Positions 1 to 64,000 of a stretch of 64,000 nt of DNA are shown piece after piece. This DNA comes from Lacinutrix sp. 5H-3-7-4 (GTDB lineage: Bacteria; Bacteroidota; Bacteroidia; Flavobacteriales; Flavobacteriaceae). The position numbers and the translations under genes are program-made. The notes under the pieces are model-generated. The model saw only the letters and a program-made list of their open reading frames with translations, was not told the DNA's origin and ran no database searches. Each line of letters starts with the position of its first letter. Within the stretch, counting starts at the first letter, position 1. Where the stretch lies: NCBI RefSeq assembly GCF_000211855.2, contig NC_015638.1, positions 1,364,001 to 1,428,000 of the forward strand, written 5' to 3'.

Positions 1-179
1 TTTGTATATTGAATCGTGTTGAAATCTGCACTTGTAACTTCGGTATCATTCCAGGTGTGCTTAAAACTAAACGTTGTTTGTGCTTCGGTATTTAATGTGA
101 TATTATCATCGTTATCATCACTACAAGATGAGAATGTTAAAGCAGCTATTATTGCTAGTAAAGAAAAGATTTTTTTCAT
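1..179 (-). CDS. Lipoprotein, possibly MbnP-like (partial, C-terminus outside window)
   Basis: Only the first 59 or so codons lie in the window. The protein opens with a lipoprotein signal (MKKIFSLLAIIAALTFSSC, acylated Cys at 19), followed by an Asp/Asn-rich spacer and a segment containing FSFKHTW. That segment resembles the start of MbnP-family proteins of Bacteroidota, but too little is visible to be certain. The ATG shares a base with the stop codon of the upstream gene (TAATG), which suggests translational coupling. Expected location is the periplasm or outer membrane. The lipoprotein call is firm; the MbnP assignment is inference. Confidence 0.6.
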   Translation of the reverse strand, partial: MKKIFSLLAIIAALTFSSCSDDNDDNITLNTEAQTTFSFKHTWNDTEVTSADFNTIQYT

Positions 180-1528
180 TATTTTATTTTAATTAATAGT
201 AGGTCTGAAAACCCTTTGTTTTCTGTAATGTCGCCATCGTCACTTGTTGTGTCTCCAACTGCTACAATTGTTTTGTCGTTTAATTGGGCTACACCATATG
301 AGAAATCTATGTTAGAACCTCCAACGGTTTGTTGCCATTCTATATTGCCTTCACTATCTACTTTTACAACCCAAGCATCATTTTGACCTTGGTTGATAGT
401 AACGTCGCCATCTGAGCTTCGCGAACTTCCAGATAGTAAAAAGCCATTATCTTGAGTTTTTACTATATCTCTAGCAACATCAAAGCTTGTACCTCCTAAG
501 GTTTTTTCCCAAAGTAATTGACCTTCTGGAGAAATTTTGATTAACCATAAATCTGCGGCTCCGTTATTGTTAGTTACATCAATATCACTACTTCTGGTGT
601 CTCCAGCTATAATATAATTACCGTCATTAGATGTTGTTATTGCTCTAGCTTCATCTATTTCGCTGCCTCCAAAAGATTTTTCCCATATTAAATCTCCTGT
701 ATTTGAGATTTTAATAACCCAAAAATCATAAGAACCTTTGTTGTTTGAAATGTCTGTGTCATCACTATCTGAACCTCCCGCAATAATATATGCATTGTCA
801 TTAGTTTCTACGATTCCTTCTGGAGTGTCTGTAAATAGGCCTCCAAAATATTTGCTCCATTGTAATTCTCCTGAAGCGTTAAGTTTTATTGTCCAGTAAT
901 CTCCACCTGCATGTTTGTTATTGTTTCTTGATGTGTTTCCTTCGCCATTAGAGGCTGTTACGTCTAAAACACCAGAAATTAAATAACCGTTGTCGTTTGT
1001 TTGAATTAAGGTTATACCTGAGTCTGTTCCAGAAAAACCAAAAGATTTTTGCCAGATTATATTTCCAGAGTTATCAAGTTTTGCTAACCAATAATCTTCT
1101 TGACCTGCGTTTTGAGTTACATCTAAATCATTACTAAAGCTAGAGCCTAGTATAGCAAAACCACCATCTTGGGTTTGAATGATACTTTTTCCTCTATCGT
1201 CTTGTGAACCACCGTAAGTTTTGTTCCATTGTATTTGGCTTTCGCTATCAAATTTTAATACCCAAAAATCAAAATTATCGTCGGTTTTATCTATAATATC
1301 ACCATCTATACTTTGTGTATAGCCTAATATTGCATAGCCACCATCTAAGGTGTTAGTAACAGATTGGGCGCTTTCATTTTTAGAACCTCCGTAATTTTTA
1401 ATAAAATCTATTTCTCCAGTAACGGTATTAGTACTTGTTGAAATTGCATTGTCGTCGTCATTTTTGCAATTAAAAAAAGTGATAGTAAGTACTAATATTG
1501 AAAATGTTTTGATGAATTTAAAATTCAT
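179..1528 (-). CDS. Lipoprotein with seven beta-propeller-like repeats
   Basis: A 449-residue protein with a lipoprotein signal (Cys21 in TFFNC). From about residue 40 to the end it has seven repeats of roughly 55-60 residues. Each carries the pattern 'W.k.fGGs..D.a..i..t.DgGyii.G.s.S.dgD', then an N.G..D.W..K motif and a G.i.W motif. The repeat number and beta-rich pattern suggest a seven-bladed propeller, though no catalytic motif is visible. Its stop overlaps the start of the downstream lipoprotein and its ATG lies two bases after the upstream stop, so it belongs to the same operon as the choice-of-anchor B proteins. Function is unknown; a surface-exposed binding or scaffold role is inferred. 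Confidence 0.8.
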   Translation of the reverse strand: MNFKFIKTFSILVLTITFFNCKNDDDNAISTSTNTVTGEIDFIKNYGGSKNESAQSVTNTLDGGYAILGYTQSIDGDIIDKTDDNFDFWVLKFDSESQIQWNKTYGGSQDDRGKSIIQTQDGGFAILGSSFSNDLDVTQNAGQEDYWLAKLDNSGNIIWQKSFGFSGTDSGITLIQTNDNGYLISGVLDVTASNGEGNTSRNNNKHAGGDYWTIKLNASGELQWSKYFGGLFTDTPEGIVETNDNAYIIAGGSDSDDTDISNNKGSYDFWVIKISNTGDLIWEKSFGGSEIDEARAITTSNDGNYIIAGDTRSSDIDVTNNNGAADLWLIKISPEGQLLWEKTLGGTSFDVARDIVKTQDNGFLLSGSSRSSDGDVTINQGQNDAWVVKVDSEGNIEWQQTVGGSNIDFSYGVAQLNDKTIVAVGDTTSDDGDITENKGFSDLLLIKIK

Positions 1529-1530
1529 AA

Positions 1531-3012
1531 TTAGTTGCTCTTTTTAATAATAAATAAACCTCTGTCAATATCACTAATAAGTATATTGCCACTTTCAAAA
1601 TATGGATACACATTCCACGCACCATTAAAATTAGCGCTATCACTATCTGGATAAGTATCAAAAAAACCAATTTCTGTCATGGTGTTAGAGCCAATGTTTG
1701 TAATATCTATCATACGAACACCAGCTCGATAATTTGCCTGGTAGTAAATATTATCTTTTACATAACCGTTGTGGTCTATGGCTAAAGTTGGACCAAAATA
1801 TTCCATTTGAAAAGTTGGGTTGTCTAAGTCTGAAAAATCAAATACTAAAGACCTAGTGTTTCCTCCAAAATTTTGTTCATCTAACTCATCTCCTAAAATA
1901 AAATATTGCTGATTTTCTGTAAACCAACCTTGATGCGTGTACCCTACGTTATTATAACTTATAGTAGATATTTCTACTGGGTTTGCTTTATCTGTTATAT
2001 CTACTAAAACAATTTCTGTTTCATTACTGCCAATTAAAATTTCTCTACCTATGTAAGAACTAACACCTGGAATTTCGGCGTTATTATCTGGGCCATTATA
2101 AGTAACTACTTGTGCATCGTGCGAATAGCCTCCATTTGCATATCCACCAGCAGCAACTGGATTTGTTGGATTTTGAATATTTACAAAGTGTGGTCCGCCG
2201 TTAAATGTTGTTGTACCAACACCATATGCATAACCACTATCTTCGTTAATTACAATGTTGTGTGCACTACCAAAACCAGTATAATGAGCATCTGGTGTAA
2301 AAGTTTCTGGAGCGTTAGTTACATTGCGTAAGCGTGTTAAATCAAAAACTTGCATTCCATGATTTGAAGCTTCGCTAACTATAAAAGCATGGTTGTTATA
2401 AACTTTAATATCTCTCCAGCTACTATTACTTGTGGCAGTTGGTAATATGCCTACAACTGTTAATTGAGAAGTGTTTGAAATGTCTACAAAAACAGAGCCT
2501 GAAGAGGTGCCAACTAAAGCATACTCTTTTCCGTTTAATGGATCTGTCCATCCCCAAGAATCGTTTCCAGAACCTGCAGCTCCCATTTCAGCAATAGAAA
2601 GGGTTGCCATTAAATCGTAATCATTACATGGAAACTCTCCTGCCATACCATTAATACATGGAAATAATGGTTGTATATTATCTTCACAAGCGTCACCAAT
2701 TCCATTATTATTACTATCTAATTGGTCTGGATTAGGCTCGTTTGGGCAATTATCTTCACTATCTATAACACCATCACCATCACGGTCATCACAAACATCA
2801 CCTATACCATTATCATCACTATCTAGTTGGTTTGGATTACTTGTTTCTGGACAATTGTCTAATGTGTCACTAACTCCATCGCCGTCTTGATCACTAAATG
2901 CTTGTGTAGTATTATCATCATCACTTGAACAGCTTGATGCTATAGCTATAAAAAAAGTTATTGCAAAACATAGTATTGCAAGTTTTGAAATGTAATTTAT
3001 TTGTTTTTTCAT
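1531..3012 (-). CDS. Choice-of-anchor B family lipoprotein with thrombospondin type 3 repeats
   Basis: A 493-residue lipoprotein (Cys in the SSCSSDDD segment, about residue 28). Residues about 41-112 hold two thrombospondin type 3 calcium-binding repeats, DxDGDGVxDxxDNCP followed by DxxxNGIGDxC. The remainder, from about 115, is the choice-of-anchor B ectodomain of LVIVD-like propeller repeats, with motifs such as GWTDPLNGKEYALVG and HNGYVKDNIYYQANYRAG. It is clearly paralogous to the gene upstream, which carries a T9SS signal instead of a lipobox. It lies two bases before the next gene, so the cluster is an operon. Function is unknown; calcium-stabilised surface binding is a reasonable guess. 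Confidence 0.88.
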   Translation of the reverse strand: MKKQINYISKLAILCFAITFFIAIASSCSSDDDNTTQAFSDQDGDGVSDTLDNCPETSNPNQLDSDDNGIGDVCDDRDGDGVIDSEDNCPNEPNPDQLDSNNNGIGDACEDNIQPLFPCINGMAGEFPCNDYDLMATLSIAEMGAAGSGNDSWGWTDPLNGKEYALVGTSSGSVFVDISNTSQLTVVGILPTATSNSSWRDIKVYNNHAFIVSEASNHGMQVFDLTRLRNVTNAPETFTPDAHYTGFGSAHNIVINEDSGYAYGVGTTTFNGGPHFVNIQNPTNPVAAGGYANGGYSHDAQVVTYNGPDNNAEIPGVSSYIGREILIGSNETEIVLVDITDKANPVEISTISYNNVGYTHQGWFTENQQYFILGDELDEQNFGGNTRSLVFDFSDLDNPTFQMEYFGPTLAIDHNGYVKDNIYYQANYRAGVRMIDITNIGSNTMTEIGFFDTYPDSDSANFNGAWNVYPYFESGNILISDIDRGLFIIKKSN

Positions 3013-3052
3013 AAGTATTAATGAAAGATGATTTTAATAAAATAAATGAGGC

Positions 3053-4618
3053 TTATTTTACAATAAGTTTTTTTGTTATTCTACCATTTATCTTAATTAA
3101 GTAAACTCCAGAGATAAAGTTTTTTACAGGTAGAACGAATGTTTCATTATTAATATTGTTCTTATTAAATACTTTTTGGCCTAGTATATTATAAATTTCT
3201 ATACTTTTTATTAAATTATCTTTAGATCCTTTAATTGTTGAATTTGAGGTTGTTGGGTTTGGAGATATTGTAAAGTTATTAGTAGGTTGAAAATTTGGAA
3301 TGCTTAAAGTATTACTTTCTCTAACTACAAAAAGTCCACTTTCTATATCGCTAATAATAATATTTCCGCTTTGAAAATAAGGGTAAATACTCCAAGCGCC
3401 ATTAAAAGCTGTACTGTTGCTACTTGGGTATGTGTCAAAATACCCAATCTCTGTCATTGAATTATTATTGTCTGCTGGAGTTGATGGGTTTGCATCGTTA
3501 GTGTTTGAGATGTTAGTAATATCAAAAACTCTCATGCCTGCACGATAGTTTGCTAAATAAAATTCGTTTCCTTTAACATAGCCATTATGATCTATAGCAT
3601 CAAACGGAGCGACATAGGTAGAAGATAAAACAGGATTGTCTAAATCTAGCATATCAAAAACAAAAGTAGTTGTATTAGATCCTAATCCAGATTCGTCTAA
3701 TTCATCTCCCATTATATAATATCTGTGGTCATCTGTAAACCAGCCTTGATGTGCATATCCAGCTTGAGGATACACTACTTCTTGTATAAATTTAGGATCA
3801 TTTTTATCTGTTACATCTATTAAAACAATTTTATCTGTTCCTCCACCGGTTGCACCGTTTGCTGCAACTAATATTTCTCGACCTACATAGCTGCTTACTC
3901 CTGCAATCTCTGCATTAGTATCTTGTCCATTATAAGTAATTACTTGAGCGTCGTGAGTATAACCGCTAGCAGAATAACTTCCTGTAGTTATTGGTGATAG
4001 CGGGTTTGAAATATCTATGAAAATTGGTCCGCCATTTGCAGCGCCACAACCTACTAAATATGCAGTAGCAGCAGTTTCATTAATAACAATATTATGGCAA
4101 CTACCAATGTTTAATCCACCATTATCACCTGTATAGGTTGCTACATTACCATCTAAAGGGTCTGAGGTATAGGTTAAGTCAGGGTTAGGTCCATCACGAA
4201 GAATCGTTAAATCAAAAATCTGCATACCGTGATTTCCAACACTATCTGCAACTATAAAAGCAAAATTATTATAAACCTTAACGTCTCTCCAAAAACTACT
4301 TGAATTATTTGTAGATTCTATTCTTCCTAAAAAAATTGGATTTACTGGATTTGTTACATCTATAAAGGCTGTACTATTTGTTGTAGCCATTATAGCGTAT
4401 TCTTTATTTGTTAAAGGATCTGTCCAGCCCCAAATATCGCTACCTTCGGGTGTTCCGTTAGTGCTTGCTAAAACAGAAATGGGAATATTTGACATCAAAT
4501 CATAATTGTCACATGGATAAATTCCTGCCATACCTGTGGATTCATCACAAGGTGTTTGTGAAAAAAGTATAGTTGAAAAACATAAAAGGAATATAATAGA
4601 GGTGTAATTTTTTAACAT
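3053..4618 (-). CDS. Choice-of-anchor B family protein with T9SS type A sorting signal
   Basis: 521 residues. There is a Sec signal peptide (about residues 1-20, ending LFSQTP), then a choice-of-anchor B ectodomain (about 25-430) closely matching the downstream paralogue (GWTDPLTNKEYAIM, SGYTHDAQVITYNGQDTN, HNGYVKGNEFYLANYRAG). The last 75 or so residues are a type A T9SS C-terminal domain, with PNPTTSNSTI, IEIYNILGQKV and GVYLIKI motifs ending in KKLIVK. It should be exported by T9SS and fixed to the cell surface or released. It is first in the minus-strand cluster and lies 40 bases before the next gene. Ligand unknown. Confidence 0.88.
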   Translation of the reverse strand: MLKNYTSIIFLLCFSTILFSQTPCDESTGMAGIYPCDNYDLMSNIPISVLASTNGTPEGSDIWGWTDPLTNKEYAIMATTNSTAFIDVTNPVNPIFLGRIESTNNSSSFWRDVKVYNNFAFIVADSVGNHGMQIFDLTILRDGPNPDLTYTSDPLDGNVATYTGDNGGLNIGSCHNIVINETAATAYLVGCGAANGGPIFIDISNPLSPITTGSYSASGYTHDAQVITYNGQDTNAEIAGVSSYVGREILVAANGATGGGTDKIVLIDVTDKNDPKFIQEVVYPQAGYAHQGWFTDDHRYYIMGDELDESGLGSNTTTFVFDMLDLDNPVLSSTYVAPFDAIDHNGYVKGNEFYLANYRAGMRVFDITNISNTNDANPSTPADNNNSMTEIGYFDTYPSSNSTAFNGAWSIYPYFQSGNIIISDIESGLFVVRESNTLSIPNFQPTNNFTISPNPTTSNSTIKGSKDNLIKSIEIYNILGQKVFNKNNINNETFVLPVKNFISGVYLIKINGRITKKLIVK

Positions 4619-4646
4619 TCGGGCTGTTTTATTTATTCTATAAAAG

Positions 4647-4654
4647 CGAAATTA
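4647..4654 (-). promoter_or_regulatory. Possible variant -7 promoter element for the surface-protein cluster
   Basis: On the minus strand the sequence TAATTTCG lies about 28 bases before the ATG at 4618. It differs from the Bacteroidota -7 consensus TAnnTTTG at one position. The same TAnnTTCG variant occurs before brnQ, lysC and the coiled-coil gene at 31989. No convincing -33 TTTG is seen at the right distance. Confidence 0.35.
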
Positions 4655-4776
4655 CTACAAATAAACGATAAAATGTAGTGTTTTAATGTTAAATAGCATT
4701 GTTACTCAATGATATATGTAGCTTGTTTTTTGCGTTTTAAGTTAGTAGATAAAATGATAAATGAATTACTTTTTTA

Positions 4777-4784
4777 TATTTTTG
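4777..4784 (+). promoter_or_regulatory. -7 promoter element of thiL
   Basis: TATTTTTG matches the Bacteroidota -7 consensus TAnnTTTG exactly and ends four bases before the thiL ATG (4789). With the usual spacing to the transcription start, the mRNA would begin at or next to the start codon, giving a leaderless or nearly leaderless message. No clear -33 TTTG is present. Confidence 0.5.
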
Positions 4785-4788
4785 CAAT

Positions 4789-5835
4789 ATGATAGAAGAC
4801 AAAAACCAGCAACTTACACCGTTAAGCGAATTAGGAGAATTTGGTTTAATAAACCATTTAACTAAACAGTTTGAAATAAAACAGGAATCTACAGTAAAAA
4901 GTATTGGTGATGATGCCGCTGTTTTAGACTCAAAAGAAAAGCAAATTGTAGTAACAACAGATCTTTTGGTTGAAGGTGTGCATTTTGATTTAAGCTATGT
5001 GCCTCTAAAACACTTAGGTTATAAGTCTATTGTTGTAAATTTATCTGATGTTTTTGCTATGAATGCTAAGGCAACACAGGTAACAGTTTCTATTGCGGTT
5101 TCTAATAGGTTTCCATTAGAAGCGTTAGAAGAGTTGTATGAAGGTATAGCTTTGGCTTCAAAAATATATAATGTTGATGTTGTTGGTGGAGATACTACGT
5201 CTTCAACATCTGGTTTGTTAATTTCTGTTACAGCAATAGGGGAAGTAATAGCAGAAGATGTGGTGTATAGAAGCGGAGCAAAACCAAATGATTTACTAGT
5301 GGTTTCTGGAGATTTAGGTGGTGCTTATATGGGACTTCAAATTTTAGAAAGAGAGAAAGAGGTTTTTAAAGTTAACCCAAATAATCAACCAGATTTAGAT
5401 GCTTATACATATATAATGGAGCGTCAATTAAAACCTGAAGCAAGAAAAGATATTATTAAACTTTTAAAAGATTTAGAGGTTAAACCAACAGCAATGATTG
5501 ATTTAAGCGATGGTTTATCTTCTGAAATTCTTCATATTTGTAAAGCTAGTAAAGTAGGTTGTGATTTGTATGAAGAAAAAATACCATTAGATCCTCAAGT
5601 AATTTCTACTTGCGAAGAATTTAATATAGATAGTACAACCGTTGCCTTAAATGGAGGTGAAGATTATGAACTGTTAATGACGATTTCTCAAGACGATTAT
5701 CCAAAAATTAAAGCAAACCCTAATTTTACTGTTATTGGTTTTATTACAGAAGAAAACGCAGGTGTAAACCTAGTTACTAGAGCAGAAACTAAAATTCCAA
5801 TTACAGCTCAAGGCTGGAAAAACTTCGACAGTTAA
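4789..5835 (+). CDS. thiL: Thiamine-monophosphate kinase
   Basis: 348 residues, the usual ThiL length. It phosphorylates thiamine monophosphate to the cofactor thiamine diphosphate, using ATP, in the cytosol. Family motifs are visible in order: SIGDDAAV (about 41-48), TTDLLVEGVHFDL (about 58-70), LSDVFAMNAKATQV (about 85-98), GGDTTSS (about 133-139), and a late IDLSDGLSSE and NGGEDYEL. The start MIEDKN is the one conserved in flavobacterial ThiL, as I recall it, even though a promoter box lies directly before it. It is monocistronic here; its stop codon overlaps that of the convergent small gene by three bases. Confidence 0.95.
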   Translation: MIEDKNQQLTPLSELGEFGLINHLTKQFEIKQESTVKSIGDDAAVLDSKEKQIVVTTDLLVEGVHFDLSYVPLKHLGYKSIVVNLSDVFAMNAKATQVTVSIAVSNRFPLEALEELYEGIALASKIYNVDVVGGDTTSSTSGLLISVTAIGEVIAEDVVYRSGAKPNDLLVVSGDLGGAYMGLQILEREKEVFKVNPNNQPDLDAYTYIMERQLKPEARKDIIKLLKDLEVKPTAMIDLSDGLSSEILHICKASKVGCDLYEEKIPLDPQVISTCEEFNIDSTTVALNGGEDYELLMTISQDDYPKIKANPNFTVIGFITEENAGVNLVTRAETKIPITAQGWKNFDS

Positions 5836-6110
5836 GAAGGTATTTTATAGGCCGTTAGTAGCTCTTCTCTTCTAATTCTGGCTTGACGCTTGTTGTGTAT
5901 TCTTGATAAAATAAAATTAATTTCCCTGTACTTAGGTGTTAATTCTATTAAATCACCATTACAACCTGTAGTAAGTTCCTTTTTGCATTTTTTGCATTTG
6001 TATTCTTTAACATGGTAAGTAACCTGTTTTGATACTTCAAACTTGTGCCCTAATACACTACATAGAAAATGAGGAAGAATAGTGGTTTTTTTGTTTGTTT
6101 GTTTCATCAT
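5832..6110 (-). CDS. Small zinc-ribbon-like protein
   Basis: A 92-residue basic protein. Cys17, His22, Cys39 and Cys42 (LCSVLGH ... YKCKKCKKEL) fit a single zinc-ribbon knuckle pair of the kind seen in DUF1660-like small proteins. A Lys/Arg-rich helical tail (about 62-85) follows and could contact nucleic acid. It has no signal peptide, so it is cytosolic. It converges on thiL, and the two stops share the palindrome TTAA at 5832-5835. Zinc binding is inferred from the cysteine spacing; no specific function can be named. Confidence 0.65.
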   Translation of the reverse strand: MMKQTNKKTTILPHFLCSVLGHKFEVSKQVTYHVKEYKCKKCKKELTTGCNGDLIELTPKYREINFILSRIHNKRQARIRREELLTAYKIPS

Positions 6111-6164
6111 TTTGTTTTCTGATGTTTAAACTTAAATAAAAAATCCGATATATCCGATAAAAAG

Positions 6165-6944
6165 CTATATTTTTTCGATAAAAAACATTAATTGTGTTAA
6201 GAAATCCTCTTTATTCTCAATATGACTCATGTGTCCTTCTGAAAACACATGATATTCAATATGTTTAACTTCAGCATATTCAATAATTAATTTCACATCT
6301 ATTATAGCATCTTTTTTTCCTAAAAGAATCATTTTTTTAAAACTTGCTTCAGCAAAAAACCTTGAAAAATCTTTGCGTTGTATCATACCTTCATTTGCAG
6401 CCATATAACCTTGAAGAGAAGTTTTTAATGCTACATCTAAAGCTTGGTTATATTTTTTTATGTGAAGCTCTTTGCTTTCTTTACTAAATAAGTTTGCAAA
6501 ACTCATTTTAATTAAGTTTTTAAAATTCGTTTGTGCCATTTTATTAGCTCGTACTCTTAATAGCTTTCGTTCATTACTGTCACTTTTAAATGTAGAATTT
6601 AATAAACAGAGGCCTTTAATGGTATTTGGGTATAAACTAGCAAAAGCTAAAGCTACATAGCCGCCCATAGAGTGTCCAATAAGCGTATATTGTTTTAAAT
6701 TTAATTTTTTTAAAACAGCATTTACACATAAAGCCATATCTTCCATAGTGTGTATATAGCCTAAGGATTCTGTTTGTCCGTGACCCAATAAATCTATAGT
6801 TATTACTCTATTATTTTGTGATAATGGCTTTAAAACCGAATCCCACATAGAGTGGTCTTCAAGAAAACCGTGTAGTAAAACAACAGTAGGACCATTACCA
6901 ATATCATTATAAAAAACATTAATGCCTTTGTATTCTAATTTCAT
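6165..6944 (-). CDS. Alpha/beta hydrolase
   Basis: 259 residues with a complete alpha/beta-hydrolase fold signature. The oxyanion-hole HGF motif is at about 25-27, the nucleophile elbow GHSMGG places Ser at 92, the acid is probably Asp212 (LLGKKDA), and the catalytic His is 238 (SEGHMSH). There is no signal peptide, so it is cytosolic. Substrate cannot be predicted: similar proteins include esterases and MenH-like or BioH-like enzymes, and no menaquinone or biotin genes lie alongside. It is divergent from brnQ with only 35 bases between them, so the promoters are back to back. Confidence 0.88.
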   Translation of the reverse strand: MKLEYKGINVFYNDIGNGPTVVLLHGFLEDHSMWDSVLKPLSQNNRVITIDLLGHGQTESLGYIHTMEDMALCVNAVLKKLNLKQYTLIGHSMGGYVALAFASLYPNTIKGLCLLNSTFKSDSNERKLLRVRANKMAQTNFKNLIKMSFANLFSKESKELHIKKYNQALDVALKTSLQGYMAANEGMIQRKDFSRFFAEASFKKMILLGKKDAIIDVKLIIEYAEVKHIEYHVFSEGHMSHIENKEDFLTQLMFFIEKI

Positions 6945-6951
6945 AATTAAC

Positions 6952-6959
6952 TATATTCG
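6952..6959 (+). promoter_or_regulatory. Possible variant -7 promoter element of brnQ
   Basis: TATATTCG lies 20 bases before the TTG start of brnQ. It is a one-base variant of TAnnTTTG and occupies the short divergent gap shared with the hydrolase. Confidence 0.35.
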
Positions 6960-6979
6960 ACAAAAATACGTGTTAACTT

Positions 6980-8266
6980 TTGAATAAAACGAAAGAAATA
7001 TTAGTTGTTGGTTTTGCCTTGTTCTCAATGTTTTTTGGTGCAGGCAACCTTATTTTGCCTCCTTTTTTAGGAGTGCAAGCAGGAGAGCAGTGGCTACTTG
7101 TTGCATTGGGTTTTGTTATTACAGCAGTAATAATTCCAATATTAGGTATACTTGCACATGCAAGATTGCAAGGTACAATGTATGATTTTGGGAAAAAAGT
7201 ATCTCCGGTTTTTAGTACTGTATACTGTATAATAGTTTACGCAATATCAATTTCTTTGCCAGCGCCGCGTACAGCTTCTGTTGTTCATGAAATGGCGATA
7301 GCTCCTTTTTTTAATACCAGTACTTTGCTTACTAGCGGTCTTTATTTTTTGTTGGTATTCCTATTTGTAATTAATCGCTCAAAAGTTATAAATCTATTAG
7401 GTAAATTTTTAACACCATTAATAATAATAATTTTACTATCTATTATTGTTGTAGGTGTTGTTTCTGCTCCTTCAGTAGTAAATCCATCATCGTTTAAAAC
7501 ACCAATTATAAGCGGCTTGTTAGAAGGTTACCAAACATTCGATGCTATTGGCGCTGTAGTTATTGGGAGTGTTGTTGTTATTTCTTTAAAATTAAAAGGT
7601 TACAGTGCTTTCGAGGCGAAAAAAGAACTTATTAAAAAGTCTGGATTTGTGGCAGGATTAGGTTTATTTATAATATATACAGGACTAATTTTATGCGGCT
7701 CACTATATAATACTACATTTGTTGAGGCATCTTCAAGAACACAAATATTGTCTAGTTTAAGCACTCAAACACTGGGTCATGTAGGTACTATATTTTTAAG
7801 TGTTTTAGTCTCTTTAGCATGTTTTACTACTGCAATAGGTATTGTAACTGGAACTGCAGATTATGTTAAAAGCTTATTTAAAGAATCTCAAACAGCATAT
7901 TATATTACAGCCTTTTTAGGTTGTATTCTTGGTGTTATTGTTGGTAAATTTAATGTTGGTTTTATAATTGATATTGCTCTTCCTGCATTAATGTTTATAT
8001 ATCCAATAACTATAATTTTAATTTTATTAAATGTACTACCAGTAAAATATACATCTAAGCTAGTATTTAGAGGTGTTGTTTTGGTAACTTTTTTATTCTC
8101 TATACCAGACTTTTTAAAGTTTATTGTATCATCTCCGCAAAAATTAGAACAAATAACAAGTCTAATACCTATGGCGAAATATAGCTTGGGTTGGGTTATG
8201 CCTGCAGTAATTATATTTTTAGTGTTAAATATTGAAAATTTTTCGACTAAGTCACTAACTAATTAA
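6980..8266 (+). CDS. brnQ: Branched-chain amino acid transporter (LIVCS family)
   Basis: 428 residues with about 12 hydrophobic segments. It opens with the LIVCS/BrnQ signature (KEILVVGFALFSMFFGAGNLILPP). BrnQ proteins import leucine, isoleucine and valine with a cation across the inner membrane. The start is a TTG codon: the residues after it match where BrnQ proteins normally begin, and no nearby ATG keeps the conserved first helix. Seven bases separate it from the downstream AraC-type regulator, so the two are probably co-transcribed. Length is typical. Confidence 0.92.
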   Translation: MNKTKEILVVGFALFSMFFGAGNLILPPFLGVQAGEQWLLVALGFVITAVIIPILGILAHARLQGTMYDFGKKVSPVFSTVYCIIVYAISISLPAPRTASVVHEMAIAPFFNTSTLLTSGLYFLLVFLFVINRSKVINLLGKFLTPLIIIILLSIIVVGVVSAPSVVNPSSFKTPIISGLLEGYQTFDAIGAVVIGSVVVISLKLKGYSAFEAKKELIKKSGFVAGLGLFIIYTGLILCGSLYNTTFVEASSRTQILSSLSTQTLGHVGTIFLSVLVSLACFTTAIGIVTGTADYVKSLFKESQTAYYITAFLGCILGVIVGKFNVGFIIDIALPALMFIYPITIILILLNVLPVKYTSKLVFRGVVLVTFLFSIPDFLKFIVSSPQKLEQITSLIPMAKYSLGWVMPAVIIFLVLNIENFSTKSLTN

Positions 8267-8273
8267 AAGTCAA

Positions 8274-9113
8274 GTGGCATTACAAGATATAGAAACATAT
8301 ACATTTAAAGATATTTTTTCATTAAGTGTGGTCCAGTTTGATAAAGCTTGTGTTGTAAATAAACCAGAACAAGTAGATGTTTATAGTATTTATTGGATAA
8401 AAAAAGGAAAAGGACTTTATAATATAGATTTTAAAAGTTTTGAGTTTAGTGAAAATGTACTGTTTTTTCTGTCTCCAGGACAAGTGTTTTCCGTAGAAAA
8501 CGAAAGTATAAAAGAAGCCTATAAAATTACCTTTATAAAAGATTTTTATTGCATACAAACACATGATAAAGAAGTATCATGTAATGGTGTACTTTTTAAC
8601 AATGTATATAAGGTGCCTTTTATTAAACCATGTAAAAGCGATACGCAAAAACTAAGTTTTATACTCGATAGTTTAATAGAAGAATTTAAAAACGTTAACA
8701 CTGCTCAACATGATATGCTGCAAAGCTATTTAAAGCAATTCATTATCCATTCAGTTCGCATACAAAGTGAAAACTATCCAGTAGATAAAAATATAGAAAC
8801 CAGGCTTTTTAAAGATTTTAGTACAATCTTAGAACAAAATTATAAAACAATACACTCTGTAACAGAATATGCAAAACGCCTAGGAATATCACCAAAATCA
8901 CTCACCAAAAATTTTCAAAAAATTGGCGCTCAAACACCAAGCGATATTATAAAAAACCGAATAATAATAGAAGCAAAACGTCAATTAATATACACTAAGC
9001 AATCTGTAAAAGAAATAGCTTATAGTTTAGGTTTTAACGACTCTGCCTACTTTAGCAGGTACTTTAGTAAAGCCACATCAAAATCACCATTACAATTTAG
9101 AAAAGACTATTAA
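8274..9113 (+). CDS. AraC family transcriptional regulator
   Basis: 279 residues. The C-terminal 95 or so residues are an AraC/XylS double helix-turn-helix, with SVTEYAKRLGISPKSLTKNFQKI and VKEIAYSLGFNDSAYFSRYFSK in two blocks. The N-terminal 170 residues are a cupin-like sensor domain. The start is a GTG codon seven bases after brnQ. This is a cytosolic DNA-binding activator. Its targets may be brnQ itself or the AhpD-like and cupredoxin-like genes downstream; the latter is a guess based on position. A palindromic repeat element separates it from those genes. Confidence 0.9.
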   Translation: MALQDIETYTFKDIFSLSVVQFDKACVVNKPEQVDVYSIYWIKKGKGLYNIDFKSFEFSENVLFFLSPGQVFSVENESIKEAYKITFIKDFYCIQTHDKEVSCNGVLFNNVYKVPFIKPCKSDTQKLSFILDSLIEEFKNVNTAQHDMLQSYLKQFIIHSVRIQSENYPVDKNIETRLFKDFSTILEQNYKTIHSVTEYAKRLGISPKSLTKNFQKIGAQTPSDIIKNRIIIEAKRQLIYTKQSVKEIAYSLGFNDSAYFSRYFSKATSKSPLQFRKDY

Positions 9114-9121
9114 TTTATTAT

Positions 9122-9227
9122 GGCGTGTCCAAAATGAGCAGAAGCATCATTTAGGTCAGGCTGTACGTTATATCTTTTTTTGCCATATAGGCAAGCAAAA
9201 AAAGGATGCCACTGCCATCCTTCACGC
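9122..9227 (+). repeat. Dispersed intergenic element, copy A (structured)
   Basis: Copy A of a two-copy element; copy B is at 38955-39046. The ends pair: GCGTG at 9123-9127 with CACGC at 9223-9227. A conserved GGTCAGGCT core is at 9154-9162. A long T/A hairpin closes on TTGCC/GGCAA (9180-9194), and a second hairpin GGATG/CATCC (9204-9220) precedes the 3' end. Together with the small open reading frame that follows, it fills the 405-base gap between the AraC gene and the AhpD-like gene. I recall similar sequences scattered between flavobacterial genes, but I cannot check this here. Confidence 0.65.
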
Positions 9228-9355
9228 AAAATTACCGATACCAAACTCTAGTAAAACGTAAATAATAATCACTGTCCAAGCATAAGGAACTTTTGTCCAT
9301 TTTAACAAGCCTGTTTGTGTCGCACCTTTGTAGTGTAACAAAAAACAATGTAAAA

Positions 9356-9502
9356 ATGAAACCACATACATCGCTATTTAGTTTAATAGCAACCTTTACA
9401 AAAGCAAAGCAAACCATGTCAAAATTTGTAACAAAAAAAGAACACTGTCAATCTCAACAATTACATGACTTTTACTGTAATACAATTACCAATAACAAAT
9501 AA
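9356..9502 (+). CDS. Possible 48-residue leader or small protein
   Basis: An ATG open reading frame beginning MKPHTSLFSLIATFTKAKQ and ending 16 bases before the AhpD-like gene. A near-consensus -7 box (CACCTTTG, 9323-9330, one mismatch to TAnnTTTG) lies about 25 bases upstream, which argues for starting here rather than at the in-frame ATG at 9293, which precedes that box. It has two cysteines, a His/Gln-rich tail and no recognisable family. It may be a real small protein, a leader peptide, or only untranslated leader. Confidence 0.3.
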   Translation: MKPHTSLFSLIATFTKAKQTMSKFVTKKEHCQSQQLHDFYCNTITNNK

Positions 9503-9518
9503 ATAAATCAATAAAATT

Positions 9519-10055
9519 ATGAGCACATTTAATGTACCCACAAAAAACGAAGTCTCTCAAAAAAATCAGGAGATATTTAATCAATTAGAAAAAGGATTAG
9601 GATTTGTACCAAACCTATATGCAACAATGGCGTATAGTGAAAACGCGCTAAGTAATTTCTTGAATTTTTCAAATTCAAAAACATCCTTTTCAGTTAAAGA
9701 AAAAGAGGTTATAAATCTTGCAGTTAGTCAAGTAAATCAATGCGAATATTGTCTAGCAGCACATACAGCAATAGGAAAAATGAATGGCTTTTCAGATAGT
9801 GAAGTTATAGAACTTCGTCAAGGAAAAGCAAGTTTCGATTCGAAACTAGAAAGTTTAGCAAAACTATCTAAAAACATAGCAGAAAATAGAGGAGCTACAG
9901 ATACGGTAATTGTAAATTCTTTTTTTAATGCAGGATATACAAAAGAAAATTTAGTAGATGCAATAACATTAGTAGGAGAAATAACAATCACTAATTACTT
10001 ACATAAAACAACAGAAGTACCAGTGGATTTTCCACAAGCAGAAGCTTTAGTATAA
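9519..10055 (+). CDS. Carboxymuconolactone decarboxylase family (AhpD-like) protein
   Basis: 178 residues. The AhpD-type redox motif is intact: Cys75-x-x-Cys78 with His82 in QCEYCLAAH. Such proteins are all-helical thiol peroxidases or peroxidase-associated reductants acting in the cytosol. The N-terminus contains the FNQLEKGLGFVPNLYATM segment typical of the peroxidase-related subgroup. It is followed 31 bases later by a cupredoxin-like exported protein, so the two are probably one transcript. An oxidative-stress role is inferred from the family; no substrate can be assigned. Confidence 0.88.
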   Translation: MSTFNVPTKNEVSQKNQEIFNQLEKGLGFVPNLYATMAYSENALSNFLNFSNSKTSFSVKEKEVINLAVSQVNQCEYCLAAHTAIGKMNGFSDSEVIELRQGKASFDSKLESLAKLSKNIAENRGATDTVIVNSFFNAGYTKENLVDAITLVGEITITNYLHKTTEVPVDFPQAEALV

Positions 10056-10086
10056 ACAAGAAAATTATAAATTAAACCTATAAACA

Positions 10087-10476
10087 ATGAAAAAAGTAGT
10101 AGCCATTTTAGTATTTACAATAGTAGCAGCATTTAATGTAAACGCGCAAGATACAAAGAGTAATAAACAAGCAGTAAAAACTGTAAACTTAGAAGAAACT
10201 GCGGGAGCATTTACTCAAAAAAGTTTAACCTTAAGTGAAGGAACTTATGTATTTAAAGTAACAAATAATAATGCATCTCCAGAAGTAGGACTGGTTTTAA
10301 TTCAAGATGGAAAAGATGGTGCAAACCCAGAAAACCATATAAAAGAAGCATATGTATCCCAGTTAGTAAAACATGGTAAAACAGAATCTTCACAGCCAGT
10401 AACTTTAACAAAAGGTAAGTATAAATACTTTTGTCCTTATAATAAGACACCACAATATACTTTAGTAGTTGAGTAA
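10087..10476 (+). CDS. Exported cupredoxin-like protein lacking a full copper site
   Basis: 129 residues: a Sec signal peptide (1-20, cleaved after NVNA) and one cupredoxin-like beta-sandwich. The C-terminal loop has Cys116 in YFCPYNKTPQ, where a blue-copper protein would have C-x(n)-H-x(n)-M. The ligand His and Met are absent, so a normal type 1 copper centre is unlikely. The protein should be periplasmic. It is the last gene of the AhpD-like unit and is followed by a strong terminator. It could be a structural relative that has lost copper, or bind metal differently. Confidence 0.75.
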   Translation: MKKVVAILVFTIVAAFNVNAQDTKSNKQAVKTVNLEETAGAFTQKSLTLSEGTYVFKVTNNNASPEVGLVLIQDGKDGANPENHIKEAYVSQLVKHGKTESSQPVTLTKGKYKYFCPYNKTPQYTLVVE

Positions 10477-10496
10477 TTAAACATATATATTTAAGT

Positions 10497-10529
10497 AAAA
10501 AAGCGAGCTCGTAGAGTCTCGCTTTTTTT
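10497..10529 (+). terminator. Rho-independent terminator
   Basis: AAAAAGCGAG and CTCGCTTTTT form a perfect 10-bp stem around a 10-base loop, with further T residues after it. It ends the AhpD-like/cupredoxin transcript. Confidence 0.85.
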
Positions 10530-10703
10530 AAATTTAGGTTTCCATGCATTAATAAGTGCTTGTGTCTCTTCTGCTAATGCATTCAAATTTGCTAATATTT
10601 CTATTACACAAGTAATAATAGCTTTAATGTTGTTAATTATTTAACAAATTGTAAAAATGTAGTATATATTTTTCATTTTTATTTTTAATTCATGCTTGCA
10701 CAG

Positions 10704-10711
10704 TAGTTTCG
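10704..10711 (+). promoter_or_regulatory. Possible variant -7 promoter element of the aspartate kinase gene
   Basis: TAGTTTCG lies 19 bases before the ATG at 10731. It is the same TAnnTTCG variant seen before brnQ and before the gene at 31989. I see nothing else in the 170 bases between the preceding terminator and this box. Confidence 0.35.
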
Positions 10712-10730
10712 TAGTACAAAATAAAGAGAA

Positions 10731-12059
10731 ATGTTAGTATTAAAATTTGGAGGAACATCTGTTGGGTCTATAGAAAACATGATTCATGTAAAAGAAATAA
10801 TTAATAATAGGCATAAAAAAATAGTAGTATTATCTGCAATGTCTGGTACTACTAATTTATTAGTAAAAATTTCAGAGCATATAAAACACAAAAATATAGA
10901 TGAGGCTTTAATTGTTGTTAATAATCTTAGGAATAATTACAATACAACTATTAAAAATCTTATAACAAATCAACAGTTTTATAAAACAGTTTTTGTTTAT
11001 GTAAACGATGTGTTTAATACGTTAGAGGCATTGGTTAATAGTGAATTTACTAATTTGTTATATAATCAAATTGTAGCTCAAGGCGAATTATTGTCTACCT
11101 ATATATTTAGTAGATATTTAATGCAAGAAGGCATAAAAACAGCATTATTGCCTGCTTTAGATTTTATGAGAATTGATAAAACCAATGAACCAGACAACTT
11201 TTATATCCAGCAAAATTTAAATAGAATAATGGGCGAAACTCCAAATGCAGATATTTATATTACGCAAGGATTTATTTGCCGAAACGCTAAAGGTGATATA
11301 AGTAACTTACAACGAGGAGGTAGTGATTATACTGCAACAATAATTGGTGCTGTAGTTAATGCAAAAGAAGTGCAAATCTGGACAGATATTGATGGGTTTC
11401 ATAATAACGATCCGCGATTTGTAGAAAACACAAATGCTATTTCTAATTTATCTTTTGATGAGTCTGCAGAGTTAGCATATTTTGGAGCAAAAATATTACA
11501 CCCACAAACCGTAATGCCTGTTAGAGCTTTAGATATTCCTGTACGTTTAAAAAATACAATGTCTCCTAAAGCACATGGAACATTAATTACAAATCAAATT
11601 CATGGAGAAGGCATAAAAGCAATAGCAGCAAAAGATGGCATTACAGCGATAAAAATAAAATCTGCTAGAATGTTACTAGCGCACGGTTTTTTAAAGAAAG
11701 TATTCGAGATCTTTGAGCGCTACGAAACAGCTATAGATATGATTACAACGTCTGAAATAGCTGTGTCTTTAACAGTAGATAATACTACGCATTTATCTGA
11801 AATAGTAGAAGAGTTAGACCATTTTGCAACAGTTGAGGTAGACGATTATATGAGTATTGTGTGTTTAGTAGGAAATGCTATTATTTACCATCCAGATACA
11901 CCAAATTTATTTCAAGTATTACAAGATGTTAACGTGAGAATGATTTCTTATGGAGGTAGTAATAACAATATTTCACTATTAATTAAAACTAGTGATAAAA
12001 TTGAAACGCTTCAAAAATTACAGCGTTACGTTTTTGAAAGTGAATGTGTTTTAGTTTAA
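10731..12059 (+). CDS. lysC: Aspartate kinase, monofunctional
   Basis: 442 residues. It phosphorylates aspartate, the committed step towards lysine, threonine and methionine. The N-terminal KFGGTSVG motif and the later QGFICRN and RGGSDYTATI motifs define the amino-acid kinase domain (about 1-290). The C-terminal 150 residues are tandem ACT-type regulatory domains, so end-product feedback inhibition is expected, although which amino acid acts cannot be told. No homoserine dehydrogenase domain is fused. It stands alone between terminators. The symbol lysC is used in the general sense of the monofunctional enzyme. Confidence 0.93.
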   Translation: MLVLKFGGTSVGSIENMIHVKEIINNRHKKIVVLSAMSGTTNLLVKISEHIKHKNIDEALIVVNNLRNNYNTTIKNLITNQQFYKTVFVYVNDVFNTLEALVNSEFTNLLYNQIVAQGELLSTYIFSRYLMQEGIKTALLPALDFMRIDKTNEPDNFYIQQNLNRIMGETPNADIYITQGFICRNAKGDISNLQRGGSDYTATIIGAVVNAKEVQIWTDIDGFHNNDPRFVENTNAISNLSFDESAELAYFGAKILHPQTVMPVRALDIPVRLKNTMSPKAHGTLITNQIHGEGIKAIAAKDGITAIKIKSARMLLAHGFLKKVFEIFERYETAIDMITTSEIAVSLTVDNTTHLSEIVEELDHFATVEVDDYMSIVCLVGNAIIYHPDTPNLFQVLQDVNVRMISYGGSNNNISLLIKTSDKIETLQKLQRYVFESECVLV

Positions 12060-12094
12060 ACTCGTATTAAAATAGAAAATGGTGTATAAATTAT

Positions 12095-12126
12095 AAAACC
12101 TCATTTACATTTGTATTTGAGGTTTT
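12095..12126 (+). terminator. Terminator of the aspartate kinase gene
   Basis: AAAACCTCA and TGAGGTTTT form a perfect 9-bp stem with a 14-base loop, 35 bases after the stop codon. Confidence 0.7.
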
Positions 12127-12153
12127 ATATATTTTGTAGCTAATATAAAGCAC

Positions 12154-12182
12154 AAAAAAAACCTCTAAAAAGAGGTTTTTTA
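12154..12182 (-). terminator. Terminator of the Xaa-Pro aminopeptidase gene (bidirectional)
   Basis: AAAAACCTCT and AGAGGTTTTT form a 10-bp stem with a loop of four A residues. It has T-runs on both strands and lies 14 bases after the aminopeptidase stop, so it serves the minus strand and backs up the plus-strand terminator before it. Confidence 0.8.
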
Positions 12183-12196
12183 AAATGAGTTAGACT

Positions 12197-13489
12197 TTAT
12201 TTATTCATAAGCTCTTCAATTTCATCTGCTTCAATTGGGATATTTCTCATCAAATTAAAAGGTTCTCCGCTTTTTTGTACTACAACGTCATCTTCTAATC
12301 TAATACCAAAACCTTCATCTGGAATATAGATACCTGGTTCAACAGTAAAAACCATGTTTTCTTGCATAGGCTCTGTTAAAATGCCATAATCATGTGTGTC
12401 TAAACCAATGTGGTGACTTGTTCCGTGCATAAAGTATTTTTTATAAGCAGGCCAGTCTGGATTTTCGTTTTTAACATCAGCTTTATCAAGTAAACCTAGG
12501 CCTAATAATTCGCTAGTCATTAATTTACCAACTTCAATATGGTATTCTGCCCATAAAGTTCCAGGGACTAGCATTTTAGTTGCGTCATTTTTTACACGAT
12601 TAACAGCATTATAAACAGCCTTTTGTCTGTCTGTAAATTTTCCTGAAACAGGTATGGTACGTGTCATATCACTAGCGTAATTTGCATATTCTGCGCCAGC
12701 ATCAATTAAAATTAAATCACCAGCTTTACACTGTTGGTTGTTTTCTATATAATGTAAAACATTAGCGTTATTACCAGAGCCAATTATAGGTGTGTAGGCA
12801 AAACCTTTAGATCGATTGTTTAAAAACTCATGCATAAACTCAGCTTCAAGATTATACTCCCAAACATCTGGTTTTACAAAATTTAATATTCTTCTAAAGC
12901 CTTTTTCTGTGATATCACAGGCTTGTTGCATTAAATCTAATTCAATTTGATCTTTAATAGAGCGTAAACGCTGTAATATTGGGTTGCTTTTAGCTACGCG
13001 GTGTGCAGGATATTTATCTTTAAGCCATTTAGTAAAACGGGCTTCGCGAGTTTCAGTCTCTATATTAGCTCTATAATGTTCGTTTGTATTTATATATACA
13101 GTGTCTGCTTGAGACATTATTTCGGCTAAAACTTTATGTAAATCTTGTAGCCAGTAAACAGTTTTTATTCCGCTAGTAGAAAAAGCAGCATCTTTAGTTA
13201 GCTTTTCGCCTTCCCAAACAGCAATATGTTCATTTGTTTCTTTTAAAAATAAAATTTCACGATTTTTAGGATTTGGACAATCTGGAAAAATTACTAAAAT
13301 ACTTTCTTCTTGGTCAACGCCACTCAAATAAAAAATATCTCTATGTTGTGCAAAAGGTAAAGTACTATCTGCGCTAATTGGATAAATATCATTGGAGTTA
13401 AAAATAGCAAGACTATTAGGCTGCATTTGCTGCGCAAAGTTTTTACGATTTTTAATAAAAAGGCTACTGTCTATTTTGTGGTATTTCAT
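12197..13489 (-). CDS. pepP: Aminopeptidase P family metallopeptidase
   Basis: 430 residues, the usual length for Xaa-Pro aminopeptidase (M24B). It removes N-terminal residues preceding proline, in the cytosol. The N-terminal 170 residues are the AMP_N domain. The catalytic pita-bread domain shows the metal ligands: Asp in LIDAGAEY and in YASDMTRTIP, His in MHGTSHHIGLD, Glu in FTVEPGIYI, and Glu in IRLEDDV. There is no signal peptide. It is monocistronic and divergent from the BNR-repeat gene. Confidence 0.93.
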   Translation of the reverse strand: MKYHKIDSSLFIKNRKNFAQQMQPNSLAIFNSNDIYPISADSTLPFAQHRDIFYLSGVDQEESILVIFPDCPNPKNREILFLKETNEHIAVWEGEKLTKDAAFSTSGIKTVYWLQDLHKVLAEIMSQADTVYINTNEHYRANIETETREARFTKWLKDKYPAHRVAKSNPILQRLRSIKDQIELDLMQQACDITEKGFRRILNFVKPDVWEYNLEAEFMHEFLNNRSKGFAYTPIIGSGNNANVLHYIENNQQCKAGDLILIDAGAEYANYASDMTRTIPVSGKFTDRQKAVYNAVNRVKNDATKMLVPGTLWAEYHIEVGKLMTSELLGLGLLDKADVKNENPDWPAYKKYFMHGTSHHIGLDTHDYGILTEPMQENMVFTVEPGIYIPDEGFGIRLEDDVVVQKSGEPFNLMRNIPIEADEIEELMNK

Positions 13490-13501
13490 GAAAAAATAGT
13501 T

Positions 13502-13527
13502 TTCATTCCCTTGAAAAGCGGGAATTT
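13502..13527. repeat. Short palindromic intergenic repeat (REP-like), copy 1
   Basis: ATTCCC and GGGAAT form a 6-bp stem around a 10-base loop. Read on the minus strand it begins AAATTCCCGC and ends GGGAATGAA. A second sequence of the same plan, AAATTCCTGC ... AGGAA, lies at 34506-34527. Both sit in intergenic DNA next to gene ends. Confidence 0.5.
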
Positions 13528-13546
13528 AATTAGTGTTTTAATTTTT

Positions 13547-13593
13547 CTCCGTCAAGCGGAAAAACTAAGAAGCTTGAATTAAGCTTGCCGGAG
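13547..13593. repeat. Imperfect inverted repeat in the divergent intergenic region
   Basis: CTCCGTCAAGC (13547-13557) pairs with GCTTGCCGGAG (13583-13593) with one mismatch. Two AAGCTT sites (13570-13575 and 13581-13586) lie within or next to the right arm. It could be an operator, a hairpin in a leader, or another dispersed palindromic element. Confidence 0.45.
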
Positions 13594-13614
13594 TGTCAAA
13601 AATAACATTTTATT

Positions 13615-13632
13615 ACCGAAAAGAGTTTCGGT
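13615..13632 (+). other. Perfect 7-bp hairpin upstream of the BNR-repeat gene
   Basis: ACCGAAA and TTTCGGT flank an AGAG loop, 52 bases before the chosen ATG. The T-run after it is short (TTT), so a terminator is not convincing; a leader hairpin is possible. Confidence 0.4.
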
Positions 13633-13684
13633 TTTGTTCATATTTAACAGAATGATTACCTTCAAGGTCTCAAAAAACATCAAT

Positions 13685-16525
13685 ATGAAACTTAAATTAT
13701 TTTTAACTGTCTTGCTTGCTTTTATTTTAAAAGCTCAAGCGCAACAACCAGCAACAAATTCTAATACTGTAAAACAAGCGCTTGCACAAAAGAAGCTAAT
13801 GGTAGAATCATCATTAGTTAAAAATGTGGCCTTTAAAAATATTGGACCAACAGTAATGAGTGGTCGTGTTGTAGATATAGATGTTAATCCAAATAATACT
13901 TCAGAGTTTTATGTAGGTTATGCTTCTGGAGGTTTGTGGTATACAAAAAATAATGGATCTTCTTTTACTCCTGTTTTAGATAATGCTCAAACTCAAAATG
14001 TAGGTGATATTGCTGTAGATTGGCAGTCTGGAACTATTTGGGTTGGTACAGGAGAAAATAATAGCTCGCGCTCATCTTACGCAGGAATAGGTATTTTAAA
14101 ATCTACAAATAAAGGTGAAACTTGGGAACATGTTGGCTTGCCAGATTCTCACCATATTGGGCGTATTTTAATAAACCCAAATAATATAAATGAAGTTGTG
14201 GTTGGTGTAACAGGTCATTTATATTCGTCAAATAAAGAACGCGGCATTTATAAAACAAAAGATGGTGGTAAAACATGGCAGCAAACTTTGTTTGTAGATG
14301 AAAATAGTGGAATTATAGATGTGCAACAGTCGCCAAATAACTTTAATATTCTTTATGCTTCATCATGGACACGTGATAGAAAAGCTTGGAATTTTGATGG
14401 TAGCGGAAATAATTCAGCAATATTTAAAAGTACAGATGCTGGTGAAACTTGGCAGAAAATATCTACTAAAGAAAGTGGTTTTCCAACAGGAAATGGTGTT
14501 GGGCGAATAGGTTTGGCAGTATCAAACGATAATGTATTATATGCTTTTCATGATAGTCAATTTAGAAGAAAAGAAAATAATAAAAAAGAAGAAACTCGCG
14601 GACTTAAAAAAGAAGAGTTTAAAACCATGAGTACAGAAACCTTTTTAGCTTTAGATGATAAAAAGTTAAACGGATTTTTAAAAATGAATAATTTTCAGGA
14701 AAAATATCGCGCTGAAAATGTAAAGCAAATGGTGCGTAGTGGTAATGTAAAACCTGTAGATTTAGCCAACTATCTTGAAGATGCTAATTCTATGTTGTTT
14801 GATACGCCTGTAATTGGAGCCGAAGTTTATAAAAGTACAAATGGTGGAAAAACATGGAGTAAAACACACGACGATTATTTAGACGATGTATACTATTCGT
14901 ATGGTTACTATTTTGGAGAAATTAGAGTCGATCCTCAAGATGAAAACGGTATCTATATAATGGGAGTTCCAATTTTAAAATCTAAAGATGGCGGGAAATC
15001 TTTTACATCTATTAGTAAAGAAAACGTGCATGCAGATCATCAGGCATTATGGGTAAACCCAAAAGTATCTGGGCATTTAATAAACGGTAACGATGGCGGT
15101 TTAAACATGTCTTACGATGATGGTGAAACATGGGAAAAACTAAACGTAAATAGTGTTGGGCAGTTTTATGCAATTAATGTAGACAACCAAGAGCCATATC
15201 GCGTGTACGGTGGTTTGCAAGATAACGGTGTTTGGGTTGGTGCACACAATGCGCCTCAAAATAGAGCTTGGCATCAAAACGGACAATATCCTTGGGAGTC
15301 AATAATGGGTGGCGACGGTATGCAAATAGAAATAGATAACCGTAATGCAAATATTGTTTACACAGGTTATCAATTTGGTAACTATTATAGAATTAATAGA
15401 GAAACAGGAGAACAAAAATACATACAACCAAAACATGAGTTGGGCGAAAGTCCTTATAGGTTTAACTGGCAAACACCAATACATTTATCGCGTCATAACC
15501 AAGATATATTATATTTAGGTGGTAACAAATTAATGAGGTCTCTAGATAAAGGAGAGCATTGGAAAGCAATTTCTAAAGATTTAACTAATGGTGGTAAAAA
15601 AGGAAACGTAGCTTATGGAACATTGACTTCTATTAGCGAATCGCCTTTTGAATTTGGATTAATTTATGTTGGTAGTGATGATGGTTTGGTACATGTTACT
15701 AAAAATGGAGGCGGCAGTTGGGAAAATATTTCTGCTAACCTTCCAAAAGATTTGTGGGTAAGTAGGATAGTAGCATCAAAACACAAAAAAGAACGTGTTT
15801 ACTTAACGTTAAATGGTTACCGTTGGGACGACTTTACAAGCTACGTTTATAAGTCTGAAGATTATGGAAAAACATGGTCGTCTATAGCTTCAAATATTTC
15901 AGCTTCTGCAGTAAATGTTATTCGCGAAGATTTTAAAAACGAAAACATATTGTATTTAGGTACAGATAATGGTGCTTATGTATCATTTAATAAAGGAGAA
16001 AGTTGGGAAGCATTTTCAAAAAACTTACCAGCAGTAGCAGTACACGATATAGTATTACATGAAAAATCTAATGATTTGTTATTGGGAACTCACGGTAGAA
16101 GCATTTACAAAACTAATGTAGAGCCGCTTCAGGAAATGAACGCATCGGTAAAAAAACAGTCATTAGCTATTTTTAATATTGAAAAAATTAGAAGTAGTCG
16201 CCGTTGGGGAAATAGCTGGAGTAAATGGATGCAACCTTACGAACCTTCAAATACTATAACGTTTTATTCTAGTGAAGAAGCTAAAAAAACTATCGAAATT
16301 AGAAGCGATAAAAATTCAGTATTGCAAACAATAGATGTAGACGTTAATAAAGGTTTTAATTATGTAGAATACGATTTTACTTTAACCGAAAAAGGACGTA
16401 AAAAATTATTAAAAGAAAACACAACAATAGATATTGAAAAAGCAAAAAATGGTAAATATTACTTGCCTAAAGGAAAATATATAATTTCAATTGATGGTGT
16501 AACTAAAGGTTTTGAAATAGAATAG
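13685..16525 (+). CDS. Exported VPS10/BNR-repeat (sortilin-like) propeller protein
   Basis: I chose the ATG at 13685, 51 bases inside the longest frame, because it starts a clean signal peptide (MKLKLFLTVLLAFILKAQAQ); the protein is then 946 residues. From about residue 45 it carries many Asp-box/BNR-type blades (KSTNKGETWEHVG, KTKDGGKTWQQT, KSTDAGETWQKIS and others), characteristic of large VPS10 or 'WD40/YVTN/BNR-like' exoproteins of Bacteroidota often mislabelled glycosyl hydrolases. No T9SS C-terminal domain or lipobox is seen, so the periplasm or outer membrane is likely. Enzymatic activity is unproven; no sialidase catalytic set is evident. Confidence 0.85.
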   Translation: MKLKLFLTVLLAFILKAQAQQPATNSNTVKQALAQKKLMVESSLVKNVAFKNIGPTVMSGRVVDIDVNPNNTSEFYVGYASGGLWYTKNNGSSFTPVLDNAQTQNVGDIAVDWQSGTIWVGTGENNSSRSSYAGIGILKSTNKGETWEHVGLPDSHHIGRILINPNNINEVVVGVTGHLYSSNKERGIYKTKDGGKTWQQTLFVDENSGIIDVQQSPNNFNILYASSWTRDRKAWNFDGSGNNSAIFKSTDAGETWQKISTKESGFPTGNGVGRIGLAVSNDNVLYAFHDSQFRRKENNKKEETRGLKKEEFKTMSTETFLALDDKKLNGFLKMNNFQEKYRAENVKQMVRSGNVKPVDLANYLEDANSMLFDTPVIGAEVYKSTNGGKTWSKTHDDYLDDVYYSYGYYFGEIRVDPQDENGIYIMGVPILKSKDGGKSFTSISKENVHADHQALWVNPKVSGHLINGNDGGLNMSYDDGETWEKLNVNSVGQFYAINVDNQEPYRVYGGLQDNGVWVGAHNAPQNRAWHQNGQYPWESIMGGDGMQIEIDNRNANIVYTGYQFGNYYRINRETGEQKYIQPKHELGESPYRFNWQTPIHLSRHNQDILYLGGNKLMRSLDKGEHWKAISKDLTNGGKKGNVAYGTLTSISESPFEFGLIYVGSDDGLVHVTKNGGGSWENISANLPKDLWVSRIVASKHKKERVYLTLNGYRWDDFTSYVYKSEDYGKTWSSIASNISASAVNVIREDFKNENILYLGTDNGAYVSFNKGESWEAFSKNLPAVAVHDIVLHEKSNDLLLGTHGRSIYKTNVEPLQEMNASVKKQSLAIFNIEKIRSSRRWGNSWSKWMQPYEPSNTITFYSSEEAKKTIEIRSDKNSVLQTIDVDVNKGFNYVEYDFTLTEKGRKKLLKENTTIDIEKAKNGKYYLPKGKYIISIDGVTKGFEIE

Positions 16526-16571
16526 ATACTATTTCTTTTAAAATTGAGTTTTATATATAAACCAATCAATA

Positions 16572-17450
16572 ATGAGAAATTTATCAGTTTTAGTAGTAAT
16601 AGTTACATTGTTTTATTCTTGTAGCAGTGACAGTAATCAAGAAATAATTAATAATACTACAGAGCCTAATCTTATAATAAAATTTAAATTTAATCCAACT
16701 CAAGAACGTTTAAATAACTTTGGAGAACCAGCTGTCATTTCAGCAGGAAATGCTGCGCAATCACCAAATTTTGAAAAAATGAGTGCTAATTATATTGAAT
16801 TTGCACCAACGGTAAATACACTTTTAGGAGACGGTGAAATTATTTTTACCGGAAACGAAACAACTCAAGGCGGCGAAGTTGCTATAGATTTTAAAAATGC
16901 AATATTTGCAGGCGATAATGAGACATTTCTAAGTATTCCTTTAAGTCAAGTTAGCCAAGGTTATTATGAATGGGTTAGAGTATCTTTAGCTTATCAAGAA
17001 GGAGCTATAAATTTTTTAGCTGAAAATGGTAATGAGTACCAAGGCACGCTAGCCAGTTTTGTTGGTTATAATAATTATATCTCAAGTTTTAACTTAAACG
17101 GAAGTAATATTATAGTAAACGAAAATAAATTACAAGGTTTTTGGGCTTTTGAAACTTTAGGATTAACAATTCAAGGCCAAGCACCAGAAGGAGCAACAAC
17201 AGTTCCAAACCCACTATTTAATTCTTCGCCAGTTCCTCAAGGTTCATGTGTTGTTACAGGATCTTTTGAAAATGGATTAACGATTACTGGTAGCGAAACA
17301 AGTGATATTGTAGTTACGTTTTCATTTTCAACTAACAATAGCTTTGAGTGGACGGAAGTTAATATAGATGGTAAATATGAACCTAGTGCAGGAGAGCAAG
17401 TTGTAGATATGGGACTTCGAGGAATTATACCAAGCCTTTCAATAGAGTAA
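16572..17450 (+). CDS. Hypothetical lipoprotein
   Basis: 292 residues with a lipoprotein signal (Cys17 in LFYSCSSDS). The mature part is beta-rich and has no motif I recognise. Notable stretches are IIKFKFNPTQERLNNFGEPA near the N-terminus and IDGKYEPSAGEQVVDMGLRG near the C-terminus. It is 46 bases downstream of the BNR-repeat exoprotein on the same strand and may be co-transcribed with it. It lies before the sdhC promoter, so it is not part of complex II. Function unknown; periplasmic or outer-membrane location follows from the lipobox. Confidence 0.75.
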   Translation: MRNLSVLVVIVTLFYSCSSDSNQEIINNTTEPNLIIKFKFNPTQERLNNFGEPAVISAGNAAQSPNFEKMSANYIEFAPTVNTLLGDGEIIFTGNETTQGGEVAIDFKNAIFAGDNETFLSIPLSQVSQGYYEWVRVSLAYQEGAINFLAENGNEYQGTLASFVGYNNYISSFNLNGSNIIVNENKLQGFWAFETLGLTIQGQAPEGATTVPNPLFNSSPVPQGSCVVTGSFENGLTITGSETSDIVVTFSFSTNNSFEWTEVNIDGKYEPSAGEQVVDMGLRGIIPSLSIE

Positions 17451-17543
17451 AAAACGTGTATTATAAACGATTTGTTATATAATTTTAGTAATAAAACACT
17501 TGTTACTTAAACCCATTCTAAATAGTACAAAAAAGTTTTAAAA

Positions 17544-17575
17544 TTTGTTGCGAAAGCGTTTGCGTTGTATCTTTG
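17544..17575 (+). promoter_or_regulatory. Promoter of sdhCAB
   Basis: TTTG (17544-17547) and TATCTTTG (17568-17575) are separated by 20 bases, a full match to the Bacteroidota -33/-7 promoter. The sdhC ATG at 17604 follows after 28 bases. Confidence 0.75.
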
Positions 17576-17603
17576 TAGTAACTATACTTTAACTACAAAT
17601 ATA

Positions 17604-18290
17604 ATGAGCGGAATTTTAAATTCTTCAATAGGAAGAAAGTTTGCTATGGCACTTTCGGCACTCTTTCTTATGATTTTCTTATTACAACACTTTACCATCA
17701 ATTTGCTTTCTGTTTTTAGTGAAGATACATTTAATAATGTTTCTCATTTTATGGGAACGTTTTGGTTAATTCAATACGTGTTGCAACCTGTTTTAATTTT
17801 AGGAGTGATTTTTCACTTTGTAATGGGTTTTGTGCTAGAAATAAGAAACAGAAATGCTAGACAAATTAGCTACGCTAAAAACAATGGTTCTGCAAATTCA
17901 TCATGGATGAGTAGAAACATGATTTGGAGTGGGTTAGCAATATTAGCGTTTATAGGTCTTCATTTTTACGATTTTTGGGCTCCAGAAATTAACGTAAAAT
18001 ACTTTAAAGGAGATATGAGTGGACTTATAGATCCAGATAACGTAAATAGCGGTTTTAGATACTGGGAAGAGTTACACCATAAATTTGTAGATATATGGAG
18101 AGTTGTTTTATACTGTATCGCATTTATTTTCTTAGCGCTTCACCTTTTACATGGGTTTAGCTCTGCATTCCAATCTACAGGAATGAATAATAAATACACT
18201 AAAAGTTTACAAGGTTTTGGAAAAGCATATGCTATCATTATTCCATTAGGATTTGTTTTCATAGCATTATTTCATCACTTTACTCACTAA
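17604..18290 (+). CDS. sdhC: Succinate dehydrogenase cytochrome b subunit (B-type)
   Basis: The start at 17604 (MSGILNSSIGRKF) is preferred over the longer frame from 17565, which would begin inside the promoter's -7 box. The protein has 228 residues and five membrane segments, as expected of the single b-type cytochrome subunit of B-type complex II, which carries two haems and reduces menaquinone. Candidate haem-ligand histidines are in the LLQHF, IFHFVMG, LHFYDF and LHLLHGF segments. It is the first gene of sdhCAB, with 15 bases to sdhA. Confidence 0.95.
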   Translation: MSGILNSSIGRKFAMALSALFLMIFLLQHFTINLLSVFSEDTFNNVSHFMGTFWLIQYVLQPVLILGVIFHFVMGFVLEIRNRNARQISYAKNNGSANSSWMSRNMIWSGLAILAFIGLHFYDFWAPEINVKYFKGDMSGLIDPDNVNSGFRYWEELHHKFVDIWRVVLYCIAFIFLALHLLHGFSSAFQSTGMNNKYTKSLQGFGKAYAIIIPLGFVFIALFHHFTH

Positions 18291-18305
18291 AAAACACATC
18301 TAAAT

Positions 18306-20318
18306 ATGGCTTTAGATTCTAAAATACCTCAAGGTCCAATTGCAGACAAATGGACTAATTATAAAAATCATATAGACTTAGTTAACCCTGCTAACAAACG
18401 TAACATTGATGTTATTGTTGTTGGTACAGGATTAGCAGGTGGATCTGCTGCTGCTACTTTAGCAGAGCTAGGTTATAACGTAAAAGCGTTTTGCTTCCAA
18501 GATTCTCCAAGACGTGCACACTCTATTGCGGCACAAGGAGGAATTAATGCAGCAAAAAACTATCAAGGAGATGGAGATTCAACTTACAGATTGTTTTATG
18601 ATACTGTAAAAGGTGGAGATTACCGTTCTCGTGAAGCTAACGTATACCGTTTAGCAGAGGTTTCAGCAAATATTATCGACCAATGTGTGGCTCAAGGTGT
18701 TCCTTTTGCACGTGAGTATGGTGGATTATTAGATAACCGTTCGTTTGGTGGTGTATTAGTATCTCGTACTTTTTATGCAGCTGGACAAACAGGACAACAA
18801 TTATTGTTAGGAGCGTATTCTGCTATGAACCGTCAAATTGGTCGTGGTAAAATTAAAATGTACAATCGTCATGAAATGCTTGACGTTGTAAAAGTTGATG
18901 GAAAGGCTCGAGGCATTATAACGCGTAACTTAATTACTGGAGAAATTGAAAGACACTCAGCACACGCTGTTGTTTTAGGAACTGGTGGTTATGGAAACGT
19001 ATTCTTCTTATCAACAAACGCAATGGGAAGTAATGTTACAGCAGCTTGGAAAGCACACAAACGTGGCGCTTACTTTGCAAACCCATGTTATACACAAATT
19101 CACCCAACATGTATTCCGGTTTCTGGAGATCACCAATCTAAACTTACGTTAATGTCAGAGTCATTACGTAATGATGGACGTATCTGGGTGCCAAAACACA
19201 TGAAAGATGTTGAAGCTATTAAAGCAGGAACATTAAAACCAAAAGATTTAGCAGAAGAAGATAGAGATTACTATTTAGAGCGTCGTTATCCAGCTTTTGG
19301 TAACTTAGTACCACGTGATGTTGCCTCTCGTGCAGCAAAAGAACGTTGTGATGCTGGTTATGGTGTTAATGCAACAGGTGAAGCTGTATTTTTAGATTTT
19401 GCTTCGGCAATAGAGCGTTATGGAAAAGAGCAGGCAACAGTTAGACATTTAGATGTAAATGATGCTGCTTTAGTTAAAAAATTAGGGCAAGAGGTCGTTA
19501 AAAATAAATATGGAAACTTATTCCAAATGTATGAGAAAATTGTAGATCAAGATCCATACAATACGCCAATGATGATTTATCCAGCAGTACACTACACCAT
19601 GGGTGGTGTTTGGGTAGATTATAATTTAATGACAACCGTTCCTGGTTTATACTGTATTGGAGAAGCTAATTTCTCAGATCACGGTGCAAACAGACTTGGA
19701 GCTTCTGCGTTAATGCAAGGTTTAGCAGATGGTTATTTTGTGTTACCATATACTATTGGTGATTACTTATCAAACGATATCCGTACTGGCCCAATTTCAA
19801 CAGACTCAAAAGAATTTGAAGAAGCAGAAAAAGAAGTGCGTGAGAAAATTGAGTTTTTTGTAACTAATAAAGGACAACATTCTGTAGATTATTTCCATAA
19901 GAGATTAGGAAAAATCATGTGGAACAAAGTAGGTATGTCTAGAAATGTACAAGGTTTAACTGAAGCTATTTCAGAAATTAAAGCTTTAAGAGCGCAATTC
20001 TGGAAAGAAGTTAGTGTACCAGGTTCTAGTGATGAGTTAAACGAAGAATTAGCGAAAGCAGGACGTGTAGCAGATTTCTTAGAATTAGGAGAGTTGTTCG
20101 CAAAAGATGCTTTACATAGAGAAGAATCTGCTGGTGGACACTTTAGAGAAGACGCCGTAGAGTTAGATGGTGAGCAAAAAGGCGAAGCAAAAAGAGACGA
20201 TGAAAACTTTGCTTACGTTGCAGCTTGGGAATATAAAGGAGAGCCTAGTGATGCTATTTTGCATAAAGAGCAGTTAGAGTTCAATGATATAGAATTAAAA
20301 CAAAGAAGTTATAAATAA
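18306..20318 (+). CDS. sdhA: Succinate dehydrogenase/fumarate reductase flavoprotein subunit
   Basis: 670 residues. It is the catalytic subunit of complex II on the cytoplasmic face of the inner membrane, converting succinate to fumarate with covalently bound FAD. The dinucleotide-binding motif [17 protein letters not shown] is near residue 38, and [11 protein letters not shown] holds the FAD-linking His. The active-site region follows ([21 protein letters not shown]). The length, about 70 residues over the E. coli SdhA, is typical of B-type enzymes of Bacteroidota. It sits between sdhC and sdhB. Confidence 0.97.
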
Positions 20319-20328
20319 TAAGGAAGCT

Positions 20329-21075
20329 ATGAATTTAACGTTAAAAATATGGCGTCAAAAAAACGCTAACGATAAAGGGAAAATGGTTGATTATAAAATT
20401 AGCGATATTTCTCCAGATATGTCATTCCTTGAAATGTTAGATGTTTTAAACGAACAACTAATTAATAGTGGAGACGAACCAGTAGCTTTCGATCATGATT
20501 GTCGCGAAGGTATTTGTGGTATGTGCTCATTATACATTAATGGTGAAGCGCACGGTCCAGATCGTGGTGTTACAACATGCCAGTTACACATGCGTATGTT
20601 TAACGATGGTGACACTATTTTTATAGAACCATTTAGAGCAAAAGCTTTTCCAGTAATAAAAGATTTAGTTGTAGATAGAAGTTCTTTCGATCGTATACAA
20701 CATGCAGGTGGTTTTATTTCTGTAAACACATCAGGAAATACAATTGATGCTAATGCAATACCAGTTAATAAAGAAAATGCAGATGATGCTTTTAGTGCAG
20801 CAACATGTATAGGTTGTGGAGCTTGTGTAGCAAGTTGTAAAAATTCTTCTGCCATGTTATTTGTTGGAGCTAAAGTATCACAATTTGCACTATTACCACA
20901 AGGTCAGGTAGAAGCAACAGACCGTGTATTAAACATGGTTAAGCAAATGGATGAAGAAGGTTTTGGTAACTGTACAAATACAGGAGCTTGTGAGGTTGAA
21001 TGTCCAAAAGGGATTTCTTTAGAGAATATTGCACGTATGAATCGTGAGTATTTAGCTGCTAGCTTAAAAGGATAA
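20329..21075 (+). CDS. sdhB: Succinate dehydrogenase iron-sulfur subunit
   Basis: 248 residues carrying electrons from SdhA to the quinone site. All three clusters are visible: [19 protein letters not shown] followed by TTCQ for [2Fe-2S] (about 60-87), [13 protein letters not shown] for [4Fe-4S] (about 161-173), and [14 protein letters not shown] for [3Fe-4S] (about 217-230). It begins 10 bases after sdhA and is the last gene of the operon, followed by a strong terminator. Confidence 0.97.
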
Positions 21076-21106
21076 TAAACACCTTATTTAAAAGGATAAT
21101 TTTTAT

Positions 21107-21142
21107 AAAAAAAACCCAAGCTAATTTGCTTGGGTTTTTTTT
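21107..21142 (+). terminator. Terminator of sdhCAB
   Basis: CCCAAGC (21115-21121) and GCTTGGG (21128-21134) form a perfect stem extended by A8/T8 tracts on the two sides. It is strong in both directions. Confidence 0.9.
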
Positions 21143-21169
21143 ATTAATTTTAATTACAATATATTTTTA

Positions 21170-22939
21170 ATGCAAGATTCTATAACATATTATAAAGCAC
21201 AATTAGTTAAGTATAAAGCCGAGGTTTCTAAAATTTATAAACAATTAACAGCCTTAAGTACAGCGCGTATAGTAGTGTTTTTAGCTACAGCTTTACTTGT
21301 GTATTTTACTTTTAATAATTGGCAAATAGCAGTAATTTGCGGTTTATTTGGTGTGATTTTATTTGTTTATTTATTATCTAAACATACAAGCTTAAAGGCA
21401 GCTTATAGCTTAAAAAAAGCCATAGTAGATATAAATGAAGAAGAATTAAAAATAGCTTCAGGAGAATTTTATCATCGAAATGACGGTTTAGAATTTCAAG
21501 ATCCAAACCATAATTATGCTTTAGATATAGACTTATTTGGTCGTGGTTCTTTTTTTCAGTTTATAAATAGAACAGCAACAAAAGTAGGAGCTTTAAGGCT
21601 TTCAAATAGCTTGAAAGCTAATGATATTAATAATATTGAAGATAGGCAGTATGCTATTAAAGAATTATCTTCTAAGCCAGAATGGCGCCAGAATTTTGAG
21701 GCTACTGCAGGTTTAATTGAAGTAGAAACTAAACCAGAGCAAATAATAAATTGGTTACAAAACCATAAGTCATTTCTTCCAAAAAAAATAAAACAGTTAC
21801 CGCTACTATTTTCTATACTAACAATAATAATTGTAGGATTAAGTATAGCAAAAATAATTCCTGTAGCATTTGTAGGATATTGGTTGTTATTAGGTTTGGC
21901 AATAACAGGTAAGTATTTAAAAAGTATTAATAATTTAGCAGCACAAACAAGTAAAATTCGTGATACTTTTAGGCAATATTCACAATTACTTAATGCAATT
22001 GAAACAGAAACTTTTAACGCTTCTTTGCTTAAAAATAAACAACACGCAATTCAATTAGAAGGCAAAAAAGCATCAGTTATTTTAATTGAATTTTCAAAAG
22101 CAATGGATAGTTTAGATAATAGAAACAATCTTATATCTGCTATTTTTGGCAATGGCTTTTTTCTTACAGATATAAAAAATAGTTATACAATAGAGCAATG
22201 GATTGAAACCTACAAAGCTAAAGTAGGGCAATGGTTTGATGTTGTAACTTTTTTTGATGCGTATAATAGCTTAGGCAATTATGCTTTTAATCATCAAGGT
22301 TATGTGTTTCCAAAAATTTTGGAATCTAAAAATACAACAACGGTAATAGATTTAGGGCATCCGTTATTAAAAACGGAAAAACGTGTAGATAACAATTTTA
22401 ATATAGAAACCGAACAATTTTTTATTATCACTGGTGCTAATATGGCTGGTAAAAGTACTTTTTTACGCACAGTTTCTTTACATATTGTAATGGCAAATTG
22501 TGGTTTGCCGGTATGTGCAAAATCTAGCGATTATGTGCCAGTAAAACTTATTACTAGTATGCGAACAAGTGATTCTCTGGCAGATGATAGTTCGTATTTT
22601 TTCTCAGAGCTAACAAGACTAAAATATATTGTGGATGCTATTAAAACAGACCGTTACTTTATAATTCTAGACGAAATATTAAAAGGAACAAATAGTACAG
22701 ATAAAGCTATTGGTTCTAGAAAATTTGTAGAAAAGTTGGTAGCTAGTAATGCTACAGGAATTATAGCAACGCACGATTTAAGTCTTTGTGAAATTGAAAA
22801 AGAACTTGAAGAAGTAAAAAACTATTATTTTGATGCACAAATAATCGATGATGAATTATATTTCGATTATACCTTTAAAAAAGGTGTTTGTCAAAATATG
22901 AATGCTAGTTTTTTACTAAAGAAAATGGAAATTGTTTAA
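21170..22939 (+). CDS. Membrane-anchored MutS-like ATPase
   Basis: 589 residues. The C-terminal third is a MutS ATPase domain: Walker A GANMAGKST (about 423-431), then MRTSDSLADDSSYFFSEL, and Walker B FIILDEILKGTNST. The N-terminus lacks the mismatch-recognition domain and instead has two hydrophobic pairs (about 27-66 and 205-245) that look like membrane segments. Such MutS-related proteins are common in Bacteroidota and differ from true mismatch-repair MutS; their role is unsettled. It stands between the sdh terminator and the LytS/LytT pair. Confidence 0.85.
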   Translation: MQDSITYYKAQLVKYKAEVSKIYKQLTALSTARIVVFLATALLVYFTFNNWQIAVICGLFGVILFVYLLSKHTSLKAAYSLKKAIVDINEEELKIASGEFYHRNDGLEFQDPNHNYALDIDLFGRGSFFQFINRTATKVGALRLSNSLKANDINNIEDRQYAIKELSSKPEWRQNFEATAGLIEVETKPEQIINWLQNHKSFLPKKIKQLPLLFSILTIIIVGLSIAKIIPVAFVGYWLLLGLAITGKYLKSINNLAAQTSKIRDTFRQYSQLLNAIETETFNASLLKNKQHAIQLEGKKASVILIEFSKAMDSLDNRNNLISAIFGNGFFLTDIKNSYTIEQWIETYKAKVGQWFDVVTFFDAYNSLGNYAFNHQGYVFPKILESKNTTTVIDLGHPLLKTEKRVDNNFNIETEQFFIITGANMAGKSTFLRTVSLHIVMANCGLPVCAKSSDYVPVKLITSMRTSDSLADDSSYFFSELTRLKYIVDAIKTDRYFIILDEILKGTNSTDKAIGSRKFVEKLVASNATGIIATHDLSLCEIEKELEEVKNYYFDAQIIDDELYFDYTFKKGVCQNMNASFLLKKMEIV

Positions 22940-23031
22940 AAGCATTTTAATATAAAAGTGGTTTGTACACTTAAACACGGTTTTTGTACTCCTTTTTTGA
23001 TAAATAGGGTATTTCTTCCTAATTTTCTAAA

Positions 23032-24009
23032 GTGAAACAATCTTTAATAAAAAAACACGGTTCTCAACTATTAGTTCATATACTTTTTTGGCTACTTTTT
23101 GTATTGGTTTCCTTGTTTGTTTTTTCTCAATATTATTGGAGAGAAAATCCTTTTTTGCAGTATTTATCTATTTTAGTTGTAATTGTATACACTAATAACT
23201 TTTTACTATTACCATATTTTGTTAAGAAAAAATGGTACATACCGTATGTATTTGTTTTTGTAATTATATCATTTTTAGCAACACAATTATATTGCAATGT
23301 ATTTACAAAATGTGGGTGTTCTATAATGAAATGCCTTAGTGATTACTTATGGCAAACATTAGTTCCATTAATATTTTTCTCTTTTGTATGGGTATTATAT
23401 CGTTACATAGATAAACAAACAGAAATAGAAAAAATACAAAAAGAACATGCTGAAATGGAGCTCAAATTTTTAAAATCTCAAATCAATCCGCATGTGCTTT
23501 TTAATAACCTAAATACCATTTATTCGTATGCTATTGAAAAACCTCAGGAAACACCAGAGCTCATTTTAATGTTGTCTGAAAATCTAAAACATGTTCTGTA
23601 TGAAAGTAATGCTAAAACCATTTCGTTAGCCAAAGAATTACAGTTTTTAGATAATTATATTAAATTTCAACGTATAAGAACCGAAGGAGTAAAGCAAATA
23701 TTTTATAGCACTACAATAGAATCCCAAAGTAAAGAGATAGCACCACTGTTGTTTATAACCATAATAGAAAACGCATTTAAACATAGTAGTTTAAATAGTG
23801 ATATTAACATAACAATAGTCGAAAAAAATGGGGTTTTAGAATGTATATGTAGTAACGATTATAATAAAGAAGAAGTATCAACTATAAGCTTTAAAATAGG
23901 TTTACAAAATTTAGAGAAGCGTTTAAACTTAATATATAAAGATAATTATACATTCTCTATTAGTAAATCTCAAAAATTCACAGTCAACTTAAAACTTAAT
24001 TTAACATGA
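23032..24009 (+). CDS. LytS/AlgZ-type sensor histidine kinase
   Basis: 325 residues with a GTG start. Four membrane segments (about 12-32, 42-62, 70-90 and 105-125) lead into a His_kinase domain with the phospho-accepting His154 in LKSQINPHVLFNNLN. A degenerate ATPase part follows, with the N-box ITIIENAFKHS and the GLQNLEKRL segment. Its last four bases overlap the response regulator start (ATGA), so the two are translated together. The membrane part has no periplasmic sensor domain, so the signal may be sensed in the membrane. Target genes unknown. Confidence 0.92.
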   Translation: MKQSLIKKHGSQLLVHILFWLLFVLVSLFVFSQYYWRENPFLQYLSILVVIVYTNNFLLLPYFVKKKWYIPYVFVFVIISFLATQLYCNVFTKCGCSIMKCLSDYLWQTLVPLIFFSFVWVLYRYIDKQTEIEKIQKEHAEMELKFLKSQINPHVLFNNLNTIYSYAIEKPQETPELILMLSENLKHVLYESNAKTISLAKELQFLDNYIKFQRIRTEGVKQIFYSTTIESQSKEIAPLLFITIIENAFKHSSLNSDINITIVEKNGVLECICSNDYNKEEVSTISFKIGLQNLEKRLNLIYKDNYTFSISKSQKFTVNLKLNLT

Positions 24010-24701
24010 CTTGCATAATAATAGAAGACGAGATTCCGGCTCAAAACATTTTAAAAAACTTTTTAGGTAAGTTACCAAACCTTCAATTAAAAGGGACCTT
24101 TCAAGCAGCAATAGAGGCTAATTTGTTTTTAAAAAATGAAAAAGTAGATGTTGTTTTTTTAGATATTAATTTGCCAGATATTTCTGGTATGGACTTTATA
24201 AAAACTATAAAAAATCCTCCGGTAATTATTATAACAACAGCCTATCCAGATTATGCAGTAAGTAGTTTTGAGTTAGAAACTATTGCAGATTATCTAGTAA
24301 AACCTTTTGCATTTAGCCGCTTTTTAAAAGCTGTAAATAAAGCTGAAAAATTTATTAAAAAAATAGAAGGAACAACAGAAGAAAATAGTAGTGAAACCTT
24401 GTTTTTAAATGTAGATAAAACACATCATAAAATTATAGTAAACAAAATAGTTTATGTAGAAAGTGACCGAAACTATGTGACTATAGTAACAAATACACAA
24501 AAACTTTCGTTTATAGACTCACTTAAAAACTGGAAAGAAAAATTACCAGAAAATAATTTTATACAAATTCACAAGTCGTTTATAATCAATAAAGAATTTG
24601 TAGATAAAATTACAGGAAACGAAATTTATGTTTTGGCAAATAGATTACCTATTGGTAGAACATATAAGCAAAACCTGTTGAAAAGATTAAAGATTGGGTA
24701 G
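24006..24701 (+). CDS. LytTR family response regulator
   Basis: 231 residues. The receiver domain (about 1-120) has the acidic pocket IIIEDE and phospho-acceptor Asp53 in VVFLDINLPD, plus conserved Lys in VKPFAF. The C-terminal LytTR DNA-binding domain (about 135-231) shows IVYVESDRNYVTI and IQIHKSFIIN. It is the partner of the overlapping histidine kinase. LytTR regulators bind direct-repeat DNA sites; none was identified nearby. Confidence 0.93.
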   Translation: MTCIIIEDEIPAQNILKNFLGKLPNLQLKGTFQAAIEANLFLKNEKVDVVFLDINLPDISGMDFIKTIKNPPVIIITTAYPDYAVSSFELETIADYLVKPFAFSRFLKAVNKAEKFIKKIEGTTEENSSETLFLNVDKTHHKIIVNKIVYVESDRNYVTIVTNTQKLSFIDSLKNWKEKLPENNFIQIHKSFIINKEFVDKITGNEIYVLANRLPIGRTYKQNLLKRLKIG

Positions 24702-24709
24702 AAATAAAA

Positions 24710-24764
24710 ACACGATACAAAACTTATTTTAGTTTTTCTTTTTCAAATAAGTATTGTATCGTGT
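24710..24764 (-). terminator. Long hairpin terminator between convergent genes
   Basis: The left arm (24710-24730) and right arm (24745-24764) pair over about 20 bp with one mismatch around a 14-base T-rich loop. The minus-strand reading ends in GTGTTTTTATTTC, so it best terminates the S46 peptidase gene; the plus direction lacks a T-run. Confidence 0.75.
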
Positions 24765-24785
24765 AATAATAAGCACACTTTAATT

Positions 24786-26876
24786 TTATTTCTTTTTTGG
24801 GTGTACTAATTTCATTTCATCAATTAATCTTGTAGCGCCAGCAAACTTATCTACAATAAATAGTACATAACGAGCATCAACCATAATGTTTCTACAAATT
24901 TCTGGATCGTAGTTCATATCACTCATTGTGCCTTCCCAAACACGATCAAAATTTAGTCCAATTAAATTTCCATGAGCATCAATAGCAGGACTTCCAGAGT
25001 TTCCTCCTGTTGTATGGTTGGTTCCTAAAAAGCAAACCGGCACTTTTCCATTAGCATCTGCATATTGTCCATAATCTTTTGCTTCGTATAAATCAAGTAG
25101 TTTTTTGGGTACATCAAATTCGTAATCTCCAGGCACATATTTTTCTATAACACCATCTAGATAACTTACAGGTTTATAGTAAACAGCATCTCTAGGCGAG
25201 TAACCTTTTACTTGGCCATAGGTTACACGTAGTGTACTGTTGGCGTCTGGAAAATAACGCTCATCTGGTAACACTTCCATTAAAGCTGTCATGTACTTAG
25301 TTTGTAATGCAGTAATTACTTCGTTTTTTTGTTTAAACTCACTATCTATATTAGTGTAGTAATCTTCTATCATTGGCTTAGCGTATTTGTAAGCAGCATC
25401 TTTATTTAGTTTCTTTAAAACATCTTTTGGTTTACCTTCTAATAACTTTAAGGCAGTGTCTAAGTTCGTAAATGCTGTTTCTCCATAAATTAAAGCGTTT
25501 ACATTTTTGGTATAGTATGGCATTACAGCTTCAAAAACACCTTTGTCTATATTTACATCGTAATTTTTGTGTATACCTTTTAATCTTGTTACTAAAGCTT
25601 TTTTTGCACGTTCAAAGTTAGCTTCGTCTGCTTCTGTAGCAGCTTCAAGTTGGTATGCTCTAAAAGTCATTTGCATTAGTTCGTTAGTAACAATAAAAAC
25701 TTCTATAAAGTTTCTACGCTTAATGTTTACTGCAGAAAAATCTTTATAAAGTGCATCAAACTCTGGTAAAATGTTTCCGTATTTTCCAGTTAAAGCTTTT
25801 TGTTTTAAAGCTTCTGTAAATTGAGCTTCAAACTTTCGTCTTTCGGCTACGGCGTTACTTTTTTCGATTCCTAAATTTTCGCCAATCCATTTTTTCCATG
25901 CATTTGCAATTCTAGCTTGTTTAGAAGCATATTTTATGCGTACATCATCACTGGCTTTCATTCCTGCATCAATCACTTTTAAAGCGGCTTCACGAATAGC
26001 AATATTACTTGGGTTAAATTCTTTTGTAATATGCTCTATAGCTACAGCAGGTAAATATTCATTGGTACGACCAGGAAAACCAAAAACTAATGTAAAATCA
26101 CCTTCTTCGATACCATCTAAAGAGATTGGTAAAAAATGTTTTGGTTTATATGGCTTATTATTTTTACTATATTTTGCAGGTCTGTTATTTTCATCGGCAT
26201 AAATACGAAACATAGAAAAATCACCAGTATGTCTTGGGAAAACCCAGTTGTCTGTATCGCTACCAAATTTACCAATACTTGTTGGCGGAGCACCAACTAG
26301 ACGAATATCTTCAAAACGTTCGGTAATAAATAAAAAGTATTGATTGCCTTTATAAAACGATTTTACTTTTGTGTCTTGCCAATCTTCTTTTACAGTAGCA
26401 CTTTGTACTGCATTACTATTTTTATCTATTGTAGATTGCTTTTCTTTTTCAGACATAGTCTCTGTTACACCAGCTAAAACTTTAGATGTAACATCTTCAA
26501 TACTTACAATAAACTCAATGTATAGTCCTTTATTTGGTAATTCGTCTTCTAAATTCATTGCCCAAAAACCATCTTTTAAATAGTCGTTTTCTAAAGAAGA
26601 ATGTGATTGTATTTGGCTAAATCCACAGTGGTGATTTGTTAATATTAAACCTTGATCACTAATTACTTCACTGGTACAACCGCCATTAAAATGGCCAATA
26701 GCATCTTTTAGGCTGGAATTATTAACATCGTAAATGTCTTTTGCAGTTAATTTACTTCCAAGATTGGTCATTTCATCTTCATTCATACCTTCTAAAAGTG
26801 AAGGTATCCACATACCTCCTTGTTGGGCAGAAACGTTGATTGTTAGTAATACAATTAAGAGTTTTAAGAATTTCAT
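24786..26876 (-). CDS. S46 family dipeptidyl peptidase, DPP11-like
   Basis: 696 residues with a signal peptide (1-18, ending VSAQ). S46 enzymes release dipeptides from oligopeptides in the periplasm. Visible catalytic features are His in LTNHHCG (82-83) and Ser627 in TGGNSGSP. Arg645 in NFDRVWEG lies 18 residues after the catalytic Ser, the same spacing I recall between Ser655 and Arg673 of Porphyromonas DPP11. That Arg confers Asp/Glu specificity in DPP11, where DPP7 has Gly. I therefore infer acidic P1 preference. Monocistronic, with a long hairpin terminator. Confidence 0.93.
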   Translation of the reverse strand: MKFLKLLIVLLTINVSAQQGGMWIPSLLEGMNEDEMTNLGSKLTAKDIYDVNNSSLKDAIGHFNGGCTSEVISDQGLILTNHHCGFSQIQSHSSLENDYLKDGFWAMNLEDELPNKGLYIEFIVSIEDVTSKVLAGVTETMSEKEKQSTIDKNSNAVQSATVKEDWQDTKVKSFYKGNQYFLFITERFEDIRLVGAPPTSIGKFGSDTDNWVFPRHTGDFSMFRIYADENNRPAKYSKNNKPYKPKHFLPISLDGIEEGDFTLVFGFPGRTNEYLPAVAIEHITKEFNPSNIAIREAALKVIDAGMKASDDVRIKYASKQARIANAWKKWIGENLGIEKSNAVAERRKFEAQFTEALKQKALTGKYGNILPEFDALYKDFSAVNIKRRNFIEVFIVTNELMQMTFRAYQLEAATEADEANFERAKKALVTRLKGIHKNYDVNIDKGVFEAVMPYYTKNVNALIYGETAFTNLDTALKLLEGKPKDVLKKLNKDAAYKYAKPMIEDYYTNIDSEFKQKNEVITALQTKYMTALMEVLPDERYFPDANSTLRVTYGQVKGYSPRDAVYYKPVSYLDGVIEKYVPGDYEFDVPKKLLDLYEAKDYGQYADANGKVPVCFLGTNHTTGGNSGSPAIDAHGNLIGLNFDRVWEGTMSDMNYDPEICRNIMVDARYVLFIVDKFAGATRLIDEMKLVHPKKK

Positions 26877-26961
26877 ATAGCAAATTTTTTATGATGGACT
26901 AAAATATAAAAATTAGTTAAATGAATAATGAAATTACAATATTTAACTATATTTAATTTAT

Positions 26962-28104
26962 ATGAAACACCAATCTAAACTCCCAAATGTAAGCACCACT
27001 ATTTTCTCTGTAATGAGTGCTTTGGCTAATAAACATGATGCAATAAATTTATCGCAAGGCTTTCCTAATTTTAATAGCGATAATAAATTAAAAGAATTAG
27101 TAACAAAAGCAATGCATTCTGGTTATAACCAATACGCACCAATGCCTGGTAATTTAGACTTACGTGAAGCGATAGCAAATAAATTTGATTTATTGTATGG
27201 TACAAGTTACAAACCAGATACCGAAATTACAGTCACCGCAGGAGCAACACAGGCGATTTATACTATAATTTCTGCCTTTGTAAAACCAGAAGATGAAGTT
27301 ATAATATTTCGTCCTGCTTATGATTGTTATGAGCCAGCAATTGAAATTAATGGAGGTAAAACAATATCAATACAACTTGAAGCACCACATTATAGTGTTA
27401 ATTGGGATACGGTAGAATCTCTATTTACAAACAAAACAAAACTTATAATAATAAATACACCTCAAAATCCAAGCGGTTCTATTTTTTCTGAAAAAGATAT
27501 GGCGGCATTAGAGCACATAACAAAAAATTCTAACTGTATAATTTTAAGTGACGAAGTATATGAGCATATTATTTTTGATGGTGTACAACACCAAAGTATT
27601 TGTAGGTTTCCTAATTTAAAATCTAGAAGTTTTATAACAGCATCTTTTGGTAAAACATTTCACAATACAGGTTGGAAACTTGGATATTGTTGTGGGCCTA
27701 AAGTGCTTATGGATGAGTTTAGAAAAGTACATCAATTTAATGTGTTTAGCGTAAACCACCCAATGCAAAAAGCATTAGCAGAATATTTAAAAATACCTAA
27801 TCGTTATTTAGAACTCTCACAGTTTTATCAAGACAAACGCGATTTGTTTTTAAATTTAATTGCACCATCAAGATTTAAATTTGTTCCTGCAAAAGGGACG
27901 TATTTTCAAGTGTTAGATTTTTCTAATATTACTACAGCGTATGATGTAGACTTTGCTAAAAGATTAACAATTGAAAATAAAATAGCATCTATTCCATTAT
28001 CTGTATTTAACGATAATAACAGAGATGATAAAGTTTTGCGTTTTTGTTTTGCTAAAACCGAAGACACACTAAAACAAGCAGCAGAAATTTTAAATAAAAT
28101 ATAA
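26962..28104 (+). CDS. Methionine aminotransferase-like PLP enzyme
   Basis: 380 residues, fold type I class I/II aminotransferase. The PLP-binding Lys231 lies in SFGKTFHNTGWKLGY, with NTPQNPSG (about 165-172) and SDEVYEH (about 196-202) as the other cofactor contacts. The N-terminal LSQGFPNF segment is characteristic of the YbdL/methionine aminotransferase and kynurenine aminotransferase group. It is cytosolic. An omega-amidase of the YafV/Nit2 type lies two genes downstream, which supports a glutamine-using transaminase acting on the keto acid of methionine salvage. That pairing is inference. Confidence 0.9.
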   Translation: MKHQSKLPNVSTTIFSVMSALANKHDAINLSQGFPNFNSDNKLKELVTKAMHSGYNQYAPMPGNLDLREAIANKFDLLYGTSYKPDTEITVTAGATQAIYTIISAFVKPEDEVIIFRPAYDCYEPAIEINGGKTISIQLEAPHYSVNWDTVESLFTNKTKLIIINTPQNPSGSIFSEKDMAALEHITKNSNCIILSDEVYEHIIFDGVQHQSICRFPNLKSRSFITASFGKTFHNTGWKLGYCCGPKVLMDEFRKVHQFNVFSVNHPMQKALAEYLKIPNRYLELSQFYQDKRDLFLNLIAPSRFKFVPAKGTYFQVLDFSNITTAYDVDFAKRLTIENKIASIPLSVFNDNNRDDKVLRFCFAKTEDTLKQAAEILNKI

Positions 28105-28143
28105 ATTAGTATATTAGAAATAGAATTTTATAACAATTAATTA

Positions 28144-28626
28144 ATGAGAATATTAAAAATCACAGGCTTGTTATTATGCCTTGGAGTTAGTTTTGTAACT
28201 GCTCAAGAAGTAGATTATAATAACGAAATTTATACCGTAAAAAACAATAAAGTTTATAAAGCAGGAGAAGAGCAAACCGAGCAGTTAACCAATGCTGCAA
28301 AAGAAGAAATTATTACACGTTTTAATAGGCTTAAAGAACAAGAGGAAGCTTTAAAAAAAGCAGAAAGAGAACAAGAAAAAGCTAAACGAAAGCAAAAAAT
28401 TGCCGAAAAGAAACTTAAAAAGGAAAAGGCAAAAGCAAAAAAAATAGAAAAGGCAAGAACTAACTTAAAAAAAGCCGAAAGTAAATTAGAAAAAGAGCAA
28501 AAACGATTTGCTAGTTTACAAAAAAAAGGAAAAATAGAACTTGATGATTTATCTAAGTGGGATGAGAAGCTACTTAAGTTAAAAGAAAAAGTAACCAAAG
28601 CGCAAAGACGTTTAAAACGCTTATAA
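28144..28626 (+). CDS. Exported Lys/Glu-rich coiled-coil protein
   Basis: 160 residues with a signal peptide (1-20, ending VTAQ). After a short globular stretch (about 21-50), residues 55-158 are a continuous charged helix rich in K, E, A and R with few breaks, forming a long coiled coil. It lies between the aminotransferase and the omega-amidase and ends three bases before the latter, so it is in the same transcript. No domain is recognised. It is presumably periplasmic and has no obvious link to the two enzymes. Confidence 0.75.
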   Translation: MRILKITGLLLCLGVSFVTAQEVDYNNEIYTVKNNKVYKAGEEQTEQLTNAAKEEIITRFNRLKEQEEALKKAEREQEKAKRKQKIAEKKLKKEKAKAKKIEKARTNLKKAESKLEKEQKRFASLQKKGKIELDDLSKWDEKLLKLKEKVTKAQRRLKRL

Positions 28627-28629
28627 TTT

Positions 28630-29412
28630 ATGAGTGCAAATTTAAATGTCGCAATAATACAATCTAATTTAGTATGGGAAAACCCAGTACAAAACCGTAT
28701 TAATTTTGGTGATAAAATTGAAAATATAAATCATGCCGTAGATGTAATTGTTTTACCAGAAATGTTTACAACTGGTTTTACTATGAATGCTAGTGTAGTT
28801 GCCGAGTCTATGCAAGGCGAAACAGTAAGCTGGATGAAAAATTTGGCAGCAAAAACAAACGCAGCTATAACCGGTAGTGTGGTTATTAAAGAAAATAATA
28901 ATTATTATAATAGATTACTTTTTGCTAAACCTAATGGAGATATAGAATATTATAATAAACGCCATACGTTTACTTTAGCAGGTGAGCATAAAGTATATAC
29001 TGCAGGACAAAAACAAAAAGTAATAGAATATAAGGGTTGGAAATTAGCCACTTTAATTTGCTATGATTTGCGTTTTCCTGTTTGGGCAAGAAACACTCAA
29101 GACTATGATGTTATATTATATGTTGCTAATTGGCCAAAACGTCGTGTAGCTGCTTGGGATGCACTTTTAAAAGCAAGAGCTATAGAAAACATGAGTTATT
29201 GTATAGGCGTAAATAGAGTAGGCTTAGACGCTAATAATTACGACTATTCTGGACATTCTGCTGTGTACGATGTTTTAGGTGAAAAAATCACAAGTTTACC
29301 TGTTGAAAAAGAAGGCATAGAAATAGTAGAAATTACTAGAAGTCACATTGAAAAAAACCGAAAACATTTAGGGTTTTTAAACGATAAAGATAGTTTTAAT
29401 CTAATAATGTAA
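28630..29412 (+). CDS. Omega-amidase-like nitrilase superfamily hydrolase
   Basis: 260 residues. The nitrilase triad is intact: Glu44 (LPEMFTTGF), Lys110 (YYNKRHTF) and Cys144 (LICYDLRFP). The NKRH, GEH..Y..G and CYDLRFPVW motifs match the YafV/Nit2 omega-amidase branch, which hydrolyses alpha-ketoglutaramate and related omega-amides. It follows the coiled-coil gene by three bases. With the aminotransferase upstream it would pull glutamine-dependent transamination forward. Its 3' end overlaps the convergent Ig-like lipoprotein gene by 17 bases. Confidence 0.9.
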   Translation: MSANLNVAIIQSNLVWENPVQNRINFGDKIENINHAVDVIVLPEMFTTGFTMNASVVAESMQGETVSWMKNLAAKTNAAITGSVVIKENNNYYNRLLFAKPNGDIEYYNKRHTFTLAGEHKVYTAGQKQKVIEYKGWKLATLICYDLRFPVWARNTQDYDVILYVANWPKRRVAAWDALLKARAIENMSYCIGVNRVGLDANNYDYSGHSAVYDVLGEKITSLPVEKEGIEIVEITRSHIEKNRKHLGFLNDKDSFNLIM

Positions 29413-31006
29413 ACGTAATAATTTCATCAAACCCAGCAGTACCTTTAATTACATCACTATAATAGCTTACGCGCTCTGGTTGTATACCTTTTAAGTAGTT
29501 TCCTGAATCGTAAACACCATTGCTATTAGTATCATAAACAACTCGTAAATAGTACTCCTTAGGGTCTAAAAATAAAAAGTTTAAAGGCTTAGCTTCAGTT
29601 AAATATTTAGAGTCTAAAACATCTCCTTCTTTATTTGTTAGTTCAACTATTAATGGAAATTTTCCGTTTTTAATATTTACTTGTGCGTTATAATAACTGT
29701 ACTTTGTTTTTGTTCTTAGGCTAAAGTTTAAAGTATCGTTAGTGTTTTCAAAAAAGTCTACTAATGCATTTGGCAAAGCTTGAATTTTGTAATTGTTTTC
29801 TTCGGTTTTTTCAAATTTAAAACTATAGGTGTTTGAAAGACTATCATAAACAGTGGTGTAAGGAACTAAAGTAGAATCCTGTTGCATGATAGTAATTTTA
29901 CTTTTATCTATAGATTTAAACGGAATGTTGCCAGAAAGTTTAAAATCTTCATTAAATTTAATACCATTACTAGGTTGCGATTTAACTAAAAGTGAATCTT
30001 TTAAATTATCTTTAATTTTTACCGTAAACGTATCTATTGTTTTGTTATTTGTAACCTTAAATATTAGAGAATCTACATCTAGTTTTGGAGAGTAGAAGTA
30101 ATTTAAAGTATCGGTTTTAGCATCTTTAATAACTCGTGATTTATAATCTTCTGGAACTTGAGAAAGGACTTCGAATTTTACATCTTTATAATCGCCTTCA
30201 AAACCAAAAGCTATTTTTTCTCCGGCAACTAATTTTGGTCTTGTTGCTTTGTAGTCTAAAGTTTCTGTAAATAATTCTAATTCATAAAAAGCAGAGTCTG
30301 TTGGTACAACTATTGGCTTTTCATAAAAAGCAATTTTATCAAGACCTTGTTGAAACTTATTATCGCTATTACCATCTTTTAAAGCGCGAAGCATATAGGT
30401 GCCAGCCTTTACGTTTTCAATAGTAAAGTTTGTTGTGCTATCTAATGTATTTGTAATGTAACTTGGTGACTGTTTGTATATAGTAGAGTCGTTGTATGTA
30501 GAATCTTTTTCATATAACATTACAGATACAAATTCGTCAGTTTTTAGCTCTAACGCATTTTTAATATTTCCTTTTACAGAAAGAGAATCTATATAACTTC
30601 CAGTAGAAAAAACATAACGATAATAAATAAATGGGTTCTCTTCATTATTGTCCACGATACTGTTTCCAAAATTAAAAGCATAAGTTGTATTAGGCTTTAA
30701 AGTATCGAAAATTTTAATGGTAATATATTTACTTGCAGTACCAAGCGGCGTAATTTCTGCAGGAGTAGACATTGGTGGAGAAACAATAAGTTGTTTACTA
30801 ATGTCTTTCATTTTAACATATTCATCAAAATAAATTTTAATTTCATTACCTGTAAAGTTAGTAGAGTAATTTTCTGGAATAGACTTAGTGATACTTGGTG
30901 GCGTAACATCTTTTTCGCCTCCTGTAGGATTTCCTCTATTTGCGCAATTAGCAAATACAGTTAGTATAACAATAAAAAGTAATAAATTTAAAAGTTTGTT
31001 ATGCAT
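29396..31006 (-). CDS. Lipoprotein with N-terminal bacterial Ig-like domain
   Basis: 536 residues with a lipoprotein signal (Cys21 in VFANCANRG). Residues about 35-135 form a Big_5/SbsA-type Ig-like domain, starting DVTPPSITKSIPENYSTNF and containing IKIYFDEYV and NTTYAFNFGNSIVDN. The rest is beta-rich and contains a DGNSDNKFQQG segment (about 213) and a DTNSNGVYDSG segment near the C-terminus that resemble small calcium loops. Such proteins are widespread outer-membrane lipoproteins in Flavobacteriia with unknown role. Upstream is comF on the same strand, 98 bases away. Confidence 0.85.
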   Translation of the reverse strand: MHNKLLNLLLFIVILTVFANCANRGNPTGGEKDVTPPSITKSIPENYSTNFTGNEIKIYFDEYVKMKDISKQLIVSPPMSTPAEITPLGTASKYITIKIFDTLKPNTTYAFNFGNSIVDNNEENPFIYYRYVFSTGSYIDSLSVKGNIKNALELKTDEFVSVMLYEKDSTYNDSTIYKQSPSYITNTLDSTTNFTIENVKAGTYMLRALKDGNSDNKFQQGLDKIAFYEKPIVVPTDSAFYELELFTETLDYKATRPKLVAGEKIAFGFEGDYKDVKFEVLSQVPEDYKSRVIKDAKTDTLNYFYSPKLDVDSLIFKVTNNKTIDTFTVKIKDNLKDSLLVKSQPSNGIKFNEDFKLSGNIPFKSIDKSKITIMQQDSTLVPYTTVYDSLSNTYSFKFEKTEENNYKIQALPNALVDFFENTNDTLNFSLRTKTKYSYYNAQVNIKNGKFPLIVELTNKEGDVLDSKYLTEAKPLNFLFLDPKEYYLRVVYDTNSNGVYDSGNYLKGIQPERVSYYSDVIKGTAGFDEIITFTLLD

Positions 31007-31104
31007 ATTTAATATCTATTAATAGGCAAATTAACAACTTATTTATAAACTAACATAAATAGATTTGTGTTAACCTTAAAGGTTTATAAAGAATTTAACG
31101 TAAA

Positions 31105-31782
31105 CTAGGCTATTGCCATTGTAGCGATACTTATTTTTATATTGTTAGCTTTATTAAGTTCTGCTATGCAAGCCTCTAAAGTAGCGCCAGTTGTTATAAT
31201 GTCGTCTACCAGTAAAATGTGTTTATTATTAAGTTTTTGTGTATTGGTAACTGCAAAAAGTTCTGTGTTGTTTTGCCAACGTGCAAAACGTTTTTTGTTA
31301 ACCTGTGAGCTTGTATTTGTAATTTTTTGTAAAATTTTATCTTGATATTCTGTATTTAGAGCTAGAGCAATCTCTTTTCCAAATTTTTCTACTTGGTTAT
31401 AGCCTCTACTACCTAATTTGGTTTTGTGAAGTGGTACTGGAATAACCATATCTATAGCGTTGTAATTATTTGTTTCTTTTAATTCTATACCAAGCCATTT
31501 ACCTAAAAACGTTCCTATTTGTTGTTGCTCTCTATATTTTAAATCATGTAAAAGCTGTTGTACAATACCTTTTTTTTCAAAGCGGAGTAATGCTGTTGCT
31601 TGTTCTAATTTTGCTCGGCCATAAAATACTTTTTTTACAAAGTCATCATTTGTTTTATGGTAATTAGTAACAGGTAAATTGTGCCTGCAAGTGGTGCAAA
31701 TATATTTTTCGTTATCATTTAACAATAGTTTACAAGCGCTACAAACTTTAGGGAAGAAAAGGTTTATAAGAGAATTTATCAC
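31105..31782 (-). CDS. comF: ComF family phosphoribosyltransferase-like protein
   Basis: 225 residues. The N-terminal double zinc finger (Cys14, Cys17, Cys29, Cys32) is followed by a phosphoribosyltransferase fold with the PRPP loop LLVDDIITTGAT (about 190-201) and the PVPLHKTKLGSRGYNQ segment. ComF proteins take part in DNA uptake during transformation in other bacteria; the role in flavobacteria is not established. It is cytosolic. The next plus-strand gene is divergent, 206 bases away. Confidence 0.9.
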   Translation of the reverse strand: MINSLINLFFPKVCSACKLLLNDNEKYICTTCRHNLPVTNYHKTNDDFVKKVFYGRAKLEQATALLRFEKKGIVQQLLHDLKYREQQQIGTFLGKWLGIELKETNNYNAIDMVIPVPLHKTKLGSRGYNQVEKFGKEIALALNTEYQDKILQKITNTSSQVNKKRFARWQNNTELFAVTNTQKLNNKHILLVDDIITTGATLEACIAELNKANNIKISIATMAIA

Positions 31783-31958
31783 AATTAGTTAAAGTTTCAA
31801 CTTGTTAAAAAGCAAATACATAAGCGATTGTATTTATTATAAAGTTACTTTTTTTAAATTAAATGAAAGTATTAAGACTGTATTTGGCGAAAAATTATTG
31901 CTTTATCAATTTTTTTATCTGTTTAACGATTAAAAGAAGAATAAACAAACTTTATTAA

Positions 31959-31966
31959 TAGTTTCG
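31959..31966 (+). promoter_or_regulatory. Possible variant -7 promoter element
   Basis: TAGTTTCG lies 22 bases before the ATG at 31989. It is identical to the box before the aspartate kinase gene. Apart from this element I see no structure in the gap between comF and this gene. Confidence 0.35.
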
Positions 31967-31988
31967 CGTATTAAATTAATAATGTAAG

Positions 31989-32894
31989 ATGATAGTTAAC
32001 CCTCAACCATTTAGCTACAGATTAATTATTGGTTCATTGATTATAGCAATAGCAGTATTAGGTTCTTTTAGTTACATAAGTTATAAAGACGTAAAAGAAA
32101 ACCAGGCATTTGTTGAGCAGGAAAACAAACTTGTAGAAAACGAATTGTCTGAAATGATTTCTCAATACGATAAAATTGAAGTAGAAAACGAAGGTTTAAA
32201 AATTCAATTTGAGAAAGCAAAAACTAAAATGCAAATCATTTTAGACTCTGTTAAAAATATAAGACCAAGTGGATCTTTAATATCTAAATATAAAAACCAA
32301 ATTAGAGTTTTAAAATTAGAGAAAGCTAAAATTTTGGCTGTAGTAAATACATTACAAGCCGAAAATAAAGCGCTAAAAGAAATAACCCAAGATTTTGAAA
32401 CCGTTTTAGCAAACGAAAAAACAGTTGTTAAAGATATTAAACAACAAAATAAGCAGTTAATTAGTGCTAACTTTAATTTAAAAGAAGATTTAGAAAAAGC
32501 AAAGCAACTAAGTATAGTAAATTTAGAAGCTCAAGCAATAAAAAGAATAAATTCTAGAAGAAAAGTAGACACTAAATACGCTAGAAAAACAAATAAAATA
32601 GATGTTTGTTTTACAATAACAAAAAACGAGTTTATAACAGAAGGAGAAGAGGATTTATACATTCAGATTTTAGATAATAAAATGAATGTAGTAGCAGATA
32701 AAGGCTCAACAGTGTTTGGAAAACGTTCATTAATATATTCTTATAAGAAAACCATAAACTTTAAAAATAAAGCGCAAGATGTTTGTGTTTTAATAGAAAA
32801 GGAAGAAGAAGAAACATTAGAAAAAGGCCTGTACTTTGTAAATGTTTTTCACAACGGTAAAACATTAGGAAAAACAACCATTGAATTAAAATAA
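31989..32894 (+). CDS. Membrane-anchored coiled-coil protein
   Basis: 301 residues. One membrane segment lies near the N-terminus (about 12-30), then a long coiled coil (about 35-185), then a compact beta-rich C-terminal domain (about 195-301; ICFTITKNEF-like strands, IQILDNKMNVV and LYFVNVFHNGKTLGKTTIELK). I recognise no named family; relatives in flavobacteria are often labelled hypothetical or, wrongly, ParA. The layout suggests a periplasmic or cytoplasmic stalk with a terminal binding domain. It is monocistronic and ends at a hairpin that also serves the glyS promoter. Confidence 0.7.
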   Translation: MIVNPQPFSYRLIIGSLIIAIAVLGSFSYISYKDVKENQAFVEQENKLVENELSEMISQYDKIEVENEGLKIQFEKAKTKMQIILDSVKNIRPSGSLISKYKNQIRVLKLEKAKILAVVNTLQAENKALKEITQDFETVLANEKTVVKDIKQQNKQLISANFNLKEDLEKAKQLSIVNLEAQAIKRINSRRKVDTKYARKTNKIDVCFTITKNEFITEGEEDLYIQILDNKMNVVADKGSTVFGKRSLIYSYKKTINFKNKAQDVCVLIEKEEEETLEKGLYFVNVFHNGKTLGKTTIELK

Positions 32895-32919
32895 ATATAA
32901 CCCTCAATATTTTTATAAA

Positions 32920-32954
32920 AACCGTTCCAAATATGGAGCGGTTTTTTATTTTTG
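32920..32954 (+). terminator. Terminator whose T-tract forms the glyS -7 box
   Basis: AACCGTTCC (32920-32928) and GGAGCGGTT (32935-32943) pair over 9 bp, with one G-U pair and a 6-base AAATAT loop. The following T-rich tract ends in TATTTTTG, which is also the glyS promoter element. Confidence 0.75.
32947..32954 (+). promoter_or_regulatory. -7 promoter element of glyS
   Basis: TATTTTTG matches TAnnTTTG exactly and ends five bases before the ATG at 32960. The glyS mRNA is therefore expected to be leaderless or nearly so. No -33 TTTG is seen, because that region is occupied by the terminator stem. Confidence 0.6.
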
Positions 32955-32959
32955 TAGCT

Positions 32960-34504
32960 ATGGCAAATCAAGACGATCAATTTAAAAAAGTAATCTCTCA
33001 CGCAAAAGAATACGGTTACGTATTTCAAAGCAGTGAAATTTACGACGGCCTAAGTGCTGTTTACGATTACGCACAAAACGGAGTAGAGTTAAAAAAGAAC
33101 ATTCGCGACTATTGGTGGAAAGCCATGGTACAAATGCATGATAATATTGTTGGTATAGATGCAGCAATATTTATGCATCCAACCACATGGAAAGCCTCTG
33201 GTCACGTAGATGCCTTTAGCGATCCATTAATAGATAATAAAGACTCTAAAAAACGTTACAGAGCAGATGTTTTAGTAGAAGATTATTGCCTTAAAATTGA
33301 AAACAAAATAGAAAAGGAAGTAAAAAAAGCAAGCAAACGCTTTGGTGACGCCTTTAATAAAGAAGAGTTTTTAAGCACTAATCCACGTGTTTTAGGGTAC
33401 CAAGAAAAAATAGATAGTATATTATCCCGTTTAGGAAAATCTTTAGAAAAAGAAGATTTAGCAGATGTTAAGTTGCTAATTGAAGAATTAGAAATTAATT
33501 GCCCAGTTAGCGGTAGTAGAAACTGGACAGATGTTAAGCAATTTAATTTAATGTTTGGTACTAAACTTGGAGCCAGCGCAGAAAGTGCAATGGATTTGTA
33601 TTTAAGACCAGAAACAGCACAAGGTATTTTTGTAAACTTTTTAAACGTACAAAAAACTGGGCGCATGAAAATTCCTTTTGGTATTGCACAAACAGGAAAA
33701 GCCTTTAGAAACGAAATTGTAGCAAGACAATTTATTTTTAGAATGCGTGAGTTTGAGCAAATGGAAATGCAATTTTTTATAAAGCCAGGAACTCAAGGCG
33801 AATGGTATGAGCACTGGAAAGAAACCAGAATGAAATGGCATTTATCTCTTGGTATGGGAGCAGAAAACTACCGTTTTCATGACCATGAAAAATTAGCACA
33901 CTATGCAGATGCCGCAGCAGATATTGAGTTTAAATTTCCGTTTGGCTTTAAAGAGTTAGAAGGTATTCACTCACGAACAGATTTCGATTTAAAAGCTCAC
34001 GAAGAACACTCTGGAAAAAAATTACAATATTTCGATCACGAAGATAATGCAAGTTATACACCGTACGTTTTAGAAACATCTATAGGTTTAGACCGTATGT
34101 TTTTAGCAGTATTCTCTAACGCTTTAGTAGAAGAAGAATTAGAAAATAATACAACCAGAACCGTTTTAAAATTACCAGCAGTATTAGCGCCATTTAAAGC
34201 AGCTATTTTACCATTAGTAAAAAAGGATGGATTGCCAGATGTCGCTAAAAAAATAGTTGAAGATTTAAAATGGGACTTTAATGTTACTTACGACGAGAAA
34301 GATGCCGTAGGAAGACGTTATAGAAGGCAAGATGCCAACGGAACACCGTTTTGTATTACTGTAGATCACGATACTTTAGAAGACAATACTGTAACCATAA
34401 GACATAGAGACACAATGGAACAATCTCGTGTTAAAATTGAAGATTTAAAAAGTATTATTAAAAAAGAAGTTGATGTTAAAACGTGGTTAATGAAAATGAA
34501 GTAA
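32960..34504 (+). CDS. glyS: Glycine--tRNA ligase (single-chain type)
   Basis: I place the start at 32960 (MANQDDQFKKV, 514 residues). An in-frame ATG at 32933 would lie inside a terminator hairpin and upstream of a consensus -7 box. This is the homodimeric class II enzyme, not the alpha2beta2 form. Class II motifs are visible: motif 2 region (FRNEIVARQFIFRMREFEQMEMQFF), the LRPETAQGIFVNF segment, and motif 3 (LETSIGLDRMFLAV). The C-terminal 100 residues are the anticodon-binding domain (LAPFKAAILPL). A terminator follows. Confidence 0.95.
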   Translation: MANQDDQFKKVISHAKEYGYVFQSSEIYDGLSAVYDYAQNGVELKKNIRDYWWKAMVQMHDNIVGIDAAIFMHPTTWKASGHVDAFSDPLIDNKDSKKRYRADVLVEDYCLKIENKIEKEVKKASKRFGDAFNKEEFLSTNPRVLGYQEKIDSILSRLGKSLEKEDLADVKLLIEELEINCPVSGSRNWTDVKQFNLMFGTKLGASAESAMDLYLRPETAQGIFVNFLNVQKTGRMKIPFGIAQTGKAFRNEIVARQFIFRMREFEQMEMQFFIKPGTQGEWYEHWKETRMKWHLSLGMGAENYRFHDHEKLAHYADAAADIEFKFPFGFKELEGIHSRTDFDLKAHEEHSGKKLQYFDHEDNASYTPYVLETSIGLDRMFLAVFSNALVEEELENNTTRTVLKLPAVLAPFKAAILPLVKKDGLPDVAKKIVEDLKWDFNVTYDEKDAVGRRYRRQDANGTPFCITVDHDTLEDNTVTIRHRDTMEQSRVKIEDLKSIIKKEVDVKTWLMKMK

Positions 34505-34505
34505 T

Positions 34506-34527
34506 AAATTCCTGCGTAGGTAGGAAA
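34506..34527. repeat. Short palindromic intergenic repeat (REP-like), copy 2
   Basis: TTCCT (34509-34513) and AGGAA (34522-34526) form the arms of a short palindrome directly after the glyS stop. The layout AAATTCCYGC ... RGGAA matches the minus-strand reading of 13502-13527. A weaker pair AGATT/AATCT (34532-34551) follows. Confidence 0.5.
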
Positions 34528-34560
34528 TCTAAGATTCAGCATAGCTAATCTCAAAAAAAC

Positions 34561-34599
34561 AACTCTCAAACATATATTTGTTTGGGAGTTTTTTATTTT
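34561..34599. terminator. Bidirectional terminator between glyS and the convergent outer-membrane protein gene
   Basis: AACTCTCAAACA (34561-34572) and TGTTTGGGAGTT (34579-34590) pair over 12 bp with one G-U pair, and T-runs lie on both outer sides. Confidence 0.85.
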
Positions 34600-34600
34600 C

Positions 34601-37600
34601 CTAAAAATAAGCTTTCAATTGTACAGTACCAGTATGTATTGTATTACTAGTTTCGGTTTTACGTCCAAAATAATTAAGGTTTAAATCTAGATACTTTGTT
34701 ATTTTTTGTTGGGCAAGTAAAGTCCAAGTAAGGTTTTTACCAGGTTGTAAACCTTCTAGCATTTGGTAGCCAACAGGTGAGTTAGCGTTACCTTCAAACG
34801 TATTAGAAAACACATTAAACTCGCCAGAAATCGCAGATTTTACATTGGCGTTTATAGAAAAAGATAACCCATATTTTTGTTGCTCCAAAGTTTCTAATCC
34901 ACCAATAGTATTTGCTTTGTTACTGTATTGGTAGAACACATCAAAACGTATTTTATCGTTTAGTAAATAAGAAAGTTTTGGATTAAAGCGCTCTTCGTCT
35001 ATTTTAAAATTTCTAGACACAAAGTTGTTACTAAACGTTTCATTTGTATCAAAACTACTTAAAAAATTTATTAGCCAGCTTTCAGCAAATTTATGGTTAA
35101 AATTAAATTGATGACTTTTTAAAGTATTGGCAACAAAACTTACGTCTTCAGGATTTCCTGTGTTAGAGAGAAAGCTTAAAACGTTTCTAGACTCATTGTT
35201 TAAATACGTGTAAGATGTTGTGTAATGCTGTTTTCCGCGGTTAAAAAACAAAACATTTCTAAAATTTAACTGAAGCCCAAGTTGGTTAACTTCATCGTTT
35301 TCAAATGGATTAAGATTAAAATTATTACCATCACGTTTTAATTTTCTATCTACTAAATAACTACTCTGGTTATAAAAATGAGACCAGAATTTTTTTGTTT
35401 TATTGTCGCTATTTTGCCATTCTCCTGGGTTTATGGTAATAGATTGGCTTAACCTATTTTGATGTGTTTTTATAAAAACTTGATTTGGTAAAAGCACTCT
35501 TATGTATTGACCTTGATCTTGAAATTGGGCTATTTCAAATTCTTCAATTTCTTGTATGCCATTATTATTATAATCGTTCCAGGTATAAGCACCTTGACCA
35601 GGTTCTACTTCTACGTATGTAAAATCTTGTTGCGGTAAGGTACCAGAATTGGTTTCGAAAACCGTATTCCATTGTACAAAGTTTTTAAACAGTTGTTGAT
35701 TATAAACCAACCTGGAATTTAAAGATTGTTCGTTTTCTATGCTTTCATCTTTACTATTTAATTTTCTGTAGTTTACAAATAGCGATAAATTGGTTTTTGC
35801 ATTTTTAATTAAACGAGAATCTAAATAATAAGTGTTTGAGTTGTTAACACGTTTAAGTTCATTATTTCTTATGCTATCGTTTACTCGATATTTATAACCA
35901 ACTTCTACAAAAACATTGGTGCTATCTCCAATACCTGTAAAGGCTTCGTATGCAGTAAATTTTTGACTTAAATCTGTAAGTTGTTGGGTGGCATTATTGG
36001 TTTGTTTATTGTTTTCGGCACTAAACCTTCCACCAATCCATGGTTTGCCAAAACTGTATCTTAAAGTATTGTAAGTTCTAAAAAATGTTGAATTACTCAA
36101 AGTAGCTTCAGCTTTTAAAAAGCTTGAATTTGTATTAATCCAAAGCTTTTCATTTAAAAATAAATTAGCATTTATAGAATGTCTATTTCCTGTGAAGTCT
36201 TGTGAAAAATTAAGGTGCTCGTACAAATAATTAGCATTTCCTTTTTTGTCATGAAAAGCATTAGTACCAGCAGAGAATAATAATTGATCGCCAAAATTAC
36301 TATTTAAACCAGTTGTTGTATTGGCATCAATATTCCAATCTCTATTAAATTCTACATTATATAAACCTTCAATGTTTCTAAATTCTTGTTGTATAAAATC
36401 TGTATCTACAAAAGCATTTACATTCCAAAGGCTGTCTTGTTTAATAATATTTTGTTTAATATTAAGTTTAGCAGCAAATCCGTCGTTATTATTATCATCT
36501 AAATTTGAGAATAAATTTAAATCGTTTTTACTACCGGCAAGTTCAAAATTAAGTTGAGTTTTCTCGGTAGGAGTATACGTTCCGTTTACAACGGCGACTT
36601 GTAATTTTACAGGCGCGACTAATTGTACTATAGGTTCAAAATTACCTTGTGGTACACCTAAAACTGGTGCAACATATTCATAAATGGTATTTATGGCATT
36701 AATACTACTAATAGTGTAATTACCTTGAGACTCGCCAACATTGGTAAAGCGTACACTAAATAGGGTATCGTCTGGGTTGTTAGAATATTCAAAAACCTCT
36801 TCGCCACCAATAATTATTTTTCTGTATAAAATTCGGTTTTCGTTATAAGCTTCTTCTACGCTTGATGGTGCAACCATTTGTGACCTTTCATCACCAGCTT
36901 CGCTTAATATTTCTACTTGCTCTGGAGATAGGTTCTGTTGTAATGGGTTGTTTTTAGAATCATTTTCAGAGTAAACCGAAGCTCCAATACTAAATTTCTC
37001 GCTAGTATAATTACCACCACCATAAGCCACAATTCTAGAGTAATTACGGTCGCTAAATTGGTAGTCTACAGTAATTCTCATTTCGCTAGTTATTGGAAAA
37101 GTAGAATTAAATATAATTTCTCCAGCATTATAATCTATAATATAATCTTCGCTTTCGCCACGTTTTATGGCAATACCATTAACATAAACGGTTTCGCTAC
37201 CAGAAACAATAAGTACAAATAATTCACCATTGGGACCTTGTAATTTATAAGGACCTTGATTACCTTCTTGCGCAGTAAATTGGCTAGTAGTAAATTGGCC
37301 ACGAACAATTGCACCAGCAGCAAATAAATTGGTTTGAGATTCTTTGCCTAAATTGGCTTTAAGAGATAGACCTTGAACACGTTTTGAAAAAGCCGAGAAA
37401 TAAGAATTTGAGTTTTCTAAATCTATATCTCCTGCACGAACATTCCATCTATCGCTAAAAATCTCAACAAAAACTTGGTCAAACTCATCTAGTCTTTGTG
37501 AGTAACCACTTTCTTGTAAAGGTATATTAGCATCTTGTATAGAGGCGCGTAGCGAAACGGTTTCACTTAATTTACCAGTAATCTGTAAGTCTAACTCGCT

Positions 37601-38065
37601 ATTTAAAACCGAGTTTTGGTTGTTGCCAATAGTAATACCACGAGAAATACTTCCGCTAGTAGTTAAGCCATCAAAAGGCGTAAACGTGTTAGTAGTATTA
37701 GGTTGAGAAATACGGTATATTTTATTTAGTTTATTGTTATTTTCAACAATAACAGCATCATCAAATTGTTTGTACGTTTTTATTAAAAAATCAGGATACT
37801 TTAAATAGCTAATATTTATAGAGTCTGCAGCAATAGGTTTTTTAAATTTTAAAAGAGCTTTAGAAAAATCTACACTATAATATGTAGTATCAATAATGGT
37901 GCTATCTTTTAAAGTAACTTTAAAATCTTTAGCATTAATACTTACAGAGTCAATTAAAATTTCTTGAGTTACAGCAACTGTTTTTTGTTTATAGTTTCCG
38001 TTTGCATTTTGAGCAAAGGCAAAACCTATAAAAAGGAAAGCAAAAAAAGTTAGCGTAAATTTCAT
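34601..38065 (-). CDS. Large outer-membrane beta-barrel-like protein
   Basis: 1154 residues with a signal peptide (1-18, ending FAFAQ). The whole protein alternates short beta strands with aromatic ends, and it finishes in a strand ending LKAYF, as outer-membrane barrels do. An N-terminal region (about 130-340) contains SGSISRGITIGNNQNSVLN, IQDANIPL, FVEIFSDRWNVRAGDIDLEN and a following Ig-like strand set. It resembles barrel segments of the SprA-type translocon but is far shorter than SprA, so it is not SprA itself. Conserved but uncharacterised in Flavobacteriia, to my knowledge. No operon partner. Confidence 0.75.
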   Translation of the reverse strand: MKFTLTFFAFLFIGFAFAQNANGNYKQKTVAVTQEILIDSVSINAKDFKVTLKDSTIIDTTYYSVDFSKALLKFKKPIAADSINISYLKYPDFLIKTYKQFDDAVIVENNNKLNKIYRISQPNTTNTFTPFDGLTTSGSISRGITIGNNQNSVLNSELDLQITGKLSETVSLRASIQDANIPLQESGYSQRLDEFDQVFVEIFSDRWNVRAGDIDLENSNSYFSAFSKRVQGLSLKANLGKESQTNLFAAGAIVRGQFTTSQFTAQEGNQGPYKLQGPNGELFVLIVSGSETVYVNGIAIKRGESEDYIIDYNAGEIIFNSTFPITSEMRITVDYQFSDRNYSRIVAYGGGNYTSEKFSIGASVYSENDSKNNPLQQNLSPEQVEILSEAGDERSQMVAPSSVEEAYNENRILYRKIIIGGEEVFEYSNNPDDTLFSVRFTNVGESQGNYTISSINAINTIYEYVAPVLGVPQGNFEPIVQLVAPVKLQVAVVNGTYTPTEKTQLNFELAGSKNDLNLFSNLDDNNNDGFAAKLNIKQNIIKQDSLWNVNAFVDTDFIQQEFRNIEGLYNVEFNRDWNIDANTTTGLNSNFGDQLLFSAGTNAFHDKKGNANYLYEHLNFSQDFTGNRHSINANLFLNEKLWINTNSSFLKAEATLSNSTFFRTYNTLRYSFGKPWIGGRFSAENNKQTNNATQQLTDLSQKFTAYEAFTGIGDSTNVFVEVGYKYRVNDSIRNNELKRVNNSNTYYLDSRLIKNAKTNLSLFVNYRKLNSKDESIENEQSLNSRLVYNQQLFKNFVQWNTVFETNSGTLPQQDFTYVEVEPGQGAYTWNDYNNNGIQEIEEFEIAQFQDQGQYIRVLLPNQVFIKTHQNRLSQSITINPGEWQNSDNKTKKFWSHFYNQSSYLVDRKLKRDGNNFNLNPFENDEVNQLGLQLNFRNVLFFNRGKQHYTTSYTYLNNESRNVLSFLSNTGNPEDVSFVANTLKSHQFNFNHKFAESWLINFLSSFDTNETFSNNFVSRNFKIDEERFNPKLSYLLNDKIRFDVFYQYSNKANTIGGLETLEQQKYGLSFSINANVKSAISGEFNVFSNTFEGNANSPVGYQMLEGLQPGKNLTWTLLAQQKITKYLDLNLNYFGRKTETSNTIHTGTVQLKAYF

Positions 38066-38186
38066 ACAATAGTTAAACTAAAAACAAGTAAATATATTTT
38101 GTTAATAGTTTTTCAATATTTCAATAACTAATAAAGCTGTAAAAGTAATGCATTATATTATTTTAGCTAAAACCTAAAAAAATAAT

Positions 38187-38948
38187 ATGAAAATCATTTC
38201 TTACAACGTAAACGGTATACGTGCAGCATTAAAAAAAGGATTTATAGAATGGCTAGAAGGAGCCAATCCAGATGTTTTATGTTTGCAAGAAATTAAAGCT
38301 ATGCAAGACCAAGTAGATGTAGAAGCTTTCGAGGCACTTGGTTATAAATATCATTATTGGTTTAGTGCTAATAAAAAAGGGTATAGTGGTGTGGCAATTT
38401 TAAGTAAAATAAAACCAAACCATGTAGAATTTGGAACCGGAATAGAAACAATGGATTTCGAAGGTCGTAATATACGTGCAGATTTTGATGGAGTATCAGT
38501 CATGAGCATGTATTTACCATCAGGAACAAATATGGACCGTTTAGAATTCAAGCTAAATTACATGGACGAAATTCAAGACTATGTAAACAAACTTAGAGAA
38601 ACCATACCAAACCTAGTAATATGTGGCGATTATAACATATGTCACGAAGCCATAGATATACATAACCCAAAAATGAAAAACGTTTCAGGTTTCCTGCCAG
38701 TAGAACGCGAATGGATAGGCAACTTTATAGACAGTGGTTTGGTAGATTCTTACCGCTATCTAAATCCAGAAAAAGTAGAATACAGTTGGTGGAGTTACCG
38801 TGCCAATGCCAGAGCAAACAATAAAGGCTGGCGATTAGACTATGCCATGGTAACACAACCATTAAAGCAAAAAATAAAAAGAGCAGTAATATTAACACAA
38901 GCCGTGCACAGCGATCACTGTCCAATATTATTAGAGCTAGACATGTAA
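38187..38948 (+). CDS. xth: Exodeoxyribonuclease III
   Basis: 253 residues, the usual length. It is an AP endonuclease and 3'-to-5' exonuclease in base excision repair. Motifs in order: SYNVNGIRAA (metal-binding Asn), CLQEIKA (Glu), MYLPSG, ICGDYNICH (Asp and Asn), YSWWSYR, and the terminal SDHCPILLE (Asp-His pair). It starts a plus-strand stretch, and the dispersed element copy B begins six bases after its stop. Confidence 0.95.
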   Translation: MKIISYNVNGIRAALKKGFIEWLEGANPDVLCLQEIKAMQDQVDVEAFEALGYKYHYWFSANKKGYSGVAILSKIKPNHVEFGTGIETMDFEGRNIRADFDGVSVMSMYLPSGTNMDRLEFKLNYMDEIQDYVNKLRETIPNLVICGDYNICHEAIDIHNPKMKNVSGFLPVEREWIGNFIDSGLVDSYRYLNPEKVEYSWWSYRANARANNKGWRLDYAMVTQPLKQKIKRAVILTQAVHSDHCPILLELDM

Positions 38949-38954
38949 TTTTAG

Positions 38955-39046
38955 GGCGTTACCAAGCCAAGCAAAGCTATGTCTTGGTCGGGCTCTCGCA
39001 AGTCGCTCTCTGCGAGGAGCTCCAACAATTGCTCCATCCCTAACGC
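38955..39046 (+). repeat. Dispersed intergenic element, copy B (structured)
   Basis: Copy B of the element also found at 9122-9227. The ends pair: GCGTTA (38956-38961) with TAACGC (39041-39046). The core GGTCGGGCT (38986-38994) lies 30 bases from the left end, against 31 in copy A. A 3' hairpin GGAGC/GCTCC (39016-39035) directly precedes the conserved ATCC. The GT in copy A's terminal stem (G-C pair) is a T-A pair here. It lies between xth and the aldo/keto reductase gene. Confidence 0.7.
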
Positions 39047-39141
39047 GGGCATATTAACAAACATTTAAACCAAATTACAAGCAATTTAATTTTTGGTAAA
39101 TTACTTTAGTAAAGCCTTTTAGTAAAAAGAAATTATAAATT

Positions 39142-40179
39142 ATGAAATACACAACACTACCATCTACAAATATAAAAGTTAGTAAAATTTGTTTAGGCTC
39201 AATGACTTGGGGAAACCAAAACACCGAAGCAGAAGGTCACAAACAATTAGATTTCGCAATAGACCAAGGTGTAAATTTTATAGACACAGCAGAACTTTAT
39301 CCAGTACCAGCCGAAGCAAAAACACAAGGTAGAACAAGTGAAATTATAGGAACATGGCTAAAAAAATCAGGAAAAAGAGATAAAGTAGTAATAGGGTCAA
39401 AAATAGCAGGAACAGGAGAATACACAGCGCATATTAGAACCACGGGATTTAGCAAACAAAGTATAAAAGACGCAGTAAATAACGAGTTACAAAGATTACA
39501 AACAGATTATATAGACCTTTTTCAATTACATTGGCCAGAAAGAGAAACAAATACATTTGGCAGCAGAGACTACAAGCACAATCCAAATGATGCATGGAAT
39601 GACAATTTTAAAGAAGTTTTACAAAGCTTAGATGAGGTTGTAAAATCTGGAAAAATAAGACACGTTGGTATATCAAACGAAAAAGCTTGGGGAACTATGC
39701 GTTATCTTCAAGAAGCAAAACAAAACAACCTGCCAAGACCAATAACTATACAAAATGCCTATTCATTATTAAATAGGGTATTTGAAGGAGATATGGCAGA
39801 GATAGCAATAAGAGAAAATATTGGACTTCTAGCATATTCGCCAATGGCATTTGGAGTGCTTTCTGGTAAATACATAAAAAACCAAGCAACAGAAAATTCA
39901 AGACTAAAGCTTTTTCCAAGATTTGCACGTTACAGTAGCGAACAATCAACAAAAGCAACAAAGCAATACTTAGCTTTAGCAGAAAAAAACAATATGTCTT
40001 TAGCACAAATGGCATTAGCATTTGTAAATCAACAGCCATTTATAACAAGTAATATTATAGGAGCAACTAGTATAGAGCAACTTAAAGAAAATATTAACAG
40101 TATAGAAATTAATTTATCGCCTATAATACTAGAAGAAATTAATAATATACACGCTACAATCCCTAATCCAGCACCATAA
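39142..40179 (+). CDS. tas: Aldo/keto reductase, Tas-like
   Basis: 345 residues, one short of E. coli Tas by my recollection, and closely similar at the N-terminus (LGSMTWGNQNTEAEGHKQLD ... AELYPVPAEAKTQG). It is an NADPH-dependent (beta/alpha)8 oxidoreductase in the cytosol. The catalytic tetrad is visible in part: Asp and Tyr in FIDTAELYP, Lys in VIGSKIAG, and His in FQLHWPER. The C-terminal cofactor motif is GATSIEQLKENI. The natural substrate is not known. It is monocistronic. Confidence 0.9.
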   Translation: MKYTTLPSTNIKVSKICLGSMTWGNQNTEAEGHKQLDFAIDQGVNFIDTAELYPVPAEAKTQGRTSEIIGTWLKKSGKRDKVVIGSKIAGTGEYTAHIRTTGFSKQSIKDAVNNELQRLQTDYIDLFQLHWPERETNTFGSRDYKHNPNDAWNDNFKEVLQSLDEVVKSGKIRHVGISNEKAWGTMRYLQEAKQNNLPRPITIQNAYSLLNRVFEGDMAEIAIRENIGLLAYSPMAFGVLSGKYIKNQATENSRLKLFPRFARYSSEQSTKATKQYLALAEKNNMSLAQMALAFVNQQPFITSNIIGATSIEQLKENINSIEINLSPIILEEINNIHATIPNPAP

Positions 40180-40323
40180 TTCAAAGCCTTGAATGAGTGT
40201 TCATTCGTTGTTATAAAAGAATACTGAATACTTGAATGCTTTTTATTTTAACACAACTCATCAGGTGAAAACTGCATTTAATCTATTAAGCATTTTTTAT
40301 TGATATTGCCGTAATAATTTTTT

Positions 40324-40347
40324 TTAGTTTAGATAACTTTAAACTAA
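40324..40347 (+). promoter_or_regulatory. Inverted repeat before the adhesin gene
   Basis: TTAGTTTA (40324-40331) and TAAACTAA (40340-40347) form perfect 8-bp arms separated by eight bases. The right arm ends 13 bases before the ATG at 40361. It could be an operator or a leader hairpin. The 140 bases upstream of it show no other clear element. Confidence 0.4.
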
Positions 40348-40360
40348 TGAAAATACCATA

Positions 40361-43300
40361 ATGAAAAAGACTACCTTATTATTGATGTTACTTTTAATAA
40401 GTATATCAATAAGTGCACAAACTTATTTGAGTGAAAATTTCGACACAAGCATACCTGCAACATGGACAGTTGATGATGCAGGAGCAGCTACTGGAGATTC
40501 ATGGATTTCTGGACAAGTTGGAGGTGTTAACAATCTTGATGGCACTAATGCTGCCTTTGTAGATAGTGATGCTAACGGAAATGGAACATTACTTATTGAA
40601 ACCCTTACCTCTCCTACTTTTGATACTACAGGAGCAACCGCAATATTTCTTGATTTTGATCAATACTATAGAAATATTGGAGCAGATACAGCCGTTGTTG
40701 AAGTTTGGGATGGTACTGCATGGGTTCCTGTTTTAACTCAAACAGCAACAGCAGGAGCATTTAGTAATCCAGATCAACAACATATAGATCTTACAGCATA
40801 TTCTAATAATGCAATGCAAATTCGCTTTGTTTACGACGATGCAGATTCTTGGGCTTGGTATTGGTTAGTAGATAATGTTATTGTTTACAATGCAACTTGT
40901 CCAAATCCAGATAGTTTCACTTTTTTAAGTGCAACATCAACAACAGCAGATATTTCATGGACAGCCGGAGGAACTGAAACAGCTTGGGAGGTTGCAATAC
41001 AAACTCCTGGAACTGGAATGCCAACAGGTTCTGGTACAGCAACTACTTCTAATAATCCTTATGTTGCAACAGGATTAACACCTGCAACTAATTATGAAGC
41101 TTATGTTCGTGCAGATTGTGGTGGTGATTTTAGTATTTGGGTTGGACCAATAAATTTTGCTACAGAGTGCACAACGTTTGTAGCACCATATACAGAAGGT
41201 TTTGAAAATGGTGGAGATATTCCATTATGTTGGACAATGGATGGTGGAGAAGACTGGCAGTTTGATAATGATCCTGGTTTTAATCACATTGGAGACAATG
41301 GTACAATTACAGGAACAACAGCAACTAATGATTACTTTGCATGGGTAGACTCTTCAGGAGATGATGGGCCAACAACTTTAACCACACCATTAGTTGACGT
41401 ATCTACATTAGCAACACCAGCTTTATCTTTTTATGAATTAAGTGATAACGAAGATAATGACAACTCTCAATTAGATGTTGAGGTTTGGGATGGTGCTGCA
41501 TGGAATTTAATGGCTACTTATAACACCAATACAAATGGTTGGGAAGAAAAAACAATAAACTTAAGTACACTAACAATAACTGGAGACGTTCAAGCACGAT
41601 TTATTTTCTCTGAAACATCAACAGGATTCTATGATGATATCGCAATAGACGATGTTACTTTTGATGAGTTACCATCATGTGTAAACCCAGGAAATTTAGC
41701 TGTTGATAGTGCAACAGATACTACAGCTACTTTATCTTGGATGGTAAATGGAACAGAAACAGCATGGGAAGTTGCAGTACAGGCACCAGGAACAGGAATT
41801 CCTACTGGAGCAGGAATGGCTGCAACAACTAATCCATACACAGCAACAGGTTTAACTGCTGCTACAACTTATGAATATTATGTAAGAGCAAATTGTGGTA
41901 CAGAATTTAGTGATTGGATTGGTCCTTTAGAATTCGATACAGAGTGTACAACATTTATAGCACCATATACTGAAGGATTTGAAAACGGAGGAATTATACC
42001 ATTATGCTGGACAATGTCTGGTGGAGAAGATTGGCAGTTTGATAACGATCCTGGTTTTAATCACATTGGAAATGACGGAACAATTACAGGTTCAACAGCT
42101 ACTAACGATTATTTTGCATGGGTAGACTCATCTGGAGATGATGGTCCAGTAGTTTTAACAACACCATTAATAGATGTGTCGACATTAACAACTCCTGCAT
42201 TATCGTTTTATGAATTAAGTGATAATGAAGGAAATGACAATTCACAATTAGATGTAGAAGTTTGGGATGGTGCTGCTTGGAACCCAATGGGTACATACAA
42301 CACAAACACTTCTGGATGGGAATTGAAAATAATAGACATTAGTACATTAACAATAACTGGAGATGTTCAAGCACGTTTTACTTTCTCTGAAACATCAACA
42401 GGGTTCTATGATGATATTGCAATAGACGATGTTACTTTCGATGAGTTGCCAGCATGTGTTATTCCAGGAGGAATATCAATAGCAAATATAACAGGAACTA
42501 CTGCCGACATTAGTTGGATGGCAGGTGGAGGAGAAACTTCATGGGAATATGTAATACAAGTTGCAAATACTGGTGAGCCAACAGGCGCAGGTACAGCCTC
42601 TACAACAACAACAGTTAATGCAACAAACTTAAATTTTCAAACAGATTACGAAGTATACGTTCGTTCAAACTGTGGAGTTGATGGATTTAGTGATTGGGCT
42701 GGACCAGTAACTTTTTCAACAACAGTACAACTTAACTTTTCAGTTGATTGTACAGTAGGACCAGAAAACTTAAATTATTGTTATGAAAATAATGATACTA
42801 ATGTGTTTACGTTTACAAGTACAGATGGTTCTCCTTTAAACTTTATTATAAATTCAGGAAATGTAGAATCTTGTTGTGATGAATTAATTGTTTACGATAC
42901 CGATGGTACTGAATTATTTAACGATACTAATGGTGGTAATTTAGGAGGTTTATCATTTCAGTCTACTGGAGATACAATTTCTTTCACAATAGCTTCAGAT
43001 GGATCTGTTGATTGCCAAGGAAGTACTACTATAAATCCTTTAGATATTACAGTTGCTTGTGCAACTTGTATTAATCCAACAGCAAACTTTGGAGTTGTAG
43101 ATGATTGTGCAAACGGAGATCAGTTTTTAGTAAATGTGGATATTACTTCTTTAGGAGATGCAACATCAGTTGAGATTGAAGACAACCAAGGTAATCCACC
43201 TGTTTCAGTTTCAGCAACAGGTATAACACAATTTGGTCCTTACCCATTTAATATTGATGTAATTTTCACAGTAAGTAATGAGCAAGATGTTAATTGTGTA

Positions 43301-45655
43301 ATCACAAGTGAAGCAATTCAATTAAATGCTTGTCCGCCAGCGAATGATGATTGTTCTAATGCTACTGTAGCAGTTGTAAATGATAGTTTTTTATGTGAGA
43401 TGAGTACACCGGGAACTTTGCAAGAAGCTTCTCCTTCAGGTGTTGCAAACCCATCTTGTGGTGGAGATCCAGATGATGATGTATGGTTTCAGTTTGAAGC
43501 AACAAGTGAATACCAACTTATAGCTTTAGCTAATATACAAGGTTCACCAACAACAAATATAGACCATGCAGTATACGAAGGGTCTTGTGGAGCATTAACA
43601 GAAATTAGTTGTACTTCTGGTTTTACTTTACTATCAAGTGTTACACCTCAATTAACAATTGGAAATACTTATTACATTAGAATATTTACTAATGGAAGTG
43701 CGCCTGCAACAACTACTTTCGATTTATGTATAACACCTTATATTGCACCTACAAATATCACTTGTGATACTACAGAAAATTTATGTCCAGGTGGAGATGA
43801 CTTATATACATATAATACTATAGATGTTATACCAGGTTTAGGTCAAATAGACTGTTTAGGAAGTTCTCCAAATCCAACTTTTAGTATTGTTGAAATAGGA
43901 TCTTCAGGAGATATTGATATTCAAATGGTTCAAAACACAGCTTTTGATGCAGCAGGAAACCCAATTGGTGACGAATTAGATGTCGATTTTGCACTTTGGG
44001 GACCTTTTGCTCCAGGAGATGATTACTGTAGTGGTGGTGATTATCCATCTACACCAGTAACAGCTTGTAGTTATTCTGCAGCTGCTGTAGAGAACTTTAC
44101 AATTACAAATGCTGTAGCTGGAGATATTTATATTTTATTAATTACAAATTTTGAGAGAGATCCAGGAATTATTCAAATTAATCAAACAAACTTAGATCCA
44201 AATGCGCCAGATCCAAACGCAGGAACTTTAAGTGGAGAAATTGATGTAACTTTATTAAGTGATGATGCAATATTCTTAGATGAAGATAGTGATCCATCAA
44301 CACCAGAGGTTGCTAACTTATGTGGATACGATTCTGTTACTTTAGAAGCAGACTCTCCTTTTGCAGATGTTTTTGAGTGGTCATTTAATAATATTTACGA
44401 TCCAACTTTAACAGGGTCTACAATTACAGTTACAGAATCTGGATTATACTCTGTAGTTGCATATGATAACCAATGTATGGGTAATGCATCATACGCAGTA
44501 GAGCTTAACTTCTATCAAGAACCAGTAGTAAATACTGTTGATTCTGATGATGTTACAATTGTTACTTGTGATGACGAATCTGGAGATGGAATAGAAAGTT
44601 TTGATTTAAGTGCTTTATCTAATGTTATTTTAGATTCACCAGGTCAGGATCCTAATGATTTCTTAGTTACTTATCATGAAACGTTAAGTGATGCTCAATC
44701 TGGAGTTAATGCAATTACATTCCCTTATTCTGCAACAGACGGAACTGTAATATATGTTAGAGTTGAAGATGTAGACTCTGTAGGTTCAGGTTCTGGTTGT
44801 GCAAGTACTAATACAAACTTTACCTTAGTGGTATTAGGAGCTCTTCCAGATATAACTGGTGCTAATGATTTAGAATTATGTGATGATGATTCTGGAGATG
44901 GTGTTGAAGATTTTGATTTAGAACTAAATACAGCAGCAGTACTTAATGGTCAAGATCCTACTGTATTTAATGTTTCTTATTATGAAACACAAGCAGATGC
45001 AGATGCTGGAACAAATCCACTAACTTCTCCATATACTAATACCTCTAGTCCTCAAACTATTTATGTTAGAGTCGAAAATACAAGTGCATCAGATTGTTAC
45101 AGAACAAATTCTTTTGATCTTATAGTAAGTGATTTACCAAGTATAAGTTTCGATACAGATGTATTATATGAAGTATGTCCAAATGCTACATCCCCAATTT
45201 CGGTAACAGCAATAGGAAATAATTTTGTTGAGAGTGATGTAACAATCACTTGGTATAACGAAGGCGTATTAGTACCAGGTCAAACAAGTTTAACTATTAA
45301 TAATGTATTAACATCAGGTACTTACACGATAGAGGTTATGTTTAACCAAAGTGGTTGTACATCTAGCGAAAGTATATTTGTAGATGAGTTAGAAACTTGT
45401 GTTATACCACAAGGAATCTCACCAGATGGCGATGGTTTAAATGATAATTTTGATTTAAGCAGTTTCGATGTTCAAAGTTTACAAATATTTAATAGAAATG
45501 GTCGTATGGTTTACGAGAAGACAAACTATAAAGATGAATGGCACGGTCAATCTTTAGATGGCGATGAGCTACCAGTAGGAACCTATTATTACGTAATGAA
45601 CTACCAAGGCAATAAAACAAAAGCCGCATGGGTATATATTAATAGAGCAAACTAA
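40361..45655 (+). CDS. Large T9SS type B secreted adhesin-like protein
   Basis: 1764 residues with a signal peptide (1-19, ending ISAQ). Three MAM/jelly-roll-like domains alternate with fibronectin type III domains over residues about 20-800. The second and third units are nearly identical and repeat every 259 residues. A CUB-like region (about 800-900) and further beta domains, with repeated 'DDESGDGIESFDL' type motifs near 1400-1530, follow. The last 85 residues are a type B gliding-motility-associated C-terminal domain (ISPDGDGLNDNFDL, IFNRNGRMVYE, PVGTYYYVMNY). It should be exported by T9SS and act at the cell surface, probably as an adhesin. It heads a three-gene operon. Confidence 0.88.
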   Translation: MKKTTLLLMLLLISISISAQTYLSENFDTSIPATWTVDDAGAATGDSWISGQVGGVNNLDGTNAAFVDSDANGNGTLLIETLTSPTFDTTGATAIFLDFDQYYRNIGADTAVVEVWDGTAWVPVLTQTATAGAFSNPDQQHIDLTAYSNNAMQIRFVYDDADSWAWYWLVDNVIVYNATCPNPDSFTFLSATSTTADISWTAGGTETAWEVAIQTPGTGMPTGSGTATTSNNPYVATGLTPATNYEAYVRADCGGDFSIWVGPINFATECTTFVAPYTEGFENGGDIPLCWTMDGGEDWQFDNDPGFNHIGDNGTITGTTATNDYFAWVDSSGDDGPTTLTTPLVDVSTLATPALSFYELSDNEDNDNSQLDVEVWDGAAWNLMATYNTNTNGWEEKTINLSTLTITGDVQARFIFSETSTGFYDDIAIDDVTFDELPSCVNPGNLAVDSATDTTATLSWMVNGTETAWEVAVQAPGTGIPTGAGMAATTNPYTATGLTAATTYEYYVRANCGTEFSDWIGPLEFDTECTTFIAPYTEGFENGGIIPLCWTMSGGEDWQFDNDPGFNHIGNDGTITGSTATNDYFAWVDSSGDDGPVVLTTPLIDVSTLTTPALSFYELSDNEGNDNSQLDVEVWDGAAWNPMGTYNTNTSGWELKIIDISTLTITGDVQARFTFSETSTGFYDDIAIDDVTFDELPACVIPGGISIANITGTTADISWMAGGGETSWEYVIQVANTGEPTGAGTASTTTTVNATNLNFQTDYEVYVRSNCGVDGFSDWAGPVTFSTTVQLNFSVDCTVGPENLNYCYENNDTNVFTFTSTDGSPLNFIINSGNVESCCDELIVYDTDGTELFNDTNGGNLGGLSFQSTGDTISFTIASDGSVDCQGSTTINPLDITVACATCINPTANFGVVDDCANGDQFLVNVDITSLGDATSVEIEDNQGNPPVSVSATGITQFGPYPFNIDVIFTVSNEQDVNCVITSEAIQLNACPPANDDCSNATVAVVNDSFLCEMSTPGTLQEASPSGVANPSCGGDPDDDVWFQFEATSEYQLIALANIQGSPTTNIDHAVYEGSCGALTEISCTSGFTLLSSVTPQLTIGNTYYIRIFTNGSAPATTTFDLCITPYIAPTNITCDTTENLCPGGDDLYTYNTIDVIPGLGQIDCLGSSPNPTFSIVEIGSSGDIDIQMVQNTAFDAAGNPIGDELDVDFALWGPFAPGDDYCSGGDYPSTPVTACSYSAAAVENFTITNAVAGDIYILLITNFERDPGIIQINQTNLDPNAPDPNAGTLSGEIDVTLLSDDAIFLDEDSDPSTPEVANLCGYDSVTLEADSPFADVFEWSFNNIYDPTLTGSTITVTESGLYSVVAYDNQCMGNASYAVELNFYQEPVVNTVDSDDVTIVTCDDESGDGIESFDLSALSNVILDSPGQDPNDFLVTYHETLSDAQSGVNAITFPYSATDGTVIYVRVEDVDSVGSGSGCASTNTNFTLVVLGALPDITGANDLELCDDDSGDGVEDFDLELNTAAVLNGQDPTVFNVSYYETQADADAGTNPLTSPYTNTSSPQTIYVRVENTSASDCYRTNSFDLIVSDLPSISFDTDVLYEVCPNATSPISVTAIGNNFVESDVTITWYNEGVLVPGQTSLTINNVLTSGTYTIEVMFNQSGCTSSESIFVDELETCVIPQGISPDGDGLNDNFDLSSFDVQSLQIFNRNGRMVYEKTNYKDEWHGQSLDGDELPVGTYYYVMNYQGNKTKAAWVYINRAN
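41168..42457 (+). repeat. In-gene tandem duplication in the adhesin gene
   Basis: The unit starting at 41168 (residue 270) repeats from 41945 (residue 529), a 777-bp period. Over the 172 or so residues of the jelly-roll part the two copies differ at only about 20 positions, with runs such as GEDWQFDNDPGFNHIG and FYDDIAIDDVTFDELP identical. Most base differences are third-position. Confidence 0.85.
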
Positions 45656-45679
45656 TAAAAAAACCAACAATTAAATCCA

Positions 45680-46585
45680 ATGAAGAAATTAGTATATATC
45701 GTACTACTTATTGTAATAGGAGTACAAGCACAACAAGATCCACAGTACACACAGTACATGTATAACATGAACGTGGTCAATCCAGCTTATGCTGGGTCGA
45801 CCGAGAGTGTATCTATAGGCGCACTTTACCGTAGCCAATGGGTCGGTTTAGAAGGCGCACCAAGCACAGGAACCTTATCTATACATTCACCAGTAGGTAA
45901 TCGTGTAGGATTAGGGTTATCGCTTATAAGTGATGAAGTAGGACCAGTAAGCGAGACTAACGCTTATGTAGATTTCTCTTACTCATTACCAGTAGGAAAT
46001 GTAACAAAGTTAGCCTTCGGTTTAAAAGCCGGAGGTACCTTTCATGACATTGGTACAGGAAGCGTAACAACATTAGATGCAGGAGATCCATTTTTCTCAC
46101 AAGATGTAAATACAACAACCTTTAATGTAGGAGCGGGATTATACTTATACCAACCAAATAAGTATTACATTTCAGCCTCAATGCCAAACATATTAAATGG
46201 AACACATTTAGATTTTGATGGTAGAAAAATAGGCTCAGAAACAGAGCATATTTTTGCAGCAGCAGGTTATGTATTCGATCTTTCAGAGAACTTTAAGTTA
46301 AAGCCACACGCTTTATTAAAATTTGCTTTTGATGCACCATTGAGTTACGATTTAAACCTAAACCTATTTATGTACGATGTAGTAGAAGTAGGAGCAGGTT
46401 ACCGTATAGACGATTCTTTTAGTGGTATGGTAAACTTTAGAGTTTCACCAGCATTAAGAATAGGTTATGCTTACGACGCAATACAATCAGAGTTGGATGT
46501 TGTAACCAATGCCTCACATGAGATTTTTGTTAATTTCGATATTAATCTACCAAGAAAAGTCTCACGTTCACCACGTTATTTCTAA
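45680..46585 (+). CDS. PorP/SprF family type IX secretion membrane protein
   Basis: 301 residues with a signal peptide (1-18, ending VQAQ) and the opening DPQYTQYMYNMNVVNPAYAGS, the hallmark of the PorP/SprF family. It is predicted to be a 14-strand outer-membrane barrel. SprF-type proteins are needed to export or anchor the type B domain protein encoded beside them. It begins 24 bases after the adhesin and ends 25 bases before the PorE-like gene, so it is the middle gene of the module. Confidence 0.92.
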   Translation: MKKLVYIVLLIVIGVQAQQDPQYTQYMYNMNVVNPAYAGSTESVSIGALYRSQWVGLEGAPSTGTLSIHSPVGNRVGLGLSLISDEVGPVSETNAYVDFSYSLPVGNVTKLAFGLKAGGTFHDIGTGSVTTLDAGDPFFSQDVNTTTFNVGAGLYLYQPNKYYISASMPNILNGTHLDFDGRKIGSETEHIFAAAGYVFDLSENFKLKPHALLKFAFDAPLSYDLNLNLFMYDVVEVGAGYRIDDSFSGMVNFRVSPALRIGYAYDAIQSELDVVTNASHEIFVNFDINLPRKVSRSPRYF

Positions 46586-46610
46586 TCACATAAGCCAAAA
46601 GACACCAAAG

Positions 46611-48521
46611 ATGAAACACATAAAACTAATAATAACACTAGTCATCCTAAGTTGCTTTAGTGTGACAGCACAAACCAAGGCAACCAAATCAGCCGACAAG
46701 CATTTTTCAAAATTAGAATTCGTAGAAGCCATAGAAGACTACGAAAAACTAATAGAAAAAGGCGAAGGTGATGCATACATTTATGGACAATTAGCCATTG
46801 CTAATTATAACATATTTAATACTGTTGAAGCCGAGAAATGGTTTGCAAAAGCATTAGAAACCAATCAGGAACCAGAAATGGTTTTCAAGTATTCTGAAAT
46901 GCTAAAAGCTAACGGTAAGTACGAAGCCTCAAATGCACAAATGAAAACATTTGCCTCTATGCGTCCCGGAGACGATAGATCTGTAATGTTTATGGCTAAC
47001 CCAGATTACCTTCCAAAGATTTTAGACAGAGGTAAGAAATTTAATGTTCAAAACATGGATATTAACTCTGCTGTATCAGATTTTGGAGGTACTATGCAAG
47101 ACGGTAAACTATACATTACAACAGCAAGAAATGGAGCTAGAAAAAAGTATGGTTGGAACGAGCAACCATTTTTAGATATTTACGAATTTACTTTAGCCGA
47201 AGATGGTACTTACCAAGGTGAGACTATGGTAGAAGATAAAATTAACACTAAATATCACGAAGGCGTTGTTTCTTTTTCACCAGACGGAAAAACAATGTAT
47301 TTTTCAAGAGAAAGTTTCTTTGAAAACATTTACGAAAAAGACTCACTATCAAACACAAAATACAGTGTATTACACTTATTTAAAGCCACAAAAGGAAGTG
47401 ATGGATTCTCTAACATAGAAGCCTTACCAATAAACAGCCGTAACTACTCAATAAAAAACCCAAGTGTAAGTCCAGACGGAAGTACAATATACTTTGCCAG
47501 CGATATGCCAGGAGGATTTGGAAAGTTTGATATCTATAAAGCAAGTATAGATGAAAACGGTCAAGTAGGAGCTCCAGTAAATATGGGACAAAAAGTAAAC
47601 ACAGAAGGACATGAAATGTTCCCGTTTATTAGTGATAACAACACACTTTACTTCTCTTCAATAGGACACTTAGGACTTGGAGGAATGGATGTATTTTACA
47701 CCAAAGAAATAGACGGTAAAATGGCACCAGTACGTAATGTAGGTATACCAGTAAACTCAAATGGAGATGATTTTGCTTTCCACATTAACGAAGAAACAGG
47801 AGAAGGTTTTGTCTCTTCAAACAGAGAAGGCGGAAAAGGAGATGATGACATCTACCAAATTAAAAAAATACAACCATTATGTGATGTATTAATAGTAGCA
47901 ACAATAGTAGACAACAAAACCAAAGCACCAATAGCAGGAGCAAGCGCAAGCTTAGTAGATAGTAAGGGCAATGTATTATCTACAAAAACTACAAATGCCG
48001 AAGGTAAAGTAGAATACATTGTAGAATGTGATACAGATACAGAGCTACAAGTAACAATGCAAGACTACGAAAGTAATAAATTAGCCATTGCTGGAGACGA
48101 TGTAGAAGAAGTAGCAGTAGAATTAGCTTTAGACCCAATAGAGAAAATAATAGAAGTAGAAGAAGTAGTATTACGCCCAATTTACTTTGATTACGATAAA
48201 TCTAACATCACAGCAAAAGCAGCATTTGAATTAGATAACTTAGTACAAGTAATGAATAAATACCCAGATATGGTTATTTACGCGACATCTCACACAGATA
48301 TAAGAGCATCAAACAAATATAATGATGCATTATCAGACCGAAGAGCTAAAACAACAGTACAATACATTATATCAAAAGGTATAGACGCTACAAGAATCTC
48401 TGGAGCAGGAAAAGGAGAAAGAGAATTAGCAGTAGACTGTGGTACTAATTGTACTGAAGAGCAACACCAATTAAACCGTAGAAGTGAGTTTAAAATTTTA
48501 AGTGGTGGACCTAAAAAATAA
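46611..48521 (+). CDS. PorE-like OmpA family envelope protein
   Basis: The start at 46611 (MKHIKLIITLVILSCFSVTAQ) gives a signal peptide and avoids overlap with the porP-like gene; the longer frame from 46509 is unlikely. The 636-residue protein has TPR-like helices (about 25-125), PD40 propeller repeats (about 150-430; VVSFSPDGKTMYFSR, PSVSPDGSTIYFASD), a carboxypeptidase-regulatory-like domain (about 430-505) and a C-terminal OmpA domain (about 525-630) with the peptidoglycan-binding segment SDRRAKTTVQYI. This order matches PorE of the T9SS. Last gene of the module. Confidence 0.9.
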   Translation: MKHIKLIITLVILSCFSVTAQTKATKSADKHFSKLEFVEAIEDYEKLIEKGEGDAYIYGQLAIANYNIFNTVEAEKWFAKALETNQEPEMVFKYSEMLKANGKYEASNAQMKTFASMRPGDDRSVMFMANPDYLPKILDRGKKFNVQNMDINSAVSDFGGTMQDGKLYITTARNGARKKYGWNEQPFLDIYEFTLAEDGTYQGETMVEDKINTKYHEGVVSFSPDGKTMYFSRESFFENIYEKDSLSNTKYSVLHLFKATKGSDGFSNIEALPINSRNYSIKNPSVSPDGSTIYFASDMPGGFGKFDIYKASIDENGQVGAPVNMGQKVNTEGHEMFPFISDNNTLYFSSIGHLGLGGMDVFYTKEIDGKMAPVRNVGIPVNSNGDDFAFHINEETGEGFVSSNREGGKGDDDIYQIKKIQPLCDVLIVATIVDNKTKAPIAGASASLVDSKGNVLSTKTTNAEGKVEYIVECDTDTELQVTMQDYESNKLAIAGDDVEEVAVELALDPIEKIIEVEEVVLRPIYFDYDKSNITAKAAFELDNLVQVMNKYPDMVIYATSHTDIRASNKYNDALSDRRAKTTVQYIISKGIDATRISGAGKGERELAVDCGTNCTEEQHQLNRRSEFKILSGGPKK

Positions 48522-48587
48522 CAATATAAACCACTAGAAAAAACATGCAATAACTAACTAAACTTGCAATAATTACCTAGTAAAAAC

Positions 48588-48619
48588 AAAAAAGCCGCAA
48601 CTTACGTTGCGGCTTTTTT
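48588..48619. terminator. Bidirectional terminator between the adhesin module and rng
   Basis: AAAAAAGCCGCAA (48588-48600) and TTGCGGCTTTTTT (48607-48619) form a perfect 13-bp stem with a 6-base loop. It ends both convergent transcripts. Confidence 0.92.
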
Positions 48620-48621
48620 AA

Positions 48622-50166
48622 TTATTTAATTTCGTTACCATTTTTATCAAAAAAATGATATTCTAAATATGTGTAAGCATCTCTAGGTTGAATTTTGACC
48701 CATTTTTTATGTTCAAAAAACCATTTTGAACGAATAGATGGAAAACCTTTTGTTAGAAAGGCTGCTATAAAAGGGTGTGTGTTTAAAGTCACCTTTTTAA
48801 AGTCTTTTTTAAATAGTTGTTCAAGTTGTTGAGTAATTTTTTGTACCAATACAATTGGTGCTTCAACCTCTTCGCCACCATTACCATTAGGGTTTTCCTC
48901 TCTGGTTTTGATGTTCATTTCTGGCCTTACTCTTTGTCTTGTAATTTGAATCAATCCAAACTTACTTGGCGGTAATATTTTGTGTTTGGCTCTATCATCT
49001 TTCATTTCATCACGAAGATGATTGTAGAGTTTTTTTCTATTTTCAGCTTTATTTAAGTCTATAAAATCTACTACTATTATACCTCCCATATCACGGAGTC
49101 TTAGTTGTCTAGCGACTTCTGTTGCAGAGATTAAATTTACTTCTAAGGCTGTGTCTTCTTGTGAGTTAGATTTATTAGATCTATTTCCACTGTTTACATC
49201 AATAACATGTAGTGCTTCAGTATGTTCTATTACTAAATAGGCACCTTTTGCCATTGAAACCGTTTTGCCAAAAGCGGTTTTTATTTGTCTTTCTACTCCA
49301 AATTTTTCAAAAATTGGAACGTTAGACTGATGTAGTTTGACTATTGATTCTTTTTTTGGTGCAATTTCTTGCACGTAATCTTTAATTTGAATGTAAAGCG
49401 CTTCGTCATCCACTACTATTCCTGTAAAAGTATCATTAAAAATATCTCTTAATATAGAAGAGGCTTTATTTAATTCTCCTAATACTTTAGTAGGGTGATG
49501 TGCTTTATTCAATTTTTTACACATTGCGGTCCAACGACCAAGCAAATTTTGTAAATCTTTGTCTAATTCGGCTACTTTTTTGCCTTCGGCTACCGTGCGT
49601 ACAATAACTCCAAAACCTTTTGGAGTTATGCTTTTAACCAAACGTTTAAGTCTGTCTTTTTCTGCTCTGTCTTCTATTTTTTGAGAAATAGAAATCCGAT
49701 CACTAAAAGGAACTAAAACAATATATCTACCGGCAATAGAAAGCTCAGAGCTTATTCTAGGACCTTTGGTAGATATTGGTTCTTTTACAATTTGTACTAG
49801 CATCGATTGATTTGATTTTAAGACGTTGTTTATTTTACCGTCTTTATCAATATCTTTTTCAAATGGGAATTCTTTTAAAGAAAAGTCATTTAATTTACCT
49901 GTGCTTACACTTTTTGTGAACTTTAAAAGAGAAGATATTTTTGGGCCTAAATCATGATAATGCAAAAAAGCATCTTTTTCATAACCTACATTTACAAATG
50001 CAGCATTAAGTCCAGGAACAGCTTTACGTATTTTGGCTATAAACACATCGCCAACAGCAAAGTTGTTACTATCTTCATCCTTATGTAATTCAATTAGTTT
50101 TCCATCTTTTAATAAGGCAAAATCAACACCGTCTGAATTAGATCTAATAATCAATTCTTTGTTCAT
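48622..50166 (-). CDS. rng: Ribonuclease E/G family endoribonuclease
   Basis: 514 residues, RNase G-sized. It cleaves single-stranded RNA in rRNA maturation and mRNA decay. An S1 domain lies at about 38-130. The catalytic acids are in HVIDVNSGNRSN and GGIIVVDFIDLNKAENRK. The zinc-link motif CPxCxG of enterobacterial RNase E/G is absent: residues about 425-445 (REENPNGNGGEE) have no Cys, so dimerisation must differ. It is the last gene after hup and the 30-residue basic protein, with a structured 240-base gap before it. Confidence 0.93.
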   Translation of the reverse strand: MNKELIIRSNSDGVDFALLKDGKLIELHKDEDSNNFAVGDVFIAKIRKAVPGLNAAFVNVGYEKDAFLHYHDLGPKISSLLKFTKSVSTGKLNDFSLKEFPFEKDIDKDGKINNVLKSNQSMLVQIVKEPISTKGPRISSELSIAGRYIVLVPFSDRISISQKIEDRAEKDRLKRLVKSITPKGFGVIVRTVAEGKKVAELDKDLQNLLGRWTAMCKKLNKAHHPTKVLGELNKASSILRDIFNDTFTGIVVDDEALYIQIKDYVQEIAPKKESIVKLHQSNVPIFEKFGVERQIKTAFGKTVSMAKGAYLVIEHTEALHVIDVNSGNRSNKSNSQEDTALEVNLISATEVARQLRLRDMGGIIVVDFIDLNKAENRKKLYNHLRDEMKDDRAKHKILPPSKFGLIQITRQRVRPEMNIKTREENPNGNGGEEVEAPIVLVQKITQQLEQLFKKDFKKVTLNTHPFIAAFLTKGFPSIRSKWFFEHKKWVKIQPRDAYTYLEYHFFDKNGNEIK

Positions 50167-50177
50167 ACTGTTAATTT

Positions 50178-50346
50178 TAATCCATTATTCTATAATAGAA
50201 TAACAGATGGATTATACTTTTTTTGCCTGATAGATATTACCAGGCAATAATGCCTTAAATATATTAAGGCATTCACAGGATTTTTATAAAAAAAATCCGA
50301 AGAACTTAACTAACACTCAAGGTTATAAGTGTTATTTATTAAGTTC
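50178..50346 (-). promoter_or_regulatory. Hairpin-rich leader upstream of rng
   Basis: Four paired elements lie between the upstream terminator-like hairpin and the rng ATG: TAATCCA/TGGATTA flanking a 9-bp TTATTCTAT/ATAGAATAA stem (50178-50214); GCCTG/CAGGC (50225-50245); a perfect 10-bp AATGCCTTAA/TTAAGGCATT stem (50249-50273); and GAACTTAA/TTAAGTTC enclosing ACACT/AGTGT (50302-50346). No open reading frame is present. The first hairpin ends 11 bases from the start codon. Confidence 0.6.
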
Positions 50347-50376
50347 GTTTTCAAAGAACATTGTTTTTAATAAACC

Positions 50377-50403
50377 AAAAAAGTAGTTATATAACTACTT
50401 TTT
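50377..50403 (-). terminator. Terminator-like hairpin after the small basic gene
   Basis: AAAAAGTAGTTAT and ATAACTACTTTTT form a near-perfect palindrome five bases beyond the stop of the gene at 50408-50500. On the minus strand it ends in TTTTTT, so it can stop or attenuate transcription before rng. Confidence 0.75.
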
Positions 50404-50407
50404 GGAA

Positions 50408-50500
50408 TTATTTTTTCTTTTTGTGACGATTAGCGCGTCTTCTTTTCTTGCGCTTGTGCGTTGCAACCTTGTGTCTTTTTCTTTTTTTACCACTTGGCAT
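50408..50500 (-). CDS. 30-residue Lys/Arg-rich protein, probably ribosome-associated
   Basis: A 30-codon gene, too short for usual gene finding. The product (starting MPSGKKRKRHKVATHKRKKR) has 20 Lys or Arg residues and no acidic residue. The same short basic protein is, as I recall, conserved in Bacteroidota between HU and RNase G genes and is often labelled a THX-like small ribosomal protein. RNA or ribosome binding is inferred from the charge and neighbours. It lies 42 bases after hup and is followed by a terminator-like hairpin. Confidence 0.75.
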   Translation of the reverse strand: MPSGKKRKRHKVATHKRKKRRRANRHKKKK

Positions 50501-50542
50501 AAGATCTTTGGGTTTTAAATTAATAATTCGTTTATGTTATAA

Positions 50543-50833
50543 TTACTTTACGTCAACATTAGTTTTTACACCTTCTACAAATACTTTTGCAGGTTTAAAT
50601 GCTGGTATATTGTGTGCTGGAATTTTAATAGTTGTATTTTTTGAAATATTTCTACCAGTTTTCTCAGCTCTAGTTTTTATTATGAAGCTACCAAATCCTC
50701 TTAGGTAAACATTATCGCCAGCTTCTAAAGATGTTTTTACTTCTTCCATGAATGTCTCAACAGTCGCCTGTACATCTCCTTTTTCGATTCCTAATTTCTC
50801 AGAAATTTTTGCTACTAAATCAGCTTTAGTCAT
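50543..50833 (-). CDS. hup: HU family DNA-binding protein
   Basis: 96 residues with the typical HU/IHF layout: N-terminal helices MTKADLVAKISEKLG, then the beta-arm with NVYLRGFGSFIIKTRAEKTGRNI and the signature KTRAEKTGRNISKN ... IPAHNIPAFKPAK. It bends and compacts DNA as a dimer. It is the first gene after a full consensus promoter, divergent from mutY. Confidence 0.95.
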   Translation of the reverse strand: MTKADLVAKISEKLGIEKGDVQATVETFMEEVKTSLEAGDNVYLRGFGSFIIKTRAEKTGRNISKNTTIKIPAHNIPAFKPAKVFVEGVKTNVDVK

Positions 50834-50874
50834 TTTCTTTTCTTATTTGCGTTATTAATTCTTTTAAGGGTGCG

Positions 50875-50907
50875 CAAATATAGGGATTTATTATTCAATA
50901 TTTCAAA
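50875..50907 (-). promoter_or_regulatory. Promoter of hup
   Basis: On the minus strand TATATTTG (plus 50875-50882) matches the -7 consensus, and TTTG (plus 50904-50907) lies 21 bases upstream. The hup ATG follows about 42 bases after the -7 box. Confidence 0.65.
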
Positions 50908-50940
50908 CCTAATTCATTAAAATTTAATGCTATAAACATT

Positions 50941-50948
50941 TACATTTG
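50941..50948 (+). promoter_or_regulatory. -7 promoter element of mutY
   Basis: TACATTTG matches TAnnTTTG and lies 21 bases before the mutY ATG at 50970. No clear -33 element is seen. Confidence 0.5.
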
Positions 50949-50969
50949 TAAGCGAATGTTATTATTTAA

Positions 50970-52010
50970 ATGAATTTTACAAAAAAATTAACAGACTGGT
51001 ACTTAGTTAGTAAACGAGATTTGCCTTGGAGAAATACTACAAATCCTTATTATATTTGGCTTTCAGAAATTATTCTTCAGCAAACACAAGTTAATCAAGG
51101 CCTTCCTTATTACAACGCATTTACCTCTACTTTTCCTACTGTTTTTGATTTAGCAAACGCAAATGAAACTCAAGTGTTAAAGTTATGGCAAGGACTTGGT
51201 TATTACTCACGGGCTAGAAATTTACATGCTTCTGCAAAGTACATAGTGAATGAGCTAAACGGAGAGTTTCCTAATACGTTTTCAGAAATTATTAAACTTA
51301 AAGGAGTAGGTGATTATACCGCAAGTGCAATTGCGTCTATTTGTTTTAATAAAGTTACCGCTGTTGTAGATGGTAATGTATATAGAACATTAGCCAGGCT
51401 TTATGATATAGACACACCTATTAATACAGGTAAAGGTTTTAAAGTGTTTAAAGCCTTAGCTCAAGAATTAATAGATAAAAAAAATCCTGCTACCTTTAAC
51501 CAAGCAATAATGGAATTTGGAGCAAGACAGTGTAAACCTAAAAGTCCAGACTGCACGGTCTGTCCTTTTAATAATAGTTGTCTAGCTTTAAAGAAAAATA
51601 AAATTGAACAATTACCTGTAAAGGTAAAAGCCGCTAAAGTCAAGAAAAAGCATTTTAATTTTGTTGTAATTATCTCTAAAGACAATAGAACATTATTAGA
51701 GCAGCGTAAAGGGAAAGGTATTTGGCAAAACCTATACCAATTTCCATTAATTGAAACGCCAAAAGAAATAGATATAGAAGGTATAGAGATAGAACTTCAA
51801 AACTTTACTAAACTTAAGGAAAAAGTTTATAGTGTAAGTTTGTATAATGAAACGCCCATAGTACATAAATTGTCTCATCAACATTTATTTACAAAGTTCT
51901 GGATTGTAACTTTAAATGAAAACTTACCTAAAGGAATAGCAACAAAAGAGATTCACGATTTTCCTGTACCTATATTAATAGGAAATTTTATTGAAAGTTT
52001 TAATTTTTAG
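50970..52010 (+). CDS. mutY: A/G-specific adenine glycosylase
   Basis: 346 residues. It removes adenine mispaired with 8-oxoguanine. The catalytic Glu33 is in LSEIILQQTQ; the helix-hairpin-helix LKGVGDYTASAIASI (about 110-124) is followed by catalytic Asp134 in VVDGNVYR. The [4Fe-4S] cluster ligands are Cys188, Cys195, Cys198 and Cys204. The C-terminal 120 residues are the NUDIX-like 8-oxoG recognition domain. It heads the mutY, ssb, gldE, gldD run, though ssb has its own promoter element. Confidence 0.95.
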   Translation: MNFTKKLTDWYLVSKRDLPWRNTTNPYYIWLSEIILQQTQVNQGLPYYNAFTSTFPTVFDLANANETQVLKLWQGLGYYSRARNLHASAKYIVNELNGEFPNTFSEIIKLKGVGDYTASAIASICFNKVTAVVDGNVYRTLARLYDIDTPINTGKGFKVFKALAQELIDKKNPATFNQAIMEFGARQCKPKSPDCTVCPFNNSCLALKKNKIEQLPVKVKAAKVKKKHFNFVVIISKDNRTLLEQRKGKGIWQNLYQFPLIETPKEIDIEGIEIELQNFTKLKEKVYSVSLYNETPIVHKLSHQHLFTKFWIVTLNENLPKGIATKEIHDFPVPILIGNFIESFNF

Positions 52011-52072
52011 ACTTTTAAAGTGAAATAGTTTTCTTTTTTTATTAAATTTAAGATTATCAATTGCTAAAAATG

Positions 52073-52080
52073 TAATTTTG
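52073..52080 (+). promoter_or_regulatory. -7 promoter element of ssb
   Basis: TAATTTTG matches TAnnTTTG and lies 22 bases before the ssb ATG at 52103. Confidence 0.5.
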
Positions 52081-52102
52081 TTATTACAATTAAATAAAAA
52101 AT

Positions 52103-52540
52103 ATGTCAGGAACATTAAATAAAGTTATGCTAATTGGGCATTTGGGAGATGAAGTAAAGATGCATTATTTTGAAGGTGGTGGATGTGTTGGCCGTTTTCC
52201 GTTGGCAACAAACGAAACCTATACAAATAAGTCTACTAACGAGCGTGTAACAAATACCGAATGGCATAATATTGTATTAAGAAATAAAGCGGCCGAAATT
52301 TGTGAAAAATACTTAAGCAAAGGCGATAAAGTATATATAGAAGGCCGTTTAAAAACTAGAAAGTGGCAAGATGAGTCTGGAAACGATCGTTACAGTACAG
52401 AAATTCAAGCTAACGAATTTACTTTTTTAACAACAAAAAAAGAAAGTGAAGCAGCAAGTGCAAATGCACAAGCCAAACCAGAAGTAGCCAAACCAACAAC
52501 TCCAGGTAAAGCGGCAAGTGATGACGATTTACCTTTTTAA
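52103..52540 (+). CDS. ssb: Single-stranded DNA-binding protein
   Basis: 145 residues. An OB-fold occupies about residues 1-108, opening SGTLNKVMLIGHLGDEVKMH and containing EWHNIVLRNKAAE. A flexible Ala/Pro/Lys-rich tail leads to the acidic tip DDDLPF, the conserved protein-interaction end of bacterial SSB. It is a tetramer in other bacteria. It is followed 27 bases later by gldE. Confidence 0.95.
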   Translation: MSGTLNKVMLIGHLGDEVKMHYFEGGGCVGRFPLATNETYTNKSTNERVTNTEWHNIVLRNKAAEICEKYLSKGDKVYIEGRLKTRKWQDESGNDRYSTEIQANEFTFLTTKKESEAASANAQAKPEVAKPTTPGKAASDDDLPF

Positions 52541-52567
52541 TTTAAATTTTAACTAAAACACACACAT

Positions 52568-53872
52568 TTGGATCCGGAACCCACGTCCATAATTATATTA
52601 TTTACCTCATTCGATTATTCGGTTATACCTAGCTTTATAGCATTATTTGTTTTGCTTTTTTGCTCAGCATTAATCTCTGGAGCAGAAGTTGCACTGTTTT
52701 CTTTAACTAGAGCACATTTAGAAACCGAAGAAAATAACACGCCTAAAGCCTTACAAATAATAACTAAGCTTTTAGAAAAACCTAAAAAGCTATTGGCAAC
52801 TATATTAGTTGCTAATAATTTTATAAATATTGCAATAGTAATTCTCTTTGCATATTTAGGTGATTTTATGTTTGGTAGCGTTACAAACGAAATTTTAAAA
52901 TTTGTTCTAGAAGTTGTTGTAGTAACTTTTTTAATATTATTATTTGGTGAAATATTACCAAAGGTTTATGCAAGTAGAAATAGCTTAAAATTTGCTTCAT
53001 TTATGGCATATCCATTAAGTATTTTAGACTTTGTTTTTTCGCCATTAAGTGTACCAATGAGAGCAATAACTTTAGGAATTCACAACAAATTAGGAAAACA
53101 AAAATCAAATATAAGTGTAGACCAATTATCACAAGCATTAGAGCTTACAAGTGAAGACGACACAACACAAGAAGAGCAAAAAATATTAAAAGGAATTGTT
53201 TCGTTTGGTAATACAGATACTAAACAGGTTATGCGACCACGTTTAGATATTTTTGCGCTTAATATAACGCAAACTTATGCAGAGATTTTACCAGAGTTAA
53301 TTACCAATGGCTTTTCTAGAATACCAGTTTACGAAGATAATGTAGATAATATTAAAGGTATTTTATATGTAAAAGATTTGTTGCCACATATAGAAAAAGA
53401 TGATTTTAAATGGACAAGCCTTTTACGAGATCCTTTTTTCGTTCCAGAAAATAAAAAGCTAGACGATTTAATGGCAGAGTTTCAAGAAAAAAAAGTGCAT
53501 TTGGCAGTTGTAGTAGATGAGTATGGTGGGACTTCTGGCCTAGTATCTTTAGAAGATATTATTGAAGAAATAGTAGGAGATATAAGCGATGAGTTTGATG
53601 ATGAAGATGTGCATTATTCTAAATTAGATGAAAAAAACTATGTGTTTGAAGGAAAAACAACCTTAAAGGATTTTTATAAAATTTTAAAATTAGACGAAGA
53701 CACTGTTTTTGAAGATAATAAAGGTGAAGCCGAAACTATAGCAGGATTTATTTTAGAAATATCAGGAAGTTTTCCAAGACAAGGCGGAAAAATAAAATTT
53801 GAGAATTATATTTTTACAATTGAAGCACTTGACAAAAAAAGAATAAAACGCGTAAAAATAACGTTACCATAA
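52568..53872 (+). CDS. gldE: Gliding motility-associated protein GldE
   Basis: 434 residues with a TTG start (MDPEPTSIIIL), matching where GldE begins in related bacteria. Four membrane segments form a CNNM/DUF21 domain (about 15-180), then paired CBS domains (about 210-335; RPRLDIFAL, DEYGGTSGLVSLEDIIEE) and a C-terminal CorC/HlyC transporter-associated domain (about 350-434). GldE is an inner-membrane protein linked to GldD and to gliding/T9SS function. It begins 27 bases after ssb. Confidence 0.93.
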   Translation: MDPEPTSIIILFTSFDYSVIPSFIALFVLLFCSALISGAEVALFSLTRAHLETEENNTPKALQIITKLLEKPKKLLATILVANNFINIAIVILFAYLGDFMFGSVTNEILKFVLEVVVVTFLILLFGEILPKVYASRNSLKFASFMAYPLSILDFVFSPLSVPMRAITLGIHNKLGKQKSNISVDQLSQALELTSEDDTTQEEQKILKGIVSFGNTDTKQVMRPRLDIFALNITQTYAEILPELITNGFSRIPVYEDNVDNIKGILYVKDLLPHIEKDDFKWTSLLRDPFFVPENKKLDDLMAEFQEKKVHLAVVVDEYGGTSGLVSLEDIIEEIVGDISDEFDDEDVHYSKLDEKNYVFEGKTTLKDFYKILKLDEDTVFEDNKGEAETIAGFILEISGSFPRQGGKIKFENYIFTIEALDKKRIKRVKITLP

Positions 53873-53918
53873 AATATAATCACACTGAAAAAACAGCGTT
53901 CTGTTTTTAAAAATAATT

Positions 53919-54551
53919 ATGAAATTAAACCTCTTTTATATACTATTAATATTAGGAACAATAACAGCCTGTACAGAAGACCCAACACCAAAACCAAAAG
54001 GCTTCTTAGCACTAGAGTATCCTAATGCTGTTTATAAAACCGAAGATATTACTAAAATGCCTTTTACTTTTGATCGTAATGCATTAGGTAAAAATATTAG
54101 AACAAAAACATTAAAAGGAAAAACTGCTAGTTATGGTGTAAATATAGAATACCCTAATTTAAAAGGTACAATATATTTAACCTATAAAGCTGTAGAGCAA
54201 AGCCCAGAACATTTACAAACGTTTCTTCGCGATGCACAAAATTTCACACAAGAACATACGCAAAAAGCTGATGCAATAGAAGAGTTTGTTTACGAGAATC
54301 CAGAGCGTAAAGTTTACGGTATGTTTTACGATGTTGGCGGTAATGCAGCGTCACAATCGCAGTTTTATGTGACAGATAGTGTTAATCACTTTTTAACAGG
54401 TTCATTATATTTCTATGCTAAACCTAATTACGATTCTATTTTACCTGCAGCGCATTACCTACAAAAAGATATAAGACGTATAATGGAGAGTTTGCAGTGG
54501 AAGGAAAGCAACTATTTAAGCAAACCTAAAACAGTAGAAAAAAAATATTAA
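53919..54551 (+). CDS. gldD: Gliding motility lipoprotein GldD
   Basis: 210 residues with a lipoprotein signal (Cys18 in TITACTED). The mature sequence opens PKPKGFLALEYPNAVYK and contains TYKAVEQSPEHLQTFLRDAQ, YENPERKVYGMFYDVGGNAASQSQFYVTD in two blocks, and LYFYAKPNYDSILPA, all typical of GldD. It is required for gliding in Flavobacterium johnsoniae together with GldE. Last gene of the unit, 46 bases after gldE, with a terminator directly behind. Confidence 0.95.
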   Translation: MKLNLFYILLILGTITACTEDPTPKPKGFLALEYPNAVYKTEDITKMPFTFDRNALGKNIRTKTLKGKTASYGVNIEYPNLKGTIYLTYKAVEQSPEHLQTFLRDAQNFTQEHTQKADAIEEFVYENPERKVYGMFYDVGGNAASQSQFYVTDSVNHFLTGSLYFYAKPNYDSILPAAHYLQKDIRRIMESLQWKESNYLSKPKTVEKKY

Positions 54552-54557
54552 TTAAAT

Positions 54558-54591
54558 AAAAAAGCTTCCTCATATTTGAAGAAGCTTTTTT
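54558..54591. terminator. Bidirectional terminator between gldD and the heavy-metal-associated lipoprotein gene
   Basis: AAAAAAGCTTC (54558-54568) and GAAGCTTTTTT (54581-54591) form an 11-bp perfect stem with a 12-base loop. Confidence 0.9.
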
Positions 54592-54615
54592 GCTTTTTAT
54601 GTTTAGTAAAAGCTA

Positions 54616-55017
54616 TTATTCTTTAGAAAAAGCATCAACAGTTTTCATGTCTTTCACCTTGTAAGTATCTGCAACGTTAGTTACAGTTTCTTCTAAACTT
54701 TCTGGGTTTACTTTAGCTTCATCATACTCAACCATTGCTAATTCGCGTTCAAAATCAACTGATGCAAATTTTACACCTTCCATTTTAGCCATTTTCTTTT
54801 CAATTGTTTTAGCACAACCCATTGCGCAAGTCATACCTTCAATTTTAAATTCTGCTTTAGCATAAGTTGCATTAGGATCTAAAGCAGCTTTAGTTTCGGT
54901 TTTAGTAGTTTCTGTAGCAGTTTCAACCGTCATTACTTCTGGTTGCGCTTCATTTTTACAATTAAATGCTGTTAATGCTATAACCGCAATTAATACTAAG
55001 TGTTTTATATTTTTCAT
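54616..55017 (-). CDS. Heavy-metal-associated domain lipoprotein
   Basis: 133 residues with a lipoprotein signal (Cys20 in AFNCKNE). After a Thr/Glu-rich linker (about 28-50), a heavy-metal-associated ferredoxin-like domain covers about 55-125. Its metal site is GMTCAMGCA, with Cys64 and Cys68; the spacing is C-x3-C rather than the classic C-x2-C. Such lipoproteins probably bind copper or a similar ion in the periplasm. No efflux ATPase or metal regulator is adjacent. Divergent from the EamA transporter. Confidence 0.85.
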   Translation of the reverse strand: MKNIKHLVLIAVIALTAFNCKNEAQPEVMTVETATETTKTETKAALDPNATYAKAEFKIEGMTCAMGCAKTIEKKMAKMEGVKFASVDFERELAMVEYDEAKVNPESLEETVTNVADTYKVKDMKTVDAFSKE

Positions 55018-55123
55018 TTGGATAAATTATAATTATTAGAATATAGATTACAAAACTAATAATTATATCTATTTATTGCGTTAAAAATTCCATTTTTGCA
55101 TTTTCAAACTAACTTATTTGTCT

Positions 55124-55999
55124 ATGAAAGCATCAAAATGGACATACCTTATACTTTTGTCTATAATTTGGGGTACAAGCTTTATTTTAATTAAAAAAGC
55201 ATTAATTGGTTTAACACCGTTTCAATTAGGTGCATTGCGTACTCTTATTACAGGATGTTTTTTATTTATTGTAGGATACAAACGTATTAAAACAATACAA
55301 AAAACAGATTGGAAATGGATTGCTGTTTCTGGATTTTTAGGCTCATTTATACCGGCTTTCTTTTTTGCAATTGCAGAAACCGAAATAGATAGTACAGTGG
55401 TTTCTGTATTAAATTCATTAGTGCCATTAAATACAGTTTTAATGGGAATGGCGGTTTTTAAAATAACGTCTACTAAACGTCAAATTTTAGGAGTGGTTGT
55501 TGGTTTTATAGGTACTGTACTTTTAATTTTAAAAGGTGCCGAGTTAAACCCAGATCAAAATTATTTATTTGCTGGCTTTATAATTGCTTCAACTTTAATG
55601 TATGCTGCTAATGTAAATATTATTAAACGGTATTTGCAAGATGTAAAACCGTTAACAATTGCAGTAGGAAATTATGTTGCTATAATTATACCTGCGCTAA
55701 TAGTTTTAATTTTCACTAATTTTTTTACTACTGAAAATTTTAGCAACCCAACAATAGGTGTTTCGGTTTTTTATGTGAGTTTATTATCTCTTTTTGGTAC
55801 GGCAATAGCTAAAGTACTATTTAACACTTTGGTTCAAATTTCTACACCTGTTTTCGCTTCTTCAGTTACGTATATTATGCCAATTGTAGCACTTATTTGG
55901 GGAACGCTTGATGGCGAAAAATTTACACTTTTACAAGGTGTCGCTACCCTAATAATTTTAGTTGGTGTGTATTTAGCAAACAGAAAAAAGAAAGTTTAA
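55124..55999 (+). CDS. EamA/DMT family transporter
   Basis: 291 residues from the ATG at 55124 (MKASKWTYL); a TTG two codons earlier is possible but less likely. Ten membrane segments form two EamA repeats. Typical segments are LSIIWGTSFILIKKALIG, LVPLNTVLMGM and VTYIMPIVALIWGTLDGE. It is an inner-membrane metabolite or drug exporter; the substrate cannot be predicted. It is monocistronic, with a terminator shared with the M16 operon. Confidence 0.9.
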   Translation: MKASKWTYLILLSIIWGTSFILIKKALIGLTPFQLGALRTLITGCFLFIVGYKRIKTIQKTDWKWIAVSGFLGSFIPAFFFAIAETEIDSTVVSVLNSLVPLNTVLMGMAVFKITSTKRQILGVVVGFIGTVLLILKGAELNPDQNYLFAGFIIASTLMYAANVNIIKRYLQDVKPLTIAVGNYVAIIIPALIVLIFTNFFTTENFSNPTIGVSVFYVSLLSLFGTAIAKVLFNTLVQISTPVFASSVTYIMPIVALIWGTLDGEKFTLLQGVATLIILVGVYLANRKKKV

Positions 56000-56003
56000 A
56001 CAC

Positions 56004-56040
56004 AAAAAAACCAACTTAAAATTTAATTTCAAGTTGGTTT
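56004..56040. terminator. Terminator between the EamA gene and the M16 operon
   Basis: AAACCAACTT (56008-56017) and AAGTTGGTTT (56031-56040) form a perfect 10-bp stem with a 13-base loop. An A-run precedes it, so it serves the minus strand too. Confidence 0.8.
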
Positions 56041-56068
56041 AATATTATTTAATTAGTGTGTTTACTAA

Positions 56069-58117
56069 TTAGTCAAAATCTGCATCACTAACACCTTGGT
56101 TAACTTTTATGTCTTTAACATTAAAGTCAAATTTACGAGGTCCCATTGTTTGTCCAATTTTGAAAGCAAATTTAACTCCTGCAACTTCTTTATAATCTGA
56201 ATAAAAAGTAGACTGAGTTCCTGCTGGAGACGTTCTTTCTTCTTTAATTTTTAATCCTGAATCTACAGCATAAAAATTAGATTGCTCGTCTGAAACTTTT
56301 ACTTTGTAGGCTTTTACACCATCAACCATTTCAATTTTCTCTAAAGTCGCACCACCATTTAACCAGTTAACTTCTGGAAAAGGAGAAGATTCAATTTGAG
56401 CTTTTTTAACTTCTTCTGGTGTCATGTCTTTACGTTGTCCAGCTGCAGATGAGTAACCTGTATCACCATCTAAAACCTGTTTTTGAGATTGACCCATAAC
56501 GTTAATTACTTGAGAGAATTGATTTTTAGTAGTACGCTTCATCTCTAAGTTAATTACAACACCTGGTTGTAACTCAGCTTCAGCAGTCATAAATACCGAG
56601 TTTACTTTTGCTAATTCGGCTTTACCTCCAATGGCATCAATATACGCGTTTAGTACTTTTTCTACACTTGCATCTTTTGGCATTTCAATATTTAAAACAG
56701 GCTCTTTAGTTTCGCTTGCATAAGTATCGTAATATTTAATTGGAATGTAAGTTTTCTTTAAGTTTGGTATAACTTCACTGCCTTTACCTACAACAACAAC
56801 TCTTGCTTTTTCACTAGTAAAGTATTTGTTTGCTACACGCTTAACATCTTCTGTATTTACATCGTTAATTTTTGATAGGTATGTTTTATAAAAATCTTTT
56901 GGCAAGTTGTTTAACTTAATGTTTAATGCGTAGTTAGCAATTGTTTGTGGGCGTTCTAAAGCTAATACAAAATCACCTACATATTTAGCTTTGGCATTTT
57001 TTAAATCTTCGGCAGAAACTGGTTCTGTTTTAATTCTTTTAATCTCTTTTAATGCTTGTACAACAGCACTATCTGTAACAGCGTTTCTTACAGAAGCACC
57101 AGCAGTAAAACGAGATGCTCCATAACGATCTGTACCAACACTTGAGCGTGCGCCATAAGTATAACCATGCTCTTCACGTAAATTCATGTTTAGGTACGAG
57201 TTAAAACCACCACCTAAAATTTTATTAGCAATTAATACAGCATGGTAATCTTCATCACCCATTTTTAAATCTACATTACTTGTAATAGAAATGTTAGACT
57301 GTACTGCGTTAGGCATGTCTATAAAATCAATTTCTGTAGCATTTACATTTTTGTATGGTTCAGGTATTGTTTTAGTTACATCGATACCTTTTTCCCAGTT
57401 TTTAAAGTATTTTTTTACTTGTTTTTCTACAGTTCTAAAATCTACATCACCTACTACAACTAAGTAAGCATTATTAGGGTTAAAGTTTGCTTGATAAAAA
57501 GCACGAACATTGTCTAATGTAATATTGTTTAAAGTTTCTTCTGTAACAAACTCTCCATAAGGGTGTTTTTTACCGTAAGCTAATGCGCTACCTACACGAC
57601 TAGCAATAGCATCTACACTTTTAGCACTAGATTTAATGCTTTCAATTGCTTTTTCTTTTTCTTTTTGAAACTCCTCTTCTGTTAATAAAGGATTCATTGC
57701 AGCATCTGCCATAAGTTCTAAAATACGCTCTGAGTATTTTGTTAAAGAGCTTGCAAACGCACTAGATGAACCAAAGCCTAATCTAGCACCAAGAAAATCG
57801 ATTTCTTCGTTAAATTCGTCTTTAGATATTGTAGTGGTTCCGTTTCCAAGCATTGCGCCTAAAATACCAGAAACACCTGCTATTTTTCCTTCTACTACAG
57901 GTTTGTTGTCTATTCTTAATGAATAAGAGACACGAGGTAACTTATGGTTTTCAACCACAAGAACTTTTAGTCCGTTTTTTAATTCAAATTCTCCAGGTAC
58001 TTCCAATGTAATTTTTGGAGCAGGTCCTGGTTTTGGCTGTTTAGATCTATCAATTTGTGCAGTTACAGAAATTGATAATAAAAACAAGGCTATTATCGCT
58101 GTTATTTTTGTTTTCAT
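56069..58117 (-). CDS. M16 family peptidase, non-catalytic subunit with C-terminal extension
   Basis: The start at 58117 (MKTKITAIIALFLLSISVTAQ) gives a signal peptide and 682 residues. Two M16 halves occupy about 25-470. The zinc motif HxxEH is absent; the matching region reads GVSGILGAMLGNG. The second half keeps LREEHGYTYGARSSV, typical of the partner subunit. A C-terminal domain (about 480-682; AYIDAIGGKAELAKVNSVFM ... YAVDSGLKIKEE) looks like a LolA-type lipid-binding fold. It is 91 bases downstream of the catalytic subunit, so the two probably form a heterodimeric periplasmic protease. Confidence 0.9.
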   Translation of the reverse strand: MKTKITAIIALFLLSISVTAQIDRSKQPKPGPAPKITLEVPGEFELKNGLKVLVVENHKLPRVSYSLRIDNKPVVEGKIAGVSGILGAMLGNGTTTISKDEFNEEIDFLGARLGFGSSSAFASSLTKYSERILELMADAAMNPLLTEEEFQKEKEKAIESIKSSAKSVDAIASRVGSALAYGKKHPYGEFVTEETLNNITLDNVRAFYQANFNPNNAYLVVVGDVDFRTVEKQVKKYFKNWEKGIDVTKTIPEPYKNVNATEIDFIDMPNAVQSNISITSNVDLKMGDEDYHAVLIANKILGGGFNSYLNMNLREEHGYTYGARSSVGTDRYGASRFTAGASVRNAVTDSAVVQALKEIKRIKTEPVSAEDLKNAKAKYVGDFVLALERPQTIANYALNIKLNNLPKDFYKTYLSKINDVNTEDVKRVANKYFTSEKARVVVVGKGSEVIPNLKKTYIPIKYYDTYASETKEPVLNIEMPKDASVEKVLNAYIDAIGGKAELAKVNSVFMTAEAELQPGVVINLEMKRTTKNQFSQVINVMGQSQKQVLDGDTGYSSAAGQRKDMTPEEVKKAQIESSPFPEVNWLNGGATLEKIEMVDGVKAYKVKVSDEQSNFYAVDSGLKIKEERTSPAGTQSTFYSDYKEVAGVKFAFKIGQTMGPRKFDFNVKDIKVNQGVSDADFD

Positions 58118-58207
58118 TTGTATTATTTGTTTTTTAAAACTTTTCAATAAGCTTTAAAATAATTTTTTAAGAAAAATTATTTTAAAAAGATAGTGGTCTG
58201 TTTTTTA

Positions 58208-59530
58208 TTATTTTTCTTCTTTAACTTCTGGTAAATACTCTAATACTAAACGTTGGTTAGGATTTAAGTATTTTTTAGCAACGGCTTGAATTTCTTCTCT
58301 TGTAATAGAACGGTAAATGTCAATTTCGTTGTTAATTAAGTTTACATCATCATATAACATGTAATATCTTGCTAAAGAGTTTGCGATACCAGAAACGCTA
58401 GAGTTAGAGTTTACAAAGTTATTTTCAAATTGATTTTGAAGTTTTTGGTAATCTCTTTCAGAAATTAATTCGTTTTGAACTTTTAATAATTCTTCATCAA
58501 TACCAGCTAATAACTCGTCTAGAGAAACGTCTCCTAATGGTAATCCAAACAATATGTAAGTTCCATAATCTTCTTGGCTTTGGTTAAAGGCACCAACTTG
58601 TAATGCTTTTTTCTCATCGTCAACTAATTTTTTATATAGTTTAGAAGTTTTACCATCACTTAAATAACTAGAAAGCATATCTAAAACATAAGCATCTCTT
58701 TCTGTCATTGCTGGCGTTCTATAAGCAGCCATGATTGCAGGGATTTGAATGTTTGGATCGTAAGCCTTAGCTCTTATAGTTTCTGTAATAGGATCTTCTT
58801 TTGGAAAGTTACGTACAATATCTTCTCCTCTTGGGATTGGGCCAAAGTAATCTTCTACCATTTTTTTAGTAGCAGGAATATCTATATCACCAGCAACTAC
58901 TAAAACAGCGTTGTTTGGTACATAGAATTTTTTGTTAAATGCTTGAAACTCTTCTAATGATGCAGCATCTAAATGTGCCATTTTTCCAATAGTTGTTCCT
59001 TTATAAGGGTGTTTTTTGAACATGTGTAATTTAACATTCTCAATAAAACGACCGTAAGGAGAATTGTCTACTCTTAAACGTTTTTCTTCCTTTACAACTT
59101 CGTTTTGAGTATCAACACCTATTTGGTTAATAATTGGGTGCATTAAACGTTCAGACTCCATCCATAAGCCTAATTCTAAGCTATTAGAAGGGAAAATTTC
59201 GTAGTAATATGTGCGATCATCTGTAGTGTTTGCATTATTACTACCACCGTTAGAAGTTACAATTTTAAACCATTCGCCACGCTCTATGTTTTTTGTGCCT
59301 TCAAATAGAAGGTGTTCAAAAAAGTGAGCCATTCCAGTACGCTCTGGATGTTCATCTTTCGCTCCTACGTGATACATAACCGAAGTTGTTACTACAGGAG
59401 CAGTGTTGTCTTGATGTAAAATAACGTGCATACCGTTACTTAAATCGTACTCTTCAAACTTAACCTCTTGTGCGTTAGCGGTTAAACCGGCTAAAAGCAA
59501 AGCAGCTAATGAGAATAAATTTTTTTTCAT
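58208..59530 (-). CDS. M16 family zinc metallopeptidase, catalytic subunit
   Basis: 440 residues with a signal peptide (1-20, ending TANAQ). The inverted zinc motif is intact: His69, Glu72 and His73 in AHFFEHLLFEG, with third ligand Glu148 in NEVVKEEKR, the expected 75 residues on. This is the active half of an M16B (processing-peptidase-like) enzyme acting on peptides in the periplasm. The second half (about 230-440) lacks a zinc site. It is the first gene of a two-gene operon with the non-catalytic subunit. Confidence 0.94.
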   Translation of the reverse strand: MKKNLFSLAALLLAGLTANAQEVKFEEYDLSNGMHVILHQDNTAPVVTTSVMYHVGAKDEHPERTGMAHFFEHLLFEGTKNIERGEWFKIVTSNGGSNNANTTDDRTYYYEIFPSNSLELGLWMESERLMHPIINQIGVDTQNEVVKEEKRLRVDNSPYGRFIENVKLHMFKKHPYKGTTIGKMAHLDAASLEEFQAFNKKFYVPNNAVLVVAGDIDIPATKKMVEDYFGPIPRGEDIVRNFPKEDPITETIRAKAYDPNIQIPAIMAAYRTPAMTERDAYVLDMLSSYLSDGKTSKLYKKLVDDEKKALQVGAFNQSQEDYGTYILFGLPLGDVSLDELLAGIDEELLKVQNELISERDYQKLQNQFENNFVNSNSSVSGIANSLARYYMLYDDVNLINNEIDIYRSITREEIQAVAKKYLNPNQRLVLEYLPEVKEEK

Positions 59531-59695
59531 TGTGATGATTGTTTATGTTAATGTAGTATAAGTCTATAATATTTATAAAATGTTACAGCTTTCTAACAAA
59601 AATACTATATAGATAAGCTTTGATACTGTAATTGTGTTAAAATTTAACAATGAATTATTAAAATTAGAATGTTTTTTTACGAAATTTATGGGTAA

Positions 59696-60199
59696 ATGAA
59701 CCAAGAAAATATATTGATTATGAAAAACTTAGCACTTCCAATACGCTTTGGTATTATAATAAGCGTTTTATTAATAGCCTTTTTTTTATTACTCTCATTA
59801 TTTGGCTTACACACTCATCCTGCTTTTAGTTTAGGTAATGGAATAATTGTAGGTTTTGGTATTTATGAAACGATTAGATATTATAAATTAGAACAAGGCA
59901 AGCAGTTTAGTTATAGTAGTGGTTTTACTGTTGGTATTGTTTCTGGATTTTTAGCAACGTTAATATTTACCGTTTTCTTTTTGTTTTATGCTACAGAAAT
60001 AAATTCAAATTTTATTTCGAACTTATTGGAAGTTTTTAAAAACGATTATAATGTAAGTGTAGGATTAGTAACATTTGTCGTTGCTATCATGGGTTTTGCA
60101 ACGTCTGTTGTTTTGACTTTAACATGTATGCAATTATTTAAAGATAGTAGAAACATAACCGAATCAACAGAAGAATCTCGATTAAAAAAAGTGTCATAA
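59696..60199 (+). CDS. DUF4199 family membrane protein
   Basis: 167 residues, or 159 if the in-frame ATG at 59720 (MKNLALPIRFG) is used; I cannot decide between them. Four membrane segments (about 17-37, 43-58, 75-97 and 118-142). The YYKLEQGKQFSYSSGFTVG segment matches the loop between helices two and three of DUF4199, a family common in Bacteroidota without known function. It is monocistronic and followed by the rplU promoter. Confidence 0.8.
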   Translation: MNQENILIMKNLALPIRFGIIISVLLIAFFLLLSLFGLHTHPAFSLGNGIIVGFGIYETIRYYKLEQGKQFSYSSGFTVGIVSGFLATLIFTVFFLFYATEINSNFISNLLEVFKNDYNVSVGLVTFVVAIMGFATSVVLTLTCMQLFKDSRNITESTEESRLKKVS

Positions 60200-60287
60200 A
60201 TTAAATTTAATATTATTCGGTTTTTTATAATTAATTGACTTTCAGATTTTTTTATGCTAAAATATTAGTAATCACTTGTAAAAAACG

Positions 60288-60318
60288 TTTGTAGATTAAT
60301 AAATTAGGAGTATATTTG
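60288..60318 (+). promoter_or_regulatory. Promoter of rplU-rpmA
   Basis: TTTG (60288-60291) and TATATTTG (60311-60318) lie 19 bases apart, an exact match to the Bacteroidota consensus. The leader to the rplU ATG is about 55 bases and includes a short CTTTCTgaGAAGAAAG hairpin (about 60325-60340). Confidence 0.8.
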
Positions 60319-60380
60319 CATCCGCTTTCTGAGAAGAAAGTGTATTTATTTATATAACAAATTAATAAAAACGTTACGCT

Positions 60381-61034
60381 ATGTACGCAATTGTAGAGAT
60401 AGCAGGGCATCAATTTAAAGTTGAAAAAGACCAAAAAGTTTTTGTTAACCGTTTAGCAACAGAAGAAGGATCGACAGTAGATTTCGATAATGTTCTTTTA
60501 ATTGGTGATGGTGACAATGTTACTTTAGGCGCCCCAGCTATAGGCGGAGCACTAGTAGGTGCAAAAGTCTTAAGACACCTTCAAGGTGAGAAAGTTATTG
60601 TTTTCAAAAAGAAAAGAAGAAAAGGTTACCGTGTTAAAAATGGACACAGACAAGCTTTATCTGAAATCGTAATTGAAAGCATCGTAGCTTCAGGAGCTAA
60701 GCCAGCTAAAAAAGCTGCTCCAAAAAAAGAAACTAAAGCTGCTGCTCCAAAAGCAGAAGCTAAACCTGCTGCTAAAAAAGCAACAGGAAAAGCAGATGAT
60801 TTGAAGAAAGTTGAAGGTATTGGACCTAAAATTGCTTCAACATTAGTAGAAGCAGGAATCTCAACTTTTGCTGAATTAGCAAAAACAGATGCTGCAAAAA
60901 TTTCTGAAATTATCGCAGATGTTCGTGGAAACCACGTAACAGATACTTGGCCAGCACAAGCTAAATTAGCTGCTGAAGGTAAGTGGGATGAGTTAAAGAA
61001 ATGGCAAGACGAATTAGATGGTGGTAAAGCTTAA
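60381..61034 (+). CDS. rplU: 50S ribosomal protein L21 with C-terminal helix-hairpin-helix extension
   Basis: 217 residues, about twice the usual L21. Residues 1-103 are a normal bL21 (MYAIVEIAGHQFKVEKDQKV ... FKKKRRKGYRVKNGHRQ). An Ala/Lys/Pro-rich linker (about 105-137) follows, then a helix-hairpin-helix-like domain (about 138-217; DLKKVEGIGPKIASTLVEAG), like those in DNA-repair-associated proteins. The fusion is known in flavobacteria. It is 41 bases before rpmA, with which it forms an operon. Confidence 0.95.
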   Translation: MYAIVEIAGHQFKVEKDQKVFVNRLATEEGSTVDFDNVLLIGDGDNVTLGAPAIGGALVGAKVLRHLQGEKVIVFKKKRRKGYRVKNGHRQALSEIVIESIVASGAKPAKKAAPKKETKAAAPKAEAKPAAKKATGKADDLKKVEGIGPKIASTLVEAGISTFAELAKTDAAKISEIIADVRGNHVTDTWPAQAKLAAEGKWDELKKWQDELDGGKA

Positions 61035-61075
61035 TAGCAACCGCTTTAATATTAACAATATAAAACCTTAAGATC

Positions 61076-61336
61076 ATGGCTCACAAAAAAGGAGTTGGTA
61101 GTTCGAAGAATGGTAGAGAATCAGAATCAAAACGTTTAGGCGTTAAAATTTTTGGTGGTCAAGCTGCTATTGCTGGTAACATTATCATAAGACAAAGAGG
61201 TAATACACATCACCCAGGTGAAAATGTATACCAAGGAAAAGATCATACTTTACATGCTAAAGTTGATGGTCTTGTAAAATTCACAAAGAAAAAAGACAAC
61301 AAGTCTTACGTTTCTATTGAGCCTTTTGAGGCTTAA
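61076..61336 (+). CDS. rpmA: 50S ribosomal protein L27
   Basis: 86 residues, normal bL27 length. It starts [20 protein letters not shown] and has the canonical [21 protein letters not shown] segment and the FHPGxNV-like [11 protein letters not shown]. Its N-terminus reaches the peptidyl-transferase centre. Last gene of the operon; the terminator hairpin follows and reaches into the end of umuC. Confidence 0.97.
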
Positions 61337-61358
61337 GAATTTTTTATCCTAAAAAAAT

Positions 61359-61399
61359 AAACGCCTTTTCTTATTATTTAAGATTAGGCGTTTTTTTAT
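61359..61399. terminator. Terminator of rplU-rpmA overlapping the 3' end of umuC
   Basis: AACGCCT (61360-61366) and AGGCGTT (61386-61392) form a 7-bp stem, extended by A/T runs, with a 19-base loop. The umuC stop (61374-61376) lies in the loop and the right arm is coding for umuC. Confidence 0.75.
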
Positions 61400-62663
61400 T
61401 ACTAATAGTCATTAACTCGTTCCATTGCGTTGTGTATCTTGGGCTGCGATGTTCTTTTATTAATGCCCATTCTTTTTCTCTATTGCCTACGGTGGCTAAT
61501 TTTACTTTGTTTTTGCCGTACTTGCTATTTAAAAGATCTATAACATTAGTTATACTCTTACTTTCTATTTTTTTGTGAGAATTAAATAGGCTCATTTGTA
61601 TTTCGTTTTCAGGAACAAGCCCTAATAAGTTTACGCCTACTTTTTTATATCTATAGCCTTCTTTGTAAATTTTTTTTAATCCTATTAATGCTTTTTGTGT
61701 TAAAGCTATGGTACTACTTGTAGGTTCGTTTAAGGTTAAAACAATTTTATTAGAATATTGTTTATCTGTATTACTGTGGTAATTGGTTTGTAAAAAAACT
61801 TCAATGTGTGTTGCTGCAGATTGTTGTTGCCTTAATAAATCTGCTACTTCAGATACGTAGTAACTACAGGCTTCTTCAATAAGACCATAATTAGATAGTT
61901 TAAAACCAAAAGATTTTGCTGTACCAATTCCTTTTTTTACTTGAATATTGGTGTTAATTTTCATGCATGGCATATTGTTTAATTCTCTCCATAGGCGTTC
62001 ACCTATAACAGTAATTTCTTTTCTAACCCAATCTACAGGCATATTAGCAAACTCTAATGCATTTTTTTTACCAGCATTCTCTATTCTAATAGCATGCTTT
62101 TTACCGATGCCCCAAATGTCTTTTATTTTGCATTCGTTTAGTAAAAACTGTCTTTTGCTTTCTGTGTCTACAACATATACATTATTGTTTTTAGTTATTT
62201 TTTTCGCATATTTATTTGCTATTTTAGATAGTGATTTTGTTTTAGCGATGCCAACACCTACGGGAATTCCGGTGTTTTTATAAACTGTATCTTTTATTTT
62301 GTGAGCTATAATTTCTAGTTCTTCAATTTTATAATGCGATAGGTCTACAAAGCTTTCATCAATACTATATTCTTCAACTAATGGAGAAAAGTCTCTAAGT
62401 GTATCCATAACTCTTTTTGATAAATCACTATATAGAGTATAATTAGAAGAAAAGCACACAACATTATTTCGGGATAATAAATCTTTTATTTTAAAAACCG
62501 GTTGGAACATAGGTATATGTGCTAGTGCTTTAGCTTCTTTGTTGGCTGCTATTATACAGCCATCATTATTACTTAAAACCACTACTGGTTTATTTTGTAA
62601 ATCTGGCCTAAATACTTGTTCGCAAGAGGCATAAAAACTATTACAATCTACCAATGCTATCAT
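61374..62663 (-). CDS. umuC: Y-family DNA polymerase, UmuC-like
   Basis: The start at 62663 ([16 protein letters not shown]) gives 429 residues and couples to umuD by a TAATG overlap; the 13 extra upstream codons of the longer frame would lie inside umuD. It is the catalytic subunit of error-prone translesion polymerase. Metal ligands are Asp6 in [10 protein letters not shown] and the Asp-Glu pair in [10 protein letters not shown]. The little-finger domain and the DUF4113 region near the C-terminus are present. Probably damage-induced. Confidence 0.95.
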
Positions 62664-63028
62664 TATTTTACAGCTTTTATAATATATGTAATAACACCCC
62701 AAACTTGTAGTGTTTCATTTTGCTTGTTTTCTATTTTTAGTATGGAAAACGCATCATCTTTAATTGCTAATATAAGTTGGTTGTTATTAGGTGTTAAGGA
62801 TTTGTCTATAATGAGTACGTCATTTTCTTTAATACCATAGTTTACAAATGAATTATCTGCAACTCTAACATAAAAAGTTGCCGAAGGATTACTTACTAAT
62901 GCTTCATTTAAATCTATTCTTGGCTCTGTATAATGTGTCGCCGGACTTGAAAATCCTGTTTGTGATGGTCTTGTTACTCTATGGTTTTTAGACGACCTCT
63001 TTATGTAATATGTTTTATTTTCTGTCAT
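62663..63028 (-). CDS. umuD: UmuD-like S24 peptidase subunit
   Basis: 121 residues. The self-cleavage dyad is visible: Ser60 in [10 protein letters not shown] and Lys98 in FSILKIEN. The cleavage site is Thr24-Gly25 ([11 protein letters not shown]), where E. coli UmuD has Cys24-Gly25; RIDLNEAL follows as in the family. The N-terminal arm is removed after DNA damage, which activates translesion synthesis. The umuC start overlaps its stop codon. An 11-bp palindrome covers its start codon, a likely operator. Confidence 0.93.
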
Positions 63029-63051
63029 ATTTTGTAAAATTACAAAATATG
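63026..63051 (-). promoter_or_regulatory. Palindromic operator candidate at the umuDC start
   Basis: CATATTTTGTA (63026-63036) and TACAAAATATG (63041-63051) are perfect 11-bp arms separated by four bases. The left arm contains the umuD start codon. The arms-plus-four-bases plan resembles some LexA boxes, although the sequence TTTGTA-n4-TACAAA is not one I know. Confidence 0.6.
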
Positions 63052-63095
63052 AATTTTAAATTTGTCTGTAAGCAAAAAATAATTTGTTTAAAAAC

Positions 63096-63132
63096 AAAAA
63101 ATCCTAAACGTTTAAGGTTTAGGATTTTTTTT
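63096..63132 (-). terminator. Terminator of ahcY
   Basis: ATCCTAAAC (63101-63109) and GTTTAGGAT (63117-63125) form a perfect 9-bp stem extended by A5/T5 on the outside. The minus-strand T-run places it about 20 bases after the ahcY stop. Confidence 0.85.
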
Positions 63133-63150
63133 ATAATGAGATTTTTAATC

Positions 63151-64000
63151 TTAATATCTGTAGTGCTCAGGCTTATATGGTCCTTCTACGGTTACACCAA
63201 TATAATCTGCTTGGTAATCTTTAAGTTCTGTTAACTCAACACCAATTTTTTCTAAGTGTAATTTTGCTACTTTCTCATCTAAATGTTTTGGTAACATATA
63301 AACGTCATTTTCATAATTATCACTGTTTTTCCAAAGCTCAATTTGTGCTAAAGTTTGATTTGTAAAAGAGTTACTCATTACAAAACTAGGGTGACCAGTT
63401 GCACAACCTAAGTTTACTAAACGACCTTCGGCTAAAATAATAATATCTTTACCATCAATAGTATACTTATCTACTTGAGGCTTGATAGTATTTTTAGTGT
63501 TTCCGTAGTTTTCGTTTAACCAAGCCATTTGTATTTCATTGTCAAAATGTCCAATGTTACATACTATGGTTTTGTCTTTCATTGCTTTAAAGTGCTCTGC
63601 ACGAACAATGTCTTTATTCCCAGTTGTAGTAATTACAATGTCACTATTTCCAACGACAGTTTCTAATTTTTTAACTTCAAAACCATCCATTGCAGCTTGT
63701 AAAGCACAAATTGGATCAATTTCTGTAACGGTAACAATACTTCCTGCTCCTTTAAAAGACGCAGCAGTACCTTTACCAACATCGCCATAACCACATACAG
63801 TTACACGCTTACCAGCAAGCATAACATCTGTTGCACGACGTATAGCATCTACAGCACTTTCTTTACAACCATATTTATTATCGAATTTAGACTTGGTTAC
63901 AGAGTCGTTTACGTTAATTGCTGGCATTGGTAAAGTTCCATTTTTTACACGTTCGTAAAGTCTGTGAACACCTGTTGTCGTTTCTTCACTTAAACCTTTA
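63151..64000 (-). CDS. ahcY: Adenosylhomocysteinase (partial, N-terminus outside window)
   Basis: The C-terminal 282 residues are present. The frame is open beyond 63927, so the Met there (MPAINVNDS) is internal; the part before it reads [20 protein letters not shown] and runs off the window end. Family motifs: [27 protein letters not shown] with the catalytic Lys/Asp/Asn, NAD-binding [14 protein letters not shown], and the C-terminal [10 protein letters not shown] ... YKPEHYRY. The enzyme splits S-adenosylhomocysteine to adenosine and homocysteine in the methylation cycle. Confidence 0.96.

Follow-up and report, generated by a model that had tools for sequence, protein, structure and literature searches.

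The stretch of DNA analysed here, called the window throughout, is the 64 kb from 1,364,001 to 1,428,000 of NC_015638.1 in Lacinutrix sp. 5H-3-7-4 (own genome, G000), and sits within one 3.30 Mb contig. It carries two copies, A and B, of a structured element, each lying directly behind an open reading frame (ORF) in sense orientation, an AraC-type regulator and a protein of the exonuclease/endonuclease/phosphatase family respectively (Table 1). The initial annotation had described both as copies of one plan with paired ends, and a pattern scan and a covariance model (R1) located them exactly there. A regular expression of the common plan matched only A and B on the + strand of the 64-kb window and gave zero matches on its - strand, and R1 found A and B as sole window matches at E<=1, both being among its training rows. 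The terminal pairing is present in the sequence as GCGTG/CACGC in A and GCGTTA/TAACGC in B, and the compensatory change claimed for the terminal stem is real, A having G-C where B has T-A. Neither a tRNA nor a protein had been thought to explain the copies; there are zero tRNAs in the window and zero proteins within the copies.

Table 1. Positions of copies A and B, their parts and the adjoining ORFs, numbered within the window.
Feature	Position	Strand	Basis
AraC-type regulator ORF; stop codon end to copy A start, 8 nt	8274..9113	+	Pfam HTH_18/HTH_AraC
Copy A, complete element, A-type P2	9122..9227	+	R1 88.0 bits, E 2e-17 (R1 training row); Flavo-1 overlap
Copy A P0 left arm GCGTG	9123..9127	+	sequence, covariation
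Copy A P1 hairpin (CC...GG)	9129..9155	+	sequence
Rfam Flavo-1 RF01705 match spanning copy A XYZ and P2	9150..9232	-	62.4 bits, gathering 42, E 3e-11
Copy A XYZ left triplet AGG	9158..9160	+	sequence; XYZ complementary in 233/241 elements
Copy A P2 arm, TATATC...GGATGCC type	9161..9218	+	sequence
Copy A XYZ right triplet CCT	9219..9221	+	sequence
Copy A P0 right arm CACGC	9223..9227	+	sequence
Exonuclease/endonuclease/phosphatase-family ORF; stop codon end to copy B start, 6 nt	38187..38948	+	Pfam Exo_endo_phos
Copy B, complete element, B-type P2 (GCAAGTCGCT...GAGCTCCAACAA)	38955..39046	+	R1 48.1 bits, E 4e-8 (R1 training row); below Flavo-1 gathering score
Copy B P0 left arm GCGTTA	38956..38961	+	sequence
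Copy B P1 hairpin	38962..38987	+	sequence
Copy B XYZ left triplet GGG	38990..38992	+	sequence
Copy B P2 arm	38993..39037	+	sequence
Copy B XYZ right triplet CCC	39038..39040	+	sequence
Copy B P0 right arm TAACGC	39041..39046	+	sequence

Architecture of the element

The full element is a three-way junction of a terminal stem (P0), a hairpin (P1) and an inner stem (XYZ) that bears an exchangeable arm (P2), and complete elements are 73-161 nt long. The consensus order is (TT[T/A]G)GGCGTTACC, P1 hairpin, GGTC, XYZ, CT, P2, AT, Z'Y'X', TAACGC. P0 is GCGTTA/TAACGC, and its variants in the own genome (GCGAG/CTCGC, GCATT/AATGC and GCGTAA/TTACGC) are each compensated. In some copies P1 is a hairpin with a 4-nt loop (CC TAAA GG), in others it is long. 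In most elements XYZ/Z'Y'X' is AGG/CCT, GGG/CCC, GCG/CGC or GTG/CAC, and its complementarity in the great majority of elements (Table 1) compares with about 87 expected by a hand calculation of random triplet pairing, the test being one of X and Y since the pattern fixes Z. The P2 arm is of type A in copy A (TATATC...GGATGCC) and of type B in copy B (GCARGTCGCT...GAGCTYCAACAA); by eye there are at least five types in all, at least three of them beyond A and B and seen in other bacteria and viral contigs.

A C.T mismatch adjoining XYZ (columns 42/118 of alignment A2) is conserved and is swapped to T.C in L017, L019 and L023; judged from these sequences, the mismatch seems to covary too. A canonical Flavo-1 copy at 934087-934160 of the own genome (L001:1501-1574) has different ends (TTTCCTGCT...ATCAGGGCTAAAA) and a CTG/CAG triplet that pairs, and represents a second end type without P0 and P1. 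The P2 loop holds extra segments in four orthologues of copy A (L099, L101, L102 and L104) and in L071, where the tip of P2 contains another stretch, TTGCGAGCACGAAGGAAGTGGCAATCT, which we take to be repeat-like.

Copy number and distribution

The proposal that the element is dispersed was borne out by 46 R1 matches at E<=0.1 in the own genome (one of them the inner half only) and three weaker matches reached through copy B, about 49 in total. Among 133 distinct copies three overlap an ORF of at least 90 aa; the family consists of many dispersed intergenic copies, as REP-like repeats do. Further copies were found by covariance-model search, at E<=0.001 with R1 in 27 of 40 genomes (own included), among them all 13 genomes of the genus, with 4 to 61 in each; the counts per genome are lower bounds, 102 candidates having been scored per genome. 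A scaffold model (R2), for which, together with alignment A5, 59 of 142 pattern loci were taken (69 matches, with four weak ones of E above 0.01 retained), matched at E<=1e-4 in at least 56 of 395 genomes of the phylum and at least 26 of 171 genera, 11 candidates being scored in each genome.

Named genomes, searched with a strict pattern, gave at least 120 stretches, and carriers among the matches listed include Algibacter, Tamlana, Aquimarina, Polaribacter, Winogradskyella, F. psychrophilum, a Chitinophagaceae MAG and a Bacteroides fragilis plasmid. The scaffold pattern also occurs in 22 viral contigs, some of which may be host DNA; one of these matches (L382), within an 890-aa ORF, seems fortuitous. 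Searches by blastn of copy B against plasmids and of copy A against phages gave zero matches. Five viral contigs (L377, L381, L384, L386 and L397) have similar neighbour ORFs and hold the scaffold with a P2 of its own (AGTTG...GCCAAC) in a non-coding gap. On the B. fragilis plasmid Q1F2-p2 the copy (L296:6811-6886) starts directly behind an ORF that may encode a serine recombinase, to judge by its first residues.

Within the own genome the copies are unevenly spread. The last 0.7 Mb (G000:C1:2597290-3296168) has no reported copy (150 candidates scored) and the other 2.6 Mb has the approximately 49 matches; a direct scan of 400 kb sampled from that last part gave zero copies. At about 2.83 Mb the GC skew turns from mostly positive to mostly negative, and a replication origin or terminus may be near.

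Turnover at fixed sites

One relative is 97% identical to the own genome over two searched stretches. Many element sites are common to the genomes of the genus. Copy A is orthologous in eight further genomes (G011, G008, G006, G001, G012, G005, G007 and G002), each with the rare P0 GCGTG/CACGC, and G010 has an apparent remnant at this place. The orthologues differ in P1, in the P2 tip and in single P2 pairs, with compensation (G-C to A-T and T-A to C-G between G008 and G007). Copy B was found in the own genome and G011 only, the G011 copy having one XYZ mismatch (GCG/CTC); at its site G010 has the two flanking genes side by side with no element between them, and in the other ten genomes the first gene is followed by a further gene or other sequence in the 330 nt viewed.

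At several shared sites the content of the element has changed. The L031 site has GCG with a long P1 in G000 and G011, GGG in G008 and AGG in G006, and the L166 site is B-type in G000 and A-type in five others. The L054/L207 site is B-type in G000 and A-type in the sister genome G011, the P2 core being switched on both sides while P1, XYZ and tip are unchanged, with flank identities of 98.1% (740 nt) and 97.5% (800 nt). At fixed sites an arm is exchanged whole, with its two sides changing together. Two loci 2.4 kb apart in the own genome (L035 and L158, at 396189 and 398658) have identical P1 and XYZ, with P2 of A-type and B-type respectively, and by sequence this pair may be another sign of arm exchange. 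The L030 site, inspected by eye, holds three different elements in G000, G007 and G006, a degenerate one in G001, G002 and G003, a remnant in G008 and no element in G004, G005, G009, G010 and G012, and the region is missing from G011. The varied contents of such shared sites imply that elements arise, are replaced and decay while the sites stay fixed.

The clearest case of gain is the L218 site, where G012 has an element and G005 one whose right end is damaged, and the flanks are contiguous or nearly so in G008, G010, G000, G004 and G009; the flanks had no match at E<=1e-20 in the other six of the 13 genomes. Occupied and empty alleles of one site thus exist side by side (two sister genomes against five others), as for a mobile element. 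The simplest history would be one insertion of about 110 bp, measured by eye, that included some bases outside P0. The insertion site is AT-rich, and 13 bp overlap in the G008 alignment without a sure target-site duplication. The mobility of the family rests on this one clean site, since the two other empty-site tests, at an inverted pair in G000 (1836853/1837053) and at the L030 site, were not clean. With so many sites common to the genus, present mobility may be low.

Compensatory change and scarcity of wobble pairs

Alignment A2 and R1 were both built from 23 copies of the own genome. A2 omits five of 28 loci (L001, L006, L020, L022 and L023) with ends outside the end pattern, of which A3 regained the last four through other loci of the same places and L001 as an inner half. 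The 143 aligned rows gave 133 distinct copies, duplicates of one place being mostly dropped (71 and 70 loci fetched), and alignments A3, A4 and A5 are model-fitted. Standard pairs make up 92.9% of the 481 pair cells in the 23 own-genome copies, against a shuffle mean of 79.8%, and 54 cells are changed on both sides against two changed on one side; the shuffle mean is 15.2, and none of 500 shuffles reached 54. When one arm was slid by 1-3 columns, pairing fell to 34-45%. The pattern extends to model-fitted alignments of 69 distinct copies from ten related genomes (132 both-side against one one-side cell, 98.3% of 1442 paired) and of 69 scaffold-only rows that come chiefly from viral contigs and other genera (43 against three, 98.3% of 878 paired), with slid controls pairing at 29-48% in both. 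In the other-genera set 13 of 500 shuffles reached the observed number of double-changed pairs. The number of further pair types was not above that of shuffles, 277 of 500 reaching the observed value in the other-genera set and 482 of 500 in the ten-genome set.

When an RNA helix drifts from G-C to A-U or back, G.U is the expected intermediate. Among 3678 stem cells of 284 distinct elements, 3582 are Watson-Crick, 12 are G.T, 35 A.C and 49 other (XYZ could not be located in about six of the 284, and three P2 pairs were counted for 110 elements). G.T thus makes up 0.3% of the stem cells of the + strand, and A.C, which reads as G.U on the - strand, 1.0%; in 12 tRNAs found in these loci, 17 of 254 cells are G.T (6.7%), a small control and one uninformative for A.C, since ARAGORN takes pairing stems only. 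The excess of A.C over G.T on the + strand, equal to an excess of G.U on the - strand, has a nominal p of 0.001 with relatedness ignored. At position X, 69 of 133 copies have G-C and 63 A-T, with zero intermediates. This absence of intermediates, with the near-zero G.T, makes the paired changes look simultaneous, as would be expected from DNA copying, replacement or hairpin-templated correction, or from unusually strict selection. The scarcity of G.T pairs suggests constraint or copying at the DNA level, and the paired changes may partly reflect such copying or replacement rather than stepwise selection on RNA. The initial annotation had taken the compensatory change as a hint that selection for a folded nucleic acid, and not just the copying of sequence, was at work; the changes themselves stand, and the contrast is too sharp in the light of the insertion, the concerted arm replacement and the near-zero G.T.

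Folding calculations weakly favour the - strand as the folded strand. The mean pair probability on the - versus the + strand is 0.83 versus 0.63 for P0 and 0.51 versus 0.18 for XYZ with DNA parameters, and 0.80 versus 0.50 and 0.30 versus 0.18 with RNA parameters. P1 breaks this trend, with 0.49 versus 0.60 (RNA) and 0.51 versus 0.49 (DNA). When single elements were folded, competing local hairpins were preferred on the + strand, and XYZ reached a mean pair probability of at most 0.51 on either strand.

Flavo-1 as one arm of the element

Copy A and 22 other places in the own genome pass the gathering score of the Rfam family Flavo-1 (RF01705), and there are 24 matches at E<=0.001, 23 of them above the cut-off, on both strands; copy B has no match at the gathering score. 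The likeness is in the XYZ-P2 arm and the internal loops. The Flavo-1 model differs: it spans 76 nt of the opposite strand and includes neither P1 nor the P0 left arm. XYZ is its outermost helix, and P1 and the P0 left arm lie beyond it yet covary. The element as a 76-nt single Flavo-1 hairpin was rejected on this ground. When 13 loci were picked to span the P2 types, ten had no Flavo-1 match and the three that matched were A-type. Flavo-1, which the initial annotation had not foreseen, is the XYZ-P2 arm of one variant, and the complete element is larger.

In the 2010 catalogue that lists Flavo-1 the relevant table columns are said to denote RNA, cis-regulatory and riboswitch. In its main text Flavo-1 is a single table row that reads y, n, n, Bacteroidetes (Weinberg et al. 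2010, PMC2864571). Among the papers listed by literature searches on repetitive or structured elements of Flavobacterium and Bacteroidetes, no title or abstract was recognised as describing the whole element, and a search with short sequence strings gave nothing relevant among the matches listed. A catalogue entry of 2010 with unknown function would in this way become one arm of a larger, mobile and modular element that occurs across a phylum and in viral contigs.

Placement behind stop codons and the case for RNA

Genes were taken as mechanical ORFs of at least 90 aa. For 93 of 129 distinct copies with a left neighbour that gene is in sense, with its stop codon a median of 9 nt away, and only six of 118 copies with both neighbours lie between divergent genes. 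With shared sites counted once, the element starts within 15 nt of the upstream sense stop at 33 of 50 sites, and its right end lies equally near a facing stop at four of 30. Loci of named genomes, mostly from other genera, behave likewise at the left end (34 of 67 against 13.9 expected from uniform placement in the gap) and not at the other end (six of 47 against 8.5); this set comprises the 106 of 120 elements with both neighbours, and a few Lacinutrix loci remain in it after L287 and L289 were dropped as same-genus. Proximity of the left end but not the right end to stop codons indicates that the left end is tied to the stop codon in one orientation. Promoter function was rejected, since the left flank has the consensus TT(T/A)G and no conserved box further upstream. 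In E. coli, as one paper reports, ribosomes are stalled by REPs that lie within 15 nt of a stop codon (PMC12306157), and the sense-orientation placement seen here fits an RNA role at least as well as it fits mobile DNA.

Such a role would make the element a structured RNA in the first place, either a small RNA, as Rfam's listing of Flavo-1 has it, or a 3'-UTR element that acts in cis by stalling the ribosome at termination, by tuning translation or by making the mRNA end more stable, with dispersal secondary. This is possible, and we judge it somewhat unlikely. Strong covariation, the sense placement and the keeping of sites at orthologous places across the genus, as for copy A, all speak for RNA, and both the A.C excess and the better pairing of P0 and XYZ point to the - strand, which is the Flavo-1 strand. 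But G.U is near zero on either strand when compared with the tRNAs, and the strands conflict, stop placement favouring a + strand RNA and fold and wobble the - strand. In the published F. psychrophilum transcriptome Flavo-1 matches are reported to lie in either sense, many of them outside transcribed regions (PMC9723704), and elements decay and get lost, as at the L030 site.

A bidirectional transcription terminator module would likewise sit behind genes and seldom between divergent ones, and the - strand of copy A has AAGGATG...CATCCTTTTTTT. That hairpin needs CCT or CCC as right triplet, and elements with GCG/CGC or GTG/CAC cannot form it; by eye it is seen in no P2 type but A, and no run of U follows the complete structure in the consensus flanks of either strand. 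We regard a terminator as very improbable.

Search for the mover

The Y1/RAYT family (REP-associated tyrosine transposases, PF01797) was considered as the mover. It has zero matches in the own genome and is present in 13 of 40 genomes; of the 12 genomes with at least 20 R1 matches, eight (own included) are without PF01797, two of these eight being incomplete (G003 and G015, 89% and 80% complete), and neither carrier of the L218 element (G005, G012) has a match. Conversely, R1, which is tuned to types A and B, had no match with filters off at E<=1 in 20 Y1/RAYT loci, representing 22 of 42 listed Y1 matches; one of 14 G018 matches was tested, a script found no clear RAYT frame in L441, L446, L450 and L452, and several of the Y1 matches are fragmentary. 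The RAYT genes of L442-L444, with YIHNNP or YIHQNP, adjoin a visibly different palindrome. Y1/RAYT as mover was rejected on the absence of the gene from the own genome and of the element from the 20 loci. A 2018 survey describes atypical secondary structures that flank RAYT genes of subclass 2.6 in Bacteroidetes and have copies elsewhere in the genome (PMC6006769), and the placement is like that of REP; given those absences, that the copies are REP elements of a RAYT is an extremely unlikely explanation.

The element and REP/BIME repeats are both dispersed, imperfectly palindromic, intergenic and partly within 15 nt of a stop codon (for REP, PMC12306157). They differ in that the element is a three-way junction, has no RAYT partner that we found and is without the GTAG or CGTC tetranucleotide foot, which by inspection is absent from the ends of the 23 aligned copies (GGCGTTACC and TAACGC or near variants). 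It is also longer than REPs, for which PMC3733652 gives 20-40 bp. The element is not a member of the REP family, the defining features of which fail, and works like a REP-like repeat. ERIC, BOX, Correia and similar repeats are also structured, modular and non-coding, are about 100 bp long and have no known enzyme. Integron attC sites have the cores RYYYAAC ... GTTRRRY and an integrase; an attC site was rejected by inspection, as the ends of the element are in the opposite order, with GTTA on the left and TAAC on the right.

A proposed mobile DNA repeat acting as 3'-UTR structure

On balance we lean towards the reading of A and B as copies of a non-autonomous, mobile, REP-like structured DNA repeat of Bacteroidota that would act as a 3'-UTR structure. 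This reading starts from what was observed, namely the fold and its covariation, the many copies, a single derived insertion with empty sites in other genomes, concerted arm change and stop-codon placement. The scaffold, a three-way junction of P0, the P1 hairpin and the XYZ stem bearing an exchangeable P2 arm, may be read as single-stranded DNA by a trans-acting enzyme other than a RAYT/Y1 transposase, and this putative enzyme would copy or exchange the element. Insertions would survive best directly behind a stop codon, where the transcribed structure could meet the terminating ribosome or guard the mRNA 3' end, as E. coli REP elements do, and the repeat may have been co-opted or tolerated there. 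Against a DNA repeat stand the L218 insertion itself, with its flanking bases and its lack of a sure target-site duplication, the dependence of mobility on that single clean site, the sites shared across the genus, the sense placement, and the folding of single elements, in which local + strand hairpins compete and XYZ pairs poorly.

A bolder version of this DNA-repeat reading would see a new mobile element of Bacteroidota and phages, an ssDNA three-way junction with cassette-like arms, in which a putative enzyme reads shape, inserts by stop codons and rewrites arms at fixed sites; Flavo-1 would then be a fragment of this DNA element and not an RNA gene. We offer it as speculation and think it improbable. 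Near-perfect Watson-Crick covariation with scarce wobble is in either form a warning for the discovery of structured RNAs, as DNA elements can covary, and both the question of which enzyme moves the element and the tuning of expression of dozens of genes by a stop-proximal repeat become testable.

Elsewhere in the window, at 48547-48685, several sub-threshold Rfam matches stack on a hairpin, GCCGCAA...TTGCGGC, that has U-runs on both strands and may be a bidirectional terminator.
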